Shown in pieces: positions 1 through 64,000 of a stretch of 64,000 bases of DNA. The position numbers and the translations under genes are program-made. Below the pieces are notes generated by a model. That model saw only the letters and a list, made by a program, of their open reading frames with translations, ran no database searches and was not told where the DNA came from. Within the stretch, counting starts at the first letter, position 1. Every line of letters begins with the position of its first letter. The DNA comes from Acidobacteriota bacterium (GTDB lineage: Bacteria; Acidobacteriota; Blastocatellia; Chloracidobacteriales; JADJPF01), in assembly GCA_016213785.1 (NCBI GenBank), contig JACQZQ010000121.1, forward strand, positions 62,001 through 126,000. The letters are read 5' to 3'.

Positions 1-1977
1 TGCGCTAATTTGGCCTGTTTGAGCATTACCAGTTAAGTTAAGTCTATAGATACGAGCAGTAGTTGCATTTGTAGCTAGAGCAAGAATTTCCCCAGTAGCT
101 GGACGCATATCCATACCTTGAAGAACATCACCAGCCATTAAACCTGTTACTGCAACGCCTGCTGCACCGCCTGTATTAAGAAGTCTATTAGGAGCAGTAC
201 TAGCAAAAGTTACTAAGGAGTTAGTGTTATTAATTAAACCTAGAACTACTTCAACATTATTAACTACTGTTAAGCCTCTAATAACCTCACCACCAGCTAT
301 AGCACCAACTAAAACAGAAGTTCCAGCAGCAAGATTAATTGTATAGAGGTTTGAGACTGTAGGGGTAGCTGTTGGAGTCATGCTGGCAAAAGCAGCTCCT
401 GTAGTACCAGAAATATCAAAGCCTACATCACCAGTAGTAGTTACATTTAAGAAAGTGCCTGTACCAACAGTTTGGAGTAATCCACCATTGGGGCCAGCAA
501 CGCCATTAGCAGGATTAACAGCTGTGCCATCGATACCACCTTGTAAAACTAGTCTAGCTGGAGCAGTACCATTACGAGAATCAATATCATAAAGTGTAGT
601 TAGAGTTCCGCCACTAACATTGCGGTCATAAGCTGAACCAACTATAAAAGGAGGTGCAGGAGTAGGATCACCAGCAGCAAAAACAACACCAGTATCATTA
701 GCAAGCGTAAGTGTAGCAAGAGGTATACGTGAATTTTGGATATTATCGCCAACAATACGGAAAGCATCTGGAACTGGGTTAAAATCTGTACCAAAATTTA
801 TAGCAGCAGATGTAGTAAAAGTAGTTGCAACTGTAGCAACACCAGTAAATTGGTTAATAGAATAAAGTCTACTATTGCTTAAACCAAAAAGTTGGCCTGT
901 AGCGGGACGAAAATCAATACCAACTAAATTATCTAGTAATCCTGTAATTTGGACTGAACGGGTAATGGTGCCAGGAGTAGCACTATTAAAGGAAAGTAGT
1001 TTATTGCTAGCAGTTAAAGCGACTAGGTTTTCACCATTAAATCCTGTGGTTAAACCACGAATTAATAACCCTGCGCCAATTGGGCCAACTAAACTAGCTG
1101 CACCTGTGGTTAGGTTAACAGTGTATAAATTTGAGCTAGGGCTACCAGTTGGATTAAGTGCAGCAAAAGCAGTACCACTAAAATCAGAAATATCTAAAGC
1201 AGCAGTACTAGTAGTATCAACACCTAAAGAACCTACAGTAACAAGTTGACCAGCATTAGGATTACCGTTGTTTTGTGGAGCAACAGCAGCATCACCAACA
1301 GCAAAATTAAGTCCACCTTGTCTAGCTAAAACATCTAAATTAGCATCAACATCATAGAGTGTTGTTCTTGTAGCACCTAAAAAGTTGTTTGTATAAGCAC
1401 AAGCAACAATTTGAGGTGGAGTAGCCATATTTGCATCTACATAAGCAACGTCAGTATCAGTTCCAAGTAAAGCGCCTGTATTAGGACTTACACGGAAATT
1501 CTTTCTTCCAGTGTCACCAATAACACGAATAGCATCGGGAACAGGATTAAAGTCCATTGCAAAATTTGTAGAATTAGGTGTAGGAAATGCAAAACTACCT
1601 ACAACTGAAGCAACACCAGATGCAGTATTAATACTGTAAACATTACCACTAGCACCTAAACTAAATAAAGTACCTCTAGCAGGGCGAAAATCAATACCTA
1701 TAAGGCTATCGCCACCAGCTAGACCTGTAACACTAATATTTCTTAGTATTACACCTGGGCTATCACTATTAAACATAACTAAACTATTTGTACTAGTAAG
1801 ACCTATAAGCATTTCGCTACCAGAACGAGTAACTGCTTTTGGGCCATCACTACCGCCTTTAGTAATTCTAGCGGCTTCAGTAGAAACAGGGCCGATATTA
1901 AATATTGTTAACATTAAACTTAGGATTGCACAGAAAGATATAGCTCTGTAAATCCAAGATTGCCTGGGATTTTTCAT
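1..1977 (-). CDS. DUF4394 repeat protein, 3' end outside window
   Basis: An open frame of 659 codons runs from ATG at 1977 off the left edge, so the C-terminus is missing. A hydrophobic Sec-type signal (residues about 8-30) follows the short basic start. The rest is a tandem array of DUF4394 units. The signature GIDFRPA-x-G-x-LFxLG appears as LIGIDFRPARGTLFSLG and LVGIDFRPATGQLFGLS, with a third variant GMDMRPATGE, and DFNPVPDA-x-R occurs twice. DUF4394 units are predicted beta-propeller-like extracellular modules of unknown function. A strong AGGAGG lies about 7 bases before the ATG. The gene is probably monocistronic, as the next gene on this strand is 580 bases upstream. No enzymatic motif is visible. 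Confident for family, unknown for role. Confidence 0.85.
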   Translation of the reverse strand, partial: MKNPRQSWIYRAISFCAILSLMLTIFNIGPVSTEAARITKGGSDGPKAVTRSGSEMLIGLTSTNSLVMFNSDSPGVILRNISVTGLAGGDSLIGIDFRPARGTLFSLGASGNVYSINTASGVASVVGSFAFPTPNSTNFAMDFNPVPDAIRVIGDTGRKNFRVSPNTGALLGTDTDVAYVDANMATPPQIVACAYTNNFLGATRTTLYDVDANLDVLARQGGLNFAVGDAAVAPQNNGNPNAGQLVTVGSLGVDTTSTAALDISDFSGTAFAALNPTGSPSSNLYTVNLTTGAASLVGPIGAGLLIRGLTTGFNGENLVALTASNKLLSFNSATPGTITRSVQITGLLDNLVGIDFRPATGQLFGLSNSRLYSINQFTGVATVATTFTTSAAINFGTDFNPVPDAFRIVGDNIQNSRIPLATLTLANDTGVVFAAGDPTPAPPFIVGSAYDRNVSGGTLTTLYDIDSRNGTAPARLVLQGGIDGTAVNPANGVAGPNGGLLQTVGTGTFLNVTTTGDVGFDISGTTGAAFASMTPTATPTVSNLYTINLAAGTSVLVGAIAGGEVIRGLTVVNNVEVVLGLINNTNSLVTFASTAPNRLLNTGGAAGVAVTGLMAGDVLQGMDMRPATGEILALATNATTARIYRLNLTGNAQTGQISA

Positions 1978-2017
1978 TAGAAAAAGCCTCCTCATAAAAA
2001 TTAAGTTTTACGCCTGA

Positions 2018-2059
2018 GCACAATCTTAATTTATAAATCTTAATTTATAAAGATTGCGC
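2018..2059. promoter_or_regulatory. inverted repeat with internal direct repeats upstream of the DUF4394 gene
   Basis: GCACAATCTT (2018-2027) and AAGATTGCGC (2050-2059) are inverted with one mismatch. Between them lie two copies of CTTAATTTATAAA. The element sits about 40 bases before the start codon at 1977, where an operator or a 5' UTR hairpin would be expected. Function is inferred only from position and symmetry. Confidence 0.35.
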
Positions 2060-2557
2060 AAAATTATTTAAGATAAGAATATGAAACAAATTAGTTTATT
2101 TGCTTAACTATGGGGATATAGATATATTTAAGAGAGGATTTCCTACTTTTTAGTTAAGCTTATATAACTAGTTATTAACAGCTAAGATATTGAGTTAGCC
2201 ATTAACTTTTTTACTGACCCCAGCTCAATTATTATGATCTAATTTATATTTTATTAGTTTTTGTTTTGTGAGTAGTTAAAGTTTAGATAAAGCAGAAAAT
2301 TAACCACGTTAGAAAATCAAAAACCTAAATCTTTAAAGGGATGAAAATATTTGCTATTTTACCTAAACTCTTTACTTATTTACAACTTAAGTTGGATTTT
2401 TTTTGTTAGTAAACTTGTCCCTAAGTTAAGAGACGTATAGTAGATTTATCTTTGGTCTAACTATAGTAAAATAAGGAAGATAGGGGTATTTATTAGTTTA
2501 GAGAAAAAAATTTGTAGTTATTTATAGAGCTATTCATCCTAACAGTTAGTTGAAAAT
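2060..2557. other. intergenic stretch without a recognisable gene
   Basis: AT-rich, with stops in all frames. It separates two leftward genes and presumably holds the terminator of the glycosyltransferase gene or the promoter of the DUF4394 gene. I see no convincing RNA gene or repeat here. Confidence 0.5.
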
Positions 2558-3685
2558 TTATTTTAGAGAAAGCATTTTTTTTACTATTTCATAAGCTGCG
2601 CTGGGACAGGCTAGTTTTCTAGCGTTATTTTGCATAGTTCTAAAGCGTTCTTTATCATCTAGGAGGCGATCTAGTTTATAAGCTAGTGTAGGAAGGTTAT
2701 TACAGCGGATTGCTACAGAATTTTCTAGTAAGTGATCTGAATTTCTTTCTTCTTGACCTGGAATAGGATTAAAGATTACAAACACTAGCCCTTTAGTTAA
2801 AGCCTCTGATGTAGTTAGGCCACCAGGTTTACCAAGTAAAATATCAGAGGCCGACATATATTCATCCATATCTTTAGTATAACCAATAGGTTTTACAACT
2901 ATTGGGCTATTTAGTGGAAGGCTTGCAGCAAAAGAATCCATTTGTTGTTTAAGTTCTTTACTTTTTCCGCAAATAGCAATTATTTGTAGTGGATGTTTTG
3001 ATTGAAGTAACGCCCTCATTATTAGTTCTATTGGCCCAACTCCAAAGCCTCCAGCAGAAATTAATATGGTTGGTTTATCAGGGTGTAGCCCATATTTTAT
3101 GCGCATTTCTTGTTTATCTTTATGCTGAGAAAACACTGGATCTATAGGAATTCCCGTAACAGAGATTTTACTAGGCCAAATACCTAATTTATTAAGATGA
3201 ACGCTAGTTTCTTCTAATGCAACAAAATAATGCTCATAATTATGGCAAAGCCAAAGAGCATGAGCATCAAAGTCTGTAATAACAATACCTTGAGGGCAAT
3301 GAAGTTTTTCTTTAGCTTTCATCCAGGATAGAATTTCTGCTGGTAGAAAATGAGTACAAATAATTGCATCTGGCTCATATTTCTTAACGAACTTAACAAA
3401 AGGTCTTGTATTAAGTTTGTCTATTGCTAAGCGACGGCGTTCGCGTTTCCAAGGGGTATCTAAATGATCATAGAGCCAGCCTAAGACCTCAGGAGCGCTA
3501 TTTACCATTTCAATATAAGCTTTAGAATAAAGATTACGAAATACTTTATTAGTATATTCTAATGTATCAATATGTATAACTTCTTTAGCAGCATTAAGGG
3601 CTAGGGTAGCTTGCTCAAGTGCTTGGGCTGCACGAATGTGGCCGGCTCCAGCTGAAGCTGATAAAATAAGTAGTTTGTTAAACAT
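2558..3685 (-). CDS. monogalactosyldiacylglycerol synthase / diacylglycerol glucosyltransferase family protein
   Basis: A 375-residue GT28-type glycosyltransferase of the MGDG synthase / UgtP family. These enzymes transfer a sugar from a UDP- (or similar) donor to diacylglycerol at the inner face of the membrane. The N-terminal acceptor domain starts with the family hallmark SASAGAGH (residues 9-16). The C-terminal nucleotide-sugar half has SAGGFGVGP and the GKPGGLTTSEAL motif that contacts the donor. No signal peptide or membrane helix is present, as usual for this peripheral family. The length is normal. It lies 40 bases downstream of a kinase gene on the same strand and could be co-transcribed with it. 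The sugar specificity cannot be read from the sequence. Confidence 0.85.
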   Translation of the reverse strand: MFNKLLILSASAGAGHIRAAQALEQATLALNAAKEVIHIDTLEYTNKVFRNLYSKAYIEMVNSAPEVLGWLYDHLDTPWKRERRRLAIDKLNTRPFVKFVKKYEPDAIICTHFLPAEILSWMKAKEKLHCPQGIVITDFDAHALWLCHNYEHYFVALEETSVHLNKLGIWPSKISVTGIPIDPVFSQHKDKQEMRIKYGLHPDKPTILISAGGFGVGPIELIMRALLQSKHPLQIIAICGKSKELKQQMDSFAASLPLNSPIVVKPIGYTKDMDEYMSASDILLGKPGGLTTSEALTKGLVFVIFNPIPGQEERNSDHLLENSVAIRCNNLPTLAYKLDRLLDDKERFRTMQNNARKLACPSAAYEIVKKMLSLK

Positions 3686-3725
3686 AATTTATTTTTCCTA
3701 TTATTTTCTAGAATTTTCTAGAATT

Positions 3726-4931
3726 TTACCTAAAAAAGAAAACCCAAAAAGCTAATAAAACTACTAATATAATTGCTACTATTATTCCTATAATAATCAT
3801 GGTTTCAGGGCTTGTTGTAGCAGTTGTTTTGTTATTTACTGATTTATTCTTAGAATTACTTATTAAAGTATTAGGCTTTTCTGAAGTTTTTATAGAAGTA
3901 GAAATTTTTAGAGAATCTGTTTTTGGTTTTATTTTCTGTGAATTTGCTTTTAGGTTTTGATTTGCCTCAATAGTTTTTTCTCTATTTTCTGGTGAATATG
4001 ATTTTCCTTTTTCTGTACTTTCTAGATTTATTTTAGGCTTAGTATCTAGTCTTAATACAGTTTCTTTTATATCTTCTAAGAGTTCTATTGCTGATTGATA
4101 GCGATCTGAAGGTGAACGAGTTAAAGCTTTTTGTAAAATAGGGTCAAAAAGAGGGGAAACAAAAGGATGAGTTCTAGAAATAGGAGCGATATCTTGGCTA
4201 ACTTTAATAATTAAAAGCTGTTGTGCTTTAGAATGCTCTATGGGTAGTTTTCCGCTAAGCATCTGGTAAAGAATTACCCCAACACTATAAACATCTGTTG
4301 TAGGTCTTAGTTTTTGAGCTAAAACCTGCTCAGGGGACATATAATGAGGTGTGCCAAAGATCTCACCTTCTACTGTAAGCATTTGATCTTTTGTTTTACT
4401 TAAATCTGTTCTTTTAGCAATACCAAAATCTGCTAGTTTTATTATTTCTTTTCCATCTGAAGTTTTTGAAACTAAAATATTTTCTGGCTTTAAGTCACGA
4501 TGTAAGACATTGTGTTTATGAGCAAACTCTAAGGCTTGGCAAAGTGGGGTTAGAAGTTCTAAGGAACGTTTTGGAGAAAGAACACCTTCTTTTTCTAAAC
4601 AGTTTTTTAATGTTTCCCCTGGAACAAACTCCATGATTATAAAAAATAGTCTATGTTCTGTTTGTCCAAATTCTTCAACACCAACTATATTAGGATGCTT
4701 AAGTAATTTACCTAGATCGGCTTCTCTTTCAAAACGTTTAATAAATTTCTCATCTGTAACTAAAGCAGGAGAAATAACTTTTATAGCTACAGTTTTGTTA
4801 TTTTCTAAATCAAACGCTTGGAAAACGGCTCCCATTGCACCTACACCAAGTTTTGCATCAAGTCTATAACGATTACTAATAGTTTTTCCTATTAAAACAT
4901 CAAATTGTTCTTTTTGAGCAGGTTGGCCCAT
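3726..4931 (-). CDS. membrane-anchored Ser/Thr protein kinase
   Basis: A Hanks-type kinase of 401 residues. The glycine loop GVGAMGAV, the ATP-binding lysine in VAIKVI (about K51), HRDLKPEN (catalytic Asp about 146), DFGIAK (about 168) and GTPHYMSPEQ are all intact, so it should be active. A low-complexity Lys/Ser/Asn/Thr linker of about 100 residues follows the kinase domain. A single C-terminal membrane helix (about 377-399) ends the protein, leaving the kinase in the cytoplasm with essentially no external sensor. I chose ATG at 4931. A TTG at 4949 extends the frame, but the GGAG just after it is better read as the ribosome site for 4931. The substrate is unknown. Confidence 0.88.
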   Translation of the reverse strand: MGQPAQKEQFDVLIGKTISNRYRLDAKLGVGAMGAVFQAFDLENNKTVAIKVISPALVTDEKFIKRFEREADLGKLLKHPNIVGVEEFGQTEHRLFFIIMEFVPGETLKNCLEKEGVLSPKRSLELLTPLCQALEFAHKHNVLHRDLKPENILVSKTSDGKEIIKLADFGIAKRTDLSKTKDQMLTVEGEIFGTPHYMSPEQVLAQKLRPTTDVYSVGVILYQMLSGKLPIEHSKAQQLLIIKVSQDIAPISRTHPFVSPLFDPILQKALTRSPSDRYQSAIELLEDIKETVLRLDTKPKINLESTEKGKSYSPENREKTIEANQNLKANSQKIKPKTDSLKISTSIKTSEKPNTLISNSKNKSVNNKTTATTSPETMIIIGIIVAIILVVLLAFWVFFFR

Positions 4932-5151
4932 AATAATCAAAGGCTCCAATAAAATTAAATAGAATAAGATTAAGAAAATAGAAATAATAATTTCTTAATA
5001 CTAACCTATATAATCGAAAAATCACCAGTAAAACCTTCTAGCTATTGTCTCTTTCCCTGCTAATAATTGCTTGATACTATATGCACCTACAAAACTTTGA
5101 TCAATAAGAACTAAAATTTGGTGTTATTTAATTAATTTAAGGCATTATTTT

Positions 5152-5898
5152 ATGGCAAGAACTATCGCTATTACTAATCAGGCTGGGGGAGTTGGAAAAA
5201 CTACTTTAGTCCGTGATATAGGTTATGAACTAGCCTCTAGAGATAAACGAGTGTTATTAATTGATCTTGATCCACAAGCTTCACTAACTATTTTCTTAGG
5301 CCTTGACCCTTGGCAACAAGAAAAAACCATTTATCATTCACTTAAAGATGAAAGTGTTTCTTTACCAAGCTTAGAAGTATTTAACCTTAAGCTAGTCCCA
5401 TCAAACTTAAAACTTGCAGAAATTGAAATGGAGCTTGCAACTGTACTGCTTAGAGAATTTAGACTAAGAGAAATCCTAAACCCAATTTCAGATAACTATG
5501 ATTTTATACTAATTGATTGTCCTCCTTCACTAGGTTTAATAGTTATAAATGCCTTATGTGCTGCTGATGAAGTATTAATTCCTATTCAATGTGAATTTAA
5601 GAGTTGGATGGGAACCGATGGATTATTTGACACAATAGCTAAAGTTGCAAAACAAGCAAATAAGCGCTTAAAAATCCTTGGAGTAATTCCAACAATGCTA
5701 GATTCACGAACTTCTTTACATACTAAAATTGCTGACCAGATTCGTACCCAATTAGGCCAAGTTACTCAAGTTTTCCCCCCTATTAGGCGAACTATAGCCT
5801 GTGCTGATGCAAGTGTTAAATCTCTACCTATTCAGCTTTATGACCCTAAAGCAGAAATAGTTAATGATATAAAAAGAATTGTAGAGGCAATCCTATAA
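5152..5898 (+). CDS. parA: ParA-family partition ATPase
   Basis: A 248-residue ParA/Soj ATPase. The Walker A loop is NQAGGVGKTT (residues 9-18), Walker A' is LLIDLDPQA and Walker B is FILIDCPPS. The signature lysine of the deviant Walker motif (KGGVGKT) is replaced by Ala11, which is unusual for a chromosomal ParA. ParA proteins bind DNA in the ATP form and are stimulated by ParB to move DNA or cellular cargo. The stop codon overlaps the parB start by one base (TAATG), so the two are translationally coupled. None of the usual chromosomal partners (gidA, gidB, rnpA) is nearby. This may therefore be a secondary or plasmid-derived pair rather than the main chromosome segregation system. Confidence 0.88.
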   Translation: MARTIAITNQAGGVGKTTLVRDIGYELASRDKRVLLIDLDPQASLTIFLGLDPWQQEKTIYHSLKDESVSLPSLEVFNLKLVPSNLKLAEIEMELATVLLREFRLREILNPISDNYDFILIDCPPSLGLIVINALCAADEVLIPIQCEFKSWMGTDGLFDTIAKVAKQANKRLKILGVIPTMLDSRTSLHTKIADQIRTQLGQVTQVFPPIRRTIACADASVKSLPIQLYDPKAEIVNDIKRIVEAIL

Positions 5899-6890
5899 TG
5901 GTTAAAAAACATGAAAAAACCGAAATCCCTATTCTAGCTAAAGTAAGTGCATTTTTTAGTAGTAACGAAGATCAAGGACAAAACCTATCAACATATTATC
6001 CAATAGAGCAATTAAAACCCAATTTAACACAACCTAGAAAACATTTTAATGAAGGTGAAATCCTACAACTAGCTGAATCTATTAAACATTGTGGAGTGCT
6101 TGAGCCAATACTTGTAACGGCTGAAAATAAGGGCGAACGCATTATTTTAGCTGGAGAGCGCCGTTATAGGGCAGCAAAACTAGCAGGCTTAAAGACAGTT
6201 CCTATTTATCAACTAGATTTACCTCCCAAAATAGCATCTCAAGTCCCTTTAATAGAAAACCTACTAAGGCGAGATTTAACACCATTTGAAGAATTAGAAG
6301 GCTATTTAACACTTTTAGAAAATAACTTAAGTAGTTTGCCAGAATTTAAGAGTTTTTCCGCTGGAATTGATATAGAAACAGGCATAATAAAATTACTTTT
6401 TGCTATGCGTAATGCTCACAACGGTCGCCGAGTTAATGTTAATCAAACATTGGTTAATACTGTAGTTCAATTATTTTCTGCCATTGGTTCAAGTTCTTGG
6501 CAATCCTTTGTTACACATAGACTTTCGCTAAGAAAGTTACCTAGTGAAATTCAAAATGCATTAAGAGAAGGTTGGCTAGACTATACTAAAGCTATAGTAA
6601 TTTCTAGACTTACAGATAAAAAACTTGGTAATAGCGAGTTAGCTTATAAAACTAGACTAGATTTATTAGAGCGTATAAAAACTGAAAATCTCTCTATCAG
6701 AGAAATTAAAAATCTTGTTCAAGAAATACTAAATACTCATATTGATAAAGAAGACAGTAGCAGCAAAGTTAAAAACCGAGTTAATAATCTTTTTTCTGAT
6801 GTTAAAAAGAATTATTCTGCTCTAACTGAAAAAGAACAAGAAAAACTCAATTATTTGCTAGGAGAAATTGAGCAGCTTATCTATCAATAA
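5898..6890 (+). CDS. parB: ParB/Spo0J-family partition protein
   Basis: A 330-residue protein coupled to parA. The N-terminal ParB/Srx nucleotide-binding domain has LKPNLTQPRKHF, the GERR arginine patch in LAGERRYRAAKL, and the ENLLRRDLTPFEELEGY segment that leads into the helix-turn-helix. The HTH region (about 130-230) is more divergent than in typical chromosomal ParB and contains an extra stretch after the first helix. The C-terminus is charged and probably mediates dimerisation. Known ParB proteins are CTP-dependent clamps that load at parS. I found no good parS palindrome in the window. Family assignment is firm; which replicon it serves is open. Confidence 0.87.
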   Translation: MVKKHEKTEIPILAKVSAFFSSNEDQGQNLSTYYPIEQLKPNLTQPRKHFNEGEILQLAESIKHCGVLEPILVTAENKGERIILAGERRYRAAKLAGLKTVPIYQLDLPPKIASQVPLIENLLRRDLTPFEELEGYLTLLENNLSSLPEFKSFSAGIDIETGIIKLLFAMRNAHNGRRVNVNQTLVNTVVQLFSAIGSSSWQSFVTHRLSLRKLPSEIQNALREGWLDYTKAIVISRLTDKKLGNSELAYKTRLDLLERIKTENLSIREIKNLVQEILNTHIDKEDSSSKVKNRVNNLFSDVKKNYSALTEKEQEKLNYLLGEIEQLIYQ

Positions 6891-7002
6891 AGCTAGAAAA
6901 AGCTAGAAAAAGCTAAAAGAAGCAACGAAAATTTCTTTCTTGCAACATATATTAATATAGTTTTCTAAAAATTAAAAAATTAAAAAATCTAGGAGGTGGT
7001 CT

Positions 7003-8427
7003 GTGACAAAAAGAACTATTACAGCCATTTTATTAGTAACTCTTTTAGTATCATCATCTATACTAGCTCAAACTAGAATTGTAGCTCCTAAAAACCCTTA
7101 TAAAATTGCTGATGATGTAAAACTAGGCCAAGAAGCATCAAATGAAGCTGAGCGTAAATTGCCATTAATTAAAGACCGTCAGCTAGGTGATTATTTAGTG
7201 CGTGTTGGAGAACGTTTAGTTGATGCTATACCTCCAGAATATCAACATAATGAGTTTCGCTATTCCTTCAAACTAGTTGATGCTAAAGAAATTAATGCTT
7301 TTGCTCTGCCTGGTGGATTTACTTACGTTAATCGAGGTTTAATTGATGTAGCTAAAACTGAAGGTGAACTAGCAGGAGTAATGGCTCATGAAATTAGTCA
7401 TGTGGCACTGCGACATGGAACGGCACAAGCAGCTAAAGCACAAAAATATGCTATTGGTGCTACAGCAGGTCAAATATTAGGTGCAATCGTAGGTGGTGGA
7501 TTAGGTAATGTTATTGCTGGTGGAAGTCAACTTGGAATAGGGGCTTACTTCTTAAAATTTGGTAGAGAATATGAAACACAAGCCGATTTACTTGGCGCAC
7601 AAATTATGGCACAAGCTGGTTATGATCCTAGAGATTTAGGCAATATGTTTAGGACTATAGAAAAAGAGTCTGGTGGTAGGAGCGGCCCAGAATTCTTAAG
7701 TAGTCACCCTAATCCAAGCAACCGCTATGAAGCAATAAACCGCGAAGCTCAACTCTTAAAAGTTAGAAATTCAAATCAAAATAATCAAGAATTTAGCCGA
7801 ATTCAGGCACGCTTACGTGAAATACCAGTAAGTAATGTACCTAGAAATGAAAATGCTAGTAATAATGGAAATACTGGTACAGGAAATCGTCCTACTACTG
7901 GTAAAACCCCAACTTCAACAGGACGTGCTCCTAGTGGTCGAGTAGCCTTACCTTCACCTCGTTATAAAACCTATAATGAAAATGCTTTCCAAATAGAAGT
8001 ACCTGAAAATTGGCGTGAGCTAAAAGAACAAAATAATGTGACCTTTGCTCCAGAAAATGCTTATGGTGAAGTGGCTGAACGTTTTGTTTTTACTCATGGG
8101 GTTTTAGTTGGAGTAACTAAAATTAACCCAGACTTTAACTTACGCCAATCTACAGAAGAATTTATTAGAGCAATACAAGAAGGTAATCCTAACTTGCGCC
8201 AACAAGGACAATATCAACGTATTACTTTAGCAGAACGTAAAGCTTTTGTAGCCTATTTTAGTAATATTTCTGATGTGACAGGAAAAACAGAAAACGTAGC
8301 AGTTTACACAGTTAGACTTAATAATGGAAACCTATTTTATTTTATTCCTGTTGTCCCTCAAAGCGATGCTAATGGTTATCAAAGAGCCTTTCAACGTATT
8401 CTTTCTTCTATAGAACTTTTTGATTAA
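7003..8427 (+). CDS. exported M48-family metalloprotease
   Basis: A 474-residue zinc protease of the BepA/YggG type. A signal peptide (about 1-22, ending LAQ) is followed by the M48 domain with HEISH (His129, Glu130, His133) and the third ligand Glu191 in EYETQAD. A glycine-rich hydrophobic stretch lies between them (about 152-182). A Gly/Thr/Pro/Asn linker (about 285-315) leads to a C-terminal domain of about 140 residues that I cannot name. Members act in the periplasm on misfolded outer-membrane or cell-envelope proteins. The start is GTG at 7003, backed by an excellent AGGAGGTGGT 5 bases upstream. A symmetric terminator follows at 8457. Confidence 0.88.
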   Translation: MTKRTITAILLVTLLVSSSILAQTRIVAPKNPYKIADDVKLGQEASNEAERKLPLIKDRQLGDYLVRVGERLVDAIPPEYQHNEFRYSFKLVDAKEINAFALPGGFTYVNRGLIDVAKTEGELAGVMAHEISHVALRHGTAQAAKAQKYAIGATAGQILGAIVGGGLGNVIAGGSQLGIGAYFLKFGREYETQADLLGAQIMAQAGYDPRDLGNMFRTIEKESGGRSGPEFLSSHPNPSNRYEAINREAQLLKVRNSNQNNQEFSRIQARLREIPVSNVPRNENASNNGNTGTGNRPTTGKTPTSTGRAPSGRVALPSPRYKTYNENAFQIEVPENWRELKEQNNVTFAPENAYGEVAERFVFTHGVLVGVTKINPDFNLRQSTEEFIRAIQEGNPNLRQQGQYQRITLAERKAFVAYFSNISDVTGKTENVAVYTVRLNNGNLFYFIPVVPQSDANGYQRAFQRILSSIELFD

Positions 8428-8456
8428 GCTAAATGTTGAAAAAGTAATTTACAAAG

Positions 8457-8497
8457 AAATAAGCCAGAAAAAATTAATTTTTTCTGGCTTATTTTTA
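8457..8497. terminator. bidirectional intrinsic terminator between convergent genes
   Basis: A perfect 38-base palindrome (AAATAAGCCAGAAAAAATT and its complement) with A/T runs on both sides. It lies between the convergent M48 and IPT genes and can serve both strands. Confidence 0.85.
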
Positions 8498-8537
8498 TTC
8501 TACACCCGCACAATAGAATTTGTTTAGTTTCTTTAAT

Positions 8538-9899
8538 TTAGCGTAAAAACATTAAATCATCTAAAGCAATTTTAGCGTGAAACTGAGCCTTTTCTGTTGT
8601 AATGTTTCCATATCTACCTGTTGCATCTCCTAGAGTAACTTTCCCAAAATTATAGCGTCCTGTTGGAACATCTGGTTCAACTTGGTCTAACTCAACAGTT
8701 ACATTAGCAACCTTTGGTAAAAAGGCTTTTCCTTTACCTGCTTTAGCATAATTAATTCCGTAATCTTCATAGTAACCTAAATCTGGAGCAACAACTGTAG
8801 CTGAAAAAGTAAATTTAGATTTTCCACTTGGGTCTTTAGAAAGCTCAAAAGAGTCTATACCACCGCTAGACCTAGCTAAAGAATTATAGATAAACTCGCC
8901 ATGTGGGAAACCTTCGCTAGCAAGAGCTAAAGAACCCCAGAAAAATGGATTTTCCGTCTCATGATAAGGTTTTTCTGGATCTCTAGGATAACTCACCAAA
9001 ACATAAACATATCTTTCTGGGCCACCAGTAAGATTACCAGGCAAGTCAGGGTTATAACGACAATCCATTGTAACTAAAGCTACTTGTTGAGTTCCAATTT
9101 CTGTTTTCCAAGGAGCGTTAACAATCGCGTAATGAGTTCCATAAAAATTAACATCCCAAGTAGTAGTTTGTGCGCTTGAAGTAACGATAGGATTTCTTAT
9201 AGATAGCATTGGGGCAAACCCTGCCGAGCCTGCAACTCCTGTAGTGTTCCTAAAAAAGAACCTATTTCCTGAAGAACTTACATCGCTATTACCATCTGAC
9301 GTTTTGGGATCTACATTAAACGAAATCGTATTGCTAATATGTCCGCTTACTATTAATTTAACTGTGGCATTACCAGAAGTAACTCTTTCTGGAACACGGA
9401 CTGACAAAAGATCTCCATTCATTCCGACTAATTGAGCTGGTTCTCCATTAAAAGTAACAAGGTTATTATTTGGCTGACAACTTAAGTTATCTGCCTTAAT
9501 TTCTACTGTTGACCCTGGTTGGGCATGTTGGGGATTAAGTTTTTCAATAACTGGCGAACCAAGGAAGAAATCTATTTGCCCTGGGTTACTAGGGACTCTA
9601 TTTACTACGACTTTAAGGCTTAAAGTGCCTGTACAAAGCTGAGAGGAAGGAAGTTGAACAGTAAGTTTTTTCTTTTTTACCTTTAAGATTTTTGCACTCA
9701 TATTAGTATTATTAATAAATACTTTTACTGCACTAGGATCAATACCAAAATTTAATCCTCGGATTTCAATGGTTGGGCTTTCATCACTATTAAGGACATT
9801 AATAGAATTAATTTGTGGGGCTGTACTATCGGCCAAAACCCAGCTTTGATAAGTCGCAGCAACAACCACCATAACGGCTAACACTAATTTAGATTTCAT
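8538..9899 (-). CDS. secreted IPT/TIG-domain protein
   Basis: A 453-residue exported protein. After a signal peptide (about 1-23) come two immunoglobulin-like IPT/TIG domains: one at about 28-112, starting PQINSINVLNSDESPTIEI, and one at about 113-200, starting PVIEKLNPQHAQPGSTVEI. They are followed by a Ser/Asn-rich linker and a C-terminal domain of about 230 residues without an obvious family. That last part has beta-type composition and may be the functional domain. IPT modules are usually adhesion or spacer units on the cell surface. AGGAGG lies 6 bases before the ATG. The gene is convergent with the M48 protease and divergent from the CoA-transferase. Confidence 0.75.
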   Translation of the reverse strand: MKSKLVLAVMVVVAATYQSWVLADSTAPQINSINVLNSDESPTIEIRGLNFGIDPSAVKVFINNTNMSAKILKVKKKKLTVQLPSSQLCTGTLSLKVVVNRVPSNPGQIDFFLGSPVIEKLNPQHAQPGSTVEIKADNLSCQPNNNLVTFNGEPAQLVGMNGDLLSVRVPERVTSGNATVKLIVSGHISNTISFNVDPKTSDGNSDVSSSGNRFFFRNTTGVAGSAGFAPMLSIRNPIVTSSAQTTTWDVNFYGTHYAIVNAPWKTEIGTQQVALVTMDCRYNPDLPGNLTGGPERYVYVLVSYPRDPEKPYHETENPFFWGSLALASEGFPHGEFIYNSLARSSGGIDSFELSKDPSGKSKFTFSATVVAPDLGYYEDYGINYAKAGKGKAFLPKVANVTVELDQVEPDVPTGRYNFGKVTLGDATGRYGNITTEKAQFHAKIALDDLMFLR

Positions 9900-10277
9900 A
9901 GAATCCTCCTCATAGGTTAATTGACTTACGAAAAAATATAGAATTTATTGACATTAAGATTTGCTAGCTTTTTGCTGGCGCTTCAAGCTAGGCAAAAGAG
10001 GTGCCACGACAAACTTGAAAAAATATATTTACTAATATACAAAGATAGCTTTAAAAGTTCAAGTTTTACTTTTATTAATTTTTGTATCTTTTTCATATAG
10101 CGAGTAGTTAAATTTTTAAGAGAGTAAAAGTTTTTATATTTTATTCTCCCTGACTTACTTAAAACCAGATCTCTTTGTTAAAATCTTTTTCTTTCTAATC
10201 TATAATTTCTAACAAACCTTATTTTTTAGATTGTTTTATTAAGTTAAATTTTTTTAGGAGATAAATTAAATAAAATT
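9900..10277. other. divergent promoter region
   Basis: 378 bases between the IPT gene (leftward) and the CoA-transferase gene (rightward). It is AT-rich and must hold both promoters. I see no clear operator, riboswitch or hidden ORF. Confidence 0.5.
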
Positions 10278-11555
10278 ATGGAATGGGTAAATCCAAGCGA
10301 TGCAGTCTCAGCAATAAAGTCATTTGATAGGGTCTTTATTCATGGAGGTGTTGCAACTCCTCAAATCCTAGTAAAAGCTATGGTTGAGCGAGCATTAGAA
10401 TTACGCGATGTTGAAATTGTACACCTGCATACTGAAGGAGATGCTTCTTATGTAGATCCAAAATATTCTACTAGTTTCCATACTAATGCTCTTTTTGTTG
10501 GTGGAAATGTTCGTCAAGCAGTTGCAAATGGTCAAGCCGATTATATTCCTGTTTTTCTTAGTGAAGTACCAGGACTATTTCGCAAAAAAATACTTCCTTT
10601 AGACATTGCCTTAGTTCAAGTCTCACCCCCTGATAAACACGGCTATTGCTCATTAGGTGTTTCTGTTGATGTTGCTAGTGCCGCAGTCCATACAGCAGTA
10701 ACTGTAATTGCACAGGTTAACCCTCATATGCCACGCACACACGGCGACGGGCTTATTCATATAAGTCAAATCCGTTACGCAATAGAATCTAATGATCCTA
10801 TCCCTGAAATGCACCAACACGAACTTACAGAAATAGAACTCACCATAGGAAAACATTGCGCTGAATTAATTGATGATGGCGCAACGCTCCAAACAGGTAT
10901 TGGGGCTATACCTGATGCTGTTCTTTCTTCGCTTACAAGCCATAAAAATCTTGGAGTTCATACAGAAATGTTTTCAGATGGTATTATTAGCCTAATTGAA
11001 CGTGGCGTTATTAACGGTTCGCGTAAAAGAGTCCACCCTGGAAAAATCGTTAGCGGTTTTGTAATGGGCACACGTCAACTCTATGATTTTATTGATGATA
11101 ACCCTCTTATATCTATGCTAGACATTGAATATGTAAATGATACAGCAGTCATTAGACGTAATCCAAAAGTGACTGCAATTAATAGCGCTATTGAGGTTGA
11201 TCTTACTGGTCAAGTTTGTGCTGATTCTGTTGGAACAAGGCTTTACTCTGGTGTAGGTGGTCAAATGGACTTTATTAGAGGAGCTTCGTTATCAGATGGA
11301 GGAAAACCAATTATTGCACTCCCTTCTAGAACACAAAAAGGTGAATCAAGAATAGTAGCATTTTTAAAGCAAGGAGCAGGTGTAGTTACAACAAGAGCAC
11401 ATGTACATTATGTTGTAACAGAACATGGTGTAGCCTATCTTTATGGTAAAAATCTGCGTGAACGTGCTAGAGCACTTATAAATATTTCGCATCCTGATGA
11501 TCGTGAAATGTTAGAAAAAACCGCTCATGAACGATTTAAGATAATTCCTGATTAA
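10278..11555 (+). CDS. acetyl-CoA hydrolase/transferase family (4-hydroxybutyrate CoA-transferase-like)
   Basis: A 425-residue family I CoA-transferase. It has the oxyanion-hole motif GIGAIPDAV (207-215) and the catalytic glutamate in HTEMFSDG (Glu230), which forms the glutamyl-CoA thioester. The C-terminal domain has FIRGASLSDGGKPIIALPS and the late motif VVTEHGVAYLYGK. Full length and resemblance to the AbfT/Cat2 branch suggest CoA exchange between acetyl-CoA and a short carboxylate such as 4-hydroxybutyrate or acetate. The exact substrate cannot be settled. TTAGGAG lies about 20 bases upstream of the ATG, which is rather far. It is followed after 31 bases by the RNase H gene on the same strand. 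Confidence 0.85.
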   Translation: MEWVNPSDAVSAIKSFDRVFIHGGVATPQILVKAMVERALELRDVEIVHLHTEGDASYVDPKYSTSFHTNALFVGGNVRQAVANGQADYIPVFLSEVPGLFRKKILPLDIALVQVSPPDKHGYCSLGVSVDVASAAVHTAVTVIAQVNPHMPRTHGDGLIHISQIRYAIESNDPIPEMHQHELTEIELTIGKHCAELIDDGATLQTGIGAIPDAVLSSLTSHKNLGVHTEMFSDGIISLIERGVINGSRKRVHPGKIVSGFVMGTRQLYDFIDDNPLISMLDIEYVNDTAVIRRNPKVTAINSAIEVDLTGQVCADSVGTRLYSGVGGQMDFIRGASLSDGGKPIIALPSRTQKGESRIVAFLKQGAGVVTTRAHVHYVVTEHGVAYLYGKNLRERARALINISHPDDREMLEKTAHERFKIIPD

Positions 11556-11586
11556 GTAGTTATGCTATTAGCAAAAATGGTTATGT

Positions 11587-12057
11587 ATGAAAGAAATAAT
11601 ATTAGTTTGTGATGGTTGTAGTTTAGGAAATGCTAATTATCAAACGGGAGAGAGCCGTGCTGCTGCGGCAGCAATTTTAGAATTTAAGGGAAAAAGAAAA
11701 ATATTTGGGGAATATTTAGGGAATGCTTCTAACCAACAAGCCGAAATCGTTGCAGCCTGCATAGGGTTAGAACAGTTAAAAGAACCCTGTGCAGTCACAG
11801 TAATATCAGACTCTCAATATGTTATTAAAACAATGCTAGGTGAGTTTCGTAAGAAAACTAATTTTGATTATTGGACAAGGCTTAGTAAGGCTAGTCAAAA
11901 GCACAAAGTCACTTGGACATGGACACGTGGACATGCTGGACATGAGTGGCAAGAACGATGTGATCGTGCAGCTAAAGCTATTGCTGTGGCCGCAAAGGTT
12001 GATCAAAATGAGTTAAATAAAATTCTAGAAGAAAAGCTAGAAAACCTTTCTAACTAA
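11587..12057 (+). CDS. rnhA: ribonuclease HI family protein
   Basis: A 156-residue RNase H-fold enzyme that should cleave the RNA strand of RNA-DNA hybrids in the cytoplasm. The catalytic carboxylates are present: Asp9 (CDGCSLGN), Glu53 (NQQAEIVAA), Asp75 (ISDSQYV) and Asp126 (CDRAAKA). His116 in TRGHAGHEWQE marks the flexible catalytic loop. The basic handle segment is short. Length matches the family. It sits between a CoA-transferase and an unnamed protein on the same strand, without an obvious functional link. Confidence 0.88.
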   Translation: MKEIILVCDGCSLGNANYQTGESRAAAAAILEFKGKRKIFGEYLGNASNQQAEIVAACIGLEQLKEPCAVTVISDSQYVIKTMLGEFRKKTNFDYWTRLSKASQKHKVTWTWTRGHAGHEWQERCDRAAKAIAVAAKVDQNELNKILEEKLENLSN

Positions 12058-12102
12058 TTATTTAAAACGATAGAACTATAAAACATTTATATTTAATTTT
12101 AT

Positions 12103-12828
12103 ATGTTACTAGATAAAGTAATTCAAGCACATGGAGGAAAAGAGCGTTGGGATAAGGTTGCTAGTATATTTCTAGATTTAGATGTAAAAGGAAATATTCT
12201 AGCAACTAGGTTAAAGTCGCCTAAATTACGGTCTTTGAAAGTTCAAACAAATATAAAAAAAATCGAATGTATTCTGTCCCCTTTTCCTGAAATAGGGAAG
12301 AGAGGTACTTTTACTAGTGAGTATGTCCAAATAGAGAGTGATGATGGAAAGATAATATTAAAAAAAAGCCTAAAAGAGCTTTTTAATGGTGGCGATCAAC
12401 TTCCTTTTATTTGGCAAGATTTGCATATTTTATATTTTTTTGGTTATGCATTTTGGAACTATATATTGACTCCATATTTTTTCTCTTGGCCTGAATTTCA
12501 AACTAAAGAAGATGGAATTTGGCAAGAAACAGATGGTCAAATTTGGCACAAGCTAGAAGTAGATTTTCCTAGCTACATTCCTACTCATTGTAGGAAACAG
12601 ACTTTTTATTTTAATGATGCTGGGTTACTTTGTCGCTTAGATTATACAGCAGAAATATTTGGCTCTTTTACTCGTGGTGCGCATTACTGTTGGCAACATC
12701 GTGATTTTAATGGTTTAGTTTTTCCTACACGAAGAAAAGTCTTTTGGCGTTTGCCTTCTGGCCGGCCATTAAAATTATTTGGTGTTATGGAGGGTTGGAT
12801 AAAAAATGTAGATGTTATTTGGAAATAA
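12103..12828 (+). CDS. conserved hypothetical protein, LolA-like fold suspected
   Basis: A 241-residue protein without signal peptide. It starts LLDKVIQAHGGKERWDKV, an opening seen in many bacterial proteins of unknown function that share a LolA/LppX-like half-barrel. Aromatic residues are abundant (FIWQDLHILYFFGYAFWNYI, about 103-122). It could bind a lipid or hydrophobic ligand, but no catalytic motif is visible. Translation starts 45 bases after the RNase H gene, with no strong ribosome site. The fold guess is inference only. Confidence 0.6.
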   Translation: MLLDKVIQAHGGKERWDKVASIFLDLDVKGNILATRLKSPKLRSLKVQTNIKKIECILSPFPEIGKRGTFTSEYVQIESDDGKIILKKSLKELFNGGDQLPFIWQDLHILYFFGYAFWNYILTPYFFSWPEFQTKEDGIWQETDGQIWHKLEVDFPSYIPTHCRKQTFYFNDAGLLCRLDYTAEIFGSFTRGAHYCWQHRDFNGLVFPTRRKVFWRLPSGRPLKLFGVMEGWIKNVDVIWK

Positions 12829-12885
12829 AACTTACTACCAAATAAAAACTTGAGTGTTTAATTTTAAGTGTTTAATAAAAAATAC

Positions 12886-13107
12886 TTAAGCTTGGCCTTT
12901 AGCTTGACTTTTAGCTTTTAAGTTAGCAATAGTGGTTTGAAGTTGTGTTTTGCGGTAGCGAACATTGCTATCACCTCCACTAGCAGGAAGTTCATTAAAT
13001 GTAACATAATACCAGCCATCTTTTATCTGAATATCTAAATTATCTGCAACCTTATCACCATGAACTCCACGAATAGCTTCTTTATATTCATCTACCAAAT
13101 TATTCAT
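12886..13107 (-). CDS. small conserved hypothetical protein (73 aa)
   Basis: A 73-residue soluble protein starting MNNLVDEYKEAIRGVHGDKV and ending with a basic Lys/Ala/Gln tail. I chose ATG at 13107 because AAGGAG lies 6 bases upstream. A longer frame reaching 13191 would overlap the thioesterase gene. It lies 17 bases after the thioesterase stop and is probably in the same transcript. The GWYYVTF core suggests a small mixed alpha-beta fold. The family is not recognised. Confidence 0.6.
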   Translation of the reverse strand: MNNLVDEYKEAIRGVHGDKVADNLDIQIKDGWYYVTFNELPASGGDSNVRYRKTQLQTTIANLKAKSQAKGQA

Positions 13108-13124
13108 AAGTTTCTCCTTAAAAA

Positions 13125-13595
13125 TTACCAACGATGATATGCAGGATGCCCTGGTTTTACAGCTACAAAAGTGCCACGACAAGTAGCACACACTTTTCCT
13201 TTTGCCATTAATTTTGCTTCAACAACAGCGCGATCATCTCCTGATTCAACTATAGTAGCTGTTAACTCCACAGTAGCGTCTGTAGGGGTAGGTCGCATTA
13301 GTTTAACTGCATAATCTGCTGTTACAGTACAAGGTGGTTTTTCTGCGCCTTCTTTTTTCATTAAATGCCAAGCCGCAGCCCAATTAGCATGACAGTCTAG
13401 AAGTGAGCCAATTATTCCACCATTTAACATTCCAGGAAAAGCTTCATGATAGGTTTCTGGTTTCCACTCTGCTACAACTTCATCTCCTTTAACAAAACTA
13501 CGAATACGTAAACCTTTTTCATTGGCAGGGCCACAGCCAAAACAAGCGCTTAAAGGAGCATATTGTTCTTGTAGGCTTTTTTCAGTCTTTTGCAT
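13125..13595 (-). CDS. PaaI-type hotdog thioesterase
   Basis: A 156-residue single hotdog domain of the 4HBT/PaaI class. The hallmark helix segment FPGMLNGGIIGSLLDCHANWAA (about 50-70) contains the Gly-Gly turn and the acidic residue expected at the active site. CFGCGPANEKGLRI (18-31) is typical of the PaaI-like subgroup. Such enzymes hydrolyse acyl- or aryl-CoA thioesters in the cytoplasm; the substrate is unknown here. It is the upstream member of a likely two-gene unit with the 73-residue protein. Confidence 0.82.
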   Translation of the reverse strand: MQKTEKSLQEQYAPLSACFGCGPANEKGLRIRSFVKGDEVVAEWKPETYHEAFPGMLNGGIIGSLLDCHANWAAAWHLMKKEGAEKPPCTVTADYAVKLMRPTPTDATVELTATIVESGDDRAVVEAKLMAKGKVCATCRGTFVAVKPGHPAYHRW

Positions 13596-13739
13596 TAATT
13601 TATTAATTCCTTTTTATTAATCCTTTGATTAAAACTTATTTTTTCTAGCTTGGAATGAAGGCTTTTATATACCCAACTAAGGACTAATATCAAGAAATTT
13701 TTCCTATAAAGTTTTTTCTATAAAATTAAAAATTAATGG

Positions 13740-13769
13740 TTGACAAACTTTAAGGCTTTAGCATAGACT
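13740..13769 (+). promoter_or_regulatory. candidate sigma-70 promoter
   Basis: A perfect TTGACA (13740-13745) is followed after 18 bases by TAGACT (13764-13769), a 4/6 match to the -10 box. A hairpin TCTGTTT-GCACTA-AAACAGA (13776-13795) comes at the predicted 5' end, then AGGAG and the small ORF at 13819. Position makes it plausible; it is not proven. Confidence 0.45.
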
Positions 13770-13818
13770 GTAACGTCTGTTTGCACTAAAACAGAAAAAC
13801 CCGCAGGAGCAACTAAAT

Positions 13819-14022
13819 ATGTTACTCAAAGGTCAGCACCAAAAATTCGTAGCCCCTCAAACCATCGCAAAACGCGGTTGGTCTGGCGCTATTGGCTGGT
13901 CATTGGGTAGCTGTACTAATCCAAATTCACTCCTTATAGGAATGTCATTTAGTCCAAGCCTATCGCCCAATGATGTAGCGACAAGATATTTAGATTTTGG
14001 ACAAACTGAAAGACATCTATAG
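13819..14022 (+). CDS. doubtful small ORF (67 aa) in a non-coding, higher-GC island
   Basis: The frame starts at ATG 13819 with AGGAG 9 bases upstream and runs 67 codons to TAG. The product has no recognised domain, signal peptide or clear helix pattern. The stretch is visibly richer in G and C than its surroundings, which could mean a transferred gene fragment or a structured RNA rather than a protein. An opposite-strand frame of similar length exists. In favour of coding: a promoter-like sequence and a ribosome site in the right places. Against: no family and odd composition. Confidence 0.3.
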   Translation: MLLKGQHQKFVAPQTIAKRGWSGAIGWSLGSCTNPNSLLIGMSFSPSLSPNDVATRYLDFGQTERHL

Positions 14023-14028
14023 CATCGC

Positions 14029-14230
14029 GGGAGCGGTTCTCCCGCTCCCAAATCTCAAAAAAATTTTAGCAACGATTTAAGAGAATTTAGGAGCGGCCAA
14101 ACCCCTCTAGCATCTGAGTTTGGTTAGCTCCTAGTGTTTCTTATAACCCTTTTATTCGTACTAATTTACTTTAAGTAAGTAAATTAGCATAAGCTAATAA
14201 ATTGTAGAGAGCAATTAAAAAGGCTCTCTA
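14029..14230. repeat. array of four hairpins, possible structured RNA
   Basis: Four consecutive inverted repeats lie in 200 bases. (1) GGGAGCGG-5-CCGCTCCC (14029-14049). (2) TAGGAGC..CCAAAC-15-GTTTGG..GCTCCTA (14088-14133), with a small internal loop. (3) CTAATTTACTT-5-AAGTAAATTAG (14161-14187). (4) TAGAGAGC-10-GCTCTCTA (14205-14230). None has a good T-run, so they are not simple terminators. They could form the 3' part of a non-coding RNA that begins near 13776. Confidence 0.5.
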
Positions 14231-14479
14231 GAAGTCATTTGTGTCTATTTATTAAGTTCTTTATTATCAATAATTATCCGGAAAAACTTTGCAAAAACAA
14301 TAAAAAAAGACTTGCAAAAATTATTTAAAATATATTATAAATATCTGTAGAAAATATATAAAATTTGAATATTATAATGTATGGATTTATTTTATATATT
14401 GAGGTTCTTTCTTTATTGATGTTAATAAATATATATAATTATATATCAAAAAGTATTATATATATTTAACAATATATAT
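14231..14479. other. very AT-rich spacer before the tRNA genes
   Basis: About 250 bases dominated by A, T and TATA runs, with no ORF and no DnaA-box-like repeats. It probably carries the tRNA promoter. Confidence 0.5.
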
Positions 14480-14551
14480 AGGGGTATGGTGTAATAGTTA
14501 GCATTGCAGTCTCCAAAACTGTTGGTCTGGGTGCAAATCCTAGTATCCCTG
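14480..14551 (+). tRNA. tRNA-Trp (CCA), unusual D and T loops
   Basis: 72 bases that fold as a cloverleaf. The acceptor AGGGGTA pairs with TATCCCT (one G-U) and G73 is present, as in bacterial tRNA-Trp. The anticodon loop is CTCCAAA (anticodon CCA) on stem GCAGT/ACTGT. The T stem is CTGGG/CCTAG, but its loop reads TGCAAAT, giving G at position 55. The D loop AATAGTTA lacks the G18-G19 pair. Both sides of the usual elbow contact are therefore altered together. No 3' CCA is encoded. Confidence 0.8.
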
Positions 14552-14560
14552 TTTGATTCT

Positions 14561-14644
14561 GGAGAGTTCGCCTAATTGGTATGGCACTAGTCTTGAAAAC
14601 TGGGGTGTTTTATGCATATGAGAGTTCGAATCTCTCACTCTCCG
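14561..14644 (+). tRNA. tRNA-Ser (TGA)
   Basis: 84 bases. Acceptor GGAGAGT/ACTCTCC with G73, D stem GCC/GGC, anticodon loop CTTGAAA (anticodon TGA) on CTAGT/ACTGG, a short class II variable arm, and a canonical T arm GAGAG-TTCGAAT-CTCTC. CCA is not encoded. It is 9 bases downstream of tRNA-Trp and likely in the same transcript. Confidence 0.88.
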
Positions 14645-14697
14645 TTAAAGAGTTTTTAAGAAATATTTAATAACATTTAAGAATGTAAAAGGTCTTA

Positions 14698-14770
14698 GGG
14701 TCAGTAGCTCAATTGGGAGAGTATCTGCCATTTAAGCAGAATGTTGCGGGTTCGAGTCCCGTCTGATCCA
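14698..14770 (+). tRNA. tRNA-Lys (TTT) with A at position 33
   Basis: 73 bases. Acceptor GGGTCAG/CTGATCC with A73, D arm GCTC-AATTGGGA-GAGT, anticodon stem TCTGC/GCAGA, T arm GCGGG-TTCGAGT-CCCGT. The anticodon loop is CATTTAA, which puts TTT at 34-36 but A instead of the near-universal U at position 33. All other positions look functional. CCA is not encoded. Confidence 0.82.
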
Positions 14771-14788
14771 TCTTTAGATATAAAAAAA

Positions 14789-14826
14789 TAAAGCCAAGGA
14801 AAAAGTTTTTCCTTGGCTTTTTTCTT
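14789..14826. terminator. bidirectional intrinsic terminator
   Basis: AAAGCCAAGGAAAAA (14790-14804) and its complement (14806-14820) flank a single G and are followed by TTTTTT. It ends the tRNA transcript on the plus strand and the PDZ gene on the minus strand. Confidence 0.85.
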
Positions 14827-14839
14827 ATAAGGTTTTTTC

Positions 14840-15958
14840 CTACAAGTAAATGTCTAGGTCCATTAAAACATCTGTGTCAAAATTAAAATGCAAATTTGGT
14901 AAATTTTCTAAATTGGGTAGGTCTTTAAGCTCACGAAAGATTTTAAGCTCAGGTATTACAAGGTTTCCTTCAATAGGTGGCATTATTACTAGTGGCACAT
15001 CTGGAAAGAAATCAAAATTTTCCCCAACTTTAGCCTTAGGTTCTAAATTAGCTCTTAGGTCTAAACGTTGTCGATTACGAAAAACTGTTAAGCGAACCTC
15101 ACCAGACTCTATTTTATTAATTTCACGGCGAAGATCATTAGAGTCATCAATTTTAACTCCATTGATTTCAGTAATTACATCACCAGCTAAAAGCCCTGCT
15201 TTAGAAGCTACGCTATCTTCAGAAACATGAGAGATTAGCACTCCTTTTTCTACTCCAAAATACTTAGCTAGCTGATCATTTAATCTTTGGGTTTCAACAC
15301 CTAAACGAGGACGACTAAAAAAATCTCGGAATTCTAAATGACCTTTAGTACGGCCTTCAGCACGAGCCTTTTCTATTTCTGCTCTATATTTTTCTTTTGC
15401 GGCACGAGACTCTTGAAAAGCTTTTTTACGGGCTTCTTTACTTTTCTCAAGAGTTTCTTTAGTCTTTTCAAGAGCTTTTCTTACTTCTTCGCTATTTGCT
15501 CCATAAGAGTAAGCATAAAAATTATCTGAAGTAGATTTATCTAAAGTAAAATTAACTTGTTGGGCATTACCATCACGAACAATTTTTAAGCTATAAGCTC
15601 TGTCAAAGTCTAGGCTTTGTAGTTTTTTTCTTAAGTCTCCATGTGATTCTATATTTTGTCCATCTACTTCTATAATTACATCGCCAGATTTTAATCCAGC
15701 ACGATCGGCTGAACTATCTTTGATTACATCACGAACCAGCACACCGCGTCTTTCACCTAATTTAAGATTTTCAGCATGTTCTTTAGTAACAAAACCAGCA
15801 ACAATTCCTAAGCGTTTGCCTCCTAATACAATTGCTACTTTTGATTTAGTTTTATCTGATTTTTCCTTTTGATCCTGTACTTGCGCTTGTCCTAAAGTTC
15901 CTATACCTAATACAAGGCTAAGAGCAACCGCTAGTACAAGTTTTGCGGGTTTAAACAT
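14840..15958 (-). CDS. exported protein with two PDZ domains
   Basis: A 372-residue protein with a signal peptide (about 1-25). PDZ1 is at about 50-150 (KDSSADRAGLKSGDVIIEVDG). A charged Lys/Glu/Arg-rich coiled-coil segment follows (about 155-205). PDZ2 is at about 218-305 (SEDSVASKAGLLAGDVITEING), and then a Leu/Pro/Asn-rich tail. No protease domain is present, so this is an HtrA-like binding module without the catalytic part. It probably acts as a periplasmic scaffold or substrate-binding adaptor. It sits alone between a shared terminator and the pullulanase gene. Confidence 0.82.
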   Translation of the reverse strand: MFKPAKLVLAVALSLVLGIGTLGQAQVQDQKEKSDKTKSKVAIVLGGKRLGIVAGFVTKEHAENLKLGERRGVLVRDVIKDSSADRAGLKSGDVIIEVDGQNIESHGDLRKKLQSLDFDRAYSLKIVRDGNAQQVNFTLDKSTSDNFYAYSYGANSEEVRKALEKTKETLEKSKEARKKAFQESRAAKEKYRAEIEKARAEGRTKGHLEFRDFFSRPRLGVETQRLNDQLAKYFGVEKGVLISHVSEDSVASKAGLLAGDVITEINGVKIDDSNDLRREINKIESGEVRLTVFRNRQRLDLRANLEPKAKVGENFDFFPDVPLVIMPPIEGNLVIPELKIFRELKDLPNLENLPNLHFNFDTDVLMDLDIYL

Positions 15959-16055
15959 AAAACTCTCCTTACACTTTTTAACTATTTTGCTGGGGTTTAG
16001 TTAACTTTCACGAAGAAATAACTTAAAAGTTCCCAAAATGTTCAGTTTATAAGTG

Positions 16056-18002
16056 CTAAGAGGAGTTTCTTACCGCTATTATTGCTGCACTACGTGCTGG
16101 AACTGTAGCCATATTTCTACTTATCTTAACCAAAGATTTTTCAATAGGCAGTAAGCTAGCTTGTTTATTATCTACAAAAATCTCCCAGTGTTTGTTAGGT
16201 ATAGGAAAGTCTTCTGCTTTAGAGCTAGCATTAAATAGAACTAAAGCTTCTGACCAAGTATCTTTTCCTGTTACATCTACTAATAAATACCCTATAGTAT
16301 TTTCTTCTAATACTAATCCAAAGTCAGAGTCAAGAAATTTAATAGAATTTTTAATTTGTATAGCACTATGAAGGCGAAACATAGGATGAGCCTTACGTAG
16401 AGCAATTAAACCTTGGTAGTAGTCAAAAAGATCTTTATTAATTAATTTATCTTTCCAACGAAGCATATTTATAGAATCAGGTTTATTATATGTGTTATCA
16501 AGCCCACGTTTAGAGCGTGCAAATTCCTGCCCGCTTTGTAAAAATGGTATACCTTGGGAAGTAAGGATAATGGCAGCACCTAGTTTATTCATAGCTTTAC
16601 GCTCTAAGTCACTAACCAAACCATCATCAAGGGTTGAAAGAAGCAAACGATCAGCAAAAGTATGATTATCATGGCATTCAACATAATTAACTACTTCACT
16701 AGGATAGCTAGTAAAATCCTCTATAGCACCTTTAATTCCATGTTTAACTCTTTCAATATTATGTCCTGATTGAATAAAACCACGTTCTCTAGCATTAAAA
16801 ACGCTTCCCTTAAGAGCATCTCGAAAATGGTCATTAAAAACAGCAAAACCTTGTTCTCTTTGTTTACCTTTATAAGTAATTTCTATAGGTGTTTCCCCTC
16901 CTGCCCAAGGTTCACCATAAATTAAAAGATTAGGATCTATTGACCTAAGTTCTTCTGTTAGTTTAATAACAGTCTCTAAATCAATTAAGCCTAAAAGGTC
17001 AAAACGAAAGCCATCTATATTGTATTCATTAACCCAATACTTTACAGAATCTATTATAAAACGCCTTCCCATAGGAGATTCAGAGCGAAATTCATTACCT
17101 ACACCAGAGCCATTCCAATAAGTACCATCAGGTTTACGACGATAGTAATAGCCTGGAACTAGCCCATCAAAACTATAAATACGTTTATTAAGTGCTTCAA
17201 ATGTATGATTAAAAACAACATCTAGAATAACTTTAATTCCCCGACGATGTAGAGCATCAACCATTTGTTTTACTTCTTTTATTCTACGAGAGTCAAAACG
17301 TTCTGTAGCATACCATCCATCAGGGCTGTTAATATGTACTGTGTCATAGCCCCATCCATATTGATCGCTACTTTCATCTGTTTGAAATTCGCCTATAGGC
17401 ATTAACTGAACTGTGTTAATACCTAATTCAGATAAATGTTCTAATCCTGTAAGGATTTCTGAATGATTAAAAAGGTGTGTGTTTGTTTCAGTAAAAGCTA
17501 AATATTTACCTCGTTTTTGGATTGAAGAATCGGGATCAATAGTAAAATCTCTGATATGTAGCTCATAAATAATTGCATCTGAAGGGGAAAATTTTGGACG
17601 AGGGTATATAGAAAATGTTTCAAGAGCTACAATAGCTCTACCATTATGAGAAGTAACTGCACGAGCATAAGGATCTATTAATTCTCTTTCACTATTAAAA
17701 CCTGGGTCATCGCCTTTAGCCGTTAAAGTATAGTAATAACTTAAACAATCTTTCTTTACGCTAATTTCCCAGCTTCCATCTGTAGGGTGTTTAGCTAAAG
17801 AAAAATGTTCTGCTTGGCCGCCTATAGGCTTTTGATAAAGGTTTAAGATAATTTGATTTGCCGTAGGAGCAAACACTCTAAAAGTTGTTGCTTGAGGTGT
17901 ATAAATTGCACCTAATGCTTGAGTACAAATAAAACCATCACCTGGATGAGGGAGTTGTTTAGAAAGTTGGCCTGTTTTGCCGTATTTTTTTGGGGGCTTC
18001 AT
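16056..18002 (-). CDS. pulA: type I pullulanase / glycogen-debranching GH13 enzyme
   Basis: A 648-residue enzyme that hydrolyses alpha-1,6 branches of pullulan, glycogen or amylopectin. An N-terminal CBM48-like domain (about 25-110) precedes the GH13 barrel. Conserved regions are DVVFNHT (261-267), GFRFDLLGL with nucleophile Asp335, YGEPWAGG with acid/base Glu364, and VECHDNHT with Asp445. The pullulanase signature YNWGYDP appears as YGWGYDT (215-221). No signal peptide is visible, so it is intracellular and probably works on glycogen. It starts 8 bases after the BMP lipoprotein gene, so the two are likely in one operon. Confidence 0.88.
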   Translation of the reverse strand: MKPPKKYGKTGQLSKQLPHPGDGFICTQALGAIYTPQATTFRVFAPTANQIILNLYQKPIGGQAEHFSLAKHPTDGSWEISVKKDCLSYYYTLTAKGDDPGFNSERELIDPYARAVTSHNGRAIVALETFSIYPRPKFSPSDAIIYELHIRDFTIDPDSSIQKRGKYLAFTETNTHLFNHSEILTGLEHLSELGINTVQLMPIGEFQTDESSDQYGWGYDTVHINSPDGWYATERFDSRRIKEVKQMVDALHRRGIKVILDVVFNHTFEALNKRIYSFDGLVPGYYYRRKPDGTYWNGSGVGNEFRSESPMGRRFIIDSVKYWVNEYNIDGFRFDLLGLIDLETVIKLTEELRSIDPNLLIYGEPWAGGETPIEITYKGKQREQGFAVFNDHFRDALKGSVFNARERGFIQSGHNIERVKHGIKGAIEDFTSYPSEVVNYVECHDNHTFADRLLLSTLDDGLVSDLERKAMNKLGAAIILTSQGIPFLQSGQEFARSKRGLDNTYNKPDSINMLRWKDKLINKDLFDYYQGLIALRKAHPMFRLHSAIQIKNSIKFLDSDFGLVLEENTIGYLLVDVTGKDTWSEALVLFNASSKAEDFPIPNKHWEIFVDNKQASLLPIEKSLVKISRNMATVPARSAAIIAVRNSS

Positions 18003-18010
18003 TAAAGATT

Positions 18011-19012
18011 TTATTTCTCCATTGCGTTAGTAACTTTTATTTTTCCAGCAATAATTTCAGCTTTAGCTTGTTTAACTTTTTCGATTAAATCAGGTGGTAT
18101 TAAAGCACGATTATTATCATCTATAGCAAAGTCTACACCTTCATTTTCAAGTCCATAAACATGAATTCCGCTCTTAAAACGTTTCTCAACTATATCTTGA
18201 ATTATGCTATAAACTGCAACATCTACACGTTTTAGCATACTTGTAAGTACATAACCAGGTTTAATAGCATTTTGATTAGAGTCTACGCCTATAGCAAGCT
18301 TTTTTGTTTCTTCAGCAGCATCAAAAACCCCCATTCCAGAATTACCTGCTGCATGAAAAACAACATCACACCCATTATCATATTGGTTTTTTGCTAATTC
18401 TTTACCTTTAGAAGGGTTATTCCAAGCGCTATCTGTAATACCTACATAATTTTCCATTATCTGAATATTAGGGTTAACATACTTAGCACCTTCTTCATAT
18501 CCTTTAGCAAACTTATGAATTAAAGGAATATCCATTCCACCAACAAAACCTAGTTTACCACTAGTACTTTTGCTAGCAGCAATCATTCCTACCAAAAAAG
18601 ATCCTTCATGTTCCTTAAAAAGCAGAGGTGAGACATTAGGTAGTAGGACAAAACCATCAATTATTGCAAAATTAACATTAGGGTAATCTTTAGCAACTTG
18701 TTCAATAACTGGAGATTGTGCAAAGCCTACACCAATAACTAAATCATATTTTAGCTCAGCAAAAGCACGTAAAGATGGCTCTAGAGAAGTAGGATCACCT
18801 GGCTCAGCATCTCTAAGTTTAATTCCCATTTGATCACGAGCACGTTTTACACCTTCCCAAGCAGCAGCATTAAATGAGCGGTCATCCTTACCACCTATAT
18901 CATAAACTATTCCTACACGTATTTTTCCAGGTTCTTCATCTCTAGAAAAAACTCCTGTACAGCCAGTAAAAACTATAATGGCTAAAATAGAAATTAAAAT
19001 TAATCGTCTCAT
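18011..19012 (-). CDS. BMP-family lipoprotein, nucleoside-binding type
   Basis: A 333-residue lipoprotein of the basic membrane protein (PnrA/BmpA/Med) family, which binds purine nucleosides for ABC import or acts as a sensor. The signal ends in a lipobox, VFTGC. The mature part starts with the family motif VGIVYDIGGKDDRSFNAAAWEG and has the ligand-region DVVFHAAGNSGMG. ATG at 19012 with AAAGG just upstream is preferred. A start at 19042 would overlap the preceding gene. No ABC transporter subunits are adjacent. Confidence 0.85.
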   Translation of the reverse strand: MRRLILISILAIIVFTGCTGVFSRDEEPGKIRVGIVYDIGGKDDRSFNAAAWEGVKRARDQMGIKLRDAEPGDPTSLEPSLRAFAELKYDLVIGVGFAQSPVIEQVAKDYPNVNFAIIDGFVLLPNVSPLLFKEHEGSFLVGMIAASKSTSGKLGFVGGMDIPLIHKFAKGYEEGAKYVNPNIQIMENYVGITDSAWNNPSKGKELAKNQYDNGCDVVFHAAGNSGMGVFDAAEETKKLAIGVDSNQNAIKPGYVLTSMLKRVDVAVYSIIQDIVEKRFKSGIHVYGLENEGVDFAIDDNNRALIPPDLIEKVKQAKAEIIAGKIKVTNAMEK

Positions 19013-19028
19013 ATTTACCTTTTTGACT

Positions 19029-19961
19029 TTAGGAAACATCAATAGAAATATTTGTTGCTTGAAATTTTTCTTTATCTTTTTTTAACCAGACTACTATAGT
19101 GTAAACACCTTTACGGTCTTTAGGGAAAGCAATTTGGCAATAAAATTTTCCATTAGATTTTTTATATTCTATTTCGCCTTTAGAACCATCTGAATAAAAA
19201 ATATCTCCATAAACAATAGGTCTTAGTATTGTTTCAGTTTCAGGTAAAGAGTAGCTTCCACGATTATTAAGCTCTTCTCTAGTAAGTGTTTGTGGACTTG
19301 GTTCATAAAATATACTAATACCAGCAAGTTCATATTCTTTAGGATTAAGTATATTGCCAGCCATATCAATTAAACTACCTGCTTTAGCTTGAGAGGAAAG
19401 AGGCATAATTTCTACATAACGGCAAATAAACTCTTGGGCTAATTTTACTCTACCTTCATCAAAAGCAATCCCAATCCCTACATGTGTATTATAAGGATAA
19501 ATAATAGCTTGGCGATGACCATCATTAGGTGGAGTTTCATTAAACATTCTTAGGTGCATTTCTTTTAATATATTTGTTAGTCTTTCAACAGTATCATAAT
19601 AGCTTCCGCCTTGAGAAAAAGAGAGGTTTTCTATTATGGCATCTTTTCCACCAGCACGAGAATAGCGCATATAGGGTTTTAAGCCTTCTCGATTCCAATG
19701 GCTAAAATAATTTTCTTCTAGCATTTCTTTGCAATGAAGCTCGCCTACTTTGCTAGCAAGCACGTCTAAAGCAACAGGTTTAAGCCCCAAACTACTACGG
19801 CTTTCATTTATTAAGACTACTAAATTTTGTTTTATTTGTCTTAAATCATCAGAAGTAATTTTATTTTCAGACAGTTTTGCATTTACTTTTAGGTTTGTTA
19901 AAGAGTTTAAAAGTAAAAGAATAGCTAACCAAATAATATTCAGAAACTCTCGTTTTAGCAT
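19029..19961 (-). CDS. exported CAP-domain (SCP/PR-1-like) protein
   Basis: A 310-residue protein with an N-terminal signal or anchor (about 8-26). The CAP domain at about 45-180 contains LINESRSSLGLKPV, HCKEMLEENYFSHWN, ENLSFSQGG and GHRQAIIYPYNTHVGIG. These carry the usual His/Glu cavity residues. A C-terminal beta-rich domain of about 110 residues follows. Bacterial CAP proteins are extracytoplasmic and mostly of unknown function, with some linked to the cell envelope. It is the first gene of a likely three-gene unit with the BMP lipoprotein and pullulanase. Confidence 0.82.
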   Translation of the reverse strand: MLKREFLNIIWLAILLLLNSLTNLKVNAKLSENKITSDDLRQIKQNLVVLINESRSSLGLKPVALDVLASKVGELHCKEMLEENYFSHWNREGLKPYMRYSRAGGKDAIIENLSFSQGGSYYDTVERLTNILKEMHLRMFNETPPNDGHRQAIIYPYNTHVGIGIAFDEGRVKLAQEFICRYVEIMPLSSQAKAGSLIDMAGNILNPKEYELAGISIFYEPSPQTLTREELNNRGSYSLPETETILRPIVYGDIFYSDGSKGEIEYKKSNGKFYCQIAFPKDRKGVYTIVVWLKKDKEKFQATNISIDVS

Positions 19962-20012
19962 AAATCAAACTAAATAAGAAACAAGATTTTTTAGGATTTT
20001 GAGTATAAAATT

Positions 20013-20393
20013 TTAAGCTTCTCTAAATTTAGCTAAAGAGTGTCCTAATACGCCTATGGCTGTTATTATAACTCCAAAACGCCTAAGTGAATCTTCACCG
20101 TGAATAGCTTGATAGAAAAAGCCTAGGATTAAAAGAACTGAAGCCAAAGTAATAAGACCAAAGCCTATACATTGCAAAACATATCTTTTTTTATCTTCAC
20201 TGATAGCTAGAAATGTTCCTAGTAATAAATGGCATAATCCATTAAATAGAATATATATATGTGTAGTACGAAAAGATGCTCTAATGATTTGATCATTATG
20301 ATAGATATCAGGAAAATACATACGCATATATATACCAGAAATTAGAAAAGTAACTAATACAAGTAAAGCTAAAAAAAAATGTGCTTTTTTCAT
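20013..20393 (-). CDS. small membrane protein, four helices
   Basis: 126 residues with four predicted transmembrane helices (about 5-23, 43-63, 72-96 and 102-120). The family is not recognised. It starts 22 bases after the stop of the zinc-ribbon/TPR gene and is likely co-transcribed with it. No catalytic or ligand motif is apparent. Confidence 0.65.
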   Translation of the reverse strand: MKKAHFFLALLVLVTFLISGIYMRMYFPDIYHNDQIIRASFRTTHIYILFNGLCHLLLGTFLAISEDKKRYVLQCIGFGLITLASVLLILGFFYQAIHGEDSLRRFGVIITAIGVLGHSLAKFREA

Positions 20394-20415
20394 AATTTTA
20401 TGAGTCTAAAGTTAA

Positions 20416-21747
20416 TTATTTTATATAGCTAAACTCAAAAGTTGTAGCGTTTTCTGTCTGTTTTTCATTAACATTTAAGTTTATTTTTTCAAAAGCACGG
20501 TATAAATTAGCTCTTAATGCATTAGCTTCAAGGTTTTTAGCATCTGCTTTTTCAACCTCATCTAGATAAAAAAGCGCTTTTTTAGCAGAATTCTCTAGTT
20601 TTAGGCTATCTTCTATAGCCCAGGTATTTATTGGGCGATAGGAGCGATCTATTCTTTCTTTAATAAGATAAGGCAGCATTAGATCTGAAACATCATTTCC
20701 ATAAGCTGTAGCAAGTTTTATATAGCTATCAGCTTGATTTTTTGGTGTTTGACCTTCAATACGTGCTCTAGCTAAGAGCCATTGTTCATATTCTTCACGA
20801 TTATTAGTAGTTTTATAAATTGTGGCTAGGTCTAGATATACACTATCTTTTTTATCTAGATCTTTTGTATTTGCTAATATTTTGCGAAATTCTCTAACAG
20901 CACGCGTTAGAGCAACATTATTTTTTTCTTTATCTGCATTTGAATCATTAACATATTGTTTCCAAATAGAACGAGCATAATAGATATGTACATCTATATC
21001 ATTAGGGTTAGTTTCTAGCGCTTTAGCAAAAAAGGCTTCGGCTTCAACATAACGCCCTACATTAAATTCTCTTTGACCCCTTGTATAGTTATCCCAAAAT
21101 AGAGGTAGCATCATTGCTCCACTATAAGCAACTACAGCACCTAAACTAGCAATAACTAGAAAAGCACCTAAGCTTTTAGCTAAAGAGATTCTTAAATCTC
21201 TAAAACCATCAATAATTCTATTATCAGGAAACTCTTTAAAATAAGAAAGCCTAATCCAACAACGTAGACTTAACCATAAAGTACGTACAAATAGGACAAA
21301 TGAGCCTATAGCAGTTAAAGGAGTTAAAATAAGTAGAGGAAAAAACCAAAAATGAAATTTTAGATATTCTAAACTTAAACCTGAGGCACTTTTACAGGTG
21401 TTAAGTCTATCAAAAGTTTCGGTTAAAAACTTTTCATTTTGAACATCTTGTGCTGATTCATCAAATCTTAAATAAGTGCCACAATGACGACAGCTAGTAT
21501 CTCTACTCATAATAAATTGATTACAGCTACGACAACGAATAGCCGTATTTGAACTAAGCCGACGAGCTAAAAATTCTGGTAATGGCGCAGCATTTAGTTT
21601 TTCTTCTTTGCTACTTGCAACTAAAGCAATATGCTGACAACGGCCACAAAATTGTGTCTCTGGATCAAACATATCAGATTGATGGCAAACATCACATCTT
21701 TCTTGAAGATTAACTACATTCTTAATCTTAATTCCATTATCAGACAT
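20416..21747 (-). CDS. zinc-ribbon membrane protein with TPR repeats
   Basis: A 443-residue protein. Two zinc-binding modules open it: CDVCHQSDMFDPETQFCGRC (18-37) and CRSCNQFIMSRDTSCRHCG (about 72-90). Two hydrophobic helices follow (about 130-155 and 190-215). The second half has TPR-type helices, for example NVGRYVEAEAFFAKALETNP. The arrangement resembles bacterial zinc-ribbon stress or envelope proteins with cytoplasmic N-termini. The first zinc module is shared with the protein at 37758, so the two are paralogous at the N-terminus. Confidence 0.7.
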   Translation of the reverse strand: MSDNGIKIKNVVNLQERCDVCHQSDMFDPETQFCGRCQHIALVASSKEEKLNAAPLPEFLARRLSSNTAIRCRSCNQFIMSRDTSCRHCGTYLRFDESAQDVQNEKFLTETFDRLNTCKSASGLSLEYLKFHFWFFPLLILTPLTAIGSFVLFVRTLWLSLRCWIRLSYFKEFPDNRIIDGFRDLRISLAKSLGAFLVIASLGAVVAYSGAMMLPLFWDNYTRGQREFNVGRYVEAEAFFAKALETNPNDIDVHIYYARSIWKQYVNDSNADKEKNNVALTRAVREFRKILANTKDLDKKDSVYLDLATIYKTTNNREEYEQWLLARARIEGQTPKNQADSYIKLATAYGNDVSDLMLPYLIKERIDRSYRPINTWAIEDSLKLENSAKKALFYLDEVEKADAKNLEANALRANLYRAFEKINLNVNEKQTENATTFEFSYIK

Positions 21748-22009
21748 TTCTACCTCCTATTTACTTACCCATAAATTTATAGTAAGTAAAATGGCTAAAA
21801 ATAAATAAGTTGTCTTAAGTAAGGTCAAATCTGAGTTTTATTTGTAAATAAAAGGATACAACAATTTATGTAAAGAGAGCAATTACTTAGAATAGGGCAA
21901 TTTTTGATTTAATTTCAGGTTATTAGCAAAAATATCTTATATAAGAAAATTAATATGTTAAAATGCTTAGCAATTTAGCACATTAAATTAAGGTTTTTAG
22001 TCAAAAGCT

Positions 22010-22360
22010 ATGATTAATGAAGATCTTAAAAAAAATTTAGAATTTATTGTCGAGCAACAAGCCTTGTTAGCCTCTAGAATAGAACAGCTTACAGAAAATG
22101 TATTTGCACTTAAAGACATAGCTGTAGCTAATGCTAATTCCCTAGAACGCTTAACTAGCTTGCTAGAGAGAATGGTAAACATACAAGAAAAAACTGATAA
22201 CAATGTTGGATTTTTATCTAAATTTCAAGAAAGAACTAATAATCAGGTAATTGAAATTGTTCATGCTCATGCTCAAACAGAAGAAAAATTAAATATTTTT
22301 ATCAGTATGTTTGAAAAGTATATTAGCCAAATACAAGATTCTAGTACTTCAACCCAATAG
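22010..22360 (+). CDS. small coiled-coil protein
   Basis: A 116-residue, almost entirely helical protein with heptad-like spacing (QQALLASRIEQLTENVFALK, then LERLTSLLERMVNIQEKTDN). No signal peptide or membrane segment. It may oligomerise or act as an adaptor. The family is not recognised. It is followed 37 bases later by the creatininase gene on the same strand. Confidence 0.6.
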   Translation: MINEDLKKNLEFIVEQQALLASRIEQLTENVFALKDIAVANANSLERLTSLLERMVNIQEKTDNNVGFLSKFQERTNNQVIEIVHAHAQTEEKLNIFISMFEKYISQIQDSSTSTQ

Positions 22361-22397
22361 GTTTAACCCTAAACTCATTATAAACAACCTAAGCAAT

Positions 22398-23168
22398 ATG
22401 ACTAGATATGCTTTTCAAAATAAGACTTGGAAAGAAATTAGCGAATATATAAAAAAAGATACTATTTTGCTTCTTCCTGTAGGTTCAACTGAGGCTCACG
22501 GGCCTCATCTTCCTCTTGCAACAGATTCTATTATTTCTCAAGAAATGTCATATCGTGCAGCTATAAAGCTAGAAAACCTAGGTTATAAAGCTTTAGTCCT
22601 ACCAACTATTTCTTATAGCGTGACAGATTTTAGTATAGACTTTCCTGGGTCGATTTCTTTAAGTAAAGAAACAGCTATTTTAGTGCTTATAGATATATTT
22701 AGATCATTAATTAAGCAAGGGTTTCGCTATATTGCTGTAGCAAATAGTCATCTTGAGCCTGAGCATATTGAATCTATAGTTAAAGCCTGCCAACAAATTC
22801 AAGAAGAGACTAAGATAAAAATTTCATTTCCTGATAAGTGCCGCAAACGCTGGGCAAGCCGTTTAACAGAAGAGTTTCGTTCAGGAGCATGTCATGCTGG
22901 TTCTTATGAAAGTTCTTTAGTAATGGCTGTAAACCCTGAACTAGTAAAAGAAGATATAAGAAAAAACCTTCCTTCTAATAATATAAGCCTTTCAAATGCT
23001 ATACGATTAGGAATTACTACTTTTAAGGCTGCTGGAGGAGAACAAGCCTATTTTGGTTTTCCTAGCCAAGCATCAACAGAAGAAGGAGAAAATACTTATA
23101 ATCTTCTAGCTAATATGCTAGTAGAATCTATAGAAGAAACCTTTCCCGCAATTAAAAAAATTGTATGA
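22398..23168 (+). CDS. creatininase family amidohydrolase
   Basis: A 256-residue metal-dependent hydrolase. The metal-binding motif GSTEAHGPHLPLATD (Glu32, His34, Asp43) and the segments VANSHLEPEH and CHAGSYESS fit the creatininase/FAPy-deformylase family, which opens cyclic or formyl amides. I start at ATG 22398. A longer frame from 22311 overlaps the coiled-coil gene and adds a tail not typical of the family. Its stop overlaps the next start (ATGA). The substrate is unknown. Confidence 0.82.
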   Translation: MTRYAFQNKTWKEISEYIKKDTILLLPVGSTEAHGPHLPLATDSIISQEMSYRAAIKLENLGYKALVLPTISYSVTDFSIDFPGSISLSKETAILVLIDIFRSLIKQGFRYIAVANSHLEPEHIESIVKACQQIQEETKIKISFPDKCRKRWASRLTEEFRSGACHAGSYESSLVMAVNPELVKEDIRKNLPSNNISLSNAIRLGITTFKAAGGEQAYFGFPSQASTEEGENTYNLLANMLVESIEETFPAIKKIV

Positions 23169-23872
23169 GTAGTCAAAAAAAAAGTAGCGAAATTATAACC
23201 TCACACTCAATTTTAACCGGACTTACTCCTATTATTCCTATTCCTTTTGCTGATGATTTAGCAAAATCTTATTTCCAAGAAAGACTAGTAAGAAAATTAG
23301 CAGAAAGCTATGGGCAAAGCTTAAGTAATGAAGATTTAAAAATCTTAGCTAGAGAAGAGAAAAAAGGCTGTTTACCAGGTTGTTTAACTACAATTTTATT
23401 TTATCCTATTAAAAAGTTATTTCGTAAAATCTTCTTTTTTCTTGAGTGGAAACGTGCAATTGACACTGTTAGCCGCTCTTACCATAGAGGCTATTTACTA
23501 GAATATTCTTTAGAAGAGAAAATGCTTAAACCTAAAGGTTTATATAGTGCTGATGAAATTAAAAATGCTATTGAAGCAACTTGTCTAGAAGTAGGAACTA
23601 ATCCAATAGAAAAAGCAGTTAAAGCCACTTTTGATCGCTCTAAGGAAGCAGTTAAAGATGTAGCTGAAACTTTATTAAAAAGTATTTCACAAATTAGAGG
23701 AAACCCTAGCGATGAAGATCTTCAAAAAGCTGTGCAAAATGCAGAATCAGCTGAGACTCGCACAGGTGTAAATGCCCAGTTAGAACAAGCTCTAGTAACT
23801 ATCTCACCTGATTATTTTCAACACTTAAAAGAAAGATTTTTATTTTACTTAAAAAATCCTAAGACAAACTAA
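23165..23872 (+). CDS. conserved hypothetical protein coupled to the creatininase gene
   Basis: 235 residues, translationally coupled through an ATGA overlap. An amphipathic or weakly hydrophobic segment (about 17-32, LTGLTPIIPIPFADDL) resembles the opening of proteins that associate with membranes. Basic and aromatic helices follow (KKLFRKIFFFLEWKRAIDTV, about 85-105). No named domain is recognised. A symmetric terminator directly follows. Confidence 0.55.
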   Translation: MSSQKKSSEIITSHSILTGLTPIIPIPFADDLAKSYFQERLVRKLAESYGQSLSNEDLKILAREEKKGCLPGCLTTILFYPIKKLFRKIFFFLEWKRAIDTVSRSYHRGYLLEYSLEEKMLKPKGLYSADEIKNAIEATCLEVGTNPIEKAVKATFDRSKEAVKDVAETLLKSISQIRGNPSDEDLQKAVQNAESAETRTGVNAQLEQALVTISPDYFQHLKERFLFYLKNPKTN

Positions 23873-23899
23873 AAAGTCTAGAAAAATTTTCTAGACTTT
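23873..23899. terminator. bidirectional terminator hairpin
   Basis: AAAGTCTAGAAAA and its complement are separated by a single base, between convergent genes. The internal A/T runs supply the U-tract on both strands. Confidence 0.75.
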
Positions 23900-23943
23900 C
23901 TAAGACTAACAATTAAACGATTTTGATTAAACTTAGTAAATTC

Positions 23944-24750
23944 TTATCTTCCTGGATAACTTTGATTCATCATATCAGTATAAGCAAGTATGGGTTTAGG
24001 AATAAAAGGAGCTACTTGAGGAAATTCGTCTAAGACTCTTGTTTCATAAACAGCTTCATTAAGTACTTTATCTTGTTTAACTGTAGAGTTTTCTATAGAA
24101 GCTCCAATAATTAGTTTTTGACTATAAACATAGCCAAAGAGTCCAACACTCAATGCAGCGCTATCACCAACGTGTTTTCTATATTGAAATATGCCTGATG
24201 ATACTAATACACCTGCTAAATTTCCTAAGTCTGTTTCTTCTCTACAAAATATATTTTTGGCATTTTCATGAATACCAAAGAAAACCATAGTTGTTTCACT
24301 ATCAGAGAATTGATCATTAATATCTCTAGGCTCAGTTTGGTCTTTTATATAACCATCTTTTATGGTAATAAAAATAGGTGCGCTCCATTGTCTAGTTTTT
24401 GGGTCTCTTGCAATAGCAATCCCTCTACCAGCTTCATCCCCAGACTTATCTCCAAATTGCTTATAGGAAGATACCACTATAATAATTCTTGCATTATTAT
24501 ACATATATCTAGGAATAGGATGAATTCCTGCACTAATTTCTTTTATAAGAGAAACTGCACCTGTAACCCTGCTAGTAGCTTTATTTATTAATTGTTGGCG
24601 TTTTTCTTGAATAGGTTTAGATGGCGGCTCTGCGGTTATATTTAAGTTATTTACTAAAATAGTTTTTTGTTTATTTTCAGCTAAAGAGCTAAGGGTAAGA
24701 AAAGTTGTAATTAATAATAAAGAAATGGCTATGACAGAAAATTTTCTCAT
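23944..24750 (-). CDS. exported SYLF (Ysc84) domain protein
   Basis: A 268-residue protein with a signal peptide (about 1-24). The rest matches the SYLF/Ysc84 lipid-binding fold: an N-terminal helix (INKATSRVTGAVSLIKEI), Gly-rich turns GRGIAIARDPKTRQWSAP and the motif ETDLGNLAGVLVSSG. SYLF domains bind phosphoinositides in eukaryotes. In bacteria they are periplasmic or surface proteins of unknown role. It is 31 bases downstream of the SRPBCC gene on the same strand. Confidence 0.75.
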   Translation of the reverse strand: MRKFSVIAISLLLITTFLTLSSLAENKQKTILVNNLNITAEPPSKPIQEKRQQLINKATSRVTGAVSLIKEISAGIHPIPRYMYNNARIIIVVSSYKQFGDKSGDEAGRGIAIARDPKTRQWSAPIFITIKDGYIKDQTEPRDINDQFSDSETTMVFFGIHENAKNIFCREETDLGNLAGVLVSSGIFQYRKHVGDSAALSVGLFGYVYSQKLIIGASIENSTVKQDKVLNEAVYETRVLDEFPQVAPFIPKPILAYTDMMNQSYPGR

Positions 24751-24781
24751 AACTTACTCCACAAAATTAAATATTTTTTAT

Positions 24782-25234
24782 CTAAAATTTTTCTGATAAA
24801 ACTTGATGACGAAAATCAAAAATTTGTTTTAACTGATTACGAATAAAGGCTTTATGAACAATATCTCCTAAAATACCTAATGGCAAGCTATAATGAACAA
24901 TATCTCGAACTTCTATTGCGTTTGAAATTTCTTTAAAAATATGTTGGTGTCGCCAAAAACTGTAAGGGCCTAATTTTTGTTCATCAACAAAAAAATAAGG
25001 CTCTTTAACATCTAAAATTTCTGTTACCCAACTCATAGTAATACCTAAGAAAGGTTTTACATTATAAGAAATAAAAAGACCTGAATAGATTTTTTCTGGT
25101 ACGTTGGAAGTAACTTTAAGTTCTAGCCAAGCAGGAGTTATTTCTTTTAGGTTTGATGGATTAGAAAAAAATTCCCATCCTTGAGCTAGACTAATTGGCA
25201 ATTCTTGAGTACGTTCTAGAGAATAAATCTTCAT
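24782..25234 (-). CDS. SRPBCC (START-like) family protein
   Basis: A 150-residue ligand-cavity protein related to the polyketide cyclase/CoxG group. It has an N-terminal strand-helix unit (LERTQELPISLAQGWEFFSN), the central beta strands, and a C-terminal long helix (FIRNQLKQIFDFRHQVL). ATG 25234 is used. A TTG at 25279 would only add a hydrophobic tail that looks like untranslated sequence. A role in binding a small hydrophobic ligand is inferred from the fold. Confidence 0.75.
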   Translation of the reverse strand: MKIYSLERTQELPISLAQGWEFFSNPSNLKEITPAWLELKVTSNVPEKIYSGLFISYNVKPFLGITMSWVTEILDVKEPYFFVDEQKLGPYSFWRHQHIFKEISNAIEVRDIVHYSLPLGILGDIVHKAFIRNQLKQIFDFRHQVLSEKF

Positions 25235-25403
25235 AAATGAAAAGATAGCTGATCTACTAAAACTTGACAAGCAAGCCAAAGCTATCTGTTGATAAGCGTT
25301 TATCCTCTGATTATCTAGACATAAAAAATTAGATGCTTTACAATCGGGCTATCTATTAGAAAATATTAAAACTGTCCTTCTAAGAGTCTTAAAATTTTAA
25401 GCC

Positions 25404-28295
25404 ATGAAAATTTGCCCAATTTGTCAAACAAAATTTCAAGAAGACATACTTTTCTGCCCACAAGATGGTGAACGCTTAGATGATTATATTGACCTTAAAG
25501 ATCCTACAGATCCATTAATTGGTTATGTACTAGATAATAAATATCGTATTGACCGTAAAATAGCTGTAGGCGGAATGAGTAATATCTATCTTGCTAATCA
25601 TATGCAATTAGATATACAAGTTGCAGTTAAAGTAATGCATGACCGTTTAGTTTCAGATGAAAAAGCTATTCGTAGATTCCGCCGAGAAGCTCAATCAGCA
25701 ATGCGAATACGCCATACCAATGCTATAACAGTACTAGATTTTGGAGTTACAGACCGTAAGCTAGTTTACTTAATAATGGAATATCTCCAGGGCTGTACGC
25801 TTAAAGATAAATTAAAGCGTCAGACTTTACTCCCATTAAAAGAAATAAATAATATTTTTCAACAAGTCTGTGCAGCAGTAAAAATTGCTCATCGTCGGGG
25901 TATTATTCATCGTGATTTAAAGCCAGAAAATATATTTCTTCAACAAGATGGTGACTTAGAAATAGTTAAGGTTCTAGATTTTGGTATTGCTAAACTTCAA
26001 TTCTCTGAAGAAAATCTTACTCAAATGGGAACATCTTTAGGATCTCCTCATTATATGGCACCAGAACAACTAGGAGATAATGAACAAATAGATTTACGTG
26101 CTGATGTTTATTCCTTAGGAGTAATTTTATTTGAGCTACTTACAGGCGAAACTCTTTTTACAGGATCTTCTTCTACTGCAATAGCTTTTAAACATATAAG
26201 CGAAAAACCTCGTGAAATCTGCTCTATTAGACCAGACTTATCTCTAGAGTTAGAATCTGTGGTACAAAAAGCTCTAGAAAAAAATCCTAGCTCTAGATAT
26301 GAAGACATAGCTTCTTTTCTAGAAGATCTTACTGAAGCTTTTCTTAACCTAGATAGTGTTGATGAAAGTATATCTGATTCTGCAAATCGTAGACTAAAGT
26401 CTAACTATCAACAAACTGAAGACGACAGTGCAACTTTACTACGTCTATATACTAAGCCTGAATGGCCTGCTATAAATATTCCTATTTTTTTGCATGAGCT
26501 ACCAGTTTACTACAATCTAGAAGCTCTTTTCCTACCAGAATTCTTTGGTGCACTAGCCGCAGATAAAGTAAGTGGGATTACCTGGTTTTCTTCTAGTACT
26601 AATATTAAAGGAGTTGTTTGGCAAAATGGTGAAATCGTTTTTGCTGTATCTAATGATCAAACCGAACGATTAGGAGAAAGATTAGTTCGCCAAGGCAGAA
26701 TTAGTAGACAACAATATATTAAAGCTTTAAGAGAACAAAAAGACCAAGAAAATGAGAGTATTTTACAGACCCTTACTAATATACATTTCTTACCCGAAGA
26801 AACAACTTCTTCTCTCTTAAATGCACATATCTATAGTATTTGCTATTCTTTAATCGATTGGGAAGAAGGTGGTTATGCTTTTGATGCCTCTCCTTTTAGC
26901 CAAGATTTTGCTGTTTCTATCTCAGTAGGAGAATTAATCCTAGAATCTATACGTAGTCTGATAGATATTGGTCGTATTAGAGCATTTTTAGGTAATGAAG
27001 AGCTTTGGTTATGTGCAACAAATTGGCCTGATCGCGATAAAATTATGTTACGTGCAGATGAATCAACAATACTAAATCATTTATCAAGTCCTAATACTAT
27101 TACTAAACTATTAGAATTAGTAGATTTTCCTGAAGAACAAGTTTTAAGAACTCTGGCTGCTTTATTATCGCTAAGAGCATTAGCCCGAGTGGAGAAACCT
27201 CAGATAGAAGAAACCATACCACCTAAACAAGAACCTGTTGCCCAACAAGCAGTTGTAAACTTAGAAAATATTTCTTTCTTTTTCTATGAACTAGAAAATA
27301 TATCTTCTCAACTTAGCCGTGCTGGAAATGACTATTTTGCTAGATTAGGGGCTAGCTCACAAACTAGCTTTGAAGAAATTACTAAAAACTATCAGCAATT
27401 AAAGGAAAAATTTGACCCAAGTAAACACCAAGCAATTATTGAACAAATGCCCTCATTAAAAAGCCAAATAGAAAACATTTATCAAAGCATTTCAGAAGCT
27501 TATGAAAAACTCTCTAGCACAATACAAAATAAACCCAAAACTCCTACTAAAAATTTACCACCTATAGCATCTGTAATGGCAACACCTCAAAAACCCATTA
27601 TTGAGAAACCCATAGCACAAGCTCAACAACCTACTATACCTGCGACCCCTGTAAAAACTCAACAACCTACAATTATTTCACCTAAAGAACTTATTGCGCC
27701 TACAGTCTCTAAAAATACTGGTGCTTCTATATCTAACCCTCTAATTCCTAATAATAGCGCATCTATACCTAATACTAGCTCATTAAATGCAAGTAGACCA
27801 TCTAGTCCATTTCCAAGTTCACATAATTTAATACCATCTTCATCTAAAAAGATGGAAAGTATTAATGATAATAGCGATATACCACAAAACTTACCTCCAT
27901 CTTTACAAAACTTTAATAATCCAGCTAAATTACGTAATCCTGATGATTGGTATCTTTATGGGTTAGATTTAATGGATAAGTCAGATATGGAACGTGCTGC
28001 ACGGGCATTTCGTCAAGCAATTGCTTTAAGGCCAAAAGATGCAGAGTTTCATGCTGCATTAGGAAGATGTTATGCAGAGGTAAGAGGCTATAATGAACAA
28101 ACTATAACAGAGCTAGAAGAAGCTATTAACCTTACACCTAAAAGCCCTGACTATCGAGCAGAATTAGGAACTTTTTACTTAAAACATAATCGCATAGAGT
28201 TAGCCCGTAAGTATATTGATGCTGCATTAGAAATCAAAGCTGATCATAAAGCAGCATTAAAGGCTAAGAAAAAATTAGATGATATAAAAGAATAA
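25404..28295 (+). CDS. multidomain Ser/Thr protein kinase with zinc ribbon, DUF4388-like, DnaJ-like and TPR parts
   Basis: A 963-residue cytoplasmic protein. A mini zinc ribbon (CPIC..FCPQDG, 4-22) precedes a complete kinase domain (about 47-310): Lys76 in VAVKVM, HRDLKPEN with Asp171, DFGIAK with Asp192, and YMAPEQ. A DUF4388/PATAN-like region (about 385-510) has FFGALAADKVSGITWF and RLGERLVRQGRISRQQYIKA. A region of about 60 residues (DYFARLGASSQTSFEEITKNY, from about 645) looks like a divergent J-domain. A Pro/Ser/Thr-rich linker follows, and TPR repeats close the protein (about 850-960). No membrane helix. DUF4388 is common in gliding and signalling proteins of Myxococcota and Acidobacteriota. 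Confidence 0.85.
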   Translation: MKICPICQTKFQEDILFCPQDGERLDDYIDLKDPTDPLIGYVLDNKYRIDRKIAVGGMSNIYLANHMQLDIQVAVKVMHDRLVSDEKAIRRFRREAQSAMRIRHTNAITVLDFGVTDRKLVYLIMEYLQGCTLKDKLKRQTLLPLKEINNIFQQVCAAVKIAHRRGIIHRDLKPENIFLQQDGDLEIVKVLDFGIAKLQFSEENLTQMGTSLGSPHYMAPEQLGDNEQIDLRADVYSLGVILFELLTGETLFTGSSSTAIAFKHISEKPREICSIRPDLSLELESVVQKALEKNPSSRYEDIASFLEDLTEAFLNLDSVDESISDSANRRLKSNYQQTEDDSATLLRLYTKPEWPAINIPIFLHELPVYYNLEALFLPEFFGALAADKVSGITWFSSSTNIKGVVWQNGEIVFAVSNDQTERLGERLVRQGRISRQQYIKALREQKDQENESILQTLTNIHFLPEETTSSLLNAHIYSICYSLIDWEEGGYAFDASPFSQDFAVSISVGELILESIRSLIDIGRIRAFLGNEELWLCATNWPDRDKIMLRADESTILNHLSSPNTITKLLELVDFPEEQVLRTLAALLSLRALARVEKPQIEETIPPKQEPVAQQAVVNLENISFFFYELENISSQLSRAGNDYFARLGASSQTSFEEITKNYQQLKEKFDPSKHQAIIEQMPSLKSQIENIYQSISEAYEKLSSTIQNKPKTPTKNLPPIASVMATPQKPIIEKPIAQAQQPTIPATPVKTQQPTIISPKELIAPTVSKNTGASISNPLIPNNSASIPNTSSLNASRPSSPFPSSHNLIPSSSKKMESINDNSDIPQNLPPSLQNFNNPAKLRNPDDWYLYGLDLMDKSDMERAARAFRQAIALRPKDAEFHAALGRCYAEVRGYNEQTITELEEAINLTPKSPDYRAELGTFYLKHNRIELARKYIDAALEIKADHKAALKAKKKLDDIKE

Positions 28296-28363
28296 ACTAC
28301 CTCTAAATTATTTTTAATATATCTAGATAAAAAAATTAAGAAAATTTTCCTAGTCTTTAGACT

Positions 28364-29470
28364 TTACGGCCTTATAACCCTAAAATCGCTAGCTTCTTTT
28401 TCTCCCTCTTTCTTTTCTATTAATTCTGCTTTAATTGTAAATTCTTTTTTCTCTCGTAAAATACGGATTTCTACTTGAGTGCCAGGAACTAGGCGAGAAA
28501 TAAAGCGGTTAAACTGGCCTACAGAAGAAATATCTGAATTATTTACTGATAAAATCACATCATCACGTCTTAAGCCTGCACGTGCAGCAGGAGTTTCTCG
28601 TTCTACTTTTGTGACAACTACGCCTTTTACCCCTGAAGGTAGGTCTAAGCCTTTAATAGCGCCTAAAGAAATATCTATTATATCTATAGCTAAATGGCTA
28701 CGCCTTACCCGGCCATAATCGCGTAATTGAGGCATTATTTCTTTTAGAATATTAACTGGGATTGCAAAGCCTAAACCTTGCCCCTTAGCTATTATCAAAG
28801 TATTAATCCCTATTACTTCTCCACTTGTATTAATTAAAGGGCCACCAGAGTTACCTAAATTTATTGCTGCATCTGTTTGTAAATAATCATCATACTCACC
28901 ATCTAGACCACCGCGACTTTTAGCACTAATAATACCTAAGGTAACGCTATGATCTAAACCGTAAGGGCTACCAACAGCAATTGCCCATTCTCCTACACGA
29001 ATTTTATCGCTATCACCCAAACGTGCTATTAGAGGCTTTTTGTCTGAAATCTTAATTTCTAGTAGAGCAATATCTGTAGCCTCATCATAGCCTTTTACAC
29101 TAGCACTATAGCGAGATGAGTCAGTAGTTACTACCATAATATCGCCACCACCCTTTACGGCTTCGCGAATAACATGAAAATTTGTTATTACTAACCCCTT
29201 TTCATCAATAAAAAAACCGCTACCTAAAGAAAGTCCATCTGGAGATGGTGATTGAACATTAACCACTGCTGGATTAACTTTTTCCACAATATCAGCAACA
29301 TTAAGCACCATCATTGCTGTAGGCAAAGTGTTTGTCTCTTTTGTCTCTGATGTGCGGGTAGTATTAACAGCTGGTTGGGGTTTTTGATTTCTTTGTGGTG
29401 TTTCTGCTTGTGTATTAGAAGAAAGTAGTAAAACTAAACTTAGTGTCGATATACTTAGTAGATTTTTCAT
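28364..29470 (-). CDS. periplasmic S1C serine protease, HtrA/DegP type
   Basis: A 368-residue secreted protease. The signal peptide is about 1-22. The trypsin-like domain has His99 (ITNFHV), Asp133 (ATDIALLEI) and Ser208 (NLGNSGGP), a complete triad. One PDZ domain is at about 255-350 (VERETPAARAGLRRDDVILSVNN). It probably degrades or refolds damaged envelope proteins. It lies 161 bases downstream of rtcA on the same strand. That gap and the 12-base repeats in it make co-transcription with the RNA-repair operon uncertain. Confidence 0.88.
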   Translation of the reverse strand: MKNLLSISTLSLVLLLSSNTQAETPQRNQKPQPAVNTTRTSETKETNTLPTAMMVLNVADIVEKVNPAVVNVQSPSPDGLSLGSGFFIDEKGLVITNFHVIREAVKGGGDIMVVTTDSSRYSASVKGYDEATDIALLEIKISDKKPLIARLGDSDKIRVGEWAIAVGSPYGLDHSVTLGIISAKSRGGLDGEYDDYLQTDAAINLGNSGGPLINTSGEVIGINTLIIAKGQGLGFAIPVNILKEIMPQLRDYGRVRRSHLAIDIIDISLGAIKGLDLPSGVKGVVVTKVERETPAARAGLRRDDVILSVNNSDISSVGQFNRFISRLVPGTQVEIRILREKKEFTIKAELIEKKEGEKEASDFRVIRP

Positions 29471-29593
29471 AAAATTTTTTTAGACTCTGAGAATAAATTA
29501 TTGCAGCCTTATGTTAACACAACTCCTTTAATGCTCAATATCCTCTTTTTAAAGCTATATTGAAATCTAGGAATGCTAAATAAACTATTTGGG

Positions 29594-29641
29594 TTGCTTT
29601 TGGATTGTTTTTAGATTGCCTTTGGATTGCTTTATGCTATT
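29594..29641. repeat. four degenerate 12-base tandem repeats over the rtcA 3' end
   Basis: Units TTGCTTTTGGAT, TTGTTTTTAGAT, TTGCCTTTGGAT and TTGCTTTATGCT follow head to tail. The last ones overlap the rtcA stop codon region. Confidence 0.6.
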
Positions 29642-30648
29642 TCTATTGTTGTAGATAATTTTCCTAGTTGTTTTGTATTAATATTAACTTTTAGAAATTT
29701 CTTTATAATTTCAATATTAGTAGTAGTATGTAAAGAAAGCCCAAAAGTAGTAAACACACCACTACCAGCTAAGGCAAATGGAATAAGGAGTTGATCGGCT
29801 AAATACTCACCAACTGGAACACCTGCGGCTAAATAATGTCTTGCTTCTTTAACTGCTTCATCTGCAACGGCCTCAGCCCTAACTCCTCGCTCACCAAAAG
29901 CAGTAAATATTTCTGTTAAATTTTCACTCTCAAGCTCAATAAAAACTACATTGCCTGGCCCACGAGAATTATTTATTATCTCTTTGTGTAAACAGGACTT
30001 ATCCCAAGACATTCTTTGAGCAATAAAACTTAATTCTCTATCAGCAATCTCTGTTGGAAGAGAAGCAACTAAAGCTCTTGCCCTACGTGAAATAATTTCT
30101 CCTCTTGAAGTAAGTTCAAATCCTAGAAGCTTTTTTACTGGCTTAATATTTACCTTAAACTGCCCTCCACCAGCAGGATAAAACCCTGGCCTAACTAGCT
30201 CTAAAGTAACATTTACTCCCATACGATTAATTTGTTTAAGAAAAGTTTTTTCTAAAAAATCAAAAGGCGGTGCAGCAGGATTATGTGTCCCTCCTTCTAA
30301 AATTAAGTTTGTTGGCCCATCAGCAAGTAGTAAAGCAGGTAAAATTGTTTGTAAAACCAAAGTCGCACTTCCTGCTGTCCCTATTGCAAATGAATAATCT
30401 CCTGCTAAAACTTTTTTAGGAATAAAAGTAAGTTGTTGAGAATTAAGCGATGCTCCTACTACCTCTGCTTGCCCTATTTTAGCCGCAGCATTAATTGCTG
30501 TTAAATGTTGACGCAAAATTCCAGGGCTTTTACGACCACCACGAATTTTCTCTATACGAAAAGCTGTTCCTGTTACTAACGATAAGCCCAAAGAAGTACG
30601 TAAAATTTGACCTCCGCCTTCACCAAAAGAGCCGTCTATTATTAACAT
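29632..30648 (-). CDS. rtcA: RNA 3'-terminal phosphate cyclase RtcA
   Basis: A 338-residue cyclase that uses ATP to convert an RNA 3'-phosphate into a 2',3'-cyclic phosphate, the substrate form that RtcB can join. The opening DGSFGEGGGQILRTSLGLS and RGGRKSPGILRQH bind the substrate. HNPAAPPFDFLEKTF and the C-terminal SLHTTTN carry the histidine that is adenylylated. Length equals the E. coli enzyme. GAGAGG precedes the ATG. It is the last RNA-repair gene of the operon, separated from rtcB by a membrane glycosyltransferase gene. Confidence 0.93.
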   Translation of the reverse strand: MLIIDGSFGEGGGQILRTSLGLSLVTGTAFRIEKIRGGRKSPGILRQHLTAINAAAKIGQAEVVGASLNSQQLTFIPKKVLAGDYSFAIGTAGSATLVLQTILPALLLADGPTNLILEGGTHNPAAPPFDFLEKTFLKQINRMGVNVTLELVRPGFYPAGGGQFKVNIKPVKKLLGFELTSRGEIISRRARALVASLPTEIADRELSFIAQRMSWDKSCLHKEIINNSRGPGNVVFIELESENLTEIFTAFGERGVRAEAVADEAVKEARHYLAAGVPVGEYLADQLLIPFALAGSGVFTTFGLSLHTTTNIEIIKKFLKVNINTKQLGKLSTTIEIA

Positions 30649-30711
30649 AATTTATTCCTCTCAAAAATTCCTTAAACTAAATTAAACTAAATTAAACTTA
30701 GCTAAACCTAC

Positions 30712-31866
30712 CTAAAATGCCCAACTGGCATTAACAAAAATTCTTGCAAAATATAGCTGTAAAATAAAAAATAGTATCATTATCAGACTAGCGATAAAAC
30801 GATTTTTAATCATTGCCAAAGTAATAAAAATAGGAAAAAGCGGGAGGGTAAATCTAGGAGCGCTAATTGTCCAAGTAAAAGATGAAAAAAATAGAACATA
30901 ACTTAATGCATAAACAGAGTAATCTTGTGGTAATTTTTTATAAAACCCTATTAGGATTATAGTTAGCGCAAAAACTGTAAAAATTGCGCTCCACCCAAGT
31001 GTCATCATAAAATAATCATCCCAAACACCATTAAGTAAATTTCCAAATAAAGTTGGGAGACTACTAAAAGCTTCTTTTAGGGGAATAGGTGGAAAAGATG
31101 GAGTTTGAATAGACGCAGGATTATTTTTATGCTCACGAACAACAAAAAAAGGGCTTCCAAAAAAGTAGATATTTATAAGTAGTTCAATAACTAAACCGAA
31201 GGGAGGGAGTACTAATAAAAACCAATATTTATAATTTAATTTATCTCGATGTTGCCAAATAATAAATAAATATGCAGTAAGAATATTAACGCCAATATAA
31301 CGAGTAAGTATTGCACATGCTCCTAAAATTCCAGGTAGCACAAAATGTTGTTGACGAATCAAACAAAATGCAAGCAAAGTCAAAAAAGTATAAAGCGATT
31401 CGGTATAAACTGAATTAGTAAAATAAGATACTGGATAGAGATTAAAAAAAAGCACTGCTAGAACAGCCATTTGCCTATTTTGAAAATCTTTTATTACTAA
31501 CCAATAAATTAAGTAAGAATTAGCAATTAATAAAGTAAAAGAAATTAAAAAACCTGCGTCACGAGCAGAAATAAAAAGTAAACTGGAAAAAATTCTAATT
31601 AAAAAAGGATAAAATGGAGGAAAATGGCTTGCAAAGGCTTGCATTTCAGGAGTTATGCTTTCTATTACATAACCATTAACTGCAATTAGTTGATACCAAT
31701 AAGCATCCCAGCGATCCCAAATGCTTAACCAAGTTTGTTCAGGATTAGCAGAAAAATCAAAACAAGCTTTTGCCCAAGAAAATAGACACACCTTAATTAA
31801 AAGTATTGCCCCAAGAAGTGTTATCAATACTCGATTTTCTGACCAAGGCGTGTCTATTTTTCCCAT
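30712..31866 (-). CDS. PIG-V-like integral membrane mannosyltransferase family protein
   Basis: A 384-residue polytopic membrane protein with about 9-10 hydrophobic helices. The first loop contains WLSIWDRWDAYWYQLIAVNGY, a motif typical of the PIG-V/GT-C class in which the Asp pair is catalytic, followed by HFPPFYPFLIRI. GT-C enzymes use polyprenyl-phosphate sugars on the outer face of the membrane. Its ATG directly abuts the rtcB stop codon, so it is translationally coupled to rtcB. There is no obvious link to RNA repair, and the placement is odd. Confidence 0.75.
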   Translation of the reverse strand: MGKIDTPWSENRVLITLLGAILLIKVCLFSWAKACFDFSANPEQTWLSIWDRWDAYWYQLIAVNGYVIESITPEMQAFASHFPPFYPFLIRIFSSLLFISARDAGFLISFTLLIANSYLIYWLVIKDFQNRQMAVLAVLFFNLYPVSYFTNSVYTESLYTFLTLLAFCLIRQQHFVLPGILGACAILTRYIGVNILTAYLFIIWQHRDKLNYKYWFLLVLPPFGLVIELLINIYFFGSPFFVVREHKNNPASIQTPSFPPIPLKEAFSSLPTLFGNLLNGVWDDYFMMTLGWSAIFTVFALTIILIGFYKKLPQDYSVYALSYVLFFSSFTWTISAPRFTLPLFPIFITLAMIKNRFIASLIMILFFILQLYFARIFVNASWAF

Positions 31867-33093
31867 TTATCCTTTTACACAAACAATTTGTTTTAGAGTA
31901 TGCACAATATCTACTAGGTCTGATTGAGCAGCCATTACGCTATCAATATCTTTATAAGCACCTGGAGTTTCATCAATTACATCTACATCTTTACGGCATT
32001 CAATTCCACTAGTAGCAGTAATGTGGTCTTCTAGTGTAAATCTACGCTTTGCTTCTGTTCGTGACATTGCGCGGCCTGCACCATGACTACAAGAATGGAA
32101 ACTTTCTGGATTACCTTTTCCCCTCACAATATAGGATCTTGCACCCATACTACCAGGAATAATACCCATATCACCTAATCTAGCTCTAACTGCACCTTTA
32201 CGAGTTATAAACACATTTTCGCCATAATGATTTTCAATAGCAACATAGTTATGATGACAATGGATTGCTTCTTCTCCAAGCTCAAATGGTGGTAGGCTTG
32301 AAACATTTTTTATAGCATTAACTATATTCTCCATCATTAATTTGCGGTTCCACATAGCAAAATCTTGTGCCCAATGAACGGCTTTAACATAATCATCAAA
32401 ATTTTCGCTACCCTCTGGTAAATAAGCAAGGTCTTGATCTGGCAAATTAATAAACCATCTTTTCATATCAGCTTTAGCTAAATCAATAAAATAACTACCA
32501 ATTCTATTTCCTACACCACGAGAACCGCTGTGGAGCATAAACCATACTTGATCATTTTCATCTAAACAAACTTCAATAAAATGATTACCTGTCCCTAAAG
32601 TTCCTAAATGGTTTAAGTGATTGCCCCTATCAAGTTTAGGATGTTTAGTAATAATTTCATCATAACCAATTTTTATTTTTCCCCAAACTTCCAAGTGAGT
32701 TTTAGGAGGATTAGCCCAAGCACCACGATCATTTCTACCTCCATTATCAGTACGACCATGAGGCACAGCCTTTTCAATTGCAGCACGAATTTCAGCTAAA
32801 CTATCTGGTAAATCAGTTGCCTTAAGCGTAGTAGCTATAGCACTCATACCACATCCAATATCTACACCTACAGCAGAAGGTATTATGGCTTTTTTCGTAG
32901 GAATAACACTACCTACAGTTGCTCCTAAACCAGAATGAACATCAGGCATTGCAGCTATCCATTTATAAATAAAAGGCATAGTTGCAGCATTTAATAATTG
33001 TTTTTTAGCCTCATCTTCCATTGCTACACCATCAATCCAAGCTTTTACTGGTAATCCTTTATCATCTTTTAGTACTTGATATTTTTTTTCCAT
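31867..33093 (-). CDS. rtcB: RNA-splicing ligase RtcB
   Basis: A 408-residue GTP- and Mn-dependent ligase that joins RNA 2',3'-cyclic phosphate or 3'-phosphate ends to 5'-hydroxyls. Metal ligands are visible in VGVDIGCGM (Asp78, Cys81), GTGNHFIE, MLHSGSRGVGN and HCHHNYV. The histidine that becomes guanylylated lies in HSCSHGAGRAMSR. Size and motifs match the E. coli enzyme. TAAGGAG lies 8 bases before the ATG. It follows the Y RNA cluster in the same transcription direction. No archease gene is present in the window. Confidence 0.95.
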   Translation of the reverse strand: MEKKYQVLKDDKGLPVKAWIDGVAMEDEAKKQLLNAATMPFIYKWIAAMPDVHSGLGATVGSVIPTKKAIIPSAVGVDIGCGMSAIATTLKATDLPDSLAEIRAAIEKAVPHGRTDNGGRNDRGAWANPPKTHLEVWGKIKIGYDEIITKHPKLDRGNHLNHLGTLGTGNHFIEVCLDENDQVWFMLHSGSRGVGNRIGSYFIDLAKADMKRWFINLPDQDLAYLPEGSENFDDYVKAVHWAQDFAMWNRKLMMENIVNAIKNVSSLPPFELGEEAIHCHHNYVAIENHYGENVFITRKGAVRARLGDMGIIPGSMGARSYIVRGKGNPESFHSCSHGAGRAMSRTEAKRRFTLEDHITATSGIECRKDVDVIDETPGAYKDIDSVMAAQSDLVDIVHTLKQIVCVKG

Positions 33094-33131
33094 TCTAGGA
33101 ATCTCCTTAAGCCAATATGGGGATAAAAATT

Positions 33132-33319
33132 AGGGCTGACAAAACTCAATATCCATAAAAACCCAAAACATTATCTCTACTTTTACAACAAAATCAACCT
33201 GTCAAAAATTCATCACGTGAATTTTATAAATTTTAGATAAATATTTGTGTTAGTACAAATTATTGAAAACGAGACATTGTAGATAGATTAAAATGTAGTC
33301 CCAGTTGGCATTCAGCCCT
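33132..33319 (-). ncRNA. Y RNA-like element 1, long AT-rich variant
   Basis: Read leftward, the RNA would begin AGGGCTGAATGCCAACTGGG, contain GGGACTACATT, and end TTTTGTCAGCCCT. The termini form an 8-bp stem (AGGGCTGA/TCAGCCCT) and keep the ATGC and TGTC bulge boxes of the other copies. The second stem is weaker (GGGAC/GTCTC). The centre is about 120 bases of AT-rich sequence with no tRNA-like or rRNA-like part that I can see. This is the least certain member. Confidence 0.6.
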
Positions 33320-33363
33320 ATTAATTAATTATCTTATGTAGGATTTAGTACTTTCCTAAATTA

Positions 33364-33567
33364 TATGGCGACAAGGATTTAGAGAAACAGCGTCCTTACC
33401 AAATTACTTTGGCAGTGGACACGCATTTAGAATCTTTAAGTCAAAGACCAAAAGACCCCAAAGAACCTTTTTATCAGTTCTTGTAATGCTTCGCTAACTG
33501 GATCACTCCAGGTTTGCTACCTTAGGCTCGTTATAGTTACGTGTAGTTCCTCAGAGCATTCGCCATA
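33364..33567 (-). ncRNA. Y RNA-like element 2 carrying a 23S rRNA helix 69-71 mimic
   Basis: 204 bases. The terminal stem TATGGCGA/TCGCCATA is perfect. The bulge boxes ATGC and TTGTC, stem 2 (GAGGAAC/GTTTCTC) and the TACA box match the other copies. Directly after that box comes a segment (33513-33540) equal to the conserved 23S rRNA sequence around E. coli 1909-1937 at 25 of 28 positions: GTAACTATAACG, then CCTAAGGTAGC, then AA. Next are the hairpins CTGGA-GTGA-TCCAG and CCAAA-GTAA-TTTGG, both with GNRA loops, and AAGAAC/GTTCTT. The rRNA sequence is compared from memory. Confidence 0.8.
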
Positions 33568-33584
33568 ATTTAGTTTTTTTATTG

Positions 33585-33713
33585 GTAACGACAAAGGGCA
33601 AAGAAACATTTTTTCGCCGCTCTACCACTGAGCTACGACCCCACAAACGGGGCCGGTAGGGATCGAACCTACGACAAACGACTTAACATGTAGTTCCTTT
33701 AAGCATTCGTTAC
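33585..33713 (-). ncRNA. Y RNA-like element 3 (YrlA type) with a circularly permuted tRNA mimic
   Basis: 129 bases, terminal stem GTAACGA/TCGTTAC, stem 2 AAGGAAC/GTTTCTT, box TACATG. The insert runs in the order T arm, acceptor stem, D arm. The T arm is GTAGG-TTCGATC-CCTAC (33656-33672). The acceptor stem CGGCCCC/GGGGTCG is 7 bp and closed by a GTTTGT loop. The D arm is GCTC-AGTGGTA-GAGC (33619-33633). The Ro-binding stem takes the place of the anticodon arm. This is the published YrlA architecture. Confidence 0.88.
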
Positions 33714-33739
33714 AAAACTTTTCAAAAATCACAAAATTT

Positions 33740-33886
33740 ATTGTGGCGACAAGAGTTTGAGAAACGTTTTTTCGTCGTTCTACCATTAAACTATAGCCCC
33801 CATAAGTTATTGGTGGAGACTAGCAGGAATCGAACCCGCATCTACGGCGTTGCAAGCATGTAGTTCCTCAAGGCATTCGCCACAAT
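33740..33886 (-). ncRNA. Y RNA-like element 4 (YrlA type), permuted tRNA mimic with internal ACCA
   Basis: 147 bases with a perfect 10-bp terminal stem ATTGTGGCGA/TCGCCACAAT, stem 2 GAGGAAC/GTTTCTC and box TACATG. The insert order is T arm GCGGG-TTCGATT-CCTGC (33823-33839), then an 8-bp acceptor stem TAGTCTCC/GGGGGCTA, then D arm GTTT-AATGGTA-GAAC (33777-33791). The 13-base loop closing the acceptor stem starts ACCA, exactly where a mature tRNA carries N73-CCA. This looks like a former tRNA whose ends were joined and which was reopened at the anticodon. Confidence 0.88.
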
Positions 33887-33922
33887 ATAAACTATTAAAG
33901 AACTTGGCTTTAACCTGAATAA

Positions 33923-33986
33923 AAGCTGACAAGAAATGATTAAGACTCTTTACATTGGCGATGTAGTCCTAATCAGCATTCAGCTT
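33923..33986 (-). ncRNA. Y RNA-like element 5, minimal form
   Basis: 64 bases. Terminal stem AAGCTGA/TCAGCTT, bulge boxes ATGCT and TTTCTTGTC, then a 10-bp second stem GATTAGGACT/AGTCTTAATC with one wobble, capped by ACAT-CGCCA-ATGT. It has no inserted module, so it consists of the Ro-binding part alone. Confidence 0.82.
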
Positions 33987-34047
33987 AAATATAATTCAAT
34001 AAACTACAGATTTATAAAAACTAATAAACTAATTTAATATTTAGGCT

Positions 34048-34109
34048 TAGGCTGACAAGAAATCGCTAAGACACAAGTTTCATATGTAGTCCTAACTGCA
34101 TTCAGCCTA
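34048..34109 (-). ncRNA. Y RNA-like element 6, minimal form
   Basis: 62 bases. Terminal stem TAGGCTGA/TCAGCCTA, boxes ATGC and TTTCTTGTC, second stem GTTAGGAC/GTCTTAGC and a TACATATGAAACTT loop. It is closely related to element 5 in the bulge and box sequences, but the stems differ by paired changes, which supports selection on structure. Confidence 0.82.
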
Positions 34110-34140
34110 GGTATTTATCTAGATATTTTTTTAAAAAATT

Positions 34141-34213
34141 GGTAACGACAAGTGGGTGAGAAACGCCATGTCATTTCTGACTACCATATGTAGTTCCTCT
34201 AACATTCGTTACC
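34141..34213 (-). ncRNA. Y RNA-like element 7, short form with a GAAA hairpin
   Basis: 73 bases, the first Y-like RNA after rsr. Terminal stem GGTAACGA/TCGTTACC, bulge boxes ATG and TTGTC, second stem GAGGAAC/GTTTCTC, box TACATA, and an extra small hairpin GTCA-GAAA-TGAC with a GNRA loop. Its stem 2 sequence matches elements 2 and 4. Confidence 0.83.
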
Positions 34214-34230
34214 TTATCTTTTTAGATCGG

Positions 34231-34300
34231 GCAGACACATAAGTCTGTCCTTTACCACAGACACCTAGGTCTGCCCTTTACCGCAGACACCTAGGTCTGC
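34231..34300 (-). repeat. tandem 26-base hairpin repeats after the rsr stop codon
   Basis: Read leftward, three units GCAGAC-CTAGGT-GTCTGC (or close variants) are separated by GGTAAAGG. Each unit forms a 6-bp hairpin. Differences in unit 2 keep the pairing as a G-U. They lie between the rsr stop codon and the first Y RNA, where they could block exonucleases, attenuate transcription or mark a processing site. Confidence 0.75.
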
Positions 34301-34305
34301 TACTA

Positions 34306-35862
34306 CTATATTTCCACCGCTTCGATCACTTTAACCCAATGTTCACCTTGGTTTTGACCATTAGCAAACAAACTTATTACATCAAAAACTTGGTCAGAGA
34401 ATCCACCAATATTCAAAATATCTTGTCTATCTGGTGCTTGAGTAGTTCCATAAGGTTGTATATCGATACAGACTAGTTTTGCATTAGGGTTATTTTGCTT
34501 GAACTTTTGCCACTCTTGCATTGTTGCACTACCACGTCCAGCTTTAGCATCTACCCAAGACTCATTATCTGACACAAAAATCACTAAATCCCCTTTTGCT
34601 CTATTTTTATTTAACATTGCTAAAGGAGCACTACAGTTAGTTCCACCTCCTCCGATAGAGGCAAGTTTACTAGCATTAGTCATTACACTATCACGAGAAT
34701 TAAGTTTTAAGTTTGTTACCACATTACACTCAAAAGGTAGTACTTCAGCATCAGGGTTTTTACGAATTACAGCAGCAGTTACTAAAGCAGCAACATCAAT
34801 ACAACGAACTTTACTAGTAGAACCTTGACGATAACCTGTTACAGGTGAAGACATAGAACCAGAAACATCTGGGCAAATATAGATTTTTCCATCAAATTTA
34901 GGGACATTGGTAATAGCTATTTCCATAGCATCTTGTAGAGCTTCGGTAACAATTTTAGGAACATCACTATTTGTCATTAAATAAGCGCTCATTAGCTGAT
35001 AAGGAAAAGCTTTAGCCTTAGTAATTAATTCAGGATTACGCAATCTATCAGCAATAATTTTATCCATTCCTAAAGACTTAAACACATCATGACGAGCAAA
35101 AGTATTTAAGTTCATTCTAGTCATTTGCCAAGATCCATTACGGGCAATCTCCACCCAATTTTTAGAACTTAGATTTAACATTGTCAACATTTCAAAAGGA
35201 ACTTTAGGCATTTCTTCACTTTTACCAGCCTTAAATGCTTCATATTGTTGAACTAACCCTGGTAATTTAGTTTCATCATATTGACGACCAATCATATAAC
35301 CAAAAAAAGCTTCACGTTCTTTATCTTTTGGCTTAGGGTGAACCATCTTGATAATATCAGCAAAAGAAGGGGTTTGACCTATAGAAGCACGAAATATATT
35401 TTCCTCATTACGGTTTTCAAACCACTCACGAACTAAGCGTTTTGGTAAAGATCCTAGGGATTTACGACCTACAACACCAGATCTAATAATTTGTACAAAA
35501 TTACGTAACATTTTACCATTATCAATTACTCTAGAAAAAACTTTAACTAATAAATCACGGTTTTTTATAGATAAAATTGCACAAAGTAATGCTGGCATAT
35601 CTTTCATAAAACCACGTTCACGTGAATAAAGTGCAAGTTTAGCAATAAATTCTGGCTCGATATTTTGAGACATTTCTAAAATTTTTTCTAATTGGTTTTC
35701 AGCACTTGCATAAAAAGTAGCGTTAAAACAACCTGTCATTGCATATTGAGCTAAAACGTGTTTAGGAGTAAAACTATAAGCGTTTCCGCCTGCTTCATTA
35801 AAAGTATCTGTTTTAGGGATAAAGTTTCCAATAATTGATTGAAATAAACTCTTGTTAGCCAT
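34306..35862 (-). CDS. rsr: Ro60 ortholog, TROVE-domain RNA-binding protein
   Basis: A 518-residue Ro ring protein that binds Y RNAs on its outer surface and threads 3' ends of damaged RNAs through the ring. The N-terminal TROVE/HEAT repeats span about 20-320 (FTPKHVLAQYAMTGCFNATFY). The C-terminal von Willebrand A domain has a complete MIDAS: DVSGS (332-336), the Thr in GGGGTNCSAPL, and SDNES. ATG 35862 is chosen with GGAGG 5 bases upstream; a TTG at 35880 includes the ribosome site and is rejected. It is the first gene behind the sigma-54 promoter. Confidence 0.95.
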   Translation of the reverse strand: MANKSLFQSIIGNFIPKTDTFNEAGGNAYSFTPKHVLAQYAMTGCFNATFYASAENQLEKILEMSQNIEPEFIAKLALYSRERGFMKDMPALLCAILSIKNRDLLVKVFSRVIDNGKMLRNFVQIIRSGVVGRKSLGSLPKRLVREWFENRNEENIFRASIGQTPSFADIIKMVHPKPKDKEREAFFGYMIGRQYDETKLPGLVQQYEAFKAGKSEEMPKVPFEMLTMLNLSSKNWVEIARNGSWQMTRMNLNTFARHDVFKSLGMDKIIADRLRNPELITKAKAFPYQLMSAYLMTNSDVPKIVTEALQDAMEIAITNVPKFDGKIYICPDVSGSMSSPVTGYRQGSTSKVRCIDVAALVTAAVIRKNPDAEVLPFECNVVTNLKLNSRDSVMTNASKLASIGGGGTNCSAPLAMLNKNRAKGDLVIFVSDNESWVDAKAGRGSATMQEWQKFKQNNPNAKLVCIDIQPYGTTQAPDRQDILNIGGFSDQVFDVISLFANGQNQGEHWVKVIEAVEI

Positions 35863-35974
35863 AAATCCTCCTGCAGACAATTATTCCGCTTGTTTGAAAA
35901 ACCAAATAATGTTAAATAAACTTATATATCAGATTAGATTATTTGCTAAAATTTCTTGTTGTACTTATACATAT

Positions 35975-35990
35975 ATCAAACAACGTGCCA
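35975..35990 (-). promoter_or_regulatory. sigma-54 promoter of the rsr-Y RNA-rtcBA operon
   Basis: Read leftward, TGGCAC (-24) and TTGAT (-12) are separated by 5 bases. The consensus is TGGCAC-N5-TTGCW, so only one base of the -12 element differs. The start of transcription would fall near 35963, about 100 bases before rsr. The divergent neighbour rtcR encodes a sigma-54 activator, as expected. Confidence 0.85.
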
Positions 35991-36014
35991 TAGAGTAAAA
36001 ATTTCGTTAAAAAC

Positions 36015-36043
36015 ATTAATTCATTGTAAATAAATGAATTAAT
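36015..36043. promoter_or_regulatory. candidate RtcR upstream activating site
   Basis: A perfect 11-bp inverted repeat, ATTAATTCATT-7-AATGAATTAAT, lies about 25-53 bases upstream of the -24 element, between rsr and rtcR. Position and symmetry suit a bacterial enhancer site. The sequence is AT-rich, so symmetry alone is not conclusive. Confidence 0.6.
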
Positions 36044-36135
36044 ATAACATATAAAAATTTTCAGTTACTATCAAGATGATTTTGAAAATTTATATTATCT
36101 AAAAATCTAATCACTTTAGATAAATTTCTAAAAAT

Positions 36136-37749
36136 ATGACTAATAAAAAATATGTAGTAATAGGATTAGTTGGAACAACGCTAGACAATGGTGCTGGCCC
36201 TGAACGTTGGGAAAAATGGAGACCAACCGTATCACTTTGTAGACATGAAAACTTGATTGTTCATAGACTAGAGTTACTTTATCAAAAAAAATTTAGTTCT
36301 ATAGTAGATGTCTTAGTAGAAGATATTTCAACCGTTTCTCCAGAAACTCACTTAAGGCCAATTCAAATGGAATTTAATGATCCCTGGGATTTTGAAGAGG
36401 TTTATGCCACACTACATGAATTTGCAGGTAACTATGAGTTTAACCCTGAAGAAGAAGAATACCTAGTGCATATTACAACAGGTACACACGTAGTACAGAT
36501 TTGTATGTTTTTATTAACAGAATCTAGGCATTTTCCAGCTAAACTCCTGCAAACTTCACCCCCAAATCGTCATAAGTCAGAGCCAGGAAAATATACAATA
36601 ATTGATTTAGATCTTTCCAAGTATGATGAAATTGCATCACGTTTCCAACAAGAGAAGCGAGAAGGCGTATCATTCTTAAAGTCGGGTATTGAAACTCGTA
36701 ATAAAGAATTTAATAGGCAAATTGAGCGGATTGAACAAGTTGCAATAGCTTCAGAGTCACCTATTTTGCTTATGGGGCCAACTGGTGCAGGTAAATCACA
36801 ACTAGCTAGGCGAATTTATGAATTAAAAAAAGCCCGCCACCGCGTTGTAGGTAAATTTGTAGAAGTTAATTGTGCAACTCTTAGGGGTGATTCTGCAATG
36901 TCAGCACTTTTTGGACATATAAAAGGAGCCTATACTGGTGCAAATAATAGCCGACCTGGGCTACTTCGTACTGCTGATAAGGGTTTACTCTTTTTAGATG
37001 AAATAGGCGAATTAGGTCTAGATGAGCAAGCAATGCTACTTAGGGCTTTAGAAGAGAAAGTTTTTCTACCTCTTGGCTCAGATCAAGAAGTAAGCAGCGA
37101 TTTCCAGTTAATTGCTGGTACTAACCGTGAATTAAATAGTTTTGTAACAGAAGGGAAATTTCGTGAGGATTTACTAGCAAGAATTAATTTATGGACATTT
37201 CGCCTTCCTAGTCTTAAAGAGCGGGTAGAAGATATTGAGCCTAACCTTCACTATGAATTAGAAGCCTATACTCGCCGCACTGGTAATAGAGTAACTGTTA
37301 GTAAAGAAGCTAAAGAATTTTTCTTAAAGTTCGCTACTTCATCAAATGCAAAATGGAGTGGCAATTTTCGTGACCTAAATGCGGCTGTAACCCGTATGAC
37401 AACCTTAGCTTTAGGAGGTCGTATTTCTTTAGAAATTGTAGAGGAAGAAATTGAGCGGCTAAAAGCTACTTGGTATAACCCAAATCAACCTAGCAAAGAA
37501 GAGATGCTTTTAGAATCTTTACTAGGTAAAGAGCAAGCAAATCAAATAGATCGTTTTGATAGAATACAACTCCTAGATGTATTATCTGTATGCAGTCAGG
37601 CTCATACCCTTTCCGAAGCAGGTCGAGAGCTTTTTGCTAGCTCAAGAGAGCAAAAAAAAAATATTAATGATGCTGATAGGCTTAGAAAATATTTAGCTAG
37701 ATTTAACCTACAATGGCAAGATATTAAAAATATTTCTGAAGATATTTAA
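36136..37749 (+). CDS. rtcR: sigma-54-dependent activator RtcR
   Basis: A 537-residue regulator. The N-terminal RtcR-type CARF domain (about 5-180) opens VVIGLVGTTLDNG and has HITTGTHV (112-119), the expected ligand-pocket loop. The AAA+ domain has Walker A GPTGAGKS (214-221), GAYTGA (264-269, the sigma-54 contact loop, a GAFTGA variant) and Walker B LLFLDEIGE. The C-terminus carries a divergent DNA-binding helix-turn-helix (about 470-535). In Salmonella, RtcR is activated by tRNA fragments ending in 2',3'-cyclic phosphate. It is divergent from the operon it should control. Confidence 0.95.
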   Translation: MTNKKYVVIGLVGTTLDNGAGPERWEKWRPTVSLCRHENLIVHRLELLYQKKFSSIVDVLVEDISTVSPETHLRPIQMEFNDPWDFEEVYATLHEFAGNYEFNPEEEEYLVHITTGTHVVQICMFLLTESRHFPAKLLQTSPPNRHKSEPGKYTIIDLDLSKYDEIASRFQQEKREGVSFLKSGIETRNKEFNRQIERIEQVAIASESPILLMGPTGAGKSQLARRIYELKKARHRVVGKFVEVNCATLRGDSAMSALFGHIKGAYTGANNSRPGLLRTADKGLLFLDEIGELGLDEQAMLLRALEEKVFLPLGSDQEVSSDFQLIAGTNRELNSFVTEGKFREDLLARINLWTFRLPSLKERVEDIEPNLHYELEAYTRRTGNRVTVSKEAKEFFLKFATSSNAKWSGNFRDLNAAVTRMTTLALGGRISLEIVEEEIERLKATWYNPNQPSKEEMLLESLLGKEQANQIDRFDRIQLLDVLSVCSQAHTLSEAGRELFASSREQKKNINDADRLRKYLARFNLQWQDIKNISEDI

Positions 37750-37757
37750 GGATTTAA

Positions 37758-38180
37758 TCATCTATTTTTTAATCTAACTATTCTTAAAAATAGGCTTATA
37801 GCTGAAACAATAGCAGTTAGTATTATTCCTATAATTATACCTAAAAATCCCCCTAATGCTGCCCAAATAAAAACCATCATTATAGCCGAGAAAAAAAATC
37901 CTCCGTCTAATATAAGTAGAGCACAAAAAATAAGCCCGCTAGTACTACCTAAAAATAGCCCTATTGAAATACAGATATTTGTTACTTTGCCTAAAAAATC
38001 TAAGTTTACATTTCTTATATATTGATTTTCTGGTAATGGCTCAAAAGTGTTTATTTCCCCTAGCACATCTAAACCATCACAACGAGAGCAATTTTGATTT
38101 TGAAAGTCAAAACAATCTGACTTATGGCAAATCTCACAACGTGTGGGAGAGTTTTCTTTTTTTATTTTAACTTTATTCAC
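37758..38180 (-). CDS. small zinc-ribbon membrane protein
   Basis: A 140-residue protein. The N-terminus has CEICHKSDCFDFQNQNCSRC, the same C-x2-CHxSDxFD-x5-CxRC module as the 443-residue protein at 20416. Two long hydrophobic helices follow (about 60-90 and 95-130), rich in Gly and Ile. The likely start is GTG 38180, with GGAG 9 bases upstream; a TTG at 38207 precedes that ribosome site. It is convergent with rtcR (8 bases). Function unknown. Confidence 0.65.
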   Translation of the reverse strand: MNKVKIKKENSPTRCEICHKSDCFDFQNQNCSRCDGLDVLGEINTFEPLPENQYIRNVNLDFLGKVTNICISIGLFLGSTSGLIFCALLILDGGFFFSAIMMVFIWAALGGFLGIIIGIILTAIVSAISLFLRIVRLKNR

Positions 38181-38306
38181 AAAACTCTTCTCCAATAACT
38201 TTAGCAACTCTTAGCAGACAAACACCCTTAAAAATAGTAGGCTGTTTGGAAAATTTTTATACTCTAGAATTTTATTTTGTCTAATTGTCTAATTAGTATT
38301 TAATTT

Positions 38307-39818
38307 ATGTCTACAACAAACCAAGAAAAAGAGTCTCTTGTTAAAACGGTTACACAAGGGACAATTTATATTACAGCAGCAAAACTCTACTTTATTGTTT
38401 CTAGTTATGCAATTTACTTTGTTTTACCAAGGTTAATTAGTTCTGATCTTTTTGGTATTTATGGATTTGTTATTAGTATAGTTTCTATTGTTAATGTAGT
38501 CTTAGTAACAGGAACGCAGCAAACAGTTTCTAAGTTTGTCTCTGAAGATTATCGTAAGGCCAACATTATTAAATCCAAAGCATTAAAAATACAAGCTGTT
38601 ATAGCTAGTACTATTACTCTAATTTATTTTCTTTCTGCACCTTTAATTGCTAAGATTTTTAACGACCCTTTACTTATAAGACCTCTACAAATTTCTGCAC
38701 TAATTCCAATGTTTTATAGTCTTTATGCAATTTATGTTGGATATTTAAACGGTCAGAGAAAATTCCTACGCCAATCAATTTTAGATATAGCTTATTCAAC
38801 ATTAAAAGCAGTTGCAATTATAGCATTAGCACTAGCAACTAATAGTGTTAATGGTGCAATATTTGGCTTTGCAATTGCTGTAATTATAGCCCTTATGCTT
38901 GCCCCTTTTGTCTCAGGCAAAAGTGTAAACCAAGAAGAAAATAGTAATTTTTCTGCAACCACATTTCTTAGATTTCAATCTGAATTGCTAGGAGCAATTT
39001 TACTAAGCAATTTGTTACAGAGAGCAGATTTAATTTTAATTAAAAAATATATTTCGGCTGATAGTATTACTGCAAATAAAATGGCGGGCTACTATACTGC
39101 TCTAATGACAATTGCAGGTGTTACTTATCAAGCTATTGTTTCTGTTGCCTTTGTAATTTTTCCTATTATTTCTAAAGCTAGTTTTGAAGAACAAAAAGAC
39201 GAAGTTAAAAACTATATTCGTCAAACAACTAAATATACACTTATGTTAATGGCTTTAAGTGCTACTATTTTTTCTTCTAATGCTAGAGTAGTCTTAGAAG
39301 TACTTTATAACAAAGAGTATGCTATTGGAGCAACATCTTTAACCATTGCGGCTTATGGGCTGATGTTTTTTGGTCTAATTTATATTCTTACCACAATTAT
39401 TTCTAGTAGTGGAAAACCTAGAGTCTCTTTAATAGTTGGAATCATTACATTAACAGTTAGTGTTAGCTTAAATATTTTATTAATACCAGAATATGAAATT
39501 ATTGGAGCAGCCCTAGCTACAACAATAGCTATGTTTGTTGGTGTAATTACAGCAACTATATATATTCATTCAACATTTAAGGCATGTTTTAGCTTAAAAT
39601 CTGTCACTAGTACTTTTATTGCGGCTATTTCTATGTATTTAGTTAATAGTTTTCTACCAGATACTCTATTTAGCTTATTTAATGGAAAAATGAATCTTAT
39701 TTTTAATTTAACAATTCATATTGCAGTACAAACAAGCGTTTATCTAATGGCTTTAATAATGACTCGTGAGCTTACTAGTAATGAATTTAACCTAATTCGC
39801 AAAACAATTAAGGTTTAA
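38307..39818 (+). CDS. oligosaccharide flippase (Wzx/MurJ-like, MOP superfamily)
   Basis: A 503-residue polytopic membrane protein with about 12-14 helices. The opening VTQGTIYITAAKLYFIVSSYAIYF and the segment FGIYGFVISIVSI match polysaccharide biosynthesis flippases, which move lipid-linked sugars across the inner membrane. Charged residues in the central helices (RADLILIKKY) fit the transport cavity of the family. No glycosyltransferase cluster surrounds it, so the substrate cannot be inferred. Confidence 0.82.
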   Translation: MSTTNQEKESLVKTVTQGTIYITAAKLYFIVSSYAIYFVLPRLISSDLFGIYGFVISIVSIVNVVLVTGTQQTVSKFVSEDYRKANIIKSKALKIQAVIASTITLIYFLSAPLIAKIFNDPLLIRPLQISALIPMFYSLYAIYVGYLNGQRKFLRQSILDIAYSTLKAVAIIALALATNSVNGAIFGFAIAVIIALMLAPFVSGKSVNQEENSNFSATTFLRFQSELLGAILLSNLLQRADLILIKKYISADSITANKMAGYYTALMTIAGVTYQAIVSVAFVIFPIISKASFEEQKDEVKNYIRQTTKYTLMLMALSATIFSSNARVVLEVLYNKEYAIGATSLTIAAYGLMFFGLIYILTTIISSSGKPRVSLIVGIITLTVSVSLNILLIPEYEIIGAALATTIAMFVGVITATIYIHSTFKACFSLKSVTSTFIAAISMYLVNSFLPDTLFSLFNGKMNLIFNLTIHIAVQTSVYLMALIMTRELTSNEFNLIRKTIKV

Positions 39819-39935
39819 TTTATAGGTAAAAATTTTTTTATTTATCTTATTTATTTAAACATCTTTTTTATCACCATTCAAAGAGCATTATGCTATGATA
39901 TGGCGCTTAGCTATTAAACTAATTAGGCAATTACT

Positions 39936-42704
39936 ATGGGAAAAACCCTCTCGGAAATATTAACCTATAACCGTAATTTGTTAAAAAATCAAATCTTAAG
40001 CGGAGGCTATTCCAAATCTAATAACCAAATGCCTCAAGATGATCATTTGGTCAAAATGGTTAATAAAGTTCTAGATTTACTTATAGATAATACTAATCTA
40101 GTTAAAAGTGGTGAGTTTAGTCATAAGTTTTTAGAAATAACTACTAATAACCACTCTCAAAGCTGTATTCCTGGACTTGGCCCTGCACTTTCAACTCTAC
40201 GTACTACTATTTTTTCCTTGCTAGCAAAAGAATCCCCTCAAGATGATTGGCCTATTTATTATTTGCGTCTCTCTAATGCAATAGATGCTTATTTACTAAA
40301 TGATAGTACTTTGGTAGAAAATTTGACTCAATCACTAGATAATGCAAACCGTTTATTAGAAGTAGAAGCACAAAGTAAAAGAGAAGCTAGTATAAATGCT
40401 ATAAATCGCGCTATAAGTAGCAGCCTAGAATTATCAGAAATTATTAAAACTGCGGCACTAGAATTAGGCCAAGTATTAAAAGTCTCTAACCTAGCAGTTT
40501 ATAGAGCCACTAGTGAAAAAATTTTAATGCTAGAACACGAGTTTTGTTTGAGTGAAAGAGTCCATGATTTATTAATTTCACTAGAAAATCCTTTAATTAA
40601 AAAAGCTGTAGAAATTGATCAAGCTCTAGTAATAGATGATACAGAAGTAGAACTAACAGAACCTAGCTTAAGTGCAAGCCTACAGTGGTTAAAGTCTCGT
40701 GCTAAAGTTACTTCCTGTTTATTAAACCCTATTTTTCTAAATGGACGTATTTGGGGGTTATTTTACCTAACGCAAGAAAACAAAAGAAAATGGACTCAAA
40801 ATGATATAAGTCTAGTTATAGCAATTGCCGATCAACTTACTATCGCTATTCGCCAAGCAGAATTATTTGCTGAAGTAGCACGCGCCAATAGAGAATGGAC
40901 TACTACCTTTGATGCTATGTCAGATGCTATTTTTATTTTAGATCGTCATAAATTCTTACGTAGAGCTAATCAATCAGCAATAAGATTCTTAGGTAAGAGC
41001 TTTAGTCCCATAATAGGCGCTGACTCGGCTGATCTTCATCCGATTTTTCGCGATACTCAAAACTTACTCGCTCAAGTTATTTCTACTGGACAGCGTAAAA
41101 AATTTGAGCAACCTTATGGCACTCCCCCACGCGATCTAGTAATTACAGCAGATCCCATTAAAACCCCAGAAGGTGAAAGTTTAGGAGCAGTTTGCATACT
41201 ACGTGATGTTACTGATATTCGCCAAGTTGAAGCAGAAGCTCATACTCAACGACAATTTTTTGCAAGCTTAATAGAAAATGCTTATGATGCAATTTATACA
41301 TTAGATAAAAACGGTGATGTTACTTGGGCTAACCCTCGTATTCAAAATATGTTAGGGCATTCTCCTGCTGAACTACATAAAAAAAGTATTTTTACTATTT
41401 TACCAGAAGATCAAATTGAATTAGCACGTGCAGCTTTCCAAACGGCTTTAGAAGGTGAACCAAAAATTCATGAACAACTATTTCGCCGTAGTGATGGAAG
41501 TTTATGCCTAACAATGGTAACTTACTCTCCGTTATTTGTATCAGGGAAAATTACAGGCGTTTTAGCTATAGCTAGAGATGTAACCCAAGAACGTCGTGCA
41601 TCAGAAATAGCAGCGCATACCGATAAATTACACGCTTTAGGGCAAATGGCTTCAGGCGTAGCTCATGATTTTAATAATGTGCTTGCTACAATTTTAGGTA
41701 GAACTCAATTATTAAAACGAATGGCAGAAACCGAACAAATCCGTAGAGGTCTGGAAATAATTGAAACTGCTACTCTAGATGGAGCCTCTACAGCAAGACG
41801 TATACAGAATTTTGCTCGGTTAAACCCTACAAATGCAGAATTTAAATCCATTAACCTTAATCAACTAATTAGTGATTGTTTAGAATTTACCTCTACTCGC
41901 TGGAATAGCGATGCTCATGCAAGAGGTATTAATTTTGATGTAACTACTTCTTTAGGTGAAGACGTTATTTCTAGAGGCGATCCTTCTGAATTAAGAGAAG
42001 TTTTTGTAAATCTGATCTTTAATGCTATTGATGCTATGCCTAAAGGAGGAAAACTCCATATTTCTACTTATGTTGAGGCTAGCCAAGCAACCGTAAAACT
42101 TACTGATTCAGGTATAGGAATGTCTGAGGAAATAAAACAACGTATCTTTGAACCTTTCTTTACTACTAAGGGCGCTTCTGGCACAGGTTTAGGTCTATCT
42201 GTATCATTAAGTATAATCTCTCATCATGGAGGAACAATTGAAATTGATAGCGAAATAGGAAAGGGAACATCTTTTTATGTTCGCCTGCCTTTAGCTAAAG
42301 CAGAAATTCTAGAAGTACCGACCACTCGCCCTATTGCTGAGCCTATGCCCGAAGCCCAAATGTTAATTGTAGATGATGAAGATTCTGTTAGAGAAGTACT
42401 AGCCGATATGCTAGATATTTTTGGACATTCTGTTGTTCAATGTGCTTCGGCCCAAGCAGGGCTTCAAGCCCTAAAAGAAGAAAAATTTGATATTATTTTT
42501 ACCGACTTAGCTATGCCTGATATGGATGGATGGGCATTAGCTGAACAAGTGCGTCAAAAATGGCCTACCACTAAAATAATCTTAATGACTGGATATGGCG
42601 CTGATACCAGTCCAGAGAATCAAGCAAAGGTTGATGCAATAATTTCTAAACCCTTTGATATTGAGCAATTACAAGAAACCTTAACAAATCTATTACGTAG
42701 TTAA
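39936..42704 (+). CDS. cytoplasmic hybrid histidine kinase with GAF, two PAS and a receiver domain
   Basis: 922 residues and no membrane helix. Order: N-terminal helical part, GAF (about 165-315), PAS (about 325-430), PAS (about 445-560), HisKA with the phosphorylated His in ASGVAHDFNNVLA, then HATPase with N box NLIFNAIDAM, G1 DSGIGM, FFTTKG and G2 GTGLGLSVS. The C-terminal receiver (about 805-920) has LIVDDED, phospho-acceptor FTDLAMPDMDG and SKPFD. All catalytic residues are present. No response regulator gene lies next to it. The cytoplasmic sensor input is probably redox or a small ligand. Confidence 0.9.
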   Translation: MGKTLSEILTYNRNLLKNQILSGGYSKSNNQMPQDDHLVKMVNKVLDLLIDNTNLVKSGEFSHKFLEITTNNHSQSCIPGLGPALSTLRTTIFSLLAKESPQDDWPIYYLRLSNAIDAYLLNDSTLVENLTQSLDNANRLLEVEAQSKREASINAINRAISSSLELSEIIKTAALELGQVLKVSNLAVYRATSEKILMLEHEFCLSERVHDLLISLENPLIKKAVEIDQALVIDDTEVELTEPSLSASLQWLKSRAKVTSCLLNPIFLNGRIWGLFYLTQENKRKWTQNDISLVIAIADQLTIAIRQAELFAEVARANREWTTTFDAMSDAIFILDRHKFLRRANQSAIRFLGKSFSPIIGADSADLHPIFRDTQNLLAQVISTGQRKKFEQPYGTPPRDLVITADPIKTPEGESLGAVCILRDVTDIRQVEAEAHTQRQFFASLIENAYDAIYTLDKNGDVTWANPRIQNMLGHSPAELHKKSIFTILPEDQIELARAAFQTALEGEPKIHEQLFRRSDGSLCLTMVTYSPLFVSGKITGVLAIARDVTQERRASEIAAHTDKLHALGQMASGVAHDFNNVLATILGRTQLLKRMAETEQIRRGLEIIETATLDGASTARRIQNFARLNPTNAEFKSINLNQLISDCLEFTSTRWNSDAHARGINFDVTTSLGEDVISRGDPSELREVFVNLIFNAIDAMPKGGKLHISTYVEASQATVKLTDSGIGMSEEIKQRIFEPFFTTKGASGTGLGLSVSLSIISHHGGTIEIDSEIGKGTSFYVRLPLAKAEILEVPTTRPIAEPMPEAQMLIVDDEDSVREVLADMLDIFGHSVVQCASAQAGLQALKEEKFDIIFTDLAMPDMDGWALAEQVRQKWPTTKIILMTGYGADTSPENQAKVDAIISKPFDIEQLQETLTNLLRS

Positions 42705-42917
42705 TCTAGTTCACCAAGCCTTAAACAATTGCTTAAATCTTCAAAGTAACTTATTCTTAGCTTTTAAGCATCAAACTTAATATATTAAAAATACTCAAAA
42801 ATTAAGTTCAAAATATAACTTACTTGAGTAAAATTTTGTAAGAATGATAGCAAGCTTGCCAGACCATCTACCTAGAGCTAGAATCTGGTTATGGATCTTT
42901 AAGCTTAAGAGGAATTT

Positions 42918-43328
42918 ATGTTTTATTCTAAATTAAATATTCTTTTATTAGTACTTACTCTAATTTGCATCGTAACATTGCCTAATCACACAATGGCACA
43001 AGGTGGCCTACAACAACAACAATTAGACCTACCCCGCGATCCTGCATTAGAAAAAGAAGCCAAACATAATCTAGAAGTTGCAAGATTCTACTTAAAGCGT
43101 AAAGCTTATAAAGCTGTAAATGATCGCCTTTTAGAGATTGTTTACACTTATCCTAATTTTTCACGTCTAGATGAAGTGCTTTTTATGTTAGCTGACTCTT
43201 TTATAAAGCTAGATAATAATGATGAAGCTGTAAAATTCTATCAGCAATTAGTAAAAGATTATCCTGATAGTCCTTTTGCCAAAGAGTCAAAAAAGAAACT
43301 AGAGGCTATAGCTACAACTAAGCCCTAG
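42918..43328 (+). CDS. exported BamD-like TPR protein
   Basis: A 136-residue protein with a signal peptide (about 1-27, MAQ at the end) and no lipobox Cys, so probably soluble in the periplasm. The rest is two to three TPR units (NLEVARFYLKRKAYKAVNDR, FMLADSFIKLDNNDEAVKFYQQLVKDYPDSPFAKES) as in BamD/YfiO. It is shorter than true BamD (about 240 residues). It may be a partial BAM or envelope-assembly factor. It sits alone between the histidine kinase and the PfkB gene. Confidence 0.75.
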   Translation: MFYSKLNILLLVLTLICIVTLPNHTMAQGGLQQQQLDLPRDPALEKEAKHNLEVARFYLKRKAYKAVNDRLLEIVYTYPNFSRLDEVLFMLADSFIKLDNNDEAVKFYQQLVKDYPDSPFAKESKKKLEAIATTKP

Positions 43329-43517
43329 ATTTTTAATACCTAGGATACATCCCAGGTATATTCCACTAGCCCTTCTAGGGCTTTAAGAGAATACATTAAA
43401 ACTTTTTTTATTTTCAAGCCATATAATGGCTCTTAACAATAGCTTAATCATTTACGGCTGGGCTAGGTTAAAAATTTTTTCTTAAACAAAATATTTTCTA
43501 AGGAGCAAATTTAGGTA

Positions 43518-44444
43518 ATGTCCATTTTAGTAGTTGGTTCAGTAGCTTTTGATTCCGTTAAAACCCCTTTTGGTGAACGAGATGAGATGTTAGGGGGTTC
43601 AGCAACCCATTTTGCTATGGCAGCGTCTTTTTTTACAAATGTTAGCTTAGTAGCTGTTGTAGGCACTGATTTTTCTGAAAAACATAAAGATGTACTTCGT
43701 GCACGTAATGTTAACCTTGAAGGTTTAGAGCAAGTAACAGGTGAAACTTTCCGATGGAAAGGTGTTTATGGTTATGATCTAAACACTCGTGAGACTATTT
43801 ATACACACCTAAATGTTTTTGCTGATTTCAAACCTAAATTACCAGAATCAGCTACTATCTCTCCTTTCTTATTTTTAGGTAATATTAGCCCTGACTTACA
43901 ATTAGAAGTACGTAAGCAAGTTGATGCTAAATTAGTAGCTCTAGATACTATGAATTATTGGATAGAAAAAACTCCTGACCTACTAAAAGAAGTTCTTAAA
44001 GTTATTGATATTCTTATTATTAATGACGAAGAGGCCAGAGAACTTGCTAGAGAGCCAAACTTAATTAAAGCTACAAAAAAAATCTTACAAATGGGGCCAA
44101 ACCGAGTAATAGTTAAACGTGGTGAGTATGGAGCAGTAATGTTTTCTCAAGATAGCTACTTTGCTATGCCCGCATTCCCACAAGAAGACGTTTATGACCC
44201 AACAGGTGCAGGAGATACTTTTGCTGGTGGATTTATGGGCTATTTAGCAGCCACTAATCAAACCGATGAAGCAGCAATGCGCCGAGCAATGATCTATGGC
44301 TCAGTAATGGCTTCCTTTAATGTTGAAGCTTTTGGTTGTGATCGTCTAGAACAACTTTCTTATCAAGATGTTAACAATCGGTTTCGCCAGTTTAAGGAAA
44401 TAACCCATTTTGATGAATTAGTATTTGAAAAGAAAATTAGCTAA
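43518..44444 (+). CDS. PfkB-family carbohydrate/nucleoside kinase
   Basis: A 308-residue ribokinase-fold enzyme. It begins ILVVGSVAFDSVKTPFG with the substrate-site GGSATHFA. The ATP/anion-hole motif DPTGAGDTFAGGF contains the catalytic Asp. Sugar or nucleoside specificity is not evident. An AAGGAG ribosome site precedes the ATG. The gene ends 14 bases before the DapF-like gene, so the two are likely co-transcribed. Confidence 0.85.
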   Translation: MSILVVGSVAFDSVKTPFGERDEMLGGSATHFAMAASFFTNVSLVAVVGTDFSEKHKDVLRARNVNLEGLEQVTGETFRWKGVYGYDLNTRETIYTHLNVFADFKPKLPESATISPFLFLGNISPDLQLEVRKQVDAKLVALDTMNYWIEKTPDLLKEVLKVIDILIINDEEARELAREPNLIKATKKILQMGPNRVIVKRGEYGAVMFSQDSYFAMPAFPQEDVYDPTGAGDTFAGGFMGYLAATNQTDEAAMRRAMIYGSVMASFNVEAFGCDRLEQLSYQDVNNRFRQFKEITHFDELVFEKKIS

Positions 44445-44458
44445 TAGGAAAATTTCTA

Positions 44459-45307
44459 ATGATCGACTTTCATAAAGTACATGGGCTAGCTAATGATTTT
44501 ATAGTAATTGATGCTAATGTAGTTCCTAATCGTGATTATGCTAGTTTAGCTTCTGCAATTTGTCATCGCCATACTGGTATAGGTGCTGATGGAATGCTTG
44601 TTATAGTACATGTTTCTGGGGATGAAGCTGATTTTTCCTTACGCTTTTTTAACGTTGATGGAAGTGAAGCAGAAATGTCTGGAAATGGTATTAGATGCGC
44701 TGCGGCTGTTTTATATGATACTAACCGCACTTATAACAAAGAGTTAAATATACGTACTCGCTCTGGTATTAAGACTCTAAAACTACGTACTCAATCAATG
44801 TCTCGTTTTGAGTTTGAAGTTACAATGGGAAAACCTAGTTTTTCTCCTAGTGAAATCCCTATGTTAATATCAGAACCATTACCTCAAATCATTAACTATG
44901 ATCTAGCTTTAGAAACTCAAACTGTAAAAATTACATCACTTTCCGTAGGTAACCCCCACTGTGTTATTTTTCTACCTGATTTTGACAGAGTAGATTGGCG
45001 TAGCTTAGGAAAAGAAATCACTCAACATAAAGCTTTTCCAAATCAAGTTAATGTGGAGTTTGTGCAAGTTCTGTCTGAACAAGAAATTAGTGCAAGATTC
45101 TGGGAGCGAGGTGTAGGTGAAACTGCTTCATCAGGAACAGGATCTTGTGCTGCTGCAATTGCTTCTATGATTAATAGCTTTACTGAAAGACAAGTTCGTG
45201 TACAAACTTCTGCTGGAGAGTTACAAATTTTATGGCGTAGTGATGACAATATTAGTTTAACCGGCCCAGCAGAAATTATTTGTCAAGGCCGCTATCGGTT
45301 AAGATAA
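44459..45307 (+). CDS. dapF: diaminopimelate epimerase family protein lacking both catalytic cysteines
   Basis: A 282-residue DapF-fold protein with the two-domain layout. The first motif reads DGSEAEMSGNGIRCAAA and the second GVGETASSGTGSCAAA. In E. coli DapF the catalytic pair sits in QCGNGARC and ACGSGAC. The corresponding positions here are Ser74 and Ser225, both read clearly from TCT and TCA codons. The remaining active-site frame (VHGLANDFIVID, GNPHCV) is conserved. It may be a divergent epimerase or isomerase, or inactive. The family call is sure; the activity is not. Confidence 0.75.
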   Translation: MIDFHKVHGLANDFIVIDANVVPNRDYASLASAICHRHTGIGADGMLVIVHVSGDEADFSLRFFNVDGSEAEMSGNGIRCAAAVLYDTNRTYNKELNIRTRSGIKTLKLRTQSMSRFEFEVTMGKPSFSPSEIPMLISEPLPQIINYDLALETQTVKITSLSVGNPHCVIFLPDFDRVDWRSLGKEITQHKAFPNQVNVEFVQVLSEQEISARFWERGVGETASSGTGSCAAAIASMINSFTERQVRVQTSAGELQILWRSDDNISLTGPAEIICQGRYRLR

Positions 45308-45389
45308 ATATGAATAAACATATATGCATATTTATAAATAAATATGAGTAAACATATAAGCATATTATTCAGAAAGGTAATAAGTTTTT

Positions 45390-47489
45390 ATGGTAGATGT
45401 TGTTCAAGAAAATTTACAGGTAATTCATGCAGTCTGTCCGCATGATTGTCCAGATACTTGCTCAATGCTAGTAACAGTAAAAGATAACCGAGCAATTAAA
45501 GTCGAAGGAAATCCAAACCATTCTTTTACTGATGGTTTTCTTTGTGCCAAAGTATCTAAATATTTAGATCGGGTCTACCATGAAGGCCGCGTACTTTATC
45601 CTCAAAAACGTGTTGGAGCAAAAGGTTCAGGGCAATTTACACGCATAACCTGGGATGAAGCCTTAGATGAGATCGCTAGTCGGTTTAAGCAAATTGCTGA
45701 TAAATATGGCGCTCAATCTATACTGCCTTATAGTTATGCTGGGACAATGGGGCTACTTAATTATGGAAGTATGGATAGGAGATTTTTCCATCGCCTTGGT
45801 GCATCGCTCCTTGACCGTACTATTTGCGCTTCTGCGGGCGGAATTGGTTATCAATACACAGTTGGAGCTAAATATGGTTATGACCCTGAATCAATTAAAC
45901 ATGCTAAATTAATTGTAATTATGGGCAGTAATATTCTTACGGCTAATGTTCATATGTGGCCTTTTATTACCGAAGCCCGTAAATCTGGTGCAAAAATAAT
46001 TTGTATTGATCCTTATCAAACACGCACGGCTCTACAATGTGATGAATATATAGCCATTAAACCCGGAACAGATGGCGCTCTAGCGCTTGGCTTAATGTAT
46101 GTAATTGTAGAAGAAAACCTATATGATAAAGACTATATTGATAATTACACTCTAGGTTTTAGAGAACTTTGTGAGCGATTAAAAGAATATCCTCCTAGCA
46201 AAGTTTCTGAAATCACTGGTATTGCTCAAGAAAAAATTGTTGAGCTAGCAAAAGCTTTAGCTACAATACAACCTGCTGCAATACGTATTAGTTACGGGCT
46301 ACAACGCCATAGAGGTGGTGGAATGGCTGTAAGAAATCTAGCCTGTATTCCAGCATTAACAGGAGCTTGGCGACATTTAGGAGGTGGAATCCTGCTTTCT
46401 ACTAGTGGAGCATTTCCTATAAATAATGATGCTTTAGAACGCCCTGACTTAATTCCACCTTCTACACGAACCATAAATATGAGTCGTTTAGGTGAGGCGC
46501 TGACTAACACTAGCCCTTGTGGAGAATCACCTGTTTTTGACCCACCTATAAAAGCAATTTATGTCTATAACTCTAACCCTGCGGCAGTAGCACCTGATAG
46601 CAAAGCTGTAACTACTGGTTTTAGACGTGAAGACCTTTTTACTGTTGTACATGAACAGTTTTATACAGATACGGCAGATTATGCAGATATATTGCTACCT
46701 GCAACTACACAGCTTGAACATTTTGATATACATAAAGCCTATGGTCATTACTACCTTATGCTAAATCAGCCTGCAATTGCCCCAATAGGAGAAGCTCGCT
46801 CTAACACAACAGTTTTTAGAGATTTAGCTCAAAGAATGGGATTTAGAGAATCTTGCTTTTTTGATACAGATGAAGAAATGGCACAACAAGCCCTAAATTT
46901 ATCTCACCCTGCTTTAGAAGGAATTACTTTAGAAAGGCTAAAGAAAGAAGGTTCAGTTCGTCTTAATATAGCCGATCCACATATACCTTTTGCTAAAGGC
47001 GGTTTCCCTACACCCTCAGGTAAATGCGAATTTTATTCAGAAAAAATGGCAAATGATGGTCTAGATCCTCTGCCTACCTTTATTCCACCAATAGAGAGTC
47101 TTGAAGCTAGCCCAGAATTATTTAAGCACTATCCTATTTCATTAATTTCTCCACCTGCACATAGTTTTCTTAACTCAACATTTGCTAATGTTCCTAAATT
47201 AATAAAAAATGAGCGTGAGCCAATGATAGAAATTAATGTTGATGATGCAGCTAAACGAGGTATAGAAACAGGAATGCAGGTAAGGGTCTTTAATGGGCGT
47301 GGGGAATTACAACTTAAAGCAATAGTTTCTCAAAAAGTAAAACCAGGCATTGCAATGTCTCCTTCAGTTTGGTGGCATAAACTTAGCCCTAATGGCCGTA
47401 ATGTAAATTTCACTACCTCGCAAACTGTTACAGATATGGGCGGTGGAGCAACTTTTTATGATAATCTAGTAGAAGTTGAGCCTATTTAG
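45390..47489 (+). CDS. molybdopterin-dependent oxidoreductase (formate dehydrogenase-like)
   Basis: A 699-residue Mo/W-bisMGD enzyme. The [4Fe-4S] ligands are Cys16, Cys20, Cys24 (VCPHDCPDTC) and Cys52 (GFLCAK). The Mo-cofactor domains follow, with ITWDEALDEIA, IVIMGSNILTANVH, YVYNSNPAAVAPDS and a C-terminal dinucleotide-binding domain (PLLSPP-type ISLISPPAHSFLNS). No TAT signal is present, so it is cytoplasmic. No partner iron-sulfur or electron-transfer subunit is adjacent. The substrate is undetermined (formate, a thiosulfate-type anion or an N-oxide are all possible). Confidence 0.83.
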   Translation: MVDVVQENLQVIHAVCPHDCPDTCSMLVTVKDNRAIKVEGNPNHSFTDGFLCAKVSKYLDRVYHEGRVLYPQKRVGAKGSGQFTRITWDEALDEIASRFKQIADKYGAQSILPYSYAGTMGLLNYGSMDRRFFHRLGASLLDRTICASAGGIGYQYTVGAKYGYDPESIKHAKLIVIMGSNILTANVHMWPFITEARKSGAKIICIDPYQTRTALQCDEYIAIKPGTDGALALGLMYVIVEENLYDKDYIDNYTLGFRELCERLKEYPPSKVSEITGIAQEKIVELAKALATIQPAAIRISYGLQRHRGGGMAVRNLACIPALTGAWRHLGGGILLSTSGAFPINNDALERPDLIPPSTRTINMSRLGEALTNTSPCGESPVFDPPIKAIYVYNSNPAAVAPDSKAVTTGFRREDLFTVVHEQFYTDTADYADILLPATTQLEHFDIHKAYGHYYLMLNQPAIAPIGEARSNTTVFRDLAQRMGFRESCFFDTDEEMAQQALNLSHPALEGITLERLKKEGSVRLNIADPHIPFAKGGFPTPSGKCEFYSEKMANDGLDPLPTFIPPIESLEASPELFKHYPISLISPPAHSFLNSTFANVPKLIKNEREPMIEINVDDAAKRGIETGMQVRVFNGRGELQLKAIVSQKVKPGIAMSPSVWWHKLSPNGRNVNFTTSQTVTDMGGGATFYDNLVEVEPI

Positions 47490-47513
47490 GTGTTATTTAG
47501 GAGTTTAAGTTTA

Positions 47514-48905
47514 ATGAGTAAGAAAAACTATCGGTTATCTAAAATAATTCTTGATGCAAATAATCCTTCAAACACCTCTAAACGTGATGATGTTATTTTG
47601 CCAAAGCTAATTTTAAGGATAAAATTTTCCGCTCAACTACAAGAGGAAACTAACACTGCTCTACAACTTAGACCTTCCTATAAAATAGCTCGTGTCCAGC
47701 CATCAGCAAATGTCGCCAAGCAAGTTTCTTATGCTCCTATTGAGCCTGTAAAAAATAATGAAATAGGCTGGCGTGCGCTAGCAATAATACTACTCTTTGC
47801 AGCAACAGCAACAACAGGAATTTACTTTGCTAGACAATACATTAACTCTCCTATAACTCCGCTTTCTTCACCTGAACAAATAGCAAGTTTAGCTAGCACA
47901 ATTTTTACAGGAACAATTAAACCAGTAAGTGAGATTAAAATCACAGCTACTAGCCCTGCAATTGTTCAAGAGATTTTGGTAAAAGTAGGCGATCAAGTAA
48001 TAGAAAATCAGCCCTTGTTAAAAATAGATGACCGCGAAGCTAAAAATTTGCTTACACAAGCTGAACTTGAAAAAGTATCTGCCGATCAGCAAGTATCACA
48101 AATTAGTGCAAACATTACATCTATTAATAAACAAATCGTTAACTTACGTAATCAAGTTGCGGCTGCAAGCGGAAAACTTTCTTTAGCACAACGTAAAGCT
48201 GAACGAGTTCCTCTTCGCCAGCGTCAAGATTCTCCTGAGCGTGCTCAAGCAGTTTATGAGCAAGCTTTATCAAAATTTCAGCGTACAGAAACATTACATA
48301 AACAAGGGTTAGTGTCTGCACAAGAGCTAGATGAATTACGTAGTCAATTACGAATTGCTGAAGCAGACTTAAAAACTGCTCGTGCGGCTGAAGTAGCTTC
48401 TAGTGAGCTATCTAGTGCTCAAGAATCACAATCTAGCCTACAAAATGAACTAGTAAAAAAAGAACAACAGCAACAACTTCTAGACTTGCAAAATCAATTA
48501 GAACGCGCTCAACTAAGACAAAAACAGGCTATTCAAGCCCTAGAAATAGCTCGCCAACGTACTTTTGAAACTATAGTTAAAGCAACTCGTAGTGGGGCTA
48601 TTGTAGAAATACCAGTAAAAATTGGAGATCAAATAATTGTAGGAACAACTCTAGCGCGGCTTGCTCAGTTAGATAAACTAATTGTAGAAGTTCCAATAAG
48701 TGCCCGTTTAATTAATTCCTTAAAAATAGAGCAAAGCGTTAATATTAAATTACCTACCAGTGATCAAAGTGTTGTGGGTAAGATTATAACTATCAACCCT
48801 TTACCAGCAGCTAATCTTAATCATATAGTAGAAGTTGAATTTGATAATACTAATGGTTCTTTGCTTTCTGGTCAGCCAGCAGAAGTTAAATTTGGCTCAA
48901 AATAA
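47514..48905 (+). CDS. HlyD/RND-type periplasmic adaptor protein
   Basis: A 463-residue membrane-fusion protein. The N-terminal about 90 residues are cytoplasmic. One helix anchors it (WRALAIILLFAATATTGIYF). Next come the lipoyl half (SPAIVQEILVKVGDQVIENQPLLKID), a long coiled-coil hairpin (about 190-330) with many Gln/Ala/Leu heptads, and the second lipoyl and beta-barrel parts. I start at ATG 47514 because AGGAG lies 10 bases upstream; a GTG at 47490 is further from any ribosome site. No ABC or RND pump gene is adjacent. Confidence 0.82.
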   Translation: MSKKNYRLSKIILDANNPSNTSKRDDVILPKLILRIKFSAQLQEETNTALQLRPSYKIARVQPSANVAKQVSYAPIEPVKNNEIGWRALAIILLFAATATTGIYFARQYINSPITPLSSPEQIASLASTIFTGTIKPVSEIKITATSPAIVQEILVKVGDQVIENQPLLKIDDREAKNLLTQAELEKVSADQQVSQISANITSINKQIVNLRNQVAAASGKLSLAQRKAERVPLRQRQDSPERAQAVYEQALSKFQRTETLHKQGLVSAQELDELRSQLRIAEADLKTARAAEVASSELSSAQESQSSLQNELVKKEQQQQLLDLQNQLERAQLRQKQAIQALEIARQRTFETIVKATRSGAIVEIPVKIGDQIIVGTTLARLAQLDKLIVEVPISARLINSLKIEQSVNIKLPTSDQSVVGKIITINPLPAANLNHIVEVEFDNTNGSLLSGQPAEVKFGSK

Positions 48906-48922
48906 AAATTAAACTGATTGAT

Positions 48923-50575
48923 TTATCGCCCAAATAAACGACCAAAAACAGCAGTTCTAGATTTCGTTTGAGTTAAAAGCCAATTTTTTCTTAACTTAAT
49001 CTGCTCATTAGTAGCTTTAGGATTTTCTCTAATCTCACGGCTATAGTTTGAACCATCCATATAAAGCCCTGCATGTGCTAAAAAAGCATTGTAGTTTATT
49101 TCTTGAGTACCACTAACATAAGCTTTGAAAAACTCATTAAAATCTGATCCTGAAACTTTATTAACAGCCTTTAAGAAATCTTCATAAGCATACCCTCGCC
49201 CTTTTAAGTAGTAGGTTTCCTGGTAGCTATCTAAGTAATATTCTTTATAAAGATAGCGAAAAACATCATCTAAGCTTTTAAGGTTTGAAGTACGATTACG
49301 AATTTCTAGGTCTAATATTAACCCTAATATTTCTCCTTTATTATAGTATGAAATAGTAGTCTGTTCTTCATTAGTAAGTTGTGACTTAGGAGCAGCTAAA
49401 AACAACCATGTATCTAAACTAGATTGTTCTAAACTCATTTGTTTGCGGCCAGGTTTAGACTCTAAAAGGCTAATTTGTTCGGCTAAAAAGCTATAAAACT
49501 TTTTTTCTGACCAATAGCCCGAACGAACCAAAGCAAGATCTCCATAATAACTAGTTAATCCTTCGGCAATCCATAAGCTTTTTGTATAGGCTTCTCGGCT
49601 ATAATCCCAAGGGCCTAGCTCTACTGGCCTAAGTCTTTTAACATTCCAGAGATGAAAAAATTCATGCGAAGCAGTTTCAATAATATTCTCTACACTAGAT
49701 TCTATAATCTGTGTTGAATTTAAGTGTTCCATCCCATCACTTGGATATTTTGGTGAGACTATATGAATAAGAAAAGTATAGTGATTAAAATCTGGTGTGC
49801 CTAAAATTTTAACTTGTGTTTCTACGATTTGTTTAATTGTCTCTAGTAGTTTGCTCTTTTCGTTAAAACTATAATAATTATGTAAGGCAACTCTATAGGT
49901 ATTACCTCCTAATTGAAATGAATCTAGCTCAAATTTACCAATTTCTGTTGGGGTATCAATTAAAATATCATAGTTTTCAAAATAAAATTCTGTTTGGTTA
50001 ATGTCATTTGTTGCACCACTAATAATTTTCCAATTACTAGGTTTTTCTATTTTCAGTTCAATAGGAAGTTGTTTATATCCAACTAAATACATAAAGATAG
50101 AGGCACCATTAAAGTTAGCATGGTCTTGATTAAGTTGGCTAAAAGTACCTGATAAATCATCAGCAAACACTTTATACTCAATTTCTAGGTTATTTTCTCC
50201 AAGAGACTCTATTCGCCAAGTTTGTTTATCAAGTTTTTGCCAAAAGAGCTTTTTACCTGTTTGGGTTTGTGCAGAAAAATCTTGTATATTTTTAGCAAAA
50301 TTATGAATAACATAACGACCAGGCGACCAAGCTGGAATAGCTAAATCTATCTCTTTGTTGGTGTTACCTATTATTTGAATTTTTATCTCAAACAAATGGT
50401 CATCTAAATTTGTAGCTTTTAATAAATATTTTAGATGGGGTTGATTATTAGTATTTTTATTAGTCTTTGGTTCTTCAACAGATGAAAAACCAATTTTAGG
50501 AAAAAAGGAAATGCTTAAACAGCTAATTAAAAAGACAAATAGCACAAAATATTTTATTTTTTTTAGAAAGTACAT
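48923..50575 (-). CDS. exported M61-family peptidase without the usual PDZ domain
   Basis: A 550-residue glycyl-aminopeptidase-like metalloprotease. After a hydrophobic N-terminus (about 9-30) comes the M61 N-domain. The catalytic domain has HEFFH (His304, Glu305, His308) and WIAEGLTSYYGD, with the downstream Glu as third ligand. Typical M61 proteins of about 580-630 residues carry a C-terminal PDZ domain. Here the protein ends soon after the catalytic region in a basic tail, so the PDZ is absent. It lies tail to tail with the adaptor gene. Confidence 0.82.
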   Translation of the reverse strand: MYFLKKIKYFVLFVFLISCLSISFFPKIGFSSVEEPKTNKNTNNQPHLKYLLKATNLDDHLFEIKIQIIGNTNKEIDLAIPAWSPGRYVIHNFAKNIQDFSAQTQTGKKLFWQKLDKQTWRIESLGENNLEIEYKVFADDLSGTFSQLNQDHANFNGASIFMYLVGYKQLPIELKIEKPSNWKIISGATNDINQTEFYFENYDILIDTPTEIGKFELDSFQLGGNTYRVALHNYYSFNEKSKLLETIKQIVETQVKILGTPDFNHYTFLIHIVSPKYPSDGMEHLNSTQIIESSVENIIETASHEFFHLWNVKRLRPVELGPWDYSREAYTKSLWIAEGLTSYYGDLALVRSGYWSEKKFYSFLAEQISLLESKPGRKQMSLEQSSLDTWLFLAAPKSQLTNEEQTTISYYNKGEILGLILDLEIRNRTSNLKSLDDVFRYLYKEYYLDSYQETYYLKGRGYAYEDFLKAVNKVSGSDFNEFFKAYVSGTQEINYNAFLAHAGLYMDGSNYSREIRENPKATNEQIKLRKNWLLTQTKSRTAVFGRLFGR

Positions 50576-50745
50576 AATAGTGTAATCACATGTTGGAAAA
50601 TTTTGTGGGTAAACTGGCTTTTTATTTTGCCTATAGTCTAAATAAACAGCAAGCTTTCTTGATAAAATTTTTATTTCCTATACTCGCTTGTTATAATGCT
50701 TCCAAGTCCTAAATAAAAACCAATAATTCTAACACTCTTAAACTT

Positions 50746-51480
50746 ATGGAAAATAATCATACAGCGTTCTTAACTGCTTACTGGAAATATTTGGCAATGC
50801 TTAACTATGAAGTAGACCCTAAAATTCTAACTTCTCGCATTCCAAAAGGAACAGAACTTGACACATTTAATGGAAAAACTTTTGTTAGTATGGTGGGTTT
50901 TCTTTTTTATGATACAAAAGTCCTAGGTGTTCCAGTTCCTTTTCATCAAAATTTTGAGGAAATTAACTTAAGGTTTTATGTGCGTCATAAAGCTAAAAAT
51001 GGAGAATGGAGAAGAGGAGTTGTTTTTGTTAAAGAAATTGTTCCTAAATTTGCTATTGCCTTTGTTGCTCGTACTGTTTATGAAGAGCATTACATATCTA
51101 TACCTACTAGACATACTTTAGAAATTGATTCAAACAATAACCCTAAATTTGTTTCTTATGAATGGGAATATGAAGATCTTTGGCATAGTCTAAGCCTAGA
51201 GCCAACAGCAAACCCTTATCCATTAAAACCTGGGTCAGAAGAGGAATTTATTGCTGAACATTATTGGGGCTATACTAAACATAGCGATGGGAGTAGTACG
51301 GAATATAAAGTCGAACACCCTGCTTGGCAAGTCTGGTCAGTAAAAAATTCAACTTTTAAGTGTAATGTAGCATCACTTTATGGAGAAGAGTTTAGAGAAT
51401 TCCTTTCTATAAAACCCAGTTCTGCTTTTTTAGCAGAAGGATCTGAAGTAACAGTTTATATGGGTCAAAAACTACCTTAA
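50746..51480 (+). CDS. DUF2071 (YqjF-like) family protein
   Basis: A 244-residue protein that matches DUF2071: TAYWKYLAMLNYEVDPKIL, then FVSMVGFLFYDTKVLGVPVP, FEEINLRFYVRH and FVKEIVPKFAIAFVARTVYEE. The fold is related to acetoacetate decarboxylase, but the family's function is unknown. It has no signal peptide. A symmetric hairpin follows before the convergent DUF2934 gene. Confidence 0.8.
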   Translation: MENNHTAFLTAYWKYLAMLNYEVDPKILTSRIPKGTELDTFNGKTFVSMVGFLFYDTKVLGVPVPFHQNFEEINLRFYVRHKAKNGEWRRGVVFVKEIVPKFAIAFVARTVYEEHYISIPTRHTLEIDSNNNPKFVSYEWEYEDLWHSLSLEPTANPYPLKPGSEEEFIAEHYWGYTKHSDGSSTEYKVEHPAWQVWSVKNSTFKCNVASLYGEEFREFLSIKPSSAFLAEGSEVTVYMGQKLP

Positions 51481-51522
51481 ATGCATATTCAACCATTAGA
51501 ACAATGAAAGGGCTTAAGGCAA

Positions 51523-51560
51523 AAGTAGGTAATAGAATAGTTTAATTCTATTACCTACTT
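51523..51560. terminator. bidirectional hairpin terminator
   Basis: 16-base arms AAGTAGGTAATAGAAT and complement flank a 6-base loop AGTTTA. It lies between convergent genes. Its T-run is weak, so it may act mainly by the long stem. Confidence 0.65.
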
Positions 51561-51568
51561 AAGCTAGT

Positions 51569-52045
51569 TTAAGCTAAATCTGAAGCTATATTGGTTTTGT
51601 TCCTTGTGCGTCTAGCGCGAGGAGTTGTAGTTGTTTCTGAGGTTTTAGGATTAGTAGCTATTTCGGCTGATGTTATTTGCTGATTTGCTTCTAGAGTATC
51701 ATTTGAACCATCAGCAGCTTTTTTTTTACGAGTATAAGTTCTCTTTTTAGGTGTTGAGCTATCTAAATTATTTTCTTCAGCAACAGTTTGAGTTGTTATA
51801 GGGTTATCATCAAGTAAGGCTTCTTGTTTTTGAGCTTGTGCTTCAAGAGTTACTTCTTTGGTAGAAACAAATTGATTTTGTTCTTCTAAAACTTCTTGAA
51901 GAATTTCTTTTTCTGCTTGGAACCAGTCCTCTGCTTCTCTTCCCATTTGTCTTCCACGTCGAATAAAAAGCTCATAAGCTCGTCTAGCTACACGGTTACG
52001 CAAAGTTGGGTCTTGGTGTAACTGTTCAATTGTTTGTACATCCAT
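51569..52045 (-). CDS. DUF2934 domain protein
   Basis: A 158-residue protein. The DUF2934 motif is near the N-terminus: VARRAYELFIRRGRQMGREAEDWFQAEKEIL. The rest is low complexity, rich in Thr, Lys, Glu and Ala, and ends with basic patches (TPRARRTRNK). DUF2934 proteins are small and of unknown function, frequent in Acidobacteria and Proteobacteria. The start is ATG 52045 with GGAG 6 bases upstream; a TTG at 52057 overlaps that site. Confidence 0.75.
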   Translation of the reverse strand: MDVQTIEQLHQDPTLRNRVARRAYELFIRRGRQMGREAEDWFQAEKEILQEVLEEQNQFVSTKEVTLEAQAQKQEALLDDNPITTQTVAEENNLDSSTPKKRTYTRKKKAADGSNDTLEANQQITSAEIATNPKTSETTTTPRARRTRNKTNIASDLA

Positions 52046-52534
52046 AAAAAACTCCAAAATGTTAAACTTAATTAAATTTTAAGTTTAATGTTTTGTCATA
52101 TCTCCTAAATATTTAAGTATAGATTTTGAAGCATTTTCTAAACTTAAATTTATTAAATTTAGAAATGCCTAAACACATATAACATAATATTACTACTAGC
52201 TAAAAGCTAATCCAGCAGTTCACTAGTTTTTTTAAGCCTCTTAAGTGTTTTAAGCCGTTATTAAACTGCCAAAATTGGCAAGGCTGCCAGTTTTGACAAT
52301 TTCTATTTTATTGATTACTGTCAAAACTGACATTTTAGAATGCTAAAAAGATTAAAAAGGTTAAAAAATTCGAGAATTATCCATTAACTTTTTTAACTAT
52401 AATCTCTCTATTTTCTTACATATAGAAAACTTATCACCCCCCATAGCTAATATTAGGAAATCCATTTATAGAGCTGGCATAGTCCTTGAATTACCAACAA
52501 ACAAAGAAACACAAAAAATTAGGAGAAAAATATT
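52046..52534. other. divergent intergenic region upstream of the sigma-factor gene
   Basis: 489 bases with no convincing ORF. The middle (52267-52332) contains the repeated operator motif described separately. The rest is AT-rich. Confidence 0.6.
52267..52332. promoter_or_regulatory. three TGYCA-N4-TGRCA operator-like sites upstream of the sigma gene
   Basis: TGCCAAAATTGGCA (52267-52280), TGCCAGTTTTGACA (52285-52298) and TGTCAAAACTGACA (52319-52332) are dyads with 5-base arms and 4-base spacers. The same motif recurs three times at 61941-62006. Spacing between centres is 18 and 34 bases. Confidence 0.7.
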
Positions 52535-53296
52535 ATGTCAGCCATTCTAAGTAAATCTAAAAATAAATTAAGCCTAGTCAAAACAGATCAACATAAAACC
52601 TTAACTAATTTAGAGCTAGTAAAATTATGTACGACAACTGATAATGAATATTTATGGGATGAATTTTATAAACGTTTTAGTAAATATATTAAATTATATG
52701 TAAGAAAAGCTTGGAAAATACGTTCCTCTTCAACAAATGTTGATAGCCCTAATGTAAAAGAAATTTTGAGAGATTTAGCTCAAGATGTCTATGTTAAACT
52801 CTTAGAATCTAATCGCCAAGCATTACGTAGCTTTTCTGGAGAAAATGAAATCTCTTTTCTAGCTTATTTAGCAAAAATCTCAACTAACACAGTATCAGAA
52901 TATTTTCGTAGACAACTTGCAGAAAAACGCCGAGGACAAGAAATGTCTGTAGAAGAATTACTTGATGATGAATTATGTGAATTGTTAGGTAGTCGTGCAT
53001 TAACCTATGATTATTTAAGCATTAATGGTGAGGATTTATGTTTTAATCAAATAGCAAGCCAACAAGTGTCTAAATTGATAGAAGACTCCTTAACTGGCTC
53101 TAATTCAAAACGTGATTTTTTAGTATTTAAGCTAGCAATAGTTGAAGGATTAACATCAAGACAAATAGTAGAAACAGAGAAACTAGAAATTAAATCAACC
53201 AGTATAGAATCTATTGTACGCAGGGTTAAAGATAAAGTACGTATAGCATTAAAAGTAAAACCAACTAATAAAAATTCTTTTCAACAAGCTGCCTGA
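52535..53296 (+). CDS. ECF-type RNA polymerase sigma factor
   Basis: A 253-residue sigma factor of the ECF/sigma-70 type. Region 2 (about 45-125) contains LAQDVYVKLLE and FLAYLAKISTNTVSEYFRRQLAEKR, the promoter -10 recognition helices. Region 4 (about 180-245) has SRQIVETEKLEIKSTSIESIVRRVKDKV, a helix-turn-helix. A longer-than-usual linker and N-terminal extension are present. No anti-sigma factor gene is adjacent. AGGAG precedes the ATG. The operator repeats upstream suggest it is itself regulated. Confidence 0.8.
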   Translation: MSAILSKSKNKLSLVKTDQHKTLTNLELVKLCTTTDNEYLWDEFYKRFSKYIKLYVRKAWKIRSSSTNVDSPNVKEILRDLAQDVYVKLLESNRQALRSFSGENEISFLAYLAKISTNTVSEYFRRQLAEKRRGQEMSVEELLDDELCELLGSRALTYDYLSINGEDLCFNQIASQQVSKLIEDSLTGSNSKRDFLVFKLAIVEGLTSRQIVETEKLEIKSTSIESIVRRVKDKVRIALKVKPTNKNSFQQAA

Positions 53297-53337
53297 ATTA
53301 CGTTATTAAAAACTAAAAAAAACATCCGAAAAGAAAT

Positions 53338-53370
53338 AAAAAACCTTATATTAAAGTATAAGGTTTTTTA
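53338..53370. terminator. intrinsic terminator
   Basis: AAAAACCTTATA-TTAAAG-TATAAGGTTTTTT: a 10-plus-bp stem and a T-run after the sigma gene. It also faces the convergent glycosyltransferase gene. Confidence 0.8.
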
Positions 53371-53371
53371 T

Positions 53372-54046
53372 TTATCTAATATCTGAAAAAAATAAATCTT
53401 TCCTAGCATCTTTGCGACCATAAATATACATAAGTTTTAAGATATGGAAAGTTGCTTTATAAATTCCTAAATTATAAAATTTACGTGCGCTAGTTATTGT
53501 ACTCAATGGTAAACAAACAGGTTTAGCTTTAGTAAGTAATCTTTCACTAAACTCAATATCCTCCATAACAATACCTTCCTGAAAACCCTTTAGTTCATCA
53601 AATAGGCTTTTTTTAATAAAGAGGCTTTGATCCCCATAAATAATTCCAGTTAGGCGAAAGCGTAAATTATGTATAAGTGAAACTATTTGTAACCAAGGAT
53701 GTTTACTATCAAATTTATGCCAAAAACACCCTGCTTCTAGACTTGAGTTTGTTAAAAGTGTAGAGAAAGTTTCTAGTGTTTTTGGTTCTAAAAAATTATC
53801 TGCATGTAAAAAAAGTAGCCAATCCCCCTTAGCTGCTTTAGCCCCTTTATTCATTTGACTTCCACGCCCTTTTACAGCAGAAAACACTTTAGCTTTTGAC
53901 CAAGTTCTAGCCTGTTCTAGAGTTTGATCTGTGCTACCACCATCAACAATAATTACCTCATAATCCCCTTTTTGGCTAAACACCTTTGAAAGACAATCAT
54001 TTAAGGTTTTTTCTTCATTAAAAACAGGTATTATTATAGAAATCAT
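53372..54046 (-). CDS. family 2 glycosyltransferase, TIGR04283-like
   Basis: A 224-residue GT2 enzyme. It starts ISIIIPVFNEEKTLNDCL and has IIVDGGSTDQT, GDWLLFLHADN (DXD-like), GIIYGDQSLFIKKSLF and MEDIEFSERL. These are the marks of the TIGR04283 subgroup, named for association with arsenosugar synthesis in other bacteria. The start overlaps the stop of the DUF547 gene (ATGA). No arsM- or arsS-like gene is in the window, so an arsenosugar role is only a hint. Confidence 0.8.
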   Translation of the reverse strand: MISIIIPVFNEEKTLNDCLSKVFSQKGDYEVIIVDGGSTDQTLEQARTWSKAKVFSAVKGRGSQMNKGAKAAKGDWLLFLHADNFLEPKTLETFSTLLTNSSLEAGCFWHKFDSKHPWLQIVSLIHNLRFRLTGIIYGDQSLFIKKSLFDELKGFQEGIVMEDIEFSERLLTKAKPVCLPLSTITSARKFYNLGIYKATFHILKLMYIYGRKDARKDLFFSDIR

Positions 54047-54882
54047 TTTTTAATTATATTTTTAACTATATCTTGGCGTGCTTGGTCATTCATACGCCAA
54101 TCATACTCTGTATACTCAATTTTAATATTTTTCAATCCTTCTAAAGTTTGACGACGTGAATAACTAAGATAAGGTTTTAAGTATTTTGTTACTTGTTTTT
54201 TATCTTTTTCGCCTGGCAATGTTACTAAAAAATCTTCAGCAAACCAATCAAAAATTTTTGACATATGTAAAGTATTAGTTTTGGTATCAATTCTTACATT
54301 TCTTTCTTCATTGATAAATTTTTGTGCTTGGGCTTCTAATTGAGCATCTAGACGCTCTGCTACATAAGCTTCACGAGAAAGACGCGGACAACCTTCTGAA
54401 GCACAAACAATTGCAAAATGAATCCTTGGCTCATCAAACTTACGAATAATTTCGTTTTCTAAAGCACGCAAACTCATTTTTTTACCACCAGCATTAAACT
54501 TAATGCGCCAAAAAAATCCATAAAGCGCATGTATATCACGAACACTTTTTGTTGGATAATTATCAATAACTCCCCTTAGCGTAAAAGCATTATAAGCATT
54601 GATCCAATAGGCTAATTTAGAATTTTTATCTGGAAATAAAGAAGGTGAGCTATTTGGACTAACTTGTGCTAAAGCTTCAATATATGAATCTAACTCAATA
54701 CGATTTGATTTGAGCTTAGCATAATCTACGTAGCCAAATTCATTTACATATTTTTGTAATACATTATGAAAAACACTATGATCAAAAGCTTTTGTAGAGC
54801 GAGTAGAAGCACTTATAGGAATAGCTAGTAATAGCATAAACACTAATGTAGTTAAAACCTTTATTAATGTCATAAAATTCAT
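54043..54882 (-). CDS. exported DUF547 family protein
   Basis: A 279-residue protein with a signal peptide (about 1-24). DUF547 motifs include FGYVDYAKLKSNR, KLAYWINAYNAFTLRGVIDNYP and FAIVCASEGCPRLSREAY, with two conserved Cys. Function unknown; the family has a helical fold with a suspected hydrolase site. It is upstream of, and translationally coupled to, the glycosyltransferase gene. Confidence 0.82.
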   Translation of the reverse strand: MNFMTLIKVLTTLVFMLLLAIPISASTRSTKAFDHSVFHNVLQKYVNEFGYVDYAKLKSNRIELDSYIEALAQVSPNSSPSLFPDKNSKLAYWINAYNAFTLRGVIDNYPTKSVRDIHALYGFFWRIKFNAGGKKMSLRALENEIIRKFDEPRIHFAIVCASEGCPRLSREAYVAERLDAQLEAQAQKFINEERNVRIDTKTNTLHMSKIFDWFAEDFLVTLPGEKDKKQVTKYLKPYLSYSRRQTLEGLKNIKIEYTEYDWRMNDQARQDIVKNIIKK

Positions 54883-55037
54883 GCTACTCTCCTTTGTTTT
54901 AGGAAATTTACTATATCATTTTACTTATAGGTTATTTTTATAAAGTAAAGCAAATCTGAATATTGCTTTACTTTCTTCTAAAATAATTATAAGTAAAAGG
55001 CTACAAAAAATATTCCAAAGGAAGTAAACTTTTAGTA

Positions 55038-55373
55038 ATGAGCATTGAAATAAATCAAATAACTCTACTCCTATGTAAATATACTAGCATAGAAAGCGGA
55101 GTATCTATACTAGCTTATACTGATTCTGGTAGTGCAGATTTATATGTTGAAGGCAGACGATATATTGATATTCTTTTAGATAACCAAATTAAAGCAGGTA
55201 ATTTATTACATTTGCGTAAGCGTAAAGCGACTCATTATATTGAGTTTGATTTGCTTCCACCCACACCAGCAGAACTATTTATTGAGCTTGGGCCTCTTTA
55301 TAACAGGTTACTACAAGCTAGATTAAATTCTGAGCAAATAAAAGAGTTATTAGAAAATACTGTTGCTAAATAG
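55038..55373 (+). CDS. hypothetical protein (111 aa)
   Basis: A 111-residue soluble protein. The N-terminal half suggests a small beta-strand core (ITLLLCKYTSIESGVSILAY, SADLYVEGRRYIDILL) and the C-terminal part is helical. No signal peptide and no recognised family. It is flanked by an AT-rich upstream region and by four TAGTTAAA repeats at its stop codon. It is plausibly real but unsupported by homology visible to me. Confidence 0.5.
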   Translation: MSIEINQITLLLCKYTSIESGVSILAYTDSGSADLYVEGRRYIDILLDNQIKAGNLLHLRKRKATHYIEFDLLPPTPAELFIELGPLYNRLLQARLNSEQIKELLENTVAK

Positions 55374-55402
55374 TTAAATAGTTAAATAGTTAAATAGTTA
55401 AG
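55371..55402. repeat. four tandem TAGTTAAA repeats
   Basis: Three exact copies and one with a final G, beginning at the stop codon of the preceding gene. Confidence 0.8.
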
Positions 55403-55432
55403 CTTAGTAACGCGATAAATTTACAAGGAATT

Positions 55433-57130
55433 TTAACTAAGTTCTTTGCTAATACGTTGAAGTAAGCGCCTTAATCTTATTTGAAGCTCTGCTACTGGCA
55501 AAGGGTGCGACCAATAATCCTCTATTCCATTTTCTAAAGCCTGAAGACGGTCTTCGTCTTTTGGTGAGTCGGTAATAAATATAAAAACAGGTTGCTCAGA
55601 TAAATCCTGAGATCTAGCAAAAAGCTGCCATCCATTAACTTGCTTAGTTAAAACATTAGTAATAACTAAGTTAAAAACATATTTTTCTAAACACTTCCAA
55701 GCTTCTTCGCTATCTTTAGCTAGTATTACAGTAGAGCCAAAATCCTGCAATATTTCATCAATAGTATCAGTGATATTATTTTCATCTACTATTAAAGTCA
55801 TTATCTCGGGAAAAAATTGTTCTGGCTTAGGTGGTTTAATTTCATTTTTAAGATTAACAAACGGATTAGTTTTACTATCTGATAACTGTGAAGTAATATT
55901 TCTATACTGCCTAGTGTTTTTGTTTTTGTAGGTTTCCACAGAGCCAGGAGTTTGAATTGCTACAGGTTGAGATTGGGCTTTACTTTCATCTAAAAGATTT
56001 TTAGTACCAGTAGAATAGCTTGTTTGCTTACTCTCAGAGATATTTTTAACATTAGTAGCAGGATTAATTTGTTTATTCTCGCTTGAAAGATTTTTAGTAG
56101 TAGAATAATTCATAGGAGTAGCTACAGCAGGAACTACTAAATTAGCTAAATTAATAAAAGAGCCTGACGTAAATACGTCTACTATAGGAGCTAGAGAAAT
56201 ACCTGAAGCATGTAATAATTCATCAAAAAATTGCTGTACTGATTCTGGGCGGCTAGAAGGACGTTTAGCTAGTGCCCTAAGTATTGCATAATCTAGAGCC
56301 ACAGGGATTCCAGCACGAAAGCGTGATGGTGGTGGTGGTGGTGTACGAACATGATGTTGGGCTATATCTACAGGAACCCCTCCACTAAATGGAACTCTTC
56401 CTGTAACCATTTCAAAGAAAATTATCCCTAAGCTATATATATCTGTTTGAACTGTAAGGGGTTCTCCACAACATTGTTCTGGAGACATATATTGAGGTGT
56501 ACCTATTGCACTATCAGTAATAGCAGAATTCCCCCCATCAACAGATAGTTCCCTTAATTTTGCAATACCAAAATCTACTATCTGAACTTGTTCTCTAGTA
56601 GTACCACAATTTTCTATTAAAATATTATCTGGTTTTAAGTCACAATGAATGATTTGTTGGGTATGCGCCGATGAAACACCAGCGCAAATCTGTTGCATAA
56701 TACGTAGTGCTCTCTCTAGAGGAAATGCGCCTAGATCATCTATTTCTGCTGAAAGCTGTTTTCCATGAACTAACCGCATTACTAAATAAGCTCCATAATT
56801 ACTAGGAAGTGCGCCATAATCATAAATTGGAGTAATATTAATATGGTCAAGACGTGCAATAGCTAAAGCTTCTCTATGAAACTGCTTAAGAATTCTTTCT
56901 TTAGAAAGTAGTTGAGGAGAAAGGATTTTTACAGCAACTTCGCGATTTAATTCTGATTGAATAGCTCGATAAATTACTCCCATTCCTCCTTCGGCAAGCC
57001 TTGATTTTAATAAATACTTTCCAACAATTAGCCGAGAAGCAGGCCACGCCGTTTCCAAAAACTCTTTATCAATAGAGCAAGTAATCTCACTCTCATCATA
57101 ACAAGTAGAACATTTAGGACATACTTTCAT
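55433..57130 (-). CDS. Ser/Thr protein kinase with a degenerate receiver domain
   Basis: A 565-residue cytoplasmic protein. An N-terminal zinc ribbon (CPKCSTCYDESEITC) is followed by a kinase domain: AEGGMGVIYRAI, Lys68 in VAVKIL, catalytic HCDLKPDN with Asp164 (a non-RD kinase, Cys for Arg), DFGIAK with Asp186 and YMSPEQ. After a Ser/Asn-rich linker comes a receiver fold (about 440-562). There VITNVLTKQVNGW has Asn at the phospho-acceptor position, and SHPL replaces the SKPF lysine motif. The receiver therefore should not be phosphorylated and probably acts as a constitutive interaction domain. Confidence 0.85.
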   Translation of the reverse strand: MKVCPKCSTCYDESEITCSIDKEFLETAWPASRLIVGKYLLKSRLAEGGMGVIYRAIQSELNREVAVKILSPQLLSKERILKQFHREALAIARLDHINITPIYDYGALPSNYGAYLVMRLVHGKQLSAEIDDLGAFPLERALRIMQQICAGVSSAHTQQIIHCDLKPDNILIENCGTTREQVQIVDFGIAKLRELSVDGGNSAITDSAIGTPQYMSPEQCCGEPLTVQTDIYSLGIIFFEMVTGRVPFSGGVPVDIAQHHVRTPPPPPSRFRAGIPVALDYAILRALAKRPSSRPESVQQFFDELLHASGISLAPIVDVFTSGSFINLANLVVPAVATPMNYSTTKNLSSENKQINPATNVKNISESKQTSYSTGTKNLLDESKAQSQPVAIQTPGSVETYKNKNTRQYRNITSQLSDSKTNPFVNLKNEIKPPKPEQFFPEIMTLIVDENNITDTIDEILQDFGSTVILAKDSEEAWKCLEKYVFNLVITNVLTKQVNGWQLFARSQDLSEQPVFIFITDSPKDEDRLQALENGIEDYWSHPLPVAELQIRLRRLLQRISKELS

Positions 57131-57415
57131 GCGCTTATCCAGATAACGGCTTGTATAGTTTAGTTATTATTGTTTCTTAAGTTTTTGTTGCTTTTTTAAT
57201 TATACTCTAAATATTAAATAAGTCTTTAATATTTATCAAAGTAAAATTAGAATCAATCTAAAAATCCTAAATACCTACATAAATAGACGTTAACAAATAG
57301 GTTTTACATTTATTGTATCTATATCTGGTCGTGCTCTGGTCGTGCTACAGTAAAGTTGGTAATGCGATTGTAGCCTTTTATTAAAAGAGGTACAAATCTA
57401 TTGTCAACTCTTTTA

Positions 57416-57982
57416 TTACACAACCTGTAATTTTATTTTATAGAAACTAAGTTCTGTCTCCCCTTGTTTTAATTTTCTATAACAATTAAGCTGTCCAACA
57501 ATTTCAGGCATAGGGATTTTACTATGATGCTCGACCACCACAATTGCATCATCTGAGAGTATCTTTTTTTCACCAAGAAGTGCTAGAACTGGTAAATAAA
57601 TGTTAGATTTATAAGGAGGATCAAAATAAACTATATCAAATAGAGAGTTATTTTTCCCTAACTCTTTTAACGCTATAGTTGCATCACTGCAAAATATTTT
57701 TGCTTGAGTTTTAGAGATTTTGCAGTGTTCAAGGTTTTCATAAATTACTTGTGTAGCTTTACGAGAAACTTCTATTAAAGCGGCTTCTATTGCACCACGA
57801 CTAAGCGCTTCTATTGCAACTGCACCTGAACCAGAACAAATATCTAAAAAATGTGAATCTTCAATGTAGGGAGAAAGGATATTAAAGAGTGTTTCACGCA
57901 ATCTATCAGAAGTTGGCCGTACATCTAACCCCTCTAGAGTCCGTAAATTCCTACCTTTATAATTCCCTGCTATTACTCGCAT
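57416..57982 (-). CDS. rsmD: 16S rRNA (guanine966-N2)-methyltransferase RsmD
   Basis: A 188-residue SAM-dependent methyltransferase. RVIAGNYKGRNLRT, PTSDRLRETLFNIL and the SAM site FLDICSGSGAVAIEALSRGA are all typical. The catalytic YFDPPY motif is present. It methylates G966 of 16S rRNA on the 30S subunit. No coaD neighbour, unlike many genomes. Length is standard. Confidence 0.92.
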   Translation of the reverse strand: MRVIAGNYKGRNLRTLEGLDVRPTSDRLRETLFNILSPYIEDSHFLDICSGSGAVAIEALSRGAIEAALIEVSRKATQVIYENLEHCKISKTQAKIFCSDATIALKELGKNNSLFDIVYFDPPYKSNIYLPVLALLGEKKILSDDAIVVVEHHSKIPMPEIVGQLNCYRKLKQGETELSFYKIKLQVV

Positions 57983-58048
57983 AAAATTTTTCCTTTATAA
58001 TAAAATTTTTATTAAGCCATAAAAAAATGTCCCCAAAAGGAGGAATTG

Positions 58049-58990
58049 ATGACTACGGCAATTGTCTATCACCCAGATTATCTTAAACATGAAACAGGAG
58101 CACATCCAGAGCGACCAGAAAGAGCCGCTCTAATAGCTCAGGAAATTAAAGAAAGAGATTCTATTGAAAATAGATATGTTTGGTTAAACCCTAAAGCTTG
58201 CACTCAAGAAGATATTTTACGATGCCATTCTAATAAACAATATGACTTAGTTCGTCAAGCTTGTGAAAAAAACTTAGGGGCATTAGACGGTGATACAGTT
58301 ATAAGCCAAGAGTCTTTCCGAGTCTCTTTAATGGCTTCTGGTGGTTTAATTACTGCAATTGACACTCTGATGCAAAAAGAGATAGATAATGCTTTTGTAA
58401 TCGCACGACCTCCCGGCCACCATGCTACACCTAAGCGAGCTATGGGGTTTTGTTTATTTAATAATGTCGCTGTTGGTGCTCGTTATGCTCAAGTAAAACA
58501 TAATCTAGAAAAAGTGTTAATTGTTGACTGGGATGTGCATCACGGCAATGGAACTCAAGATATTTTTTATTCAGATAGTTCTGTTTTTTATTTTTCATTA
58601 CATCAATATCCTCATTACCCTGGAACAGGTAGAACTAGCGAGACTGGTGAAGGCAGTGGTCAAGGCTATACTCTAAATGCACCGCTACCTGCAATGACCT
58701 CAGCTAAAGAATATCGTTATGCTTTTGATGAAGCACTAAAGAAAATACTTAATAAAATTAAACCTGACTTAATATTGATTTCTGCTGGTTTTGATTCCCA
58801 CCGCGAAGACCCTTTAGGGCAACTTATGCTTGAGACAGAAGACTTTGCTTGGATGACTACACGCTTAAAACAAGTAGCAGAATCTGTGGGTCATCAAAGA
58901 GTTATATCTATTTTAGAAGGCGGCTATAACTTAAGAAAACTAGGGAAAATCGCTGTAGGCCACATCGAAGCCTTAGCAGAAAGTCTATAA
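58049..58990 (+). CDS. histone deacetylase-like metal amidohydrolase
   Basis: A 313-residue class II-type HDAC/acetylpolyamine amidohydrolase homolog. It has VYHPDYLKHETGAHPERPER, ARPPGHHAT (active-site His pair), VDWDVHHGNGTQD (zinc Asp and His) and SAGFDSHREDP (zinc Asp). The gate Tyr region is in EGGYNLRKLGK. It deacetylates lysine or polyamine substrates in the cytoplasm, unspecified here. ATG 58049 is used, with AGGAGG upstream; a TTG three bases earlier is less likely. Confidence 0.88.
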   Translation: MTTAIVYHPDYLKHETGAHPERPERAALIAQEIKERDSIENRYVWLNPKACTQEDILRCHSNKQYDLVRQACEKNLGALDGDTVISQESFRVSLMASGGLITAIDTLMQKEIDNAFVIARPPGHHATPKRAMGFCLFNNVAVGARYAQVKHNLEKVLIVDWDVHHGNGTQDIFYSDSSVFYFSLHQYPHYPGTGRTSETGEGSGQGYTLNAPLPAMTSAKEYRYAFDEALKKILNKIKPDLILISAGFDSHREDPLGQLMLETEDFAWMTTRLKQVAESVGHQRVISILEGGYNLRKLGKIAVGHIEALAESL

Positions 58991-59005
58991 GCTTAAAAAC
59001 AATTT

Positions 59006-59055
59006 GCCCCTATGTTTAATTGATGAAATTAAACATAGGGGCAGCCTTTCTTTGT
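59006..59055 (+). terminator. intrinsic terminator
   Basis: GCCCCTATGTTTAATT and its complement (59027-59042) around a 5-base loop, followed by a T-rich tail. It ends the HDAC-like gene. Confidence 0.8.
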
Positions 59056-59221
59056 TTTTATTGATTGTTTGTTTTATATAGAATTTTGCATAACTTAAAT
59101 CATAGTCTGCCTCACCACTACAAAATATTTAAACAACTAAATTTATTTCTCCAGTCTCATCTAAATCAGTCTAAAGACATAACAAATGTTAAAAACCGTC
59201 TTACTAATTATTTTCCTTAAT

Positions 59222-59832
59222 TTAGTCCCCATCTCTTTGCCGAAACCCTTTATATGTTTTTCCATCCCAATAAACAATTTGTGTTCCTCCAGTCTCAAGC
59301 TCAAGGAAGATATAATCCCCTTTTGGCTTAGGAGTAGAACCATAAGAACCTGTTCCTCGTCGAACTTTTTTTCTTTTAGAAACAAATTTAAAAGAAGAAA
59401 AACACCTATAAAACATATACTTTTCTGTAGTCCTGTTCTTCCAACCACCAACTCCTCCATGTGCTATTGCTACACCTAAACAACTCCCTTCTATATCTAT
59501 TACTGGATCTATTTGCTTGCCATTTGTTGATAAATCATAGCCATTTATATCTACATACTTAACCTTATAATCAGCAATTTGGCCTTTAGCTTTATTAGGA
59601 ATTACCATTACTACGATATCTAGATTACCATCTCCATTAAAATCCCCTTGGAGATAATAATTATTTGTGTAGCTACATACCTCTATCTGGGGCTAAATTC
59701 TCTGTGAATCATTTGCTCAATCTTATTTTGATTTATATAACTATTTTTTGTTTTCGTCTGAGCAAATATTTCACTATTAAATCCAACATTTATTAATAAT
59801 ATAGTTATTATATAAATTGATATATTTTTCAT
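59222..59832 (-). pseudogene. frameshifted duplicate of the 202-residue exported protein
   Basis: The first 50 codons (from ATG 59832) encode a signal peptide and match the intact copy at 59951-60559, ending at TAG at 59683-59685. The rest, read one frame over, continues the match: YYLQGDFNGDGNLDIVVMV, then HGGVGGW, RRGTGSYGSTPKPKGD and YWDGKTYKGF. A single lost base near the GGGG run at 59689-59692 explains both. The first 74 bases of the two copies differ at only one position, so the duplication or a conversion is recent. A sequencing error cannot be ruled out. Confidence 0.75.
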
Positions 59833-59950
59833 TTTTTACCATCCTTTCTTAAGGAAATTTTCAGTATAAGCACTTATTATCGATATATTACAAGCATAAT
59901 AAATTATTCTTATAAACCTTAAAGATTACTTTATAATTATTATCTTCTTA

Positions 59951-60559
59951 TTAGTCCCCTTTATCTTGGTAAAAAGATAAGTAGGTTTTTCCATTCCAAT
60001 AAAGAATTCCTGTACCTCGTGTTTCATGCTGAAGAAAAATTGAATCTCCCTTTGGTTTAGGAGTACGTCCTTCAGAAGCATTACCTCTACGTAGTTTTGT
60101 ACCTTTTGGGATGAGTTTAAAGGACATATAGCAACTATAAACTATATATTTATCTAGGATTTCTTTATCCCAACCGCCAATACCTCCATGTACTATAGCT
60201 ATTCCTACACAGCTTTTTCCCATTCCTTCAACTGGATCTAACAACAACCCAACGCTAGAAGAATTTGGGTTAGTATCAATATATTTAATTTTATAATTTG
60301 TAAGTTCGTATCTAGCCTCATCAGGGTGAACTATCACTGCAACATCTAGCTTGCCATCCGCATTAAAGTCACCTTGTATAGAATAAACTTCATTTGTGTC
60401 TATCTCAACTTTAGGCCCATATTCTTTATGTATCATTTGTTCTATTTTTTCTCTAGGTATTTTATGATTTCTTTTGACCTTGCTTTGAGCAAATATTTCA
60501 CTATTAAATCCAATATTTATTAATAATATAGTTATTATATAAATTGATATATTTTTCAT
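59951..60559 (-). CDS. exported protein with FG-GAP-like calcium loop, coupled to an endopeptidase gene
   Basis: A 202-residue protein with a signal peptide (about 1-24, ending AQ). The N-terminal helical part is followed by a D-x-N-x-DG-x-x-D loop in QGDFNADGKLDVAVIV, typical of FG-GAP/VCBS-type calcium sites. Its start overlaps the stop of the endopeptidase gene (ATGA), so the two are translated together. A second, frameshifted copy follows downstream. The periplasmic location and coupling make it a candidate immunity or cofactor protein for the upstream hydrolase. That role is inference. Confidence 0.65.
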   Translation of the reverse strand: MKNISIYIITILLINIGFNSEIFAQSKVKRNHKIPREKIEQMIHKEYGPKVEIDTNEVYSIQGDFNADGKLDVAVIVHPDEARYELTNYKIKYIDTNPNSSSVGLLLDPVEGMGKSCVGIAIVHGGIGGWDKEILDKYIVYSCYMSFKLIPKGTKLRRGNASEGRTPKPKGDSIFLQHETRGTGILYWNGKTYLSFYQDKGD

Positions 60560-61806
60560 TTTTTACCATCCTTTGGAGAAAATTCTATGTGAATGTGATT
60601 ATTATGAGAGATGTCTGACCTAGTTACAACACCAGAAAATTCTTTAATAAGCTCTGTGTCATTAAACTTAAACTTAGTATTTGGGTATTTTTCTAAAACA
60701 AGTTGAATAAATTCTCGTGTTAAGTTTCTATTATACTCTGAAGAATGTATAGTTAAATTACCTATTTTATCATCATTGCGCAGTGGCCTAACATCTACTT
60801 TATAACCGTCTTGGTGTCCTTTATGTGCTTTTGTAGGTACACCTCCTGGCAAACTTATATCTCCATATTGTAATTTCTTGTCAGGATATCTTTTATTCCA
60901 CTCACTAGCCAAAGTCTCTAGTCTTTCAGTAGTATCTTTTGTTCCTATTTGATCTGGCATTCTTTTACCCACTAATTCTGCCGCTACTCCATTAGATTTA
61001 CTATAATTGCTTGCTTTATCAGCGTCATTGCGATTGTAAAACTTGTAACCTGTGCCTTCTAAAGGTAACTCATATCTAATTTCTGGGTTTCCTTGTTTAG
61101 GAATTGCATTTAGTGGTAATTCACGAGCTTTTGACCCTTCAATTTTTGCTTGTGGAGGAGGTGCAACTTTATTACTAGAAGCATTTTGAGGTTGGTTTTG
61201 ATTTACTTTTTCTTTAGCTACATTTGCTAAAGTACTACCTATTAGCTCAAGTTTTGGATCAGAATTTTTTAGAAACCCTGATTGACCGCTTAAAGTGTTA
61301 TAAGCTTCAAGTAAAAGCTTATTTCCTTCAGGTGTTTTTGCTAAGTCTTTTAAACGATCTTTACTTTGTAATTCATCAACAAAAGCTTGTGTTACTTGAA
61401 CTTTGTCACTTTGTGAAAGCTGGCTAAGAGTTTCTTTGACTAAGTTAGGTTGCTCTTTAGATACAGTTGCTAAGGTTTTCCCTAATTTAGCCTCATCTAA
61501 ATCTAAGAACTTAGTGTTTGCCTTAATTATTTGCTCTGCTTCATACTTAACATTAATGCCTTTGGTATTAGTATTTGATGAAGTGTTACTTGGTATCATA
61601 TTTTGCAGCTTAGCAGATTGATAAGAGGCTGTAAAATTTCCCTCCTGTATTTTACTATTAGCAATTAACTTGCTAGATTTATCAGTAGGTAAGTTAGTTT
61701 GTTCTGGTTTAGAAGTTTTTATATTATCAGACAGTTGTTTTTGGTTAACATTGGTTGATTCAACGTCCGTTAAAGATGTTGAGCGATTTATATTGTTAAT
61801 ACTCAT
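60556..61806 (-). CDS. predicted peptidoglycan endopeptidase (M74/M15-like) without signal peptide
   Basis: A 416-residue protein. The N-terminal 110 residues are Ser/Asn/Thr/Lys-rich and disordered-looking. A helical region follows (about 120-205), then a Pro/Gln linker. The C-terminal domain (about 250-416) has GVPTKAHKGHQDGYKVDVRPL and SHNNHIHIEF, the H-x6-D and HxH zinc motifs of the LAS/MepA murein endopeptidase group. These cleave peptide crosslinks in peptidoglycan. There is no signal peptide, so a specialised secretion route or a lysis role is needed. AGGAGG precedes the ATG. Confidence 0.75.
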   Translation of the reverse strand: MSINNINRSTSLTDVESTNVNQKQLSDNIKTSKPEQTNLPTDKSSKLIANSKIQEGNFTASYQSAKLQNMIPSNTSSNTNTKGINVKYEAEQIIKANTKFLDLDEAKLGKTLATVSKEQPNLVKETLSQLSQSDKVQVTQAFVDELQSKDRLKDLAKTPEGNKLLLEAYNTLSGQSGFLKNSDPKLELIGSTLANVAKEKVNQNQPQNASSNKVAPPPQAKIEGSKARELPLNAIPKQGNPEIRYELPLEGTGYKFYNRNDADKASNYSKSNGVAAELVGKRMPDQIGTKDTTERLETLASEWNKRYPDKKLQYGDISLPGGVPTKAHKGHQDGYKVDVRPLRNDDKIGNLTIHSSEYNRNLTREFIQLVLEKYPNTKFKFNDTELIKEFSGVVTRSDISHNNHIHIEFSPKDGKK

Positions 61807-62147
61807 AAGTAAACCTCCTAGTAAGTTTGTAAAAATTATGTACCTTTACTCAACTATTATGCCAAAACATCATTACACTCTAAAATAAACCTATCTTCCT
61901 GATAAATATGTAGATAGTTTAATTAGCAACATTAACAAACTGCCAAAAATGGCAAAGCTTTTTACAGTTTGTTTGCTAAACTTGGCAACATCTGCCAAAA
62001 ATGACAAGTATGGTTAAACCTAAATTAATATTAACTATTTAAGTTTCCTTACCTTAATGTTTCACTTTTCAACCTTTTTGTAACAAAACTTCAAGAAGAA
62101 TATATTTTTTGTTTGTTATTATATGACGAGCGTAATATAATAGCTTT
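61807..62147. other. divergent intergenic region between the endopeptidase and TetR genes
   Basis: 341 bases without a gene. Three copies of the TGYCA-N4-TGRCA motif (61941-62006) lie about 135 bases before the endopeptidase start and 140 before the TetR start. The remainder is AT-rich. Confidence 0.6.
61941..62006. promoter_or_regulatory. three TGYCA-N4-TGRCA operator-like sites
   Basis: TGCCAAAAATGGCA (61941-61954), TGCTAAACTTGGCA (61974-61987) and TGCCAAAAATGACA (61993-62006). They have the same half-site and spacing as the sites at 52267-52332 upstream of the sigma gene. Likely target of one shared regulator. Confidence 0.7.
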
Positions 62148-62741
62148 ATGAGATATTCATCAGACTATAAAAAACAAACCAGAGAAAAAATTTTGCAAAG
62201 CGCTGGCCGTTTGTTTAGAGAAAAGGGCTATAACGGTGTAGGGATAGATGCAATAATGGCTGAGGTTGGGTTAACTGCTGGCGGATTTTATGCTCATTTT
62301 GATTCTAAAGAAGCACTTTTTTCTGAAGTTATTAAAGATATTTTAACTGGTAAAAGTTCTGCTTTATCAGCTAGTCTAGCAGGTAAAGATGGGGAAGTTT
62401 GGCTAACTACCCTTATAAAAAGCTACTTAAGCCGATCCCATAGGGACAATGCAAATCAAGGCTGCCCATTGCCAATTCTAACTCCTGATATAACTCGAAG
62501 TAGTGATAAGACTCGTGATACCTATGAAAAATGTCTAGATATGTTCTTTTTAGAAATATCTCAAAGAATGCCAGAAGCTTTTTTACCAAGTAAAGATCGT
62601 GCTATTGCATTAACAGCACAGTTAATTGGAGGGCTAATGCTAGCTCGTGCAATTAATAATGAAGAGTTTTCTGACTATGTTTTAAGAGTTTGTCAGAAAG
62701 CTGCCTTACAAATCTGTGAAATCTCCAGTAAAGGAAAATAA
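62148..62741 (+). CDS. TetR/AcrR-family transcriptional regulator
   Basis: A 197-residue repressor. The N-terminal helix-turn-helix is EKILQSAGRLFREKGYNGVGIDAIMAEVGLTAGGFYAHFDSKEALF (residues about 13-58). The C-terminal ligand-binding helices have no diagnostic motif but resemble the LmrA/YxaF-like group (NANQGCPLP). The next gene, an oxidoreductase, starts 45 bases later on the same strand. The regulator may control it, itself, or the divergent endopeptidase gene. Confidence 0.85.
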   Translation: MRYSSDYKKQTREKILQSAGRLFREKGYNGVGIDAIMAEVGLTAGGFYAHFDSKEALFSEVIKDILTGKSSALSASLAGKDGEVWLTTLIKSYLSRSHRDNANQGCPLPILTPDITRSSDKTRDTYEKCLDMFFLEISQRMPEAFLPSKDRAIALTAQLIGGLMLARAINNEEFSDYVLRVCQKAALQICEISSKGK

Positions 62742-62786
62742 ACAACAACTTTAATAGCTACACTTTTTAAGGTGTAAGGATGGGTT

Positions 62787-64000
62787 ATGAATCAAATAGA
62801 ATCAAATAAACAATGGCAACCTACTGCTTGTATTCTTTGTAGTCGCAATTGCGGTATTGAAGTAGAAACAAATAAACAAGAGATAGTAAAAGTTCGTGGA
62901 GATAAAGCACATCCAATCTCTACAGGATATTTATGTCAAAAAGCTCAACGTCTTAATTTTTATCAAAACCATAATGATAGATTAAATTCCCCATTACGTC
63001 GGTGCAGCGATGGTACATTTGAAAAAATATCCTGGGATACGGCTATAACTGAAATTGCAGCAAAACTAGTAAACTTACGTGATACATATGGAGGCCATAG
63101 CCTTGCCTATTATGGTGGTGGTGGACAAGGAAATCATTTAGCTGGGCCATATGCTAAAGCTTTACGTTTAGCAATGAATACTTCAAATTACTATAATTCT
63201 TTGGCTCAAGAAAAGACAGGTGGTTTTTGGGTAGATGGTAGACTTTATGGCAGACAGAATTGCCATCCTACCGAAGATGTAGAGCATGCTGAAGTAGTTG
63301 TTTTTATTGGTACAAACCCATGGCAATCTCATGGTATTCGTAATGCTAGACAAATTCTTCAAGAAATTCATAAAGATCCAAATCGAAAAATGATTGTGAT
63401 TGATCCTCGCCGTACAGAAACAGCCGCAATGGCTGACTTACACCTACAGTTGCGCCCTGGAACAGATGCCTTTTTAATGGCTGCTATTCTTGCTGTGATC
63501 GTTCAAGAAAACCGACATAATCAAGGCTTCCTAGAAAAATATACTACAGGATTTAATGTTGTCTATAACAGCTTAATAAGTGTACCAATAAAGGATTTTG
63601 CTATAAAAGCTGGAATAGAGTTAAAAGATGTTTATGAGGCCGCTCATTTAATTAGCGAAGCTAAAAGCTGTTCGGTAAGAACAGATCTTGGTATTGAGCA
63701 AACACTTAATAGTACACTTAATGCTTATTTAAGGTCTTTATTATTCTTAATTACAGGAAATTTTGGTAAAAAAGGAGCAAATAACTTTCATACCGCATTA
63801 GTTCCAATGATTGGTCATTCTGATGAAGGAAAAAAACAGATGCGTTCCAAGGTCACAGAATTTCCATTTATTGCTAACCTATTACCCCCCAATATTTTAC
63901 CATTAGAAATTGATACCGATCATCCAGATCGTACTCGTGGGCTTGTTGTTGATAGCTCTAACCCTATTGTAAGTGCAGCAGATACTCAAGCTTATCGCAA
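62787..64000 (+). CDS. molybdopterin oxidoreductase, 3' end outside window
   Basis: At least 404 codons from ATG 62787 to the right edge. The N-terminal [4Fe-4S] ligands are in ACILCSRNCGIEVE and GYLCQK. The Mo-cofactor domain follows: ISWDTAITEIAAKL, VVVFIGTNPWQSHGIRN, MIVIDPRRTETAAMADLHLQLRPG and DAFLMAAILAVI. No TAT signal. It is the second enzyme of this superfamily in the window but only distantly like the one at 45390. AAGGA lies 7 bases upstream of the ATG. Substrate unknown. Confidence 0.85.
   Translation, partial: MNQIESNKQWQPTACILCSRNCGIEVETNKQEIVKVRGDKAHPISTGYLCQKAQRLNFYQNHNDRLNSPLRRCSDGTFEKISWDTAITEIAAKLVNLRDTYGGHSLAYYGGGGQGNHLAGPYAKALRLAMNTSNYYNSLAQEKTGGFWVDGRLYGRQNCHPTEDVEHAEVVVFIGTNPWQSHGIRNARQILQEIHKDPNRKMIVIDPRRTETAAMADLHLQLRPGTDAFLMAAILAVIVQENRHNQGFLEKYTTGFNVVYNSLISVPIKDFAIKAGIELKDVYEAAHLISEAKSCSVRTDLGIEQTLNSTLNAYLRSLLFLITGNFGKKGANNFHTALVPMIGHSDEGKKQMRSKVTEFPFIANLLPPNILPLEIDTDHPDRTRGLVVDSSNPIVSAADTQAYR

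Follow-up and report, generated by a model that had tools for sequence, protein, structure and literature searches.

Permuted tRNA genes are known from algae and archaea, and permuted tmRNA carries a tag-encoding region and a reduced D arm. Among bacterial Y RNAs, the YrlA type is reportedly tRNA-like and permuted, a description for which Chen 2014 and Wang 2018 are said to be the sources. The published passages considered here present YrlA as circularly permuted relative to tRNA (PMC8394870, PMC11472068) and describe an arrangement of Ro60, Y RNA, and RtcBA genes (PMC7790460, PMC8394870). According to those of PMC8394870, Salmonella YrlA binds Ro60, its D and T loops are modified by DusA and TruB, and PNPase is a partner of the head. 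YrlA is thus treated as tRNA-like in these passages, which are silent on the origin of its head.

The window (the whole stretch of 64,000 nucleotides that was analyzed) contains an arrangement of this kind, composed of the following features.

29632-30648, minus strand: RtcA RNA 3'-phosphate cyclase (Pfam RTC, E 2.2e-75)
31867-33093, minus strand: RtcB RNA ligase (Pfam RtcB, E 1.2e-129)
33366-33572, minus strand: element 2, a long Y RNA with a head (33513-33543) resembling helix 69 of 23S rRNA
33582-33713, minus strand: element 3, the second YrlA Y RNA, with a 7-bp acceptor stem and the loop GUUUGU (Rfam RF02553, E 7.2e-12)
33740-33886, minus strand: element 4, a YrlA-type Y RNA (Rfam RF02553 match and fold z of -3.12)
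33918-33991, minus strand: YrlB-like Y RNA (Rfam RF02565, E 3.7e-4, gathering score not reached)
34049-34108, minus strand: short Y RNA (Y core and 3' partner)
34141-34213, minus strand: short Y RNA (Y core and 3' partner)
34306-35880, minus strand: Ro60/Rsr protein (Pfam vWA_Ro60, E 2.7e-19; TROVE, E 9.3e-7)
35975-35990, minus strand: TGGCACGTTGTTTGAT, upstream of Ro60, which we take to be a sigma-54-like -24/-12 site (picked out by eye; one mismatch to the consensus)
36136-37749, plus strand: RtcR sigma-54 activator (Pfam RtcR, E 5.6e-84; Sigma54_activat, E 6.4e-49)

RtcB and RtcA lie downstream of the Y RNA array on the same strand, Ro60 lies upstream, and RtcR is divergent. Element 4 adjoins the Ro60 (rsr) gene, and Y RNA arrays are also found next to Ro60 in related genomes. 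The Ro60 frame starts at TTG as listed, and a Shine-Dalgarno-like stretch followed by ATG occurs at 35860-35871. We conclude that element 4 is probably a YrlA-type bacterial Y RNA in an RtcR-controlled Ro60-Y RNA-RtcB-RtcA operon, that its head most likely came from a gene of the tRNA-Ala kind in which CCA was encoded, and that this CCA is probably now decaying.

The assignment to YrlA is based on a full-length alignment of RF02553 with element 4 (33740-33883; 50.8 bits; E 3.9e-10 in a 1.4-kb search and 4.2e-10 in a whole-genome search). The score is below the gathering score of 69, which is a curated search cut-off and not a biological feature; in the phylum sample, only 3 of 396 genomes reached it. 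Element 4 has the conserved Ro60-binding stem (GAAUG..ACUACA / ..CUUGUC) and a tRNA-like head with T, acceptor, and D arms, and ARAGORN called no tRNA in it. Read along the minus strand, its parts are as follows.

33858-33886, minus strand: 5' strand of the Y stem, with the conserved core GAAUGC..GGAACUACAU (from sequence; the core is common to other array elements)
33840-33857, minus strand: putative remnant of the anticodon loop and 3' anticodon strand (precedes the T arm, as in other YrlA modules)
33823-33839, minus strand: T arm, GCGGG-UUCGAUU-CCUGC (from Rfam alignment, fold, and sequence)
33815-33822, minus strand: 3' strand of the acceptor stem, TAGTCTCC (= UAGUCUCC; from fold and sequence)
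33802-33814, minus strand: 13-base loop joining the acceptor ends, ACCAATAACTTAT (= ACCAAUAACUUAU; from fold and sequence)
33811-33814, minus strand: ACCA at the place of N73-CCA (from sequence; CCA is in excess at the same place in relatives)
33794-33801, minus strand: 5' strand of the acceptor stem, GGGGGCTA (= GGGGGCUA; from fold and sequence)
33792-33793, minus strand: U8-A9 (from sequence)
33777-33791, minus strand: D arm, GUUUAAUGGUAGAAC (from Rfam alignment and sequence)
33740-33765, minus strand: 3' strand of the Y stem, GUUUCUC..CUUGUCGCC (from sequence; pairs with the 5' strand)

This reading confirms the T arm, 8-bp acceptor stem, D arm, and 13-base loop beginning with ACCA that a preliminary description had assigned to element 4, as well as the 7-bp acceptor of element 3, where there is no CCA. 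Two of the eight acceptor pairs in element 4 are G.U. The same description had called the module a permuted tRNA mimic, a view that we can support; that YrlA mimics a circularly permuted tRNA is already in the literature, and what is new here is a position test of ACCA across YrlA loops. The minimum-energy fold of element 4 (z -3.12; 3 of 200 shuffles were as good) gives the Y stem, the T arm, and the acceptor, together with a different D arm; the D arm reported above is that of the Rfam alignment. In this fold, the first A and the last U of the loop also pair, extending the acceptor to 9 pairs and leaving a closed 11-base loop that starts with CCA.

Ro60 neighborhoods for the position test were drawn from a phylum sample (19 of 396 genomes with Ro60), a class sample (39 of 162), 80 of the 348 related stretches in named genomes, and 69 loci in viral contigs. 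The named relatives are mostly Acidobacteriota, so the window probably comes from a member of that phylum. A first scan gave 107 distinct modules, and a stricter one yielded 210 Y RNAs: 60 short, 83 YrlA, 3 D-loop-opened, and 64 long but unparsed. Our counts cover the 83 parsed long Y RNAs, with the 64 unparsed ones, many of them visibly tRNA-like, left out; two AT-rich false matches were removed from the list of loop starts, and three D-loop-opened modules were removed from an earlier CCA count. CCA occupied positions 74-76, right after N73, in 11 of the 80 YrlA loops of at least 5 bases, compared with 1.59 in shuffled loops, and none of 5000 shuffles reached this number. The counts at loop offsets 0 to 5 were 0, 11, 5, 1, 3, and 1, respectively; all five modules with CCA at offset 2, among them element 4, have it after an 8-bp stem. 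When one module was kept per cluster, CCA was found at positions 74-76 in 10 of 65 modules at 85% identity, 5 of 37 at 75%, and 5 of 18 at 70%, and such values arose in 0, 1, and 0 of 2000 shuffles. The acceptor pairs of the YrlA modules are of many types, which is no independent proof of covariation, since the rows were chosen for pairing.

Position-dependent enrichment of this kind speaks against plain coincidence. An ordinary YrlA loop with a chance four-letter match to N73-CCA would be in keeping with the lack of conservation of ACCA and with the many other loop starts that the YrlA modules display. It would not be expected to belong to a family of 80 loops with an excess of CCA at exactly the same place, an excess that persists after clustering; because the excess is family-wide, we consider a chance match unlikely.

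The sequences of close relatives indicate what has become of the motif. In four Verrucomicrobia-type relatives, the stem, G3.U70, and A73 are common to the first YrlA, where the loops read ACCAGAT (L140), AGCAGAT (L143), AACAGAT (L147), and AACACAT (L150). In a second array of the window's own genome, permuted heads keep the acceptor pairing around the loops GTTTTAACCTTAT, TTTTTAACTTAT, and ATTAATTTAT; these paralogues of element 4 read TTTT in place of ACCA, with their stems intact. The ends of their loops resemble ACCAATAACTTAT of element 4, as does the loop ACCAACCAATCTTAT of its nearest module (L197:6973). The preliminary description had proposed that homologs with the stem but not the ACCA would make the motif coincidental. 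Such homologs exist among both relatives and paralogues and indicate that ACCA is not a maintained feature; given the CCA enrichment, they do not reduce it to plain coincidence. The ACCA of element 4 looks like a decaying relic and not a working CCA end, and a decaying relic fits both the CCA excess and the ACCA loss.

A working end would be regained if the loop were opened in the cell as in permuted tmRNA, giving a two-piece Y RNA whose ACCA end, free and of the Ala type, could be charged by AlaRS. The analogy draws on the order of the parts, which is that of permuted tmRNA, on a weak match to RF04321 (20.8 bits, E 0.082), and on the joint presence in element 4 of G3.U70, A73, and CCA, which are AlaRS signals. 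However, close relatives lose the CCA yet keep A73 and the stem, and tight 4-base loops close many YrlA acceptors, which makes loop opening very unlikely in our estimation. We therefore retain the reading of ACCA as a decaying relic.

When numbered from the loop end, the acceptor of element 4 has G1-C72, G2-C71, and G3.U70, which together with A73 are marks of tRNA-Ala. In the 7-bp register, G3.U70 occurs in 19 of the 83 YrlA modules; A73 is present in 16 of these 19 and in 20 of the 64 modules without G3.U70, a link that becomes weaker after clustering (p 5e-4, 0.09, and 0.07). A pattern search for tRNA-Ala, the sole isotype sought in relatives, yielded 22 genes, which belong to 13 of 15 related genomes (the window's own genome included). 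The acceptor GGGGCTA/TAGCTCC and A73 are present in two of these genes, one from G054 (same order) and one from G509 (same class); the acceptor of element 4 less one G.U pair is identical to theirs. Random 8-bp helices equaled this match in 13 of 5000 trials, or in 29 of 5000 with A73 fixed; most of the 22 Ala genes are at an acceptor distance of 2-4 from element 4. CCA directly follows 14 of the 22, including the G054 match and excluding the G509 match. In the window's own genome, the nearest acceptor among 83 parsed tRNAs is that of Ala(cgc), at a distance of 2, which random helices reached in 513 of 3000 trials. This tRNA-Ala(cgc) has no encoded CCA, which is found in only 2 of the 83 parsed ARAGORN tRNAs, one of them inside a Y-like RNA.

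Outside the acceptor, the head of element 4 resembles tRNA-Ala no more than tRNAs of unlike isotype resemble one another, and its best scores in the own genome are 25 and 23 versus a mean of 29. Over both arms, no own-genome tRNA is close to element 4, so the capture, if real, is old. A BLAST search with the 85-base module, in which a phage tRNA source was sought, found nothing that covered 80% of it; the partial matches ranked highest were weak and comprised several tRNA-Cys, some tRNA-Thr, and many unannotated sequences, so that no source was assigned. The search for the closest tRNA in the genome, suggested in the preliminary description, was uninformative for the two arms. The origin which that description proposed, from a real tRNA gene with an encoded CCA, gains from the family-level CCA excess and the tRNA-Ala-like acceptor and loses from the finding that ACCA is not maintained. 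Taking these comparisons together, the most likely ancestor of the element 4 head is a gene resembling tRNA-Ala in which the CCA was encoded.

The 8-bp stem had also been said to recall tRNA-His or tRNA-Sec, a link that we do not uphold. The 8-bp acceptor of tRNA-His has G-1 paired with C73, whereas in element 4 the discriminator is A, not C, and there is no G-1:C73 pair. In tRNA-Sec, an 8-bp acceptor goes with a long D stem and a long variable arm; element 4 has a D stem of 4 pairs and no long variable arm. Both origins were rejected, and the eighth pair is accounted for by one insertion: the stem would have 8 bp because one G.U pair was inserted in a tRNA-Ala acceptor. Descent from tmRNA, with which element 4 has an Ala-type acceptor and a T arm in common, was rejected for its poorer acceptor fit. 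The own tmRNA acceptor, GGGGGTG/CACCTCC with no encoded CCA, matches less well than that of the G054 tRNA-Ala, and the D arm of element 4 is a regular tRNA D arm; a tmRNA source appears highly improbable.

A head with this order of parts need not have come from a single gene. It could be a slice across two neighboring tRNA genes, taking the T arm and acceptor of one and the D arm of the next. The T-acceptor-spacer-D order is expected from a slice and from end joining alike, and in the own genome a dense tRNA cluster adjoins the second Y-RNA-like array. On the other hand, the acceptor strands pair, which would require the two donor tRNAs to be alike, and D-loop-opened heads occur, suggesting that a joined tRNA has been opened in more than one way. 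We regard the slice as quite possible, if somewhat short of probable, and continue with a tRNA-Ala-like gene whose acceptor ends may have become joined.

The second array lies on contig C2 of the own genome (L034:6701-12690), where a dense cluster of ~38 tRNA genes is followed by an HNH gene and then by Y-like RNAs with permuted and unpermuted tRNA bodies; this locus also has a diverged Ro60-like gene (no Pfam match), followed by VWA and ThiF genes. Three Y-like RNAs of this array were folded: two had z < -4, and L034:12583-12729 folded no better than its shuffles.

Heads of other kinds were seen elsewhere. D-loop-opened heads (L107:1200 on the minus strand, L108:1710, L109:1618, L111:2227, L163:6654, and L204:7128) keep the anticodon arm and have an acceptor closed by a tight loop, often of the GAAA type. 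One YrlA-like head (L106:4309) has a long variable arm like that of Leu and other class II tRNAs. A head without T and D arms recurs with similar stems in several genomes (L091:1177 on the minus strand, L153:4807, L161:4847, L181:4827, and L183:4863).

Pieces resembling rRNA were also found. In element 2 (33366-33572), 31 bases right after the Ro60-binding core (33513-33543, minus strand) have 90% identity to 23S rRNA 1888-1918 (E. coli gene), a segment that we take to be helix 69. A deltaproteobacterial Ro60 locus (L215) has a 57-base, 81% match to 23S 1039-1095 at 3997-4053 and, directly after a Y core at 4189-4215, 27 bases identical to 23S 1888-1914, which are annotated as 23S rRNA in E. 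coli. When 392 genomes of the phylum sample were searched with a pattern for the helix-69 Y RNA, the window's own genome was the sole match; viral contigs gave none.

One tentative and rather unlikely reading sees Ro60-RtcB arrays as collections of fragments captured from the translation machinery. A constant Ro60-binding stem would carry joined tRNAs, whole tRNAs, or 23S centers (helix 69 and the GTPase-associated region). Each copy would be a bait or decoy aimed at the enzymes that cut RNA and so cause the damage repaired by RtcB, and element 4 would be the tRNA-Ala copy. It would be part of the same doubtful scheme that the joined tRNAs were opened in the anticodon loop or the D loop and joined at their acceptor ends.

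For element 4 itself, we envisage the following mechanism as probable. Ro60 would bind the stem at its base (GAAUG..ACUACAU with ..CUUGUC), and the T-acceptor-D head, a tRNA presumably opened in the anticodon region and joined at the acceptor end, would recruit a tRNA-binding partner, which in published cases is PNPase or tRNA-modifying enzymes. The Y RNA would thereby tether or gate Ro60 during RNA damage. ACCA, A73, and G3.U70 would be traces of a tRNA-Ala-like origin. Inside the closed loop the CCA should not be charged, and it may now be merely a part of that loop, lacking a present function and free to decay.

A limited search of the literature brought up no description of such a CCA relic in a Y RNA, and we do not claim that none is in print. 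The CCA excess at the exact tRNA place and the Ala-like acceptor make descent from real tRNA genes testable and give it a direction, in which the tRNA precedes the Y RNA and the end then decays. If the arrays also hold functional centers of rRNA, the molecules that the Y RNAs imitate could reveal what Ro60 and RtcB do in RNA damage.

Among known systems, element 4 has in common with YrlA Y RNA (RF02553; Salmonella YrlA, PDB 6CU1) the Ro60-binding core, the T-acceptor-D head, the circular permutation relative to tRNA, and the Ro60-RtcBA locus; it differs in scoring below the Rfam cut-off, in its 8- to 9-bp acceptor and 13-base ACCA loop, and in belonging to an array of about seven Y RNAs. With permuted (two-piece) tmRNA (RF04321), it shares an Ala-type acceptor and the order of T arm, acceptor 3' strand, CCA, spacer, and acceptor 5' strand. 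Unlike that RNA, it measures 147 bases, has a regular D arm, lies inside a Y stem, shows no tag frame and no sign of spacer removal, and scores 20.8 bits against a cut-off of 47. As in the permuted tRNA genes of algae and archaea, the 3' half precedes the 5' half and a spacer joins the acceptor ends, but there is no closed anticodon arm, so element 4 is not a decoding tRNA. Compared to the tRNA-Ala(GGC) of G054 and G509, it has a permuted order, other letters in the D and T stems, and no anticodon arm, while its acceptor is equal to theirs minus one G.U pair and is followed by the same A73 and by the CCA that stands after the G054 copy.
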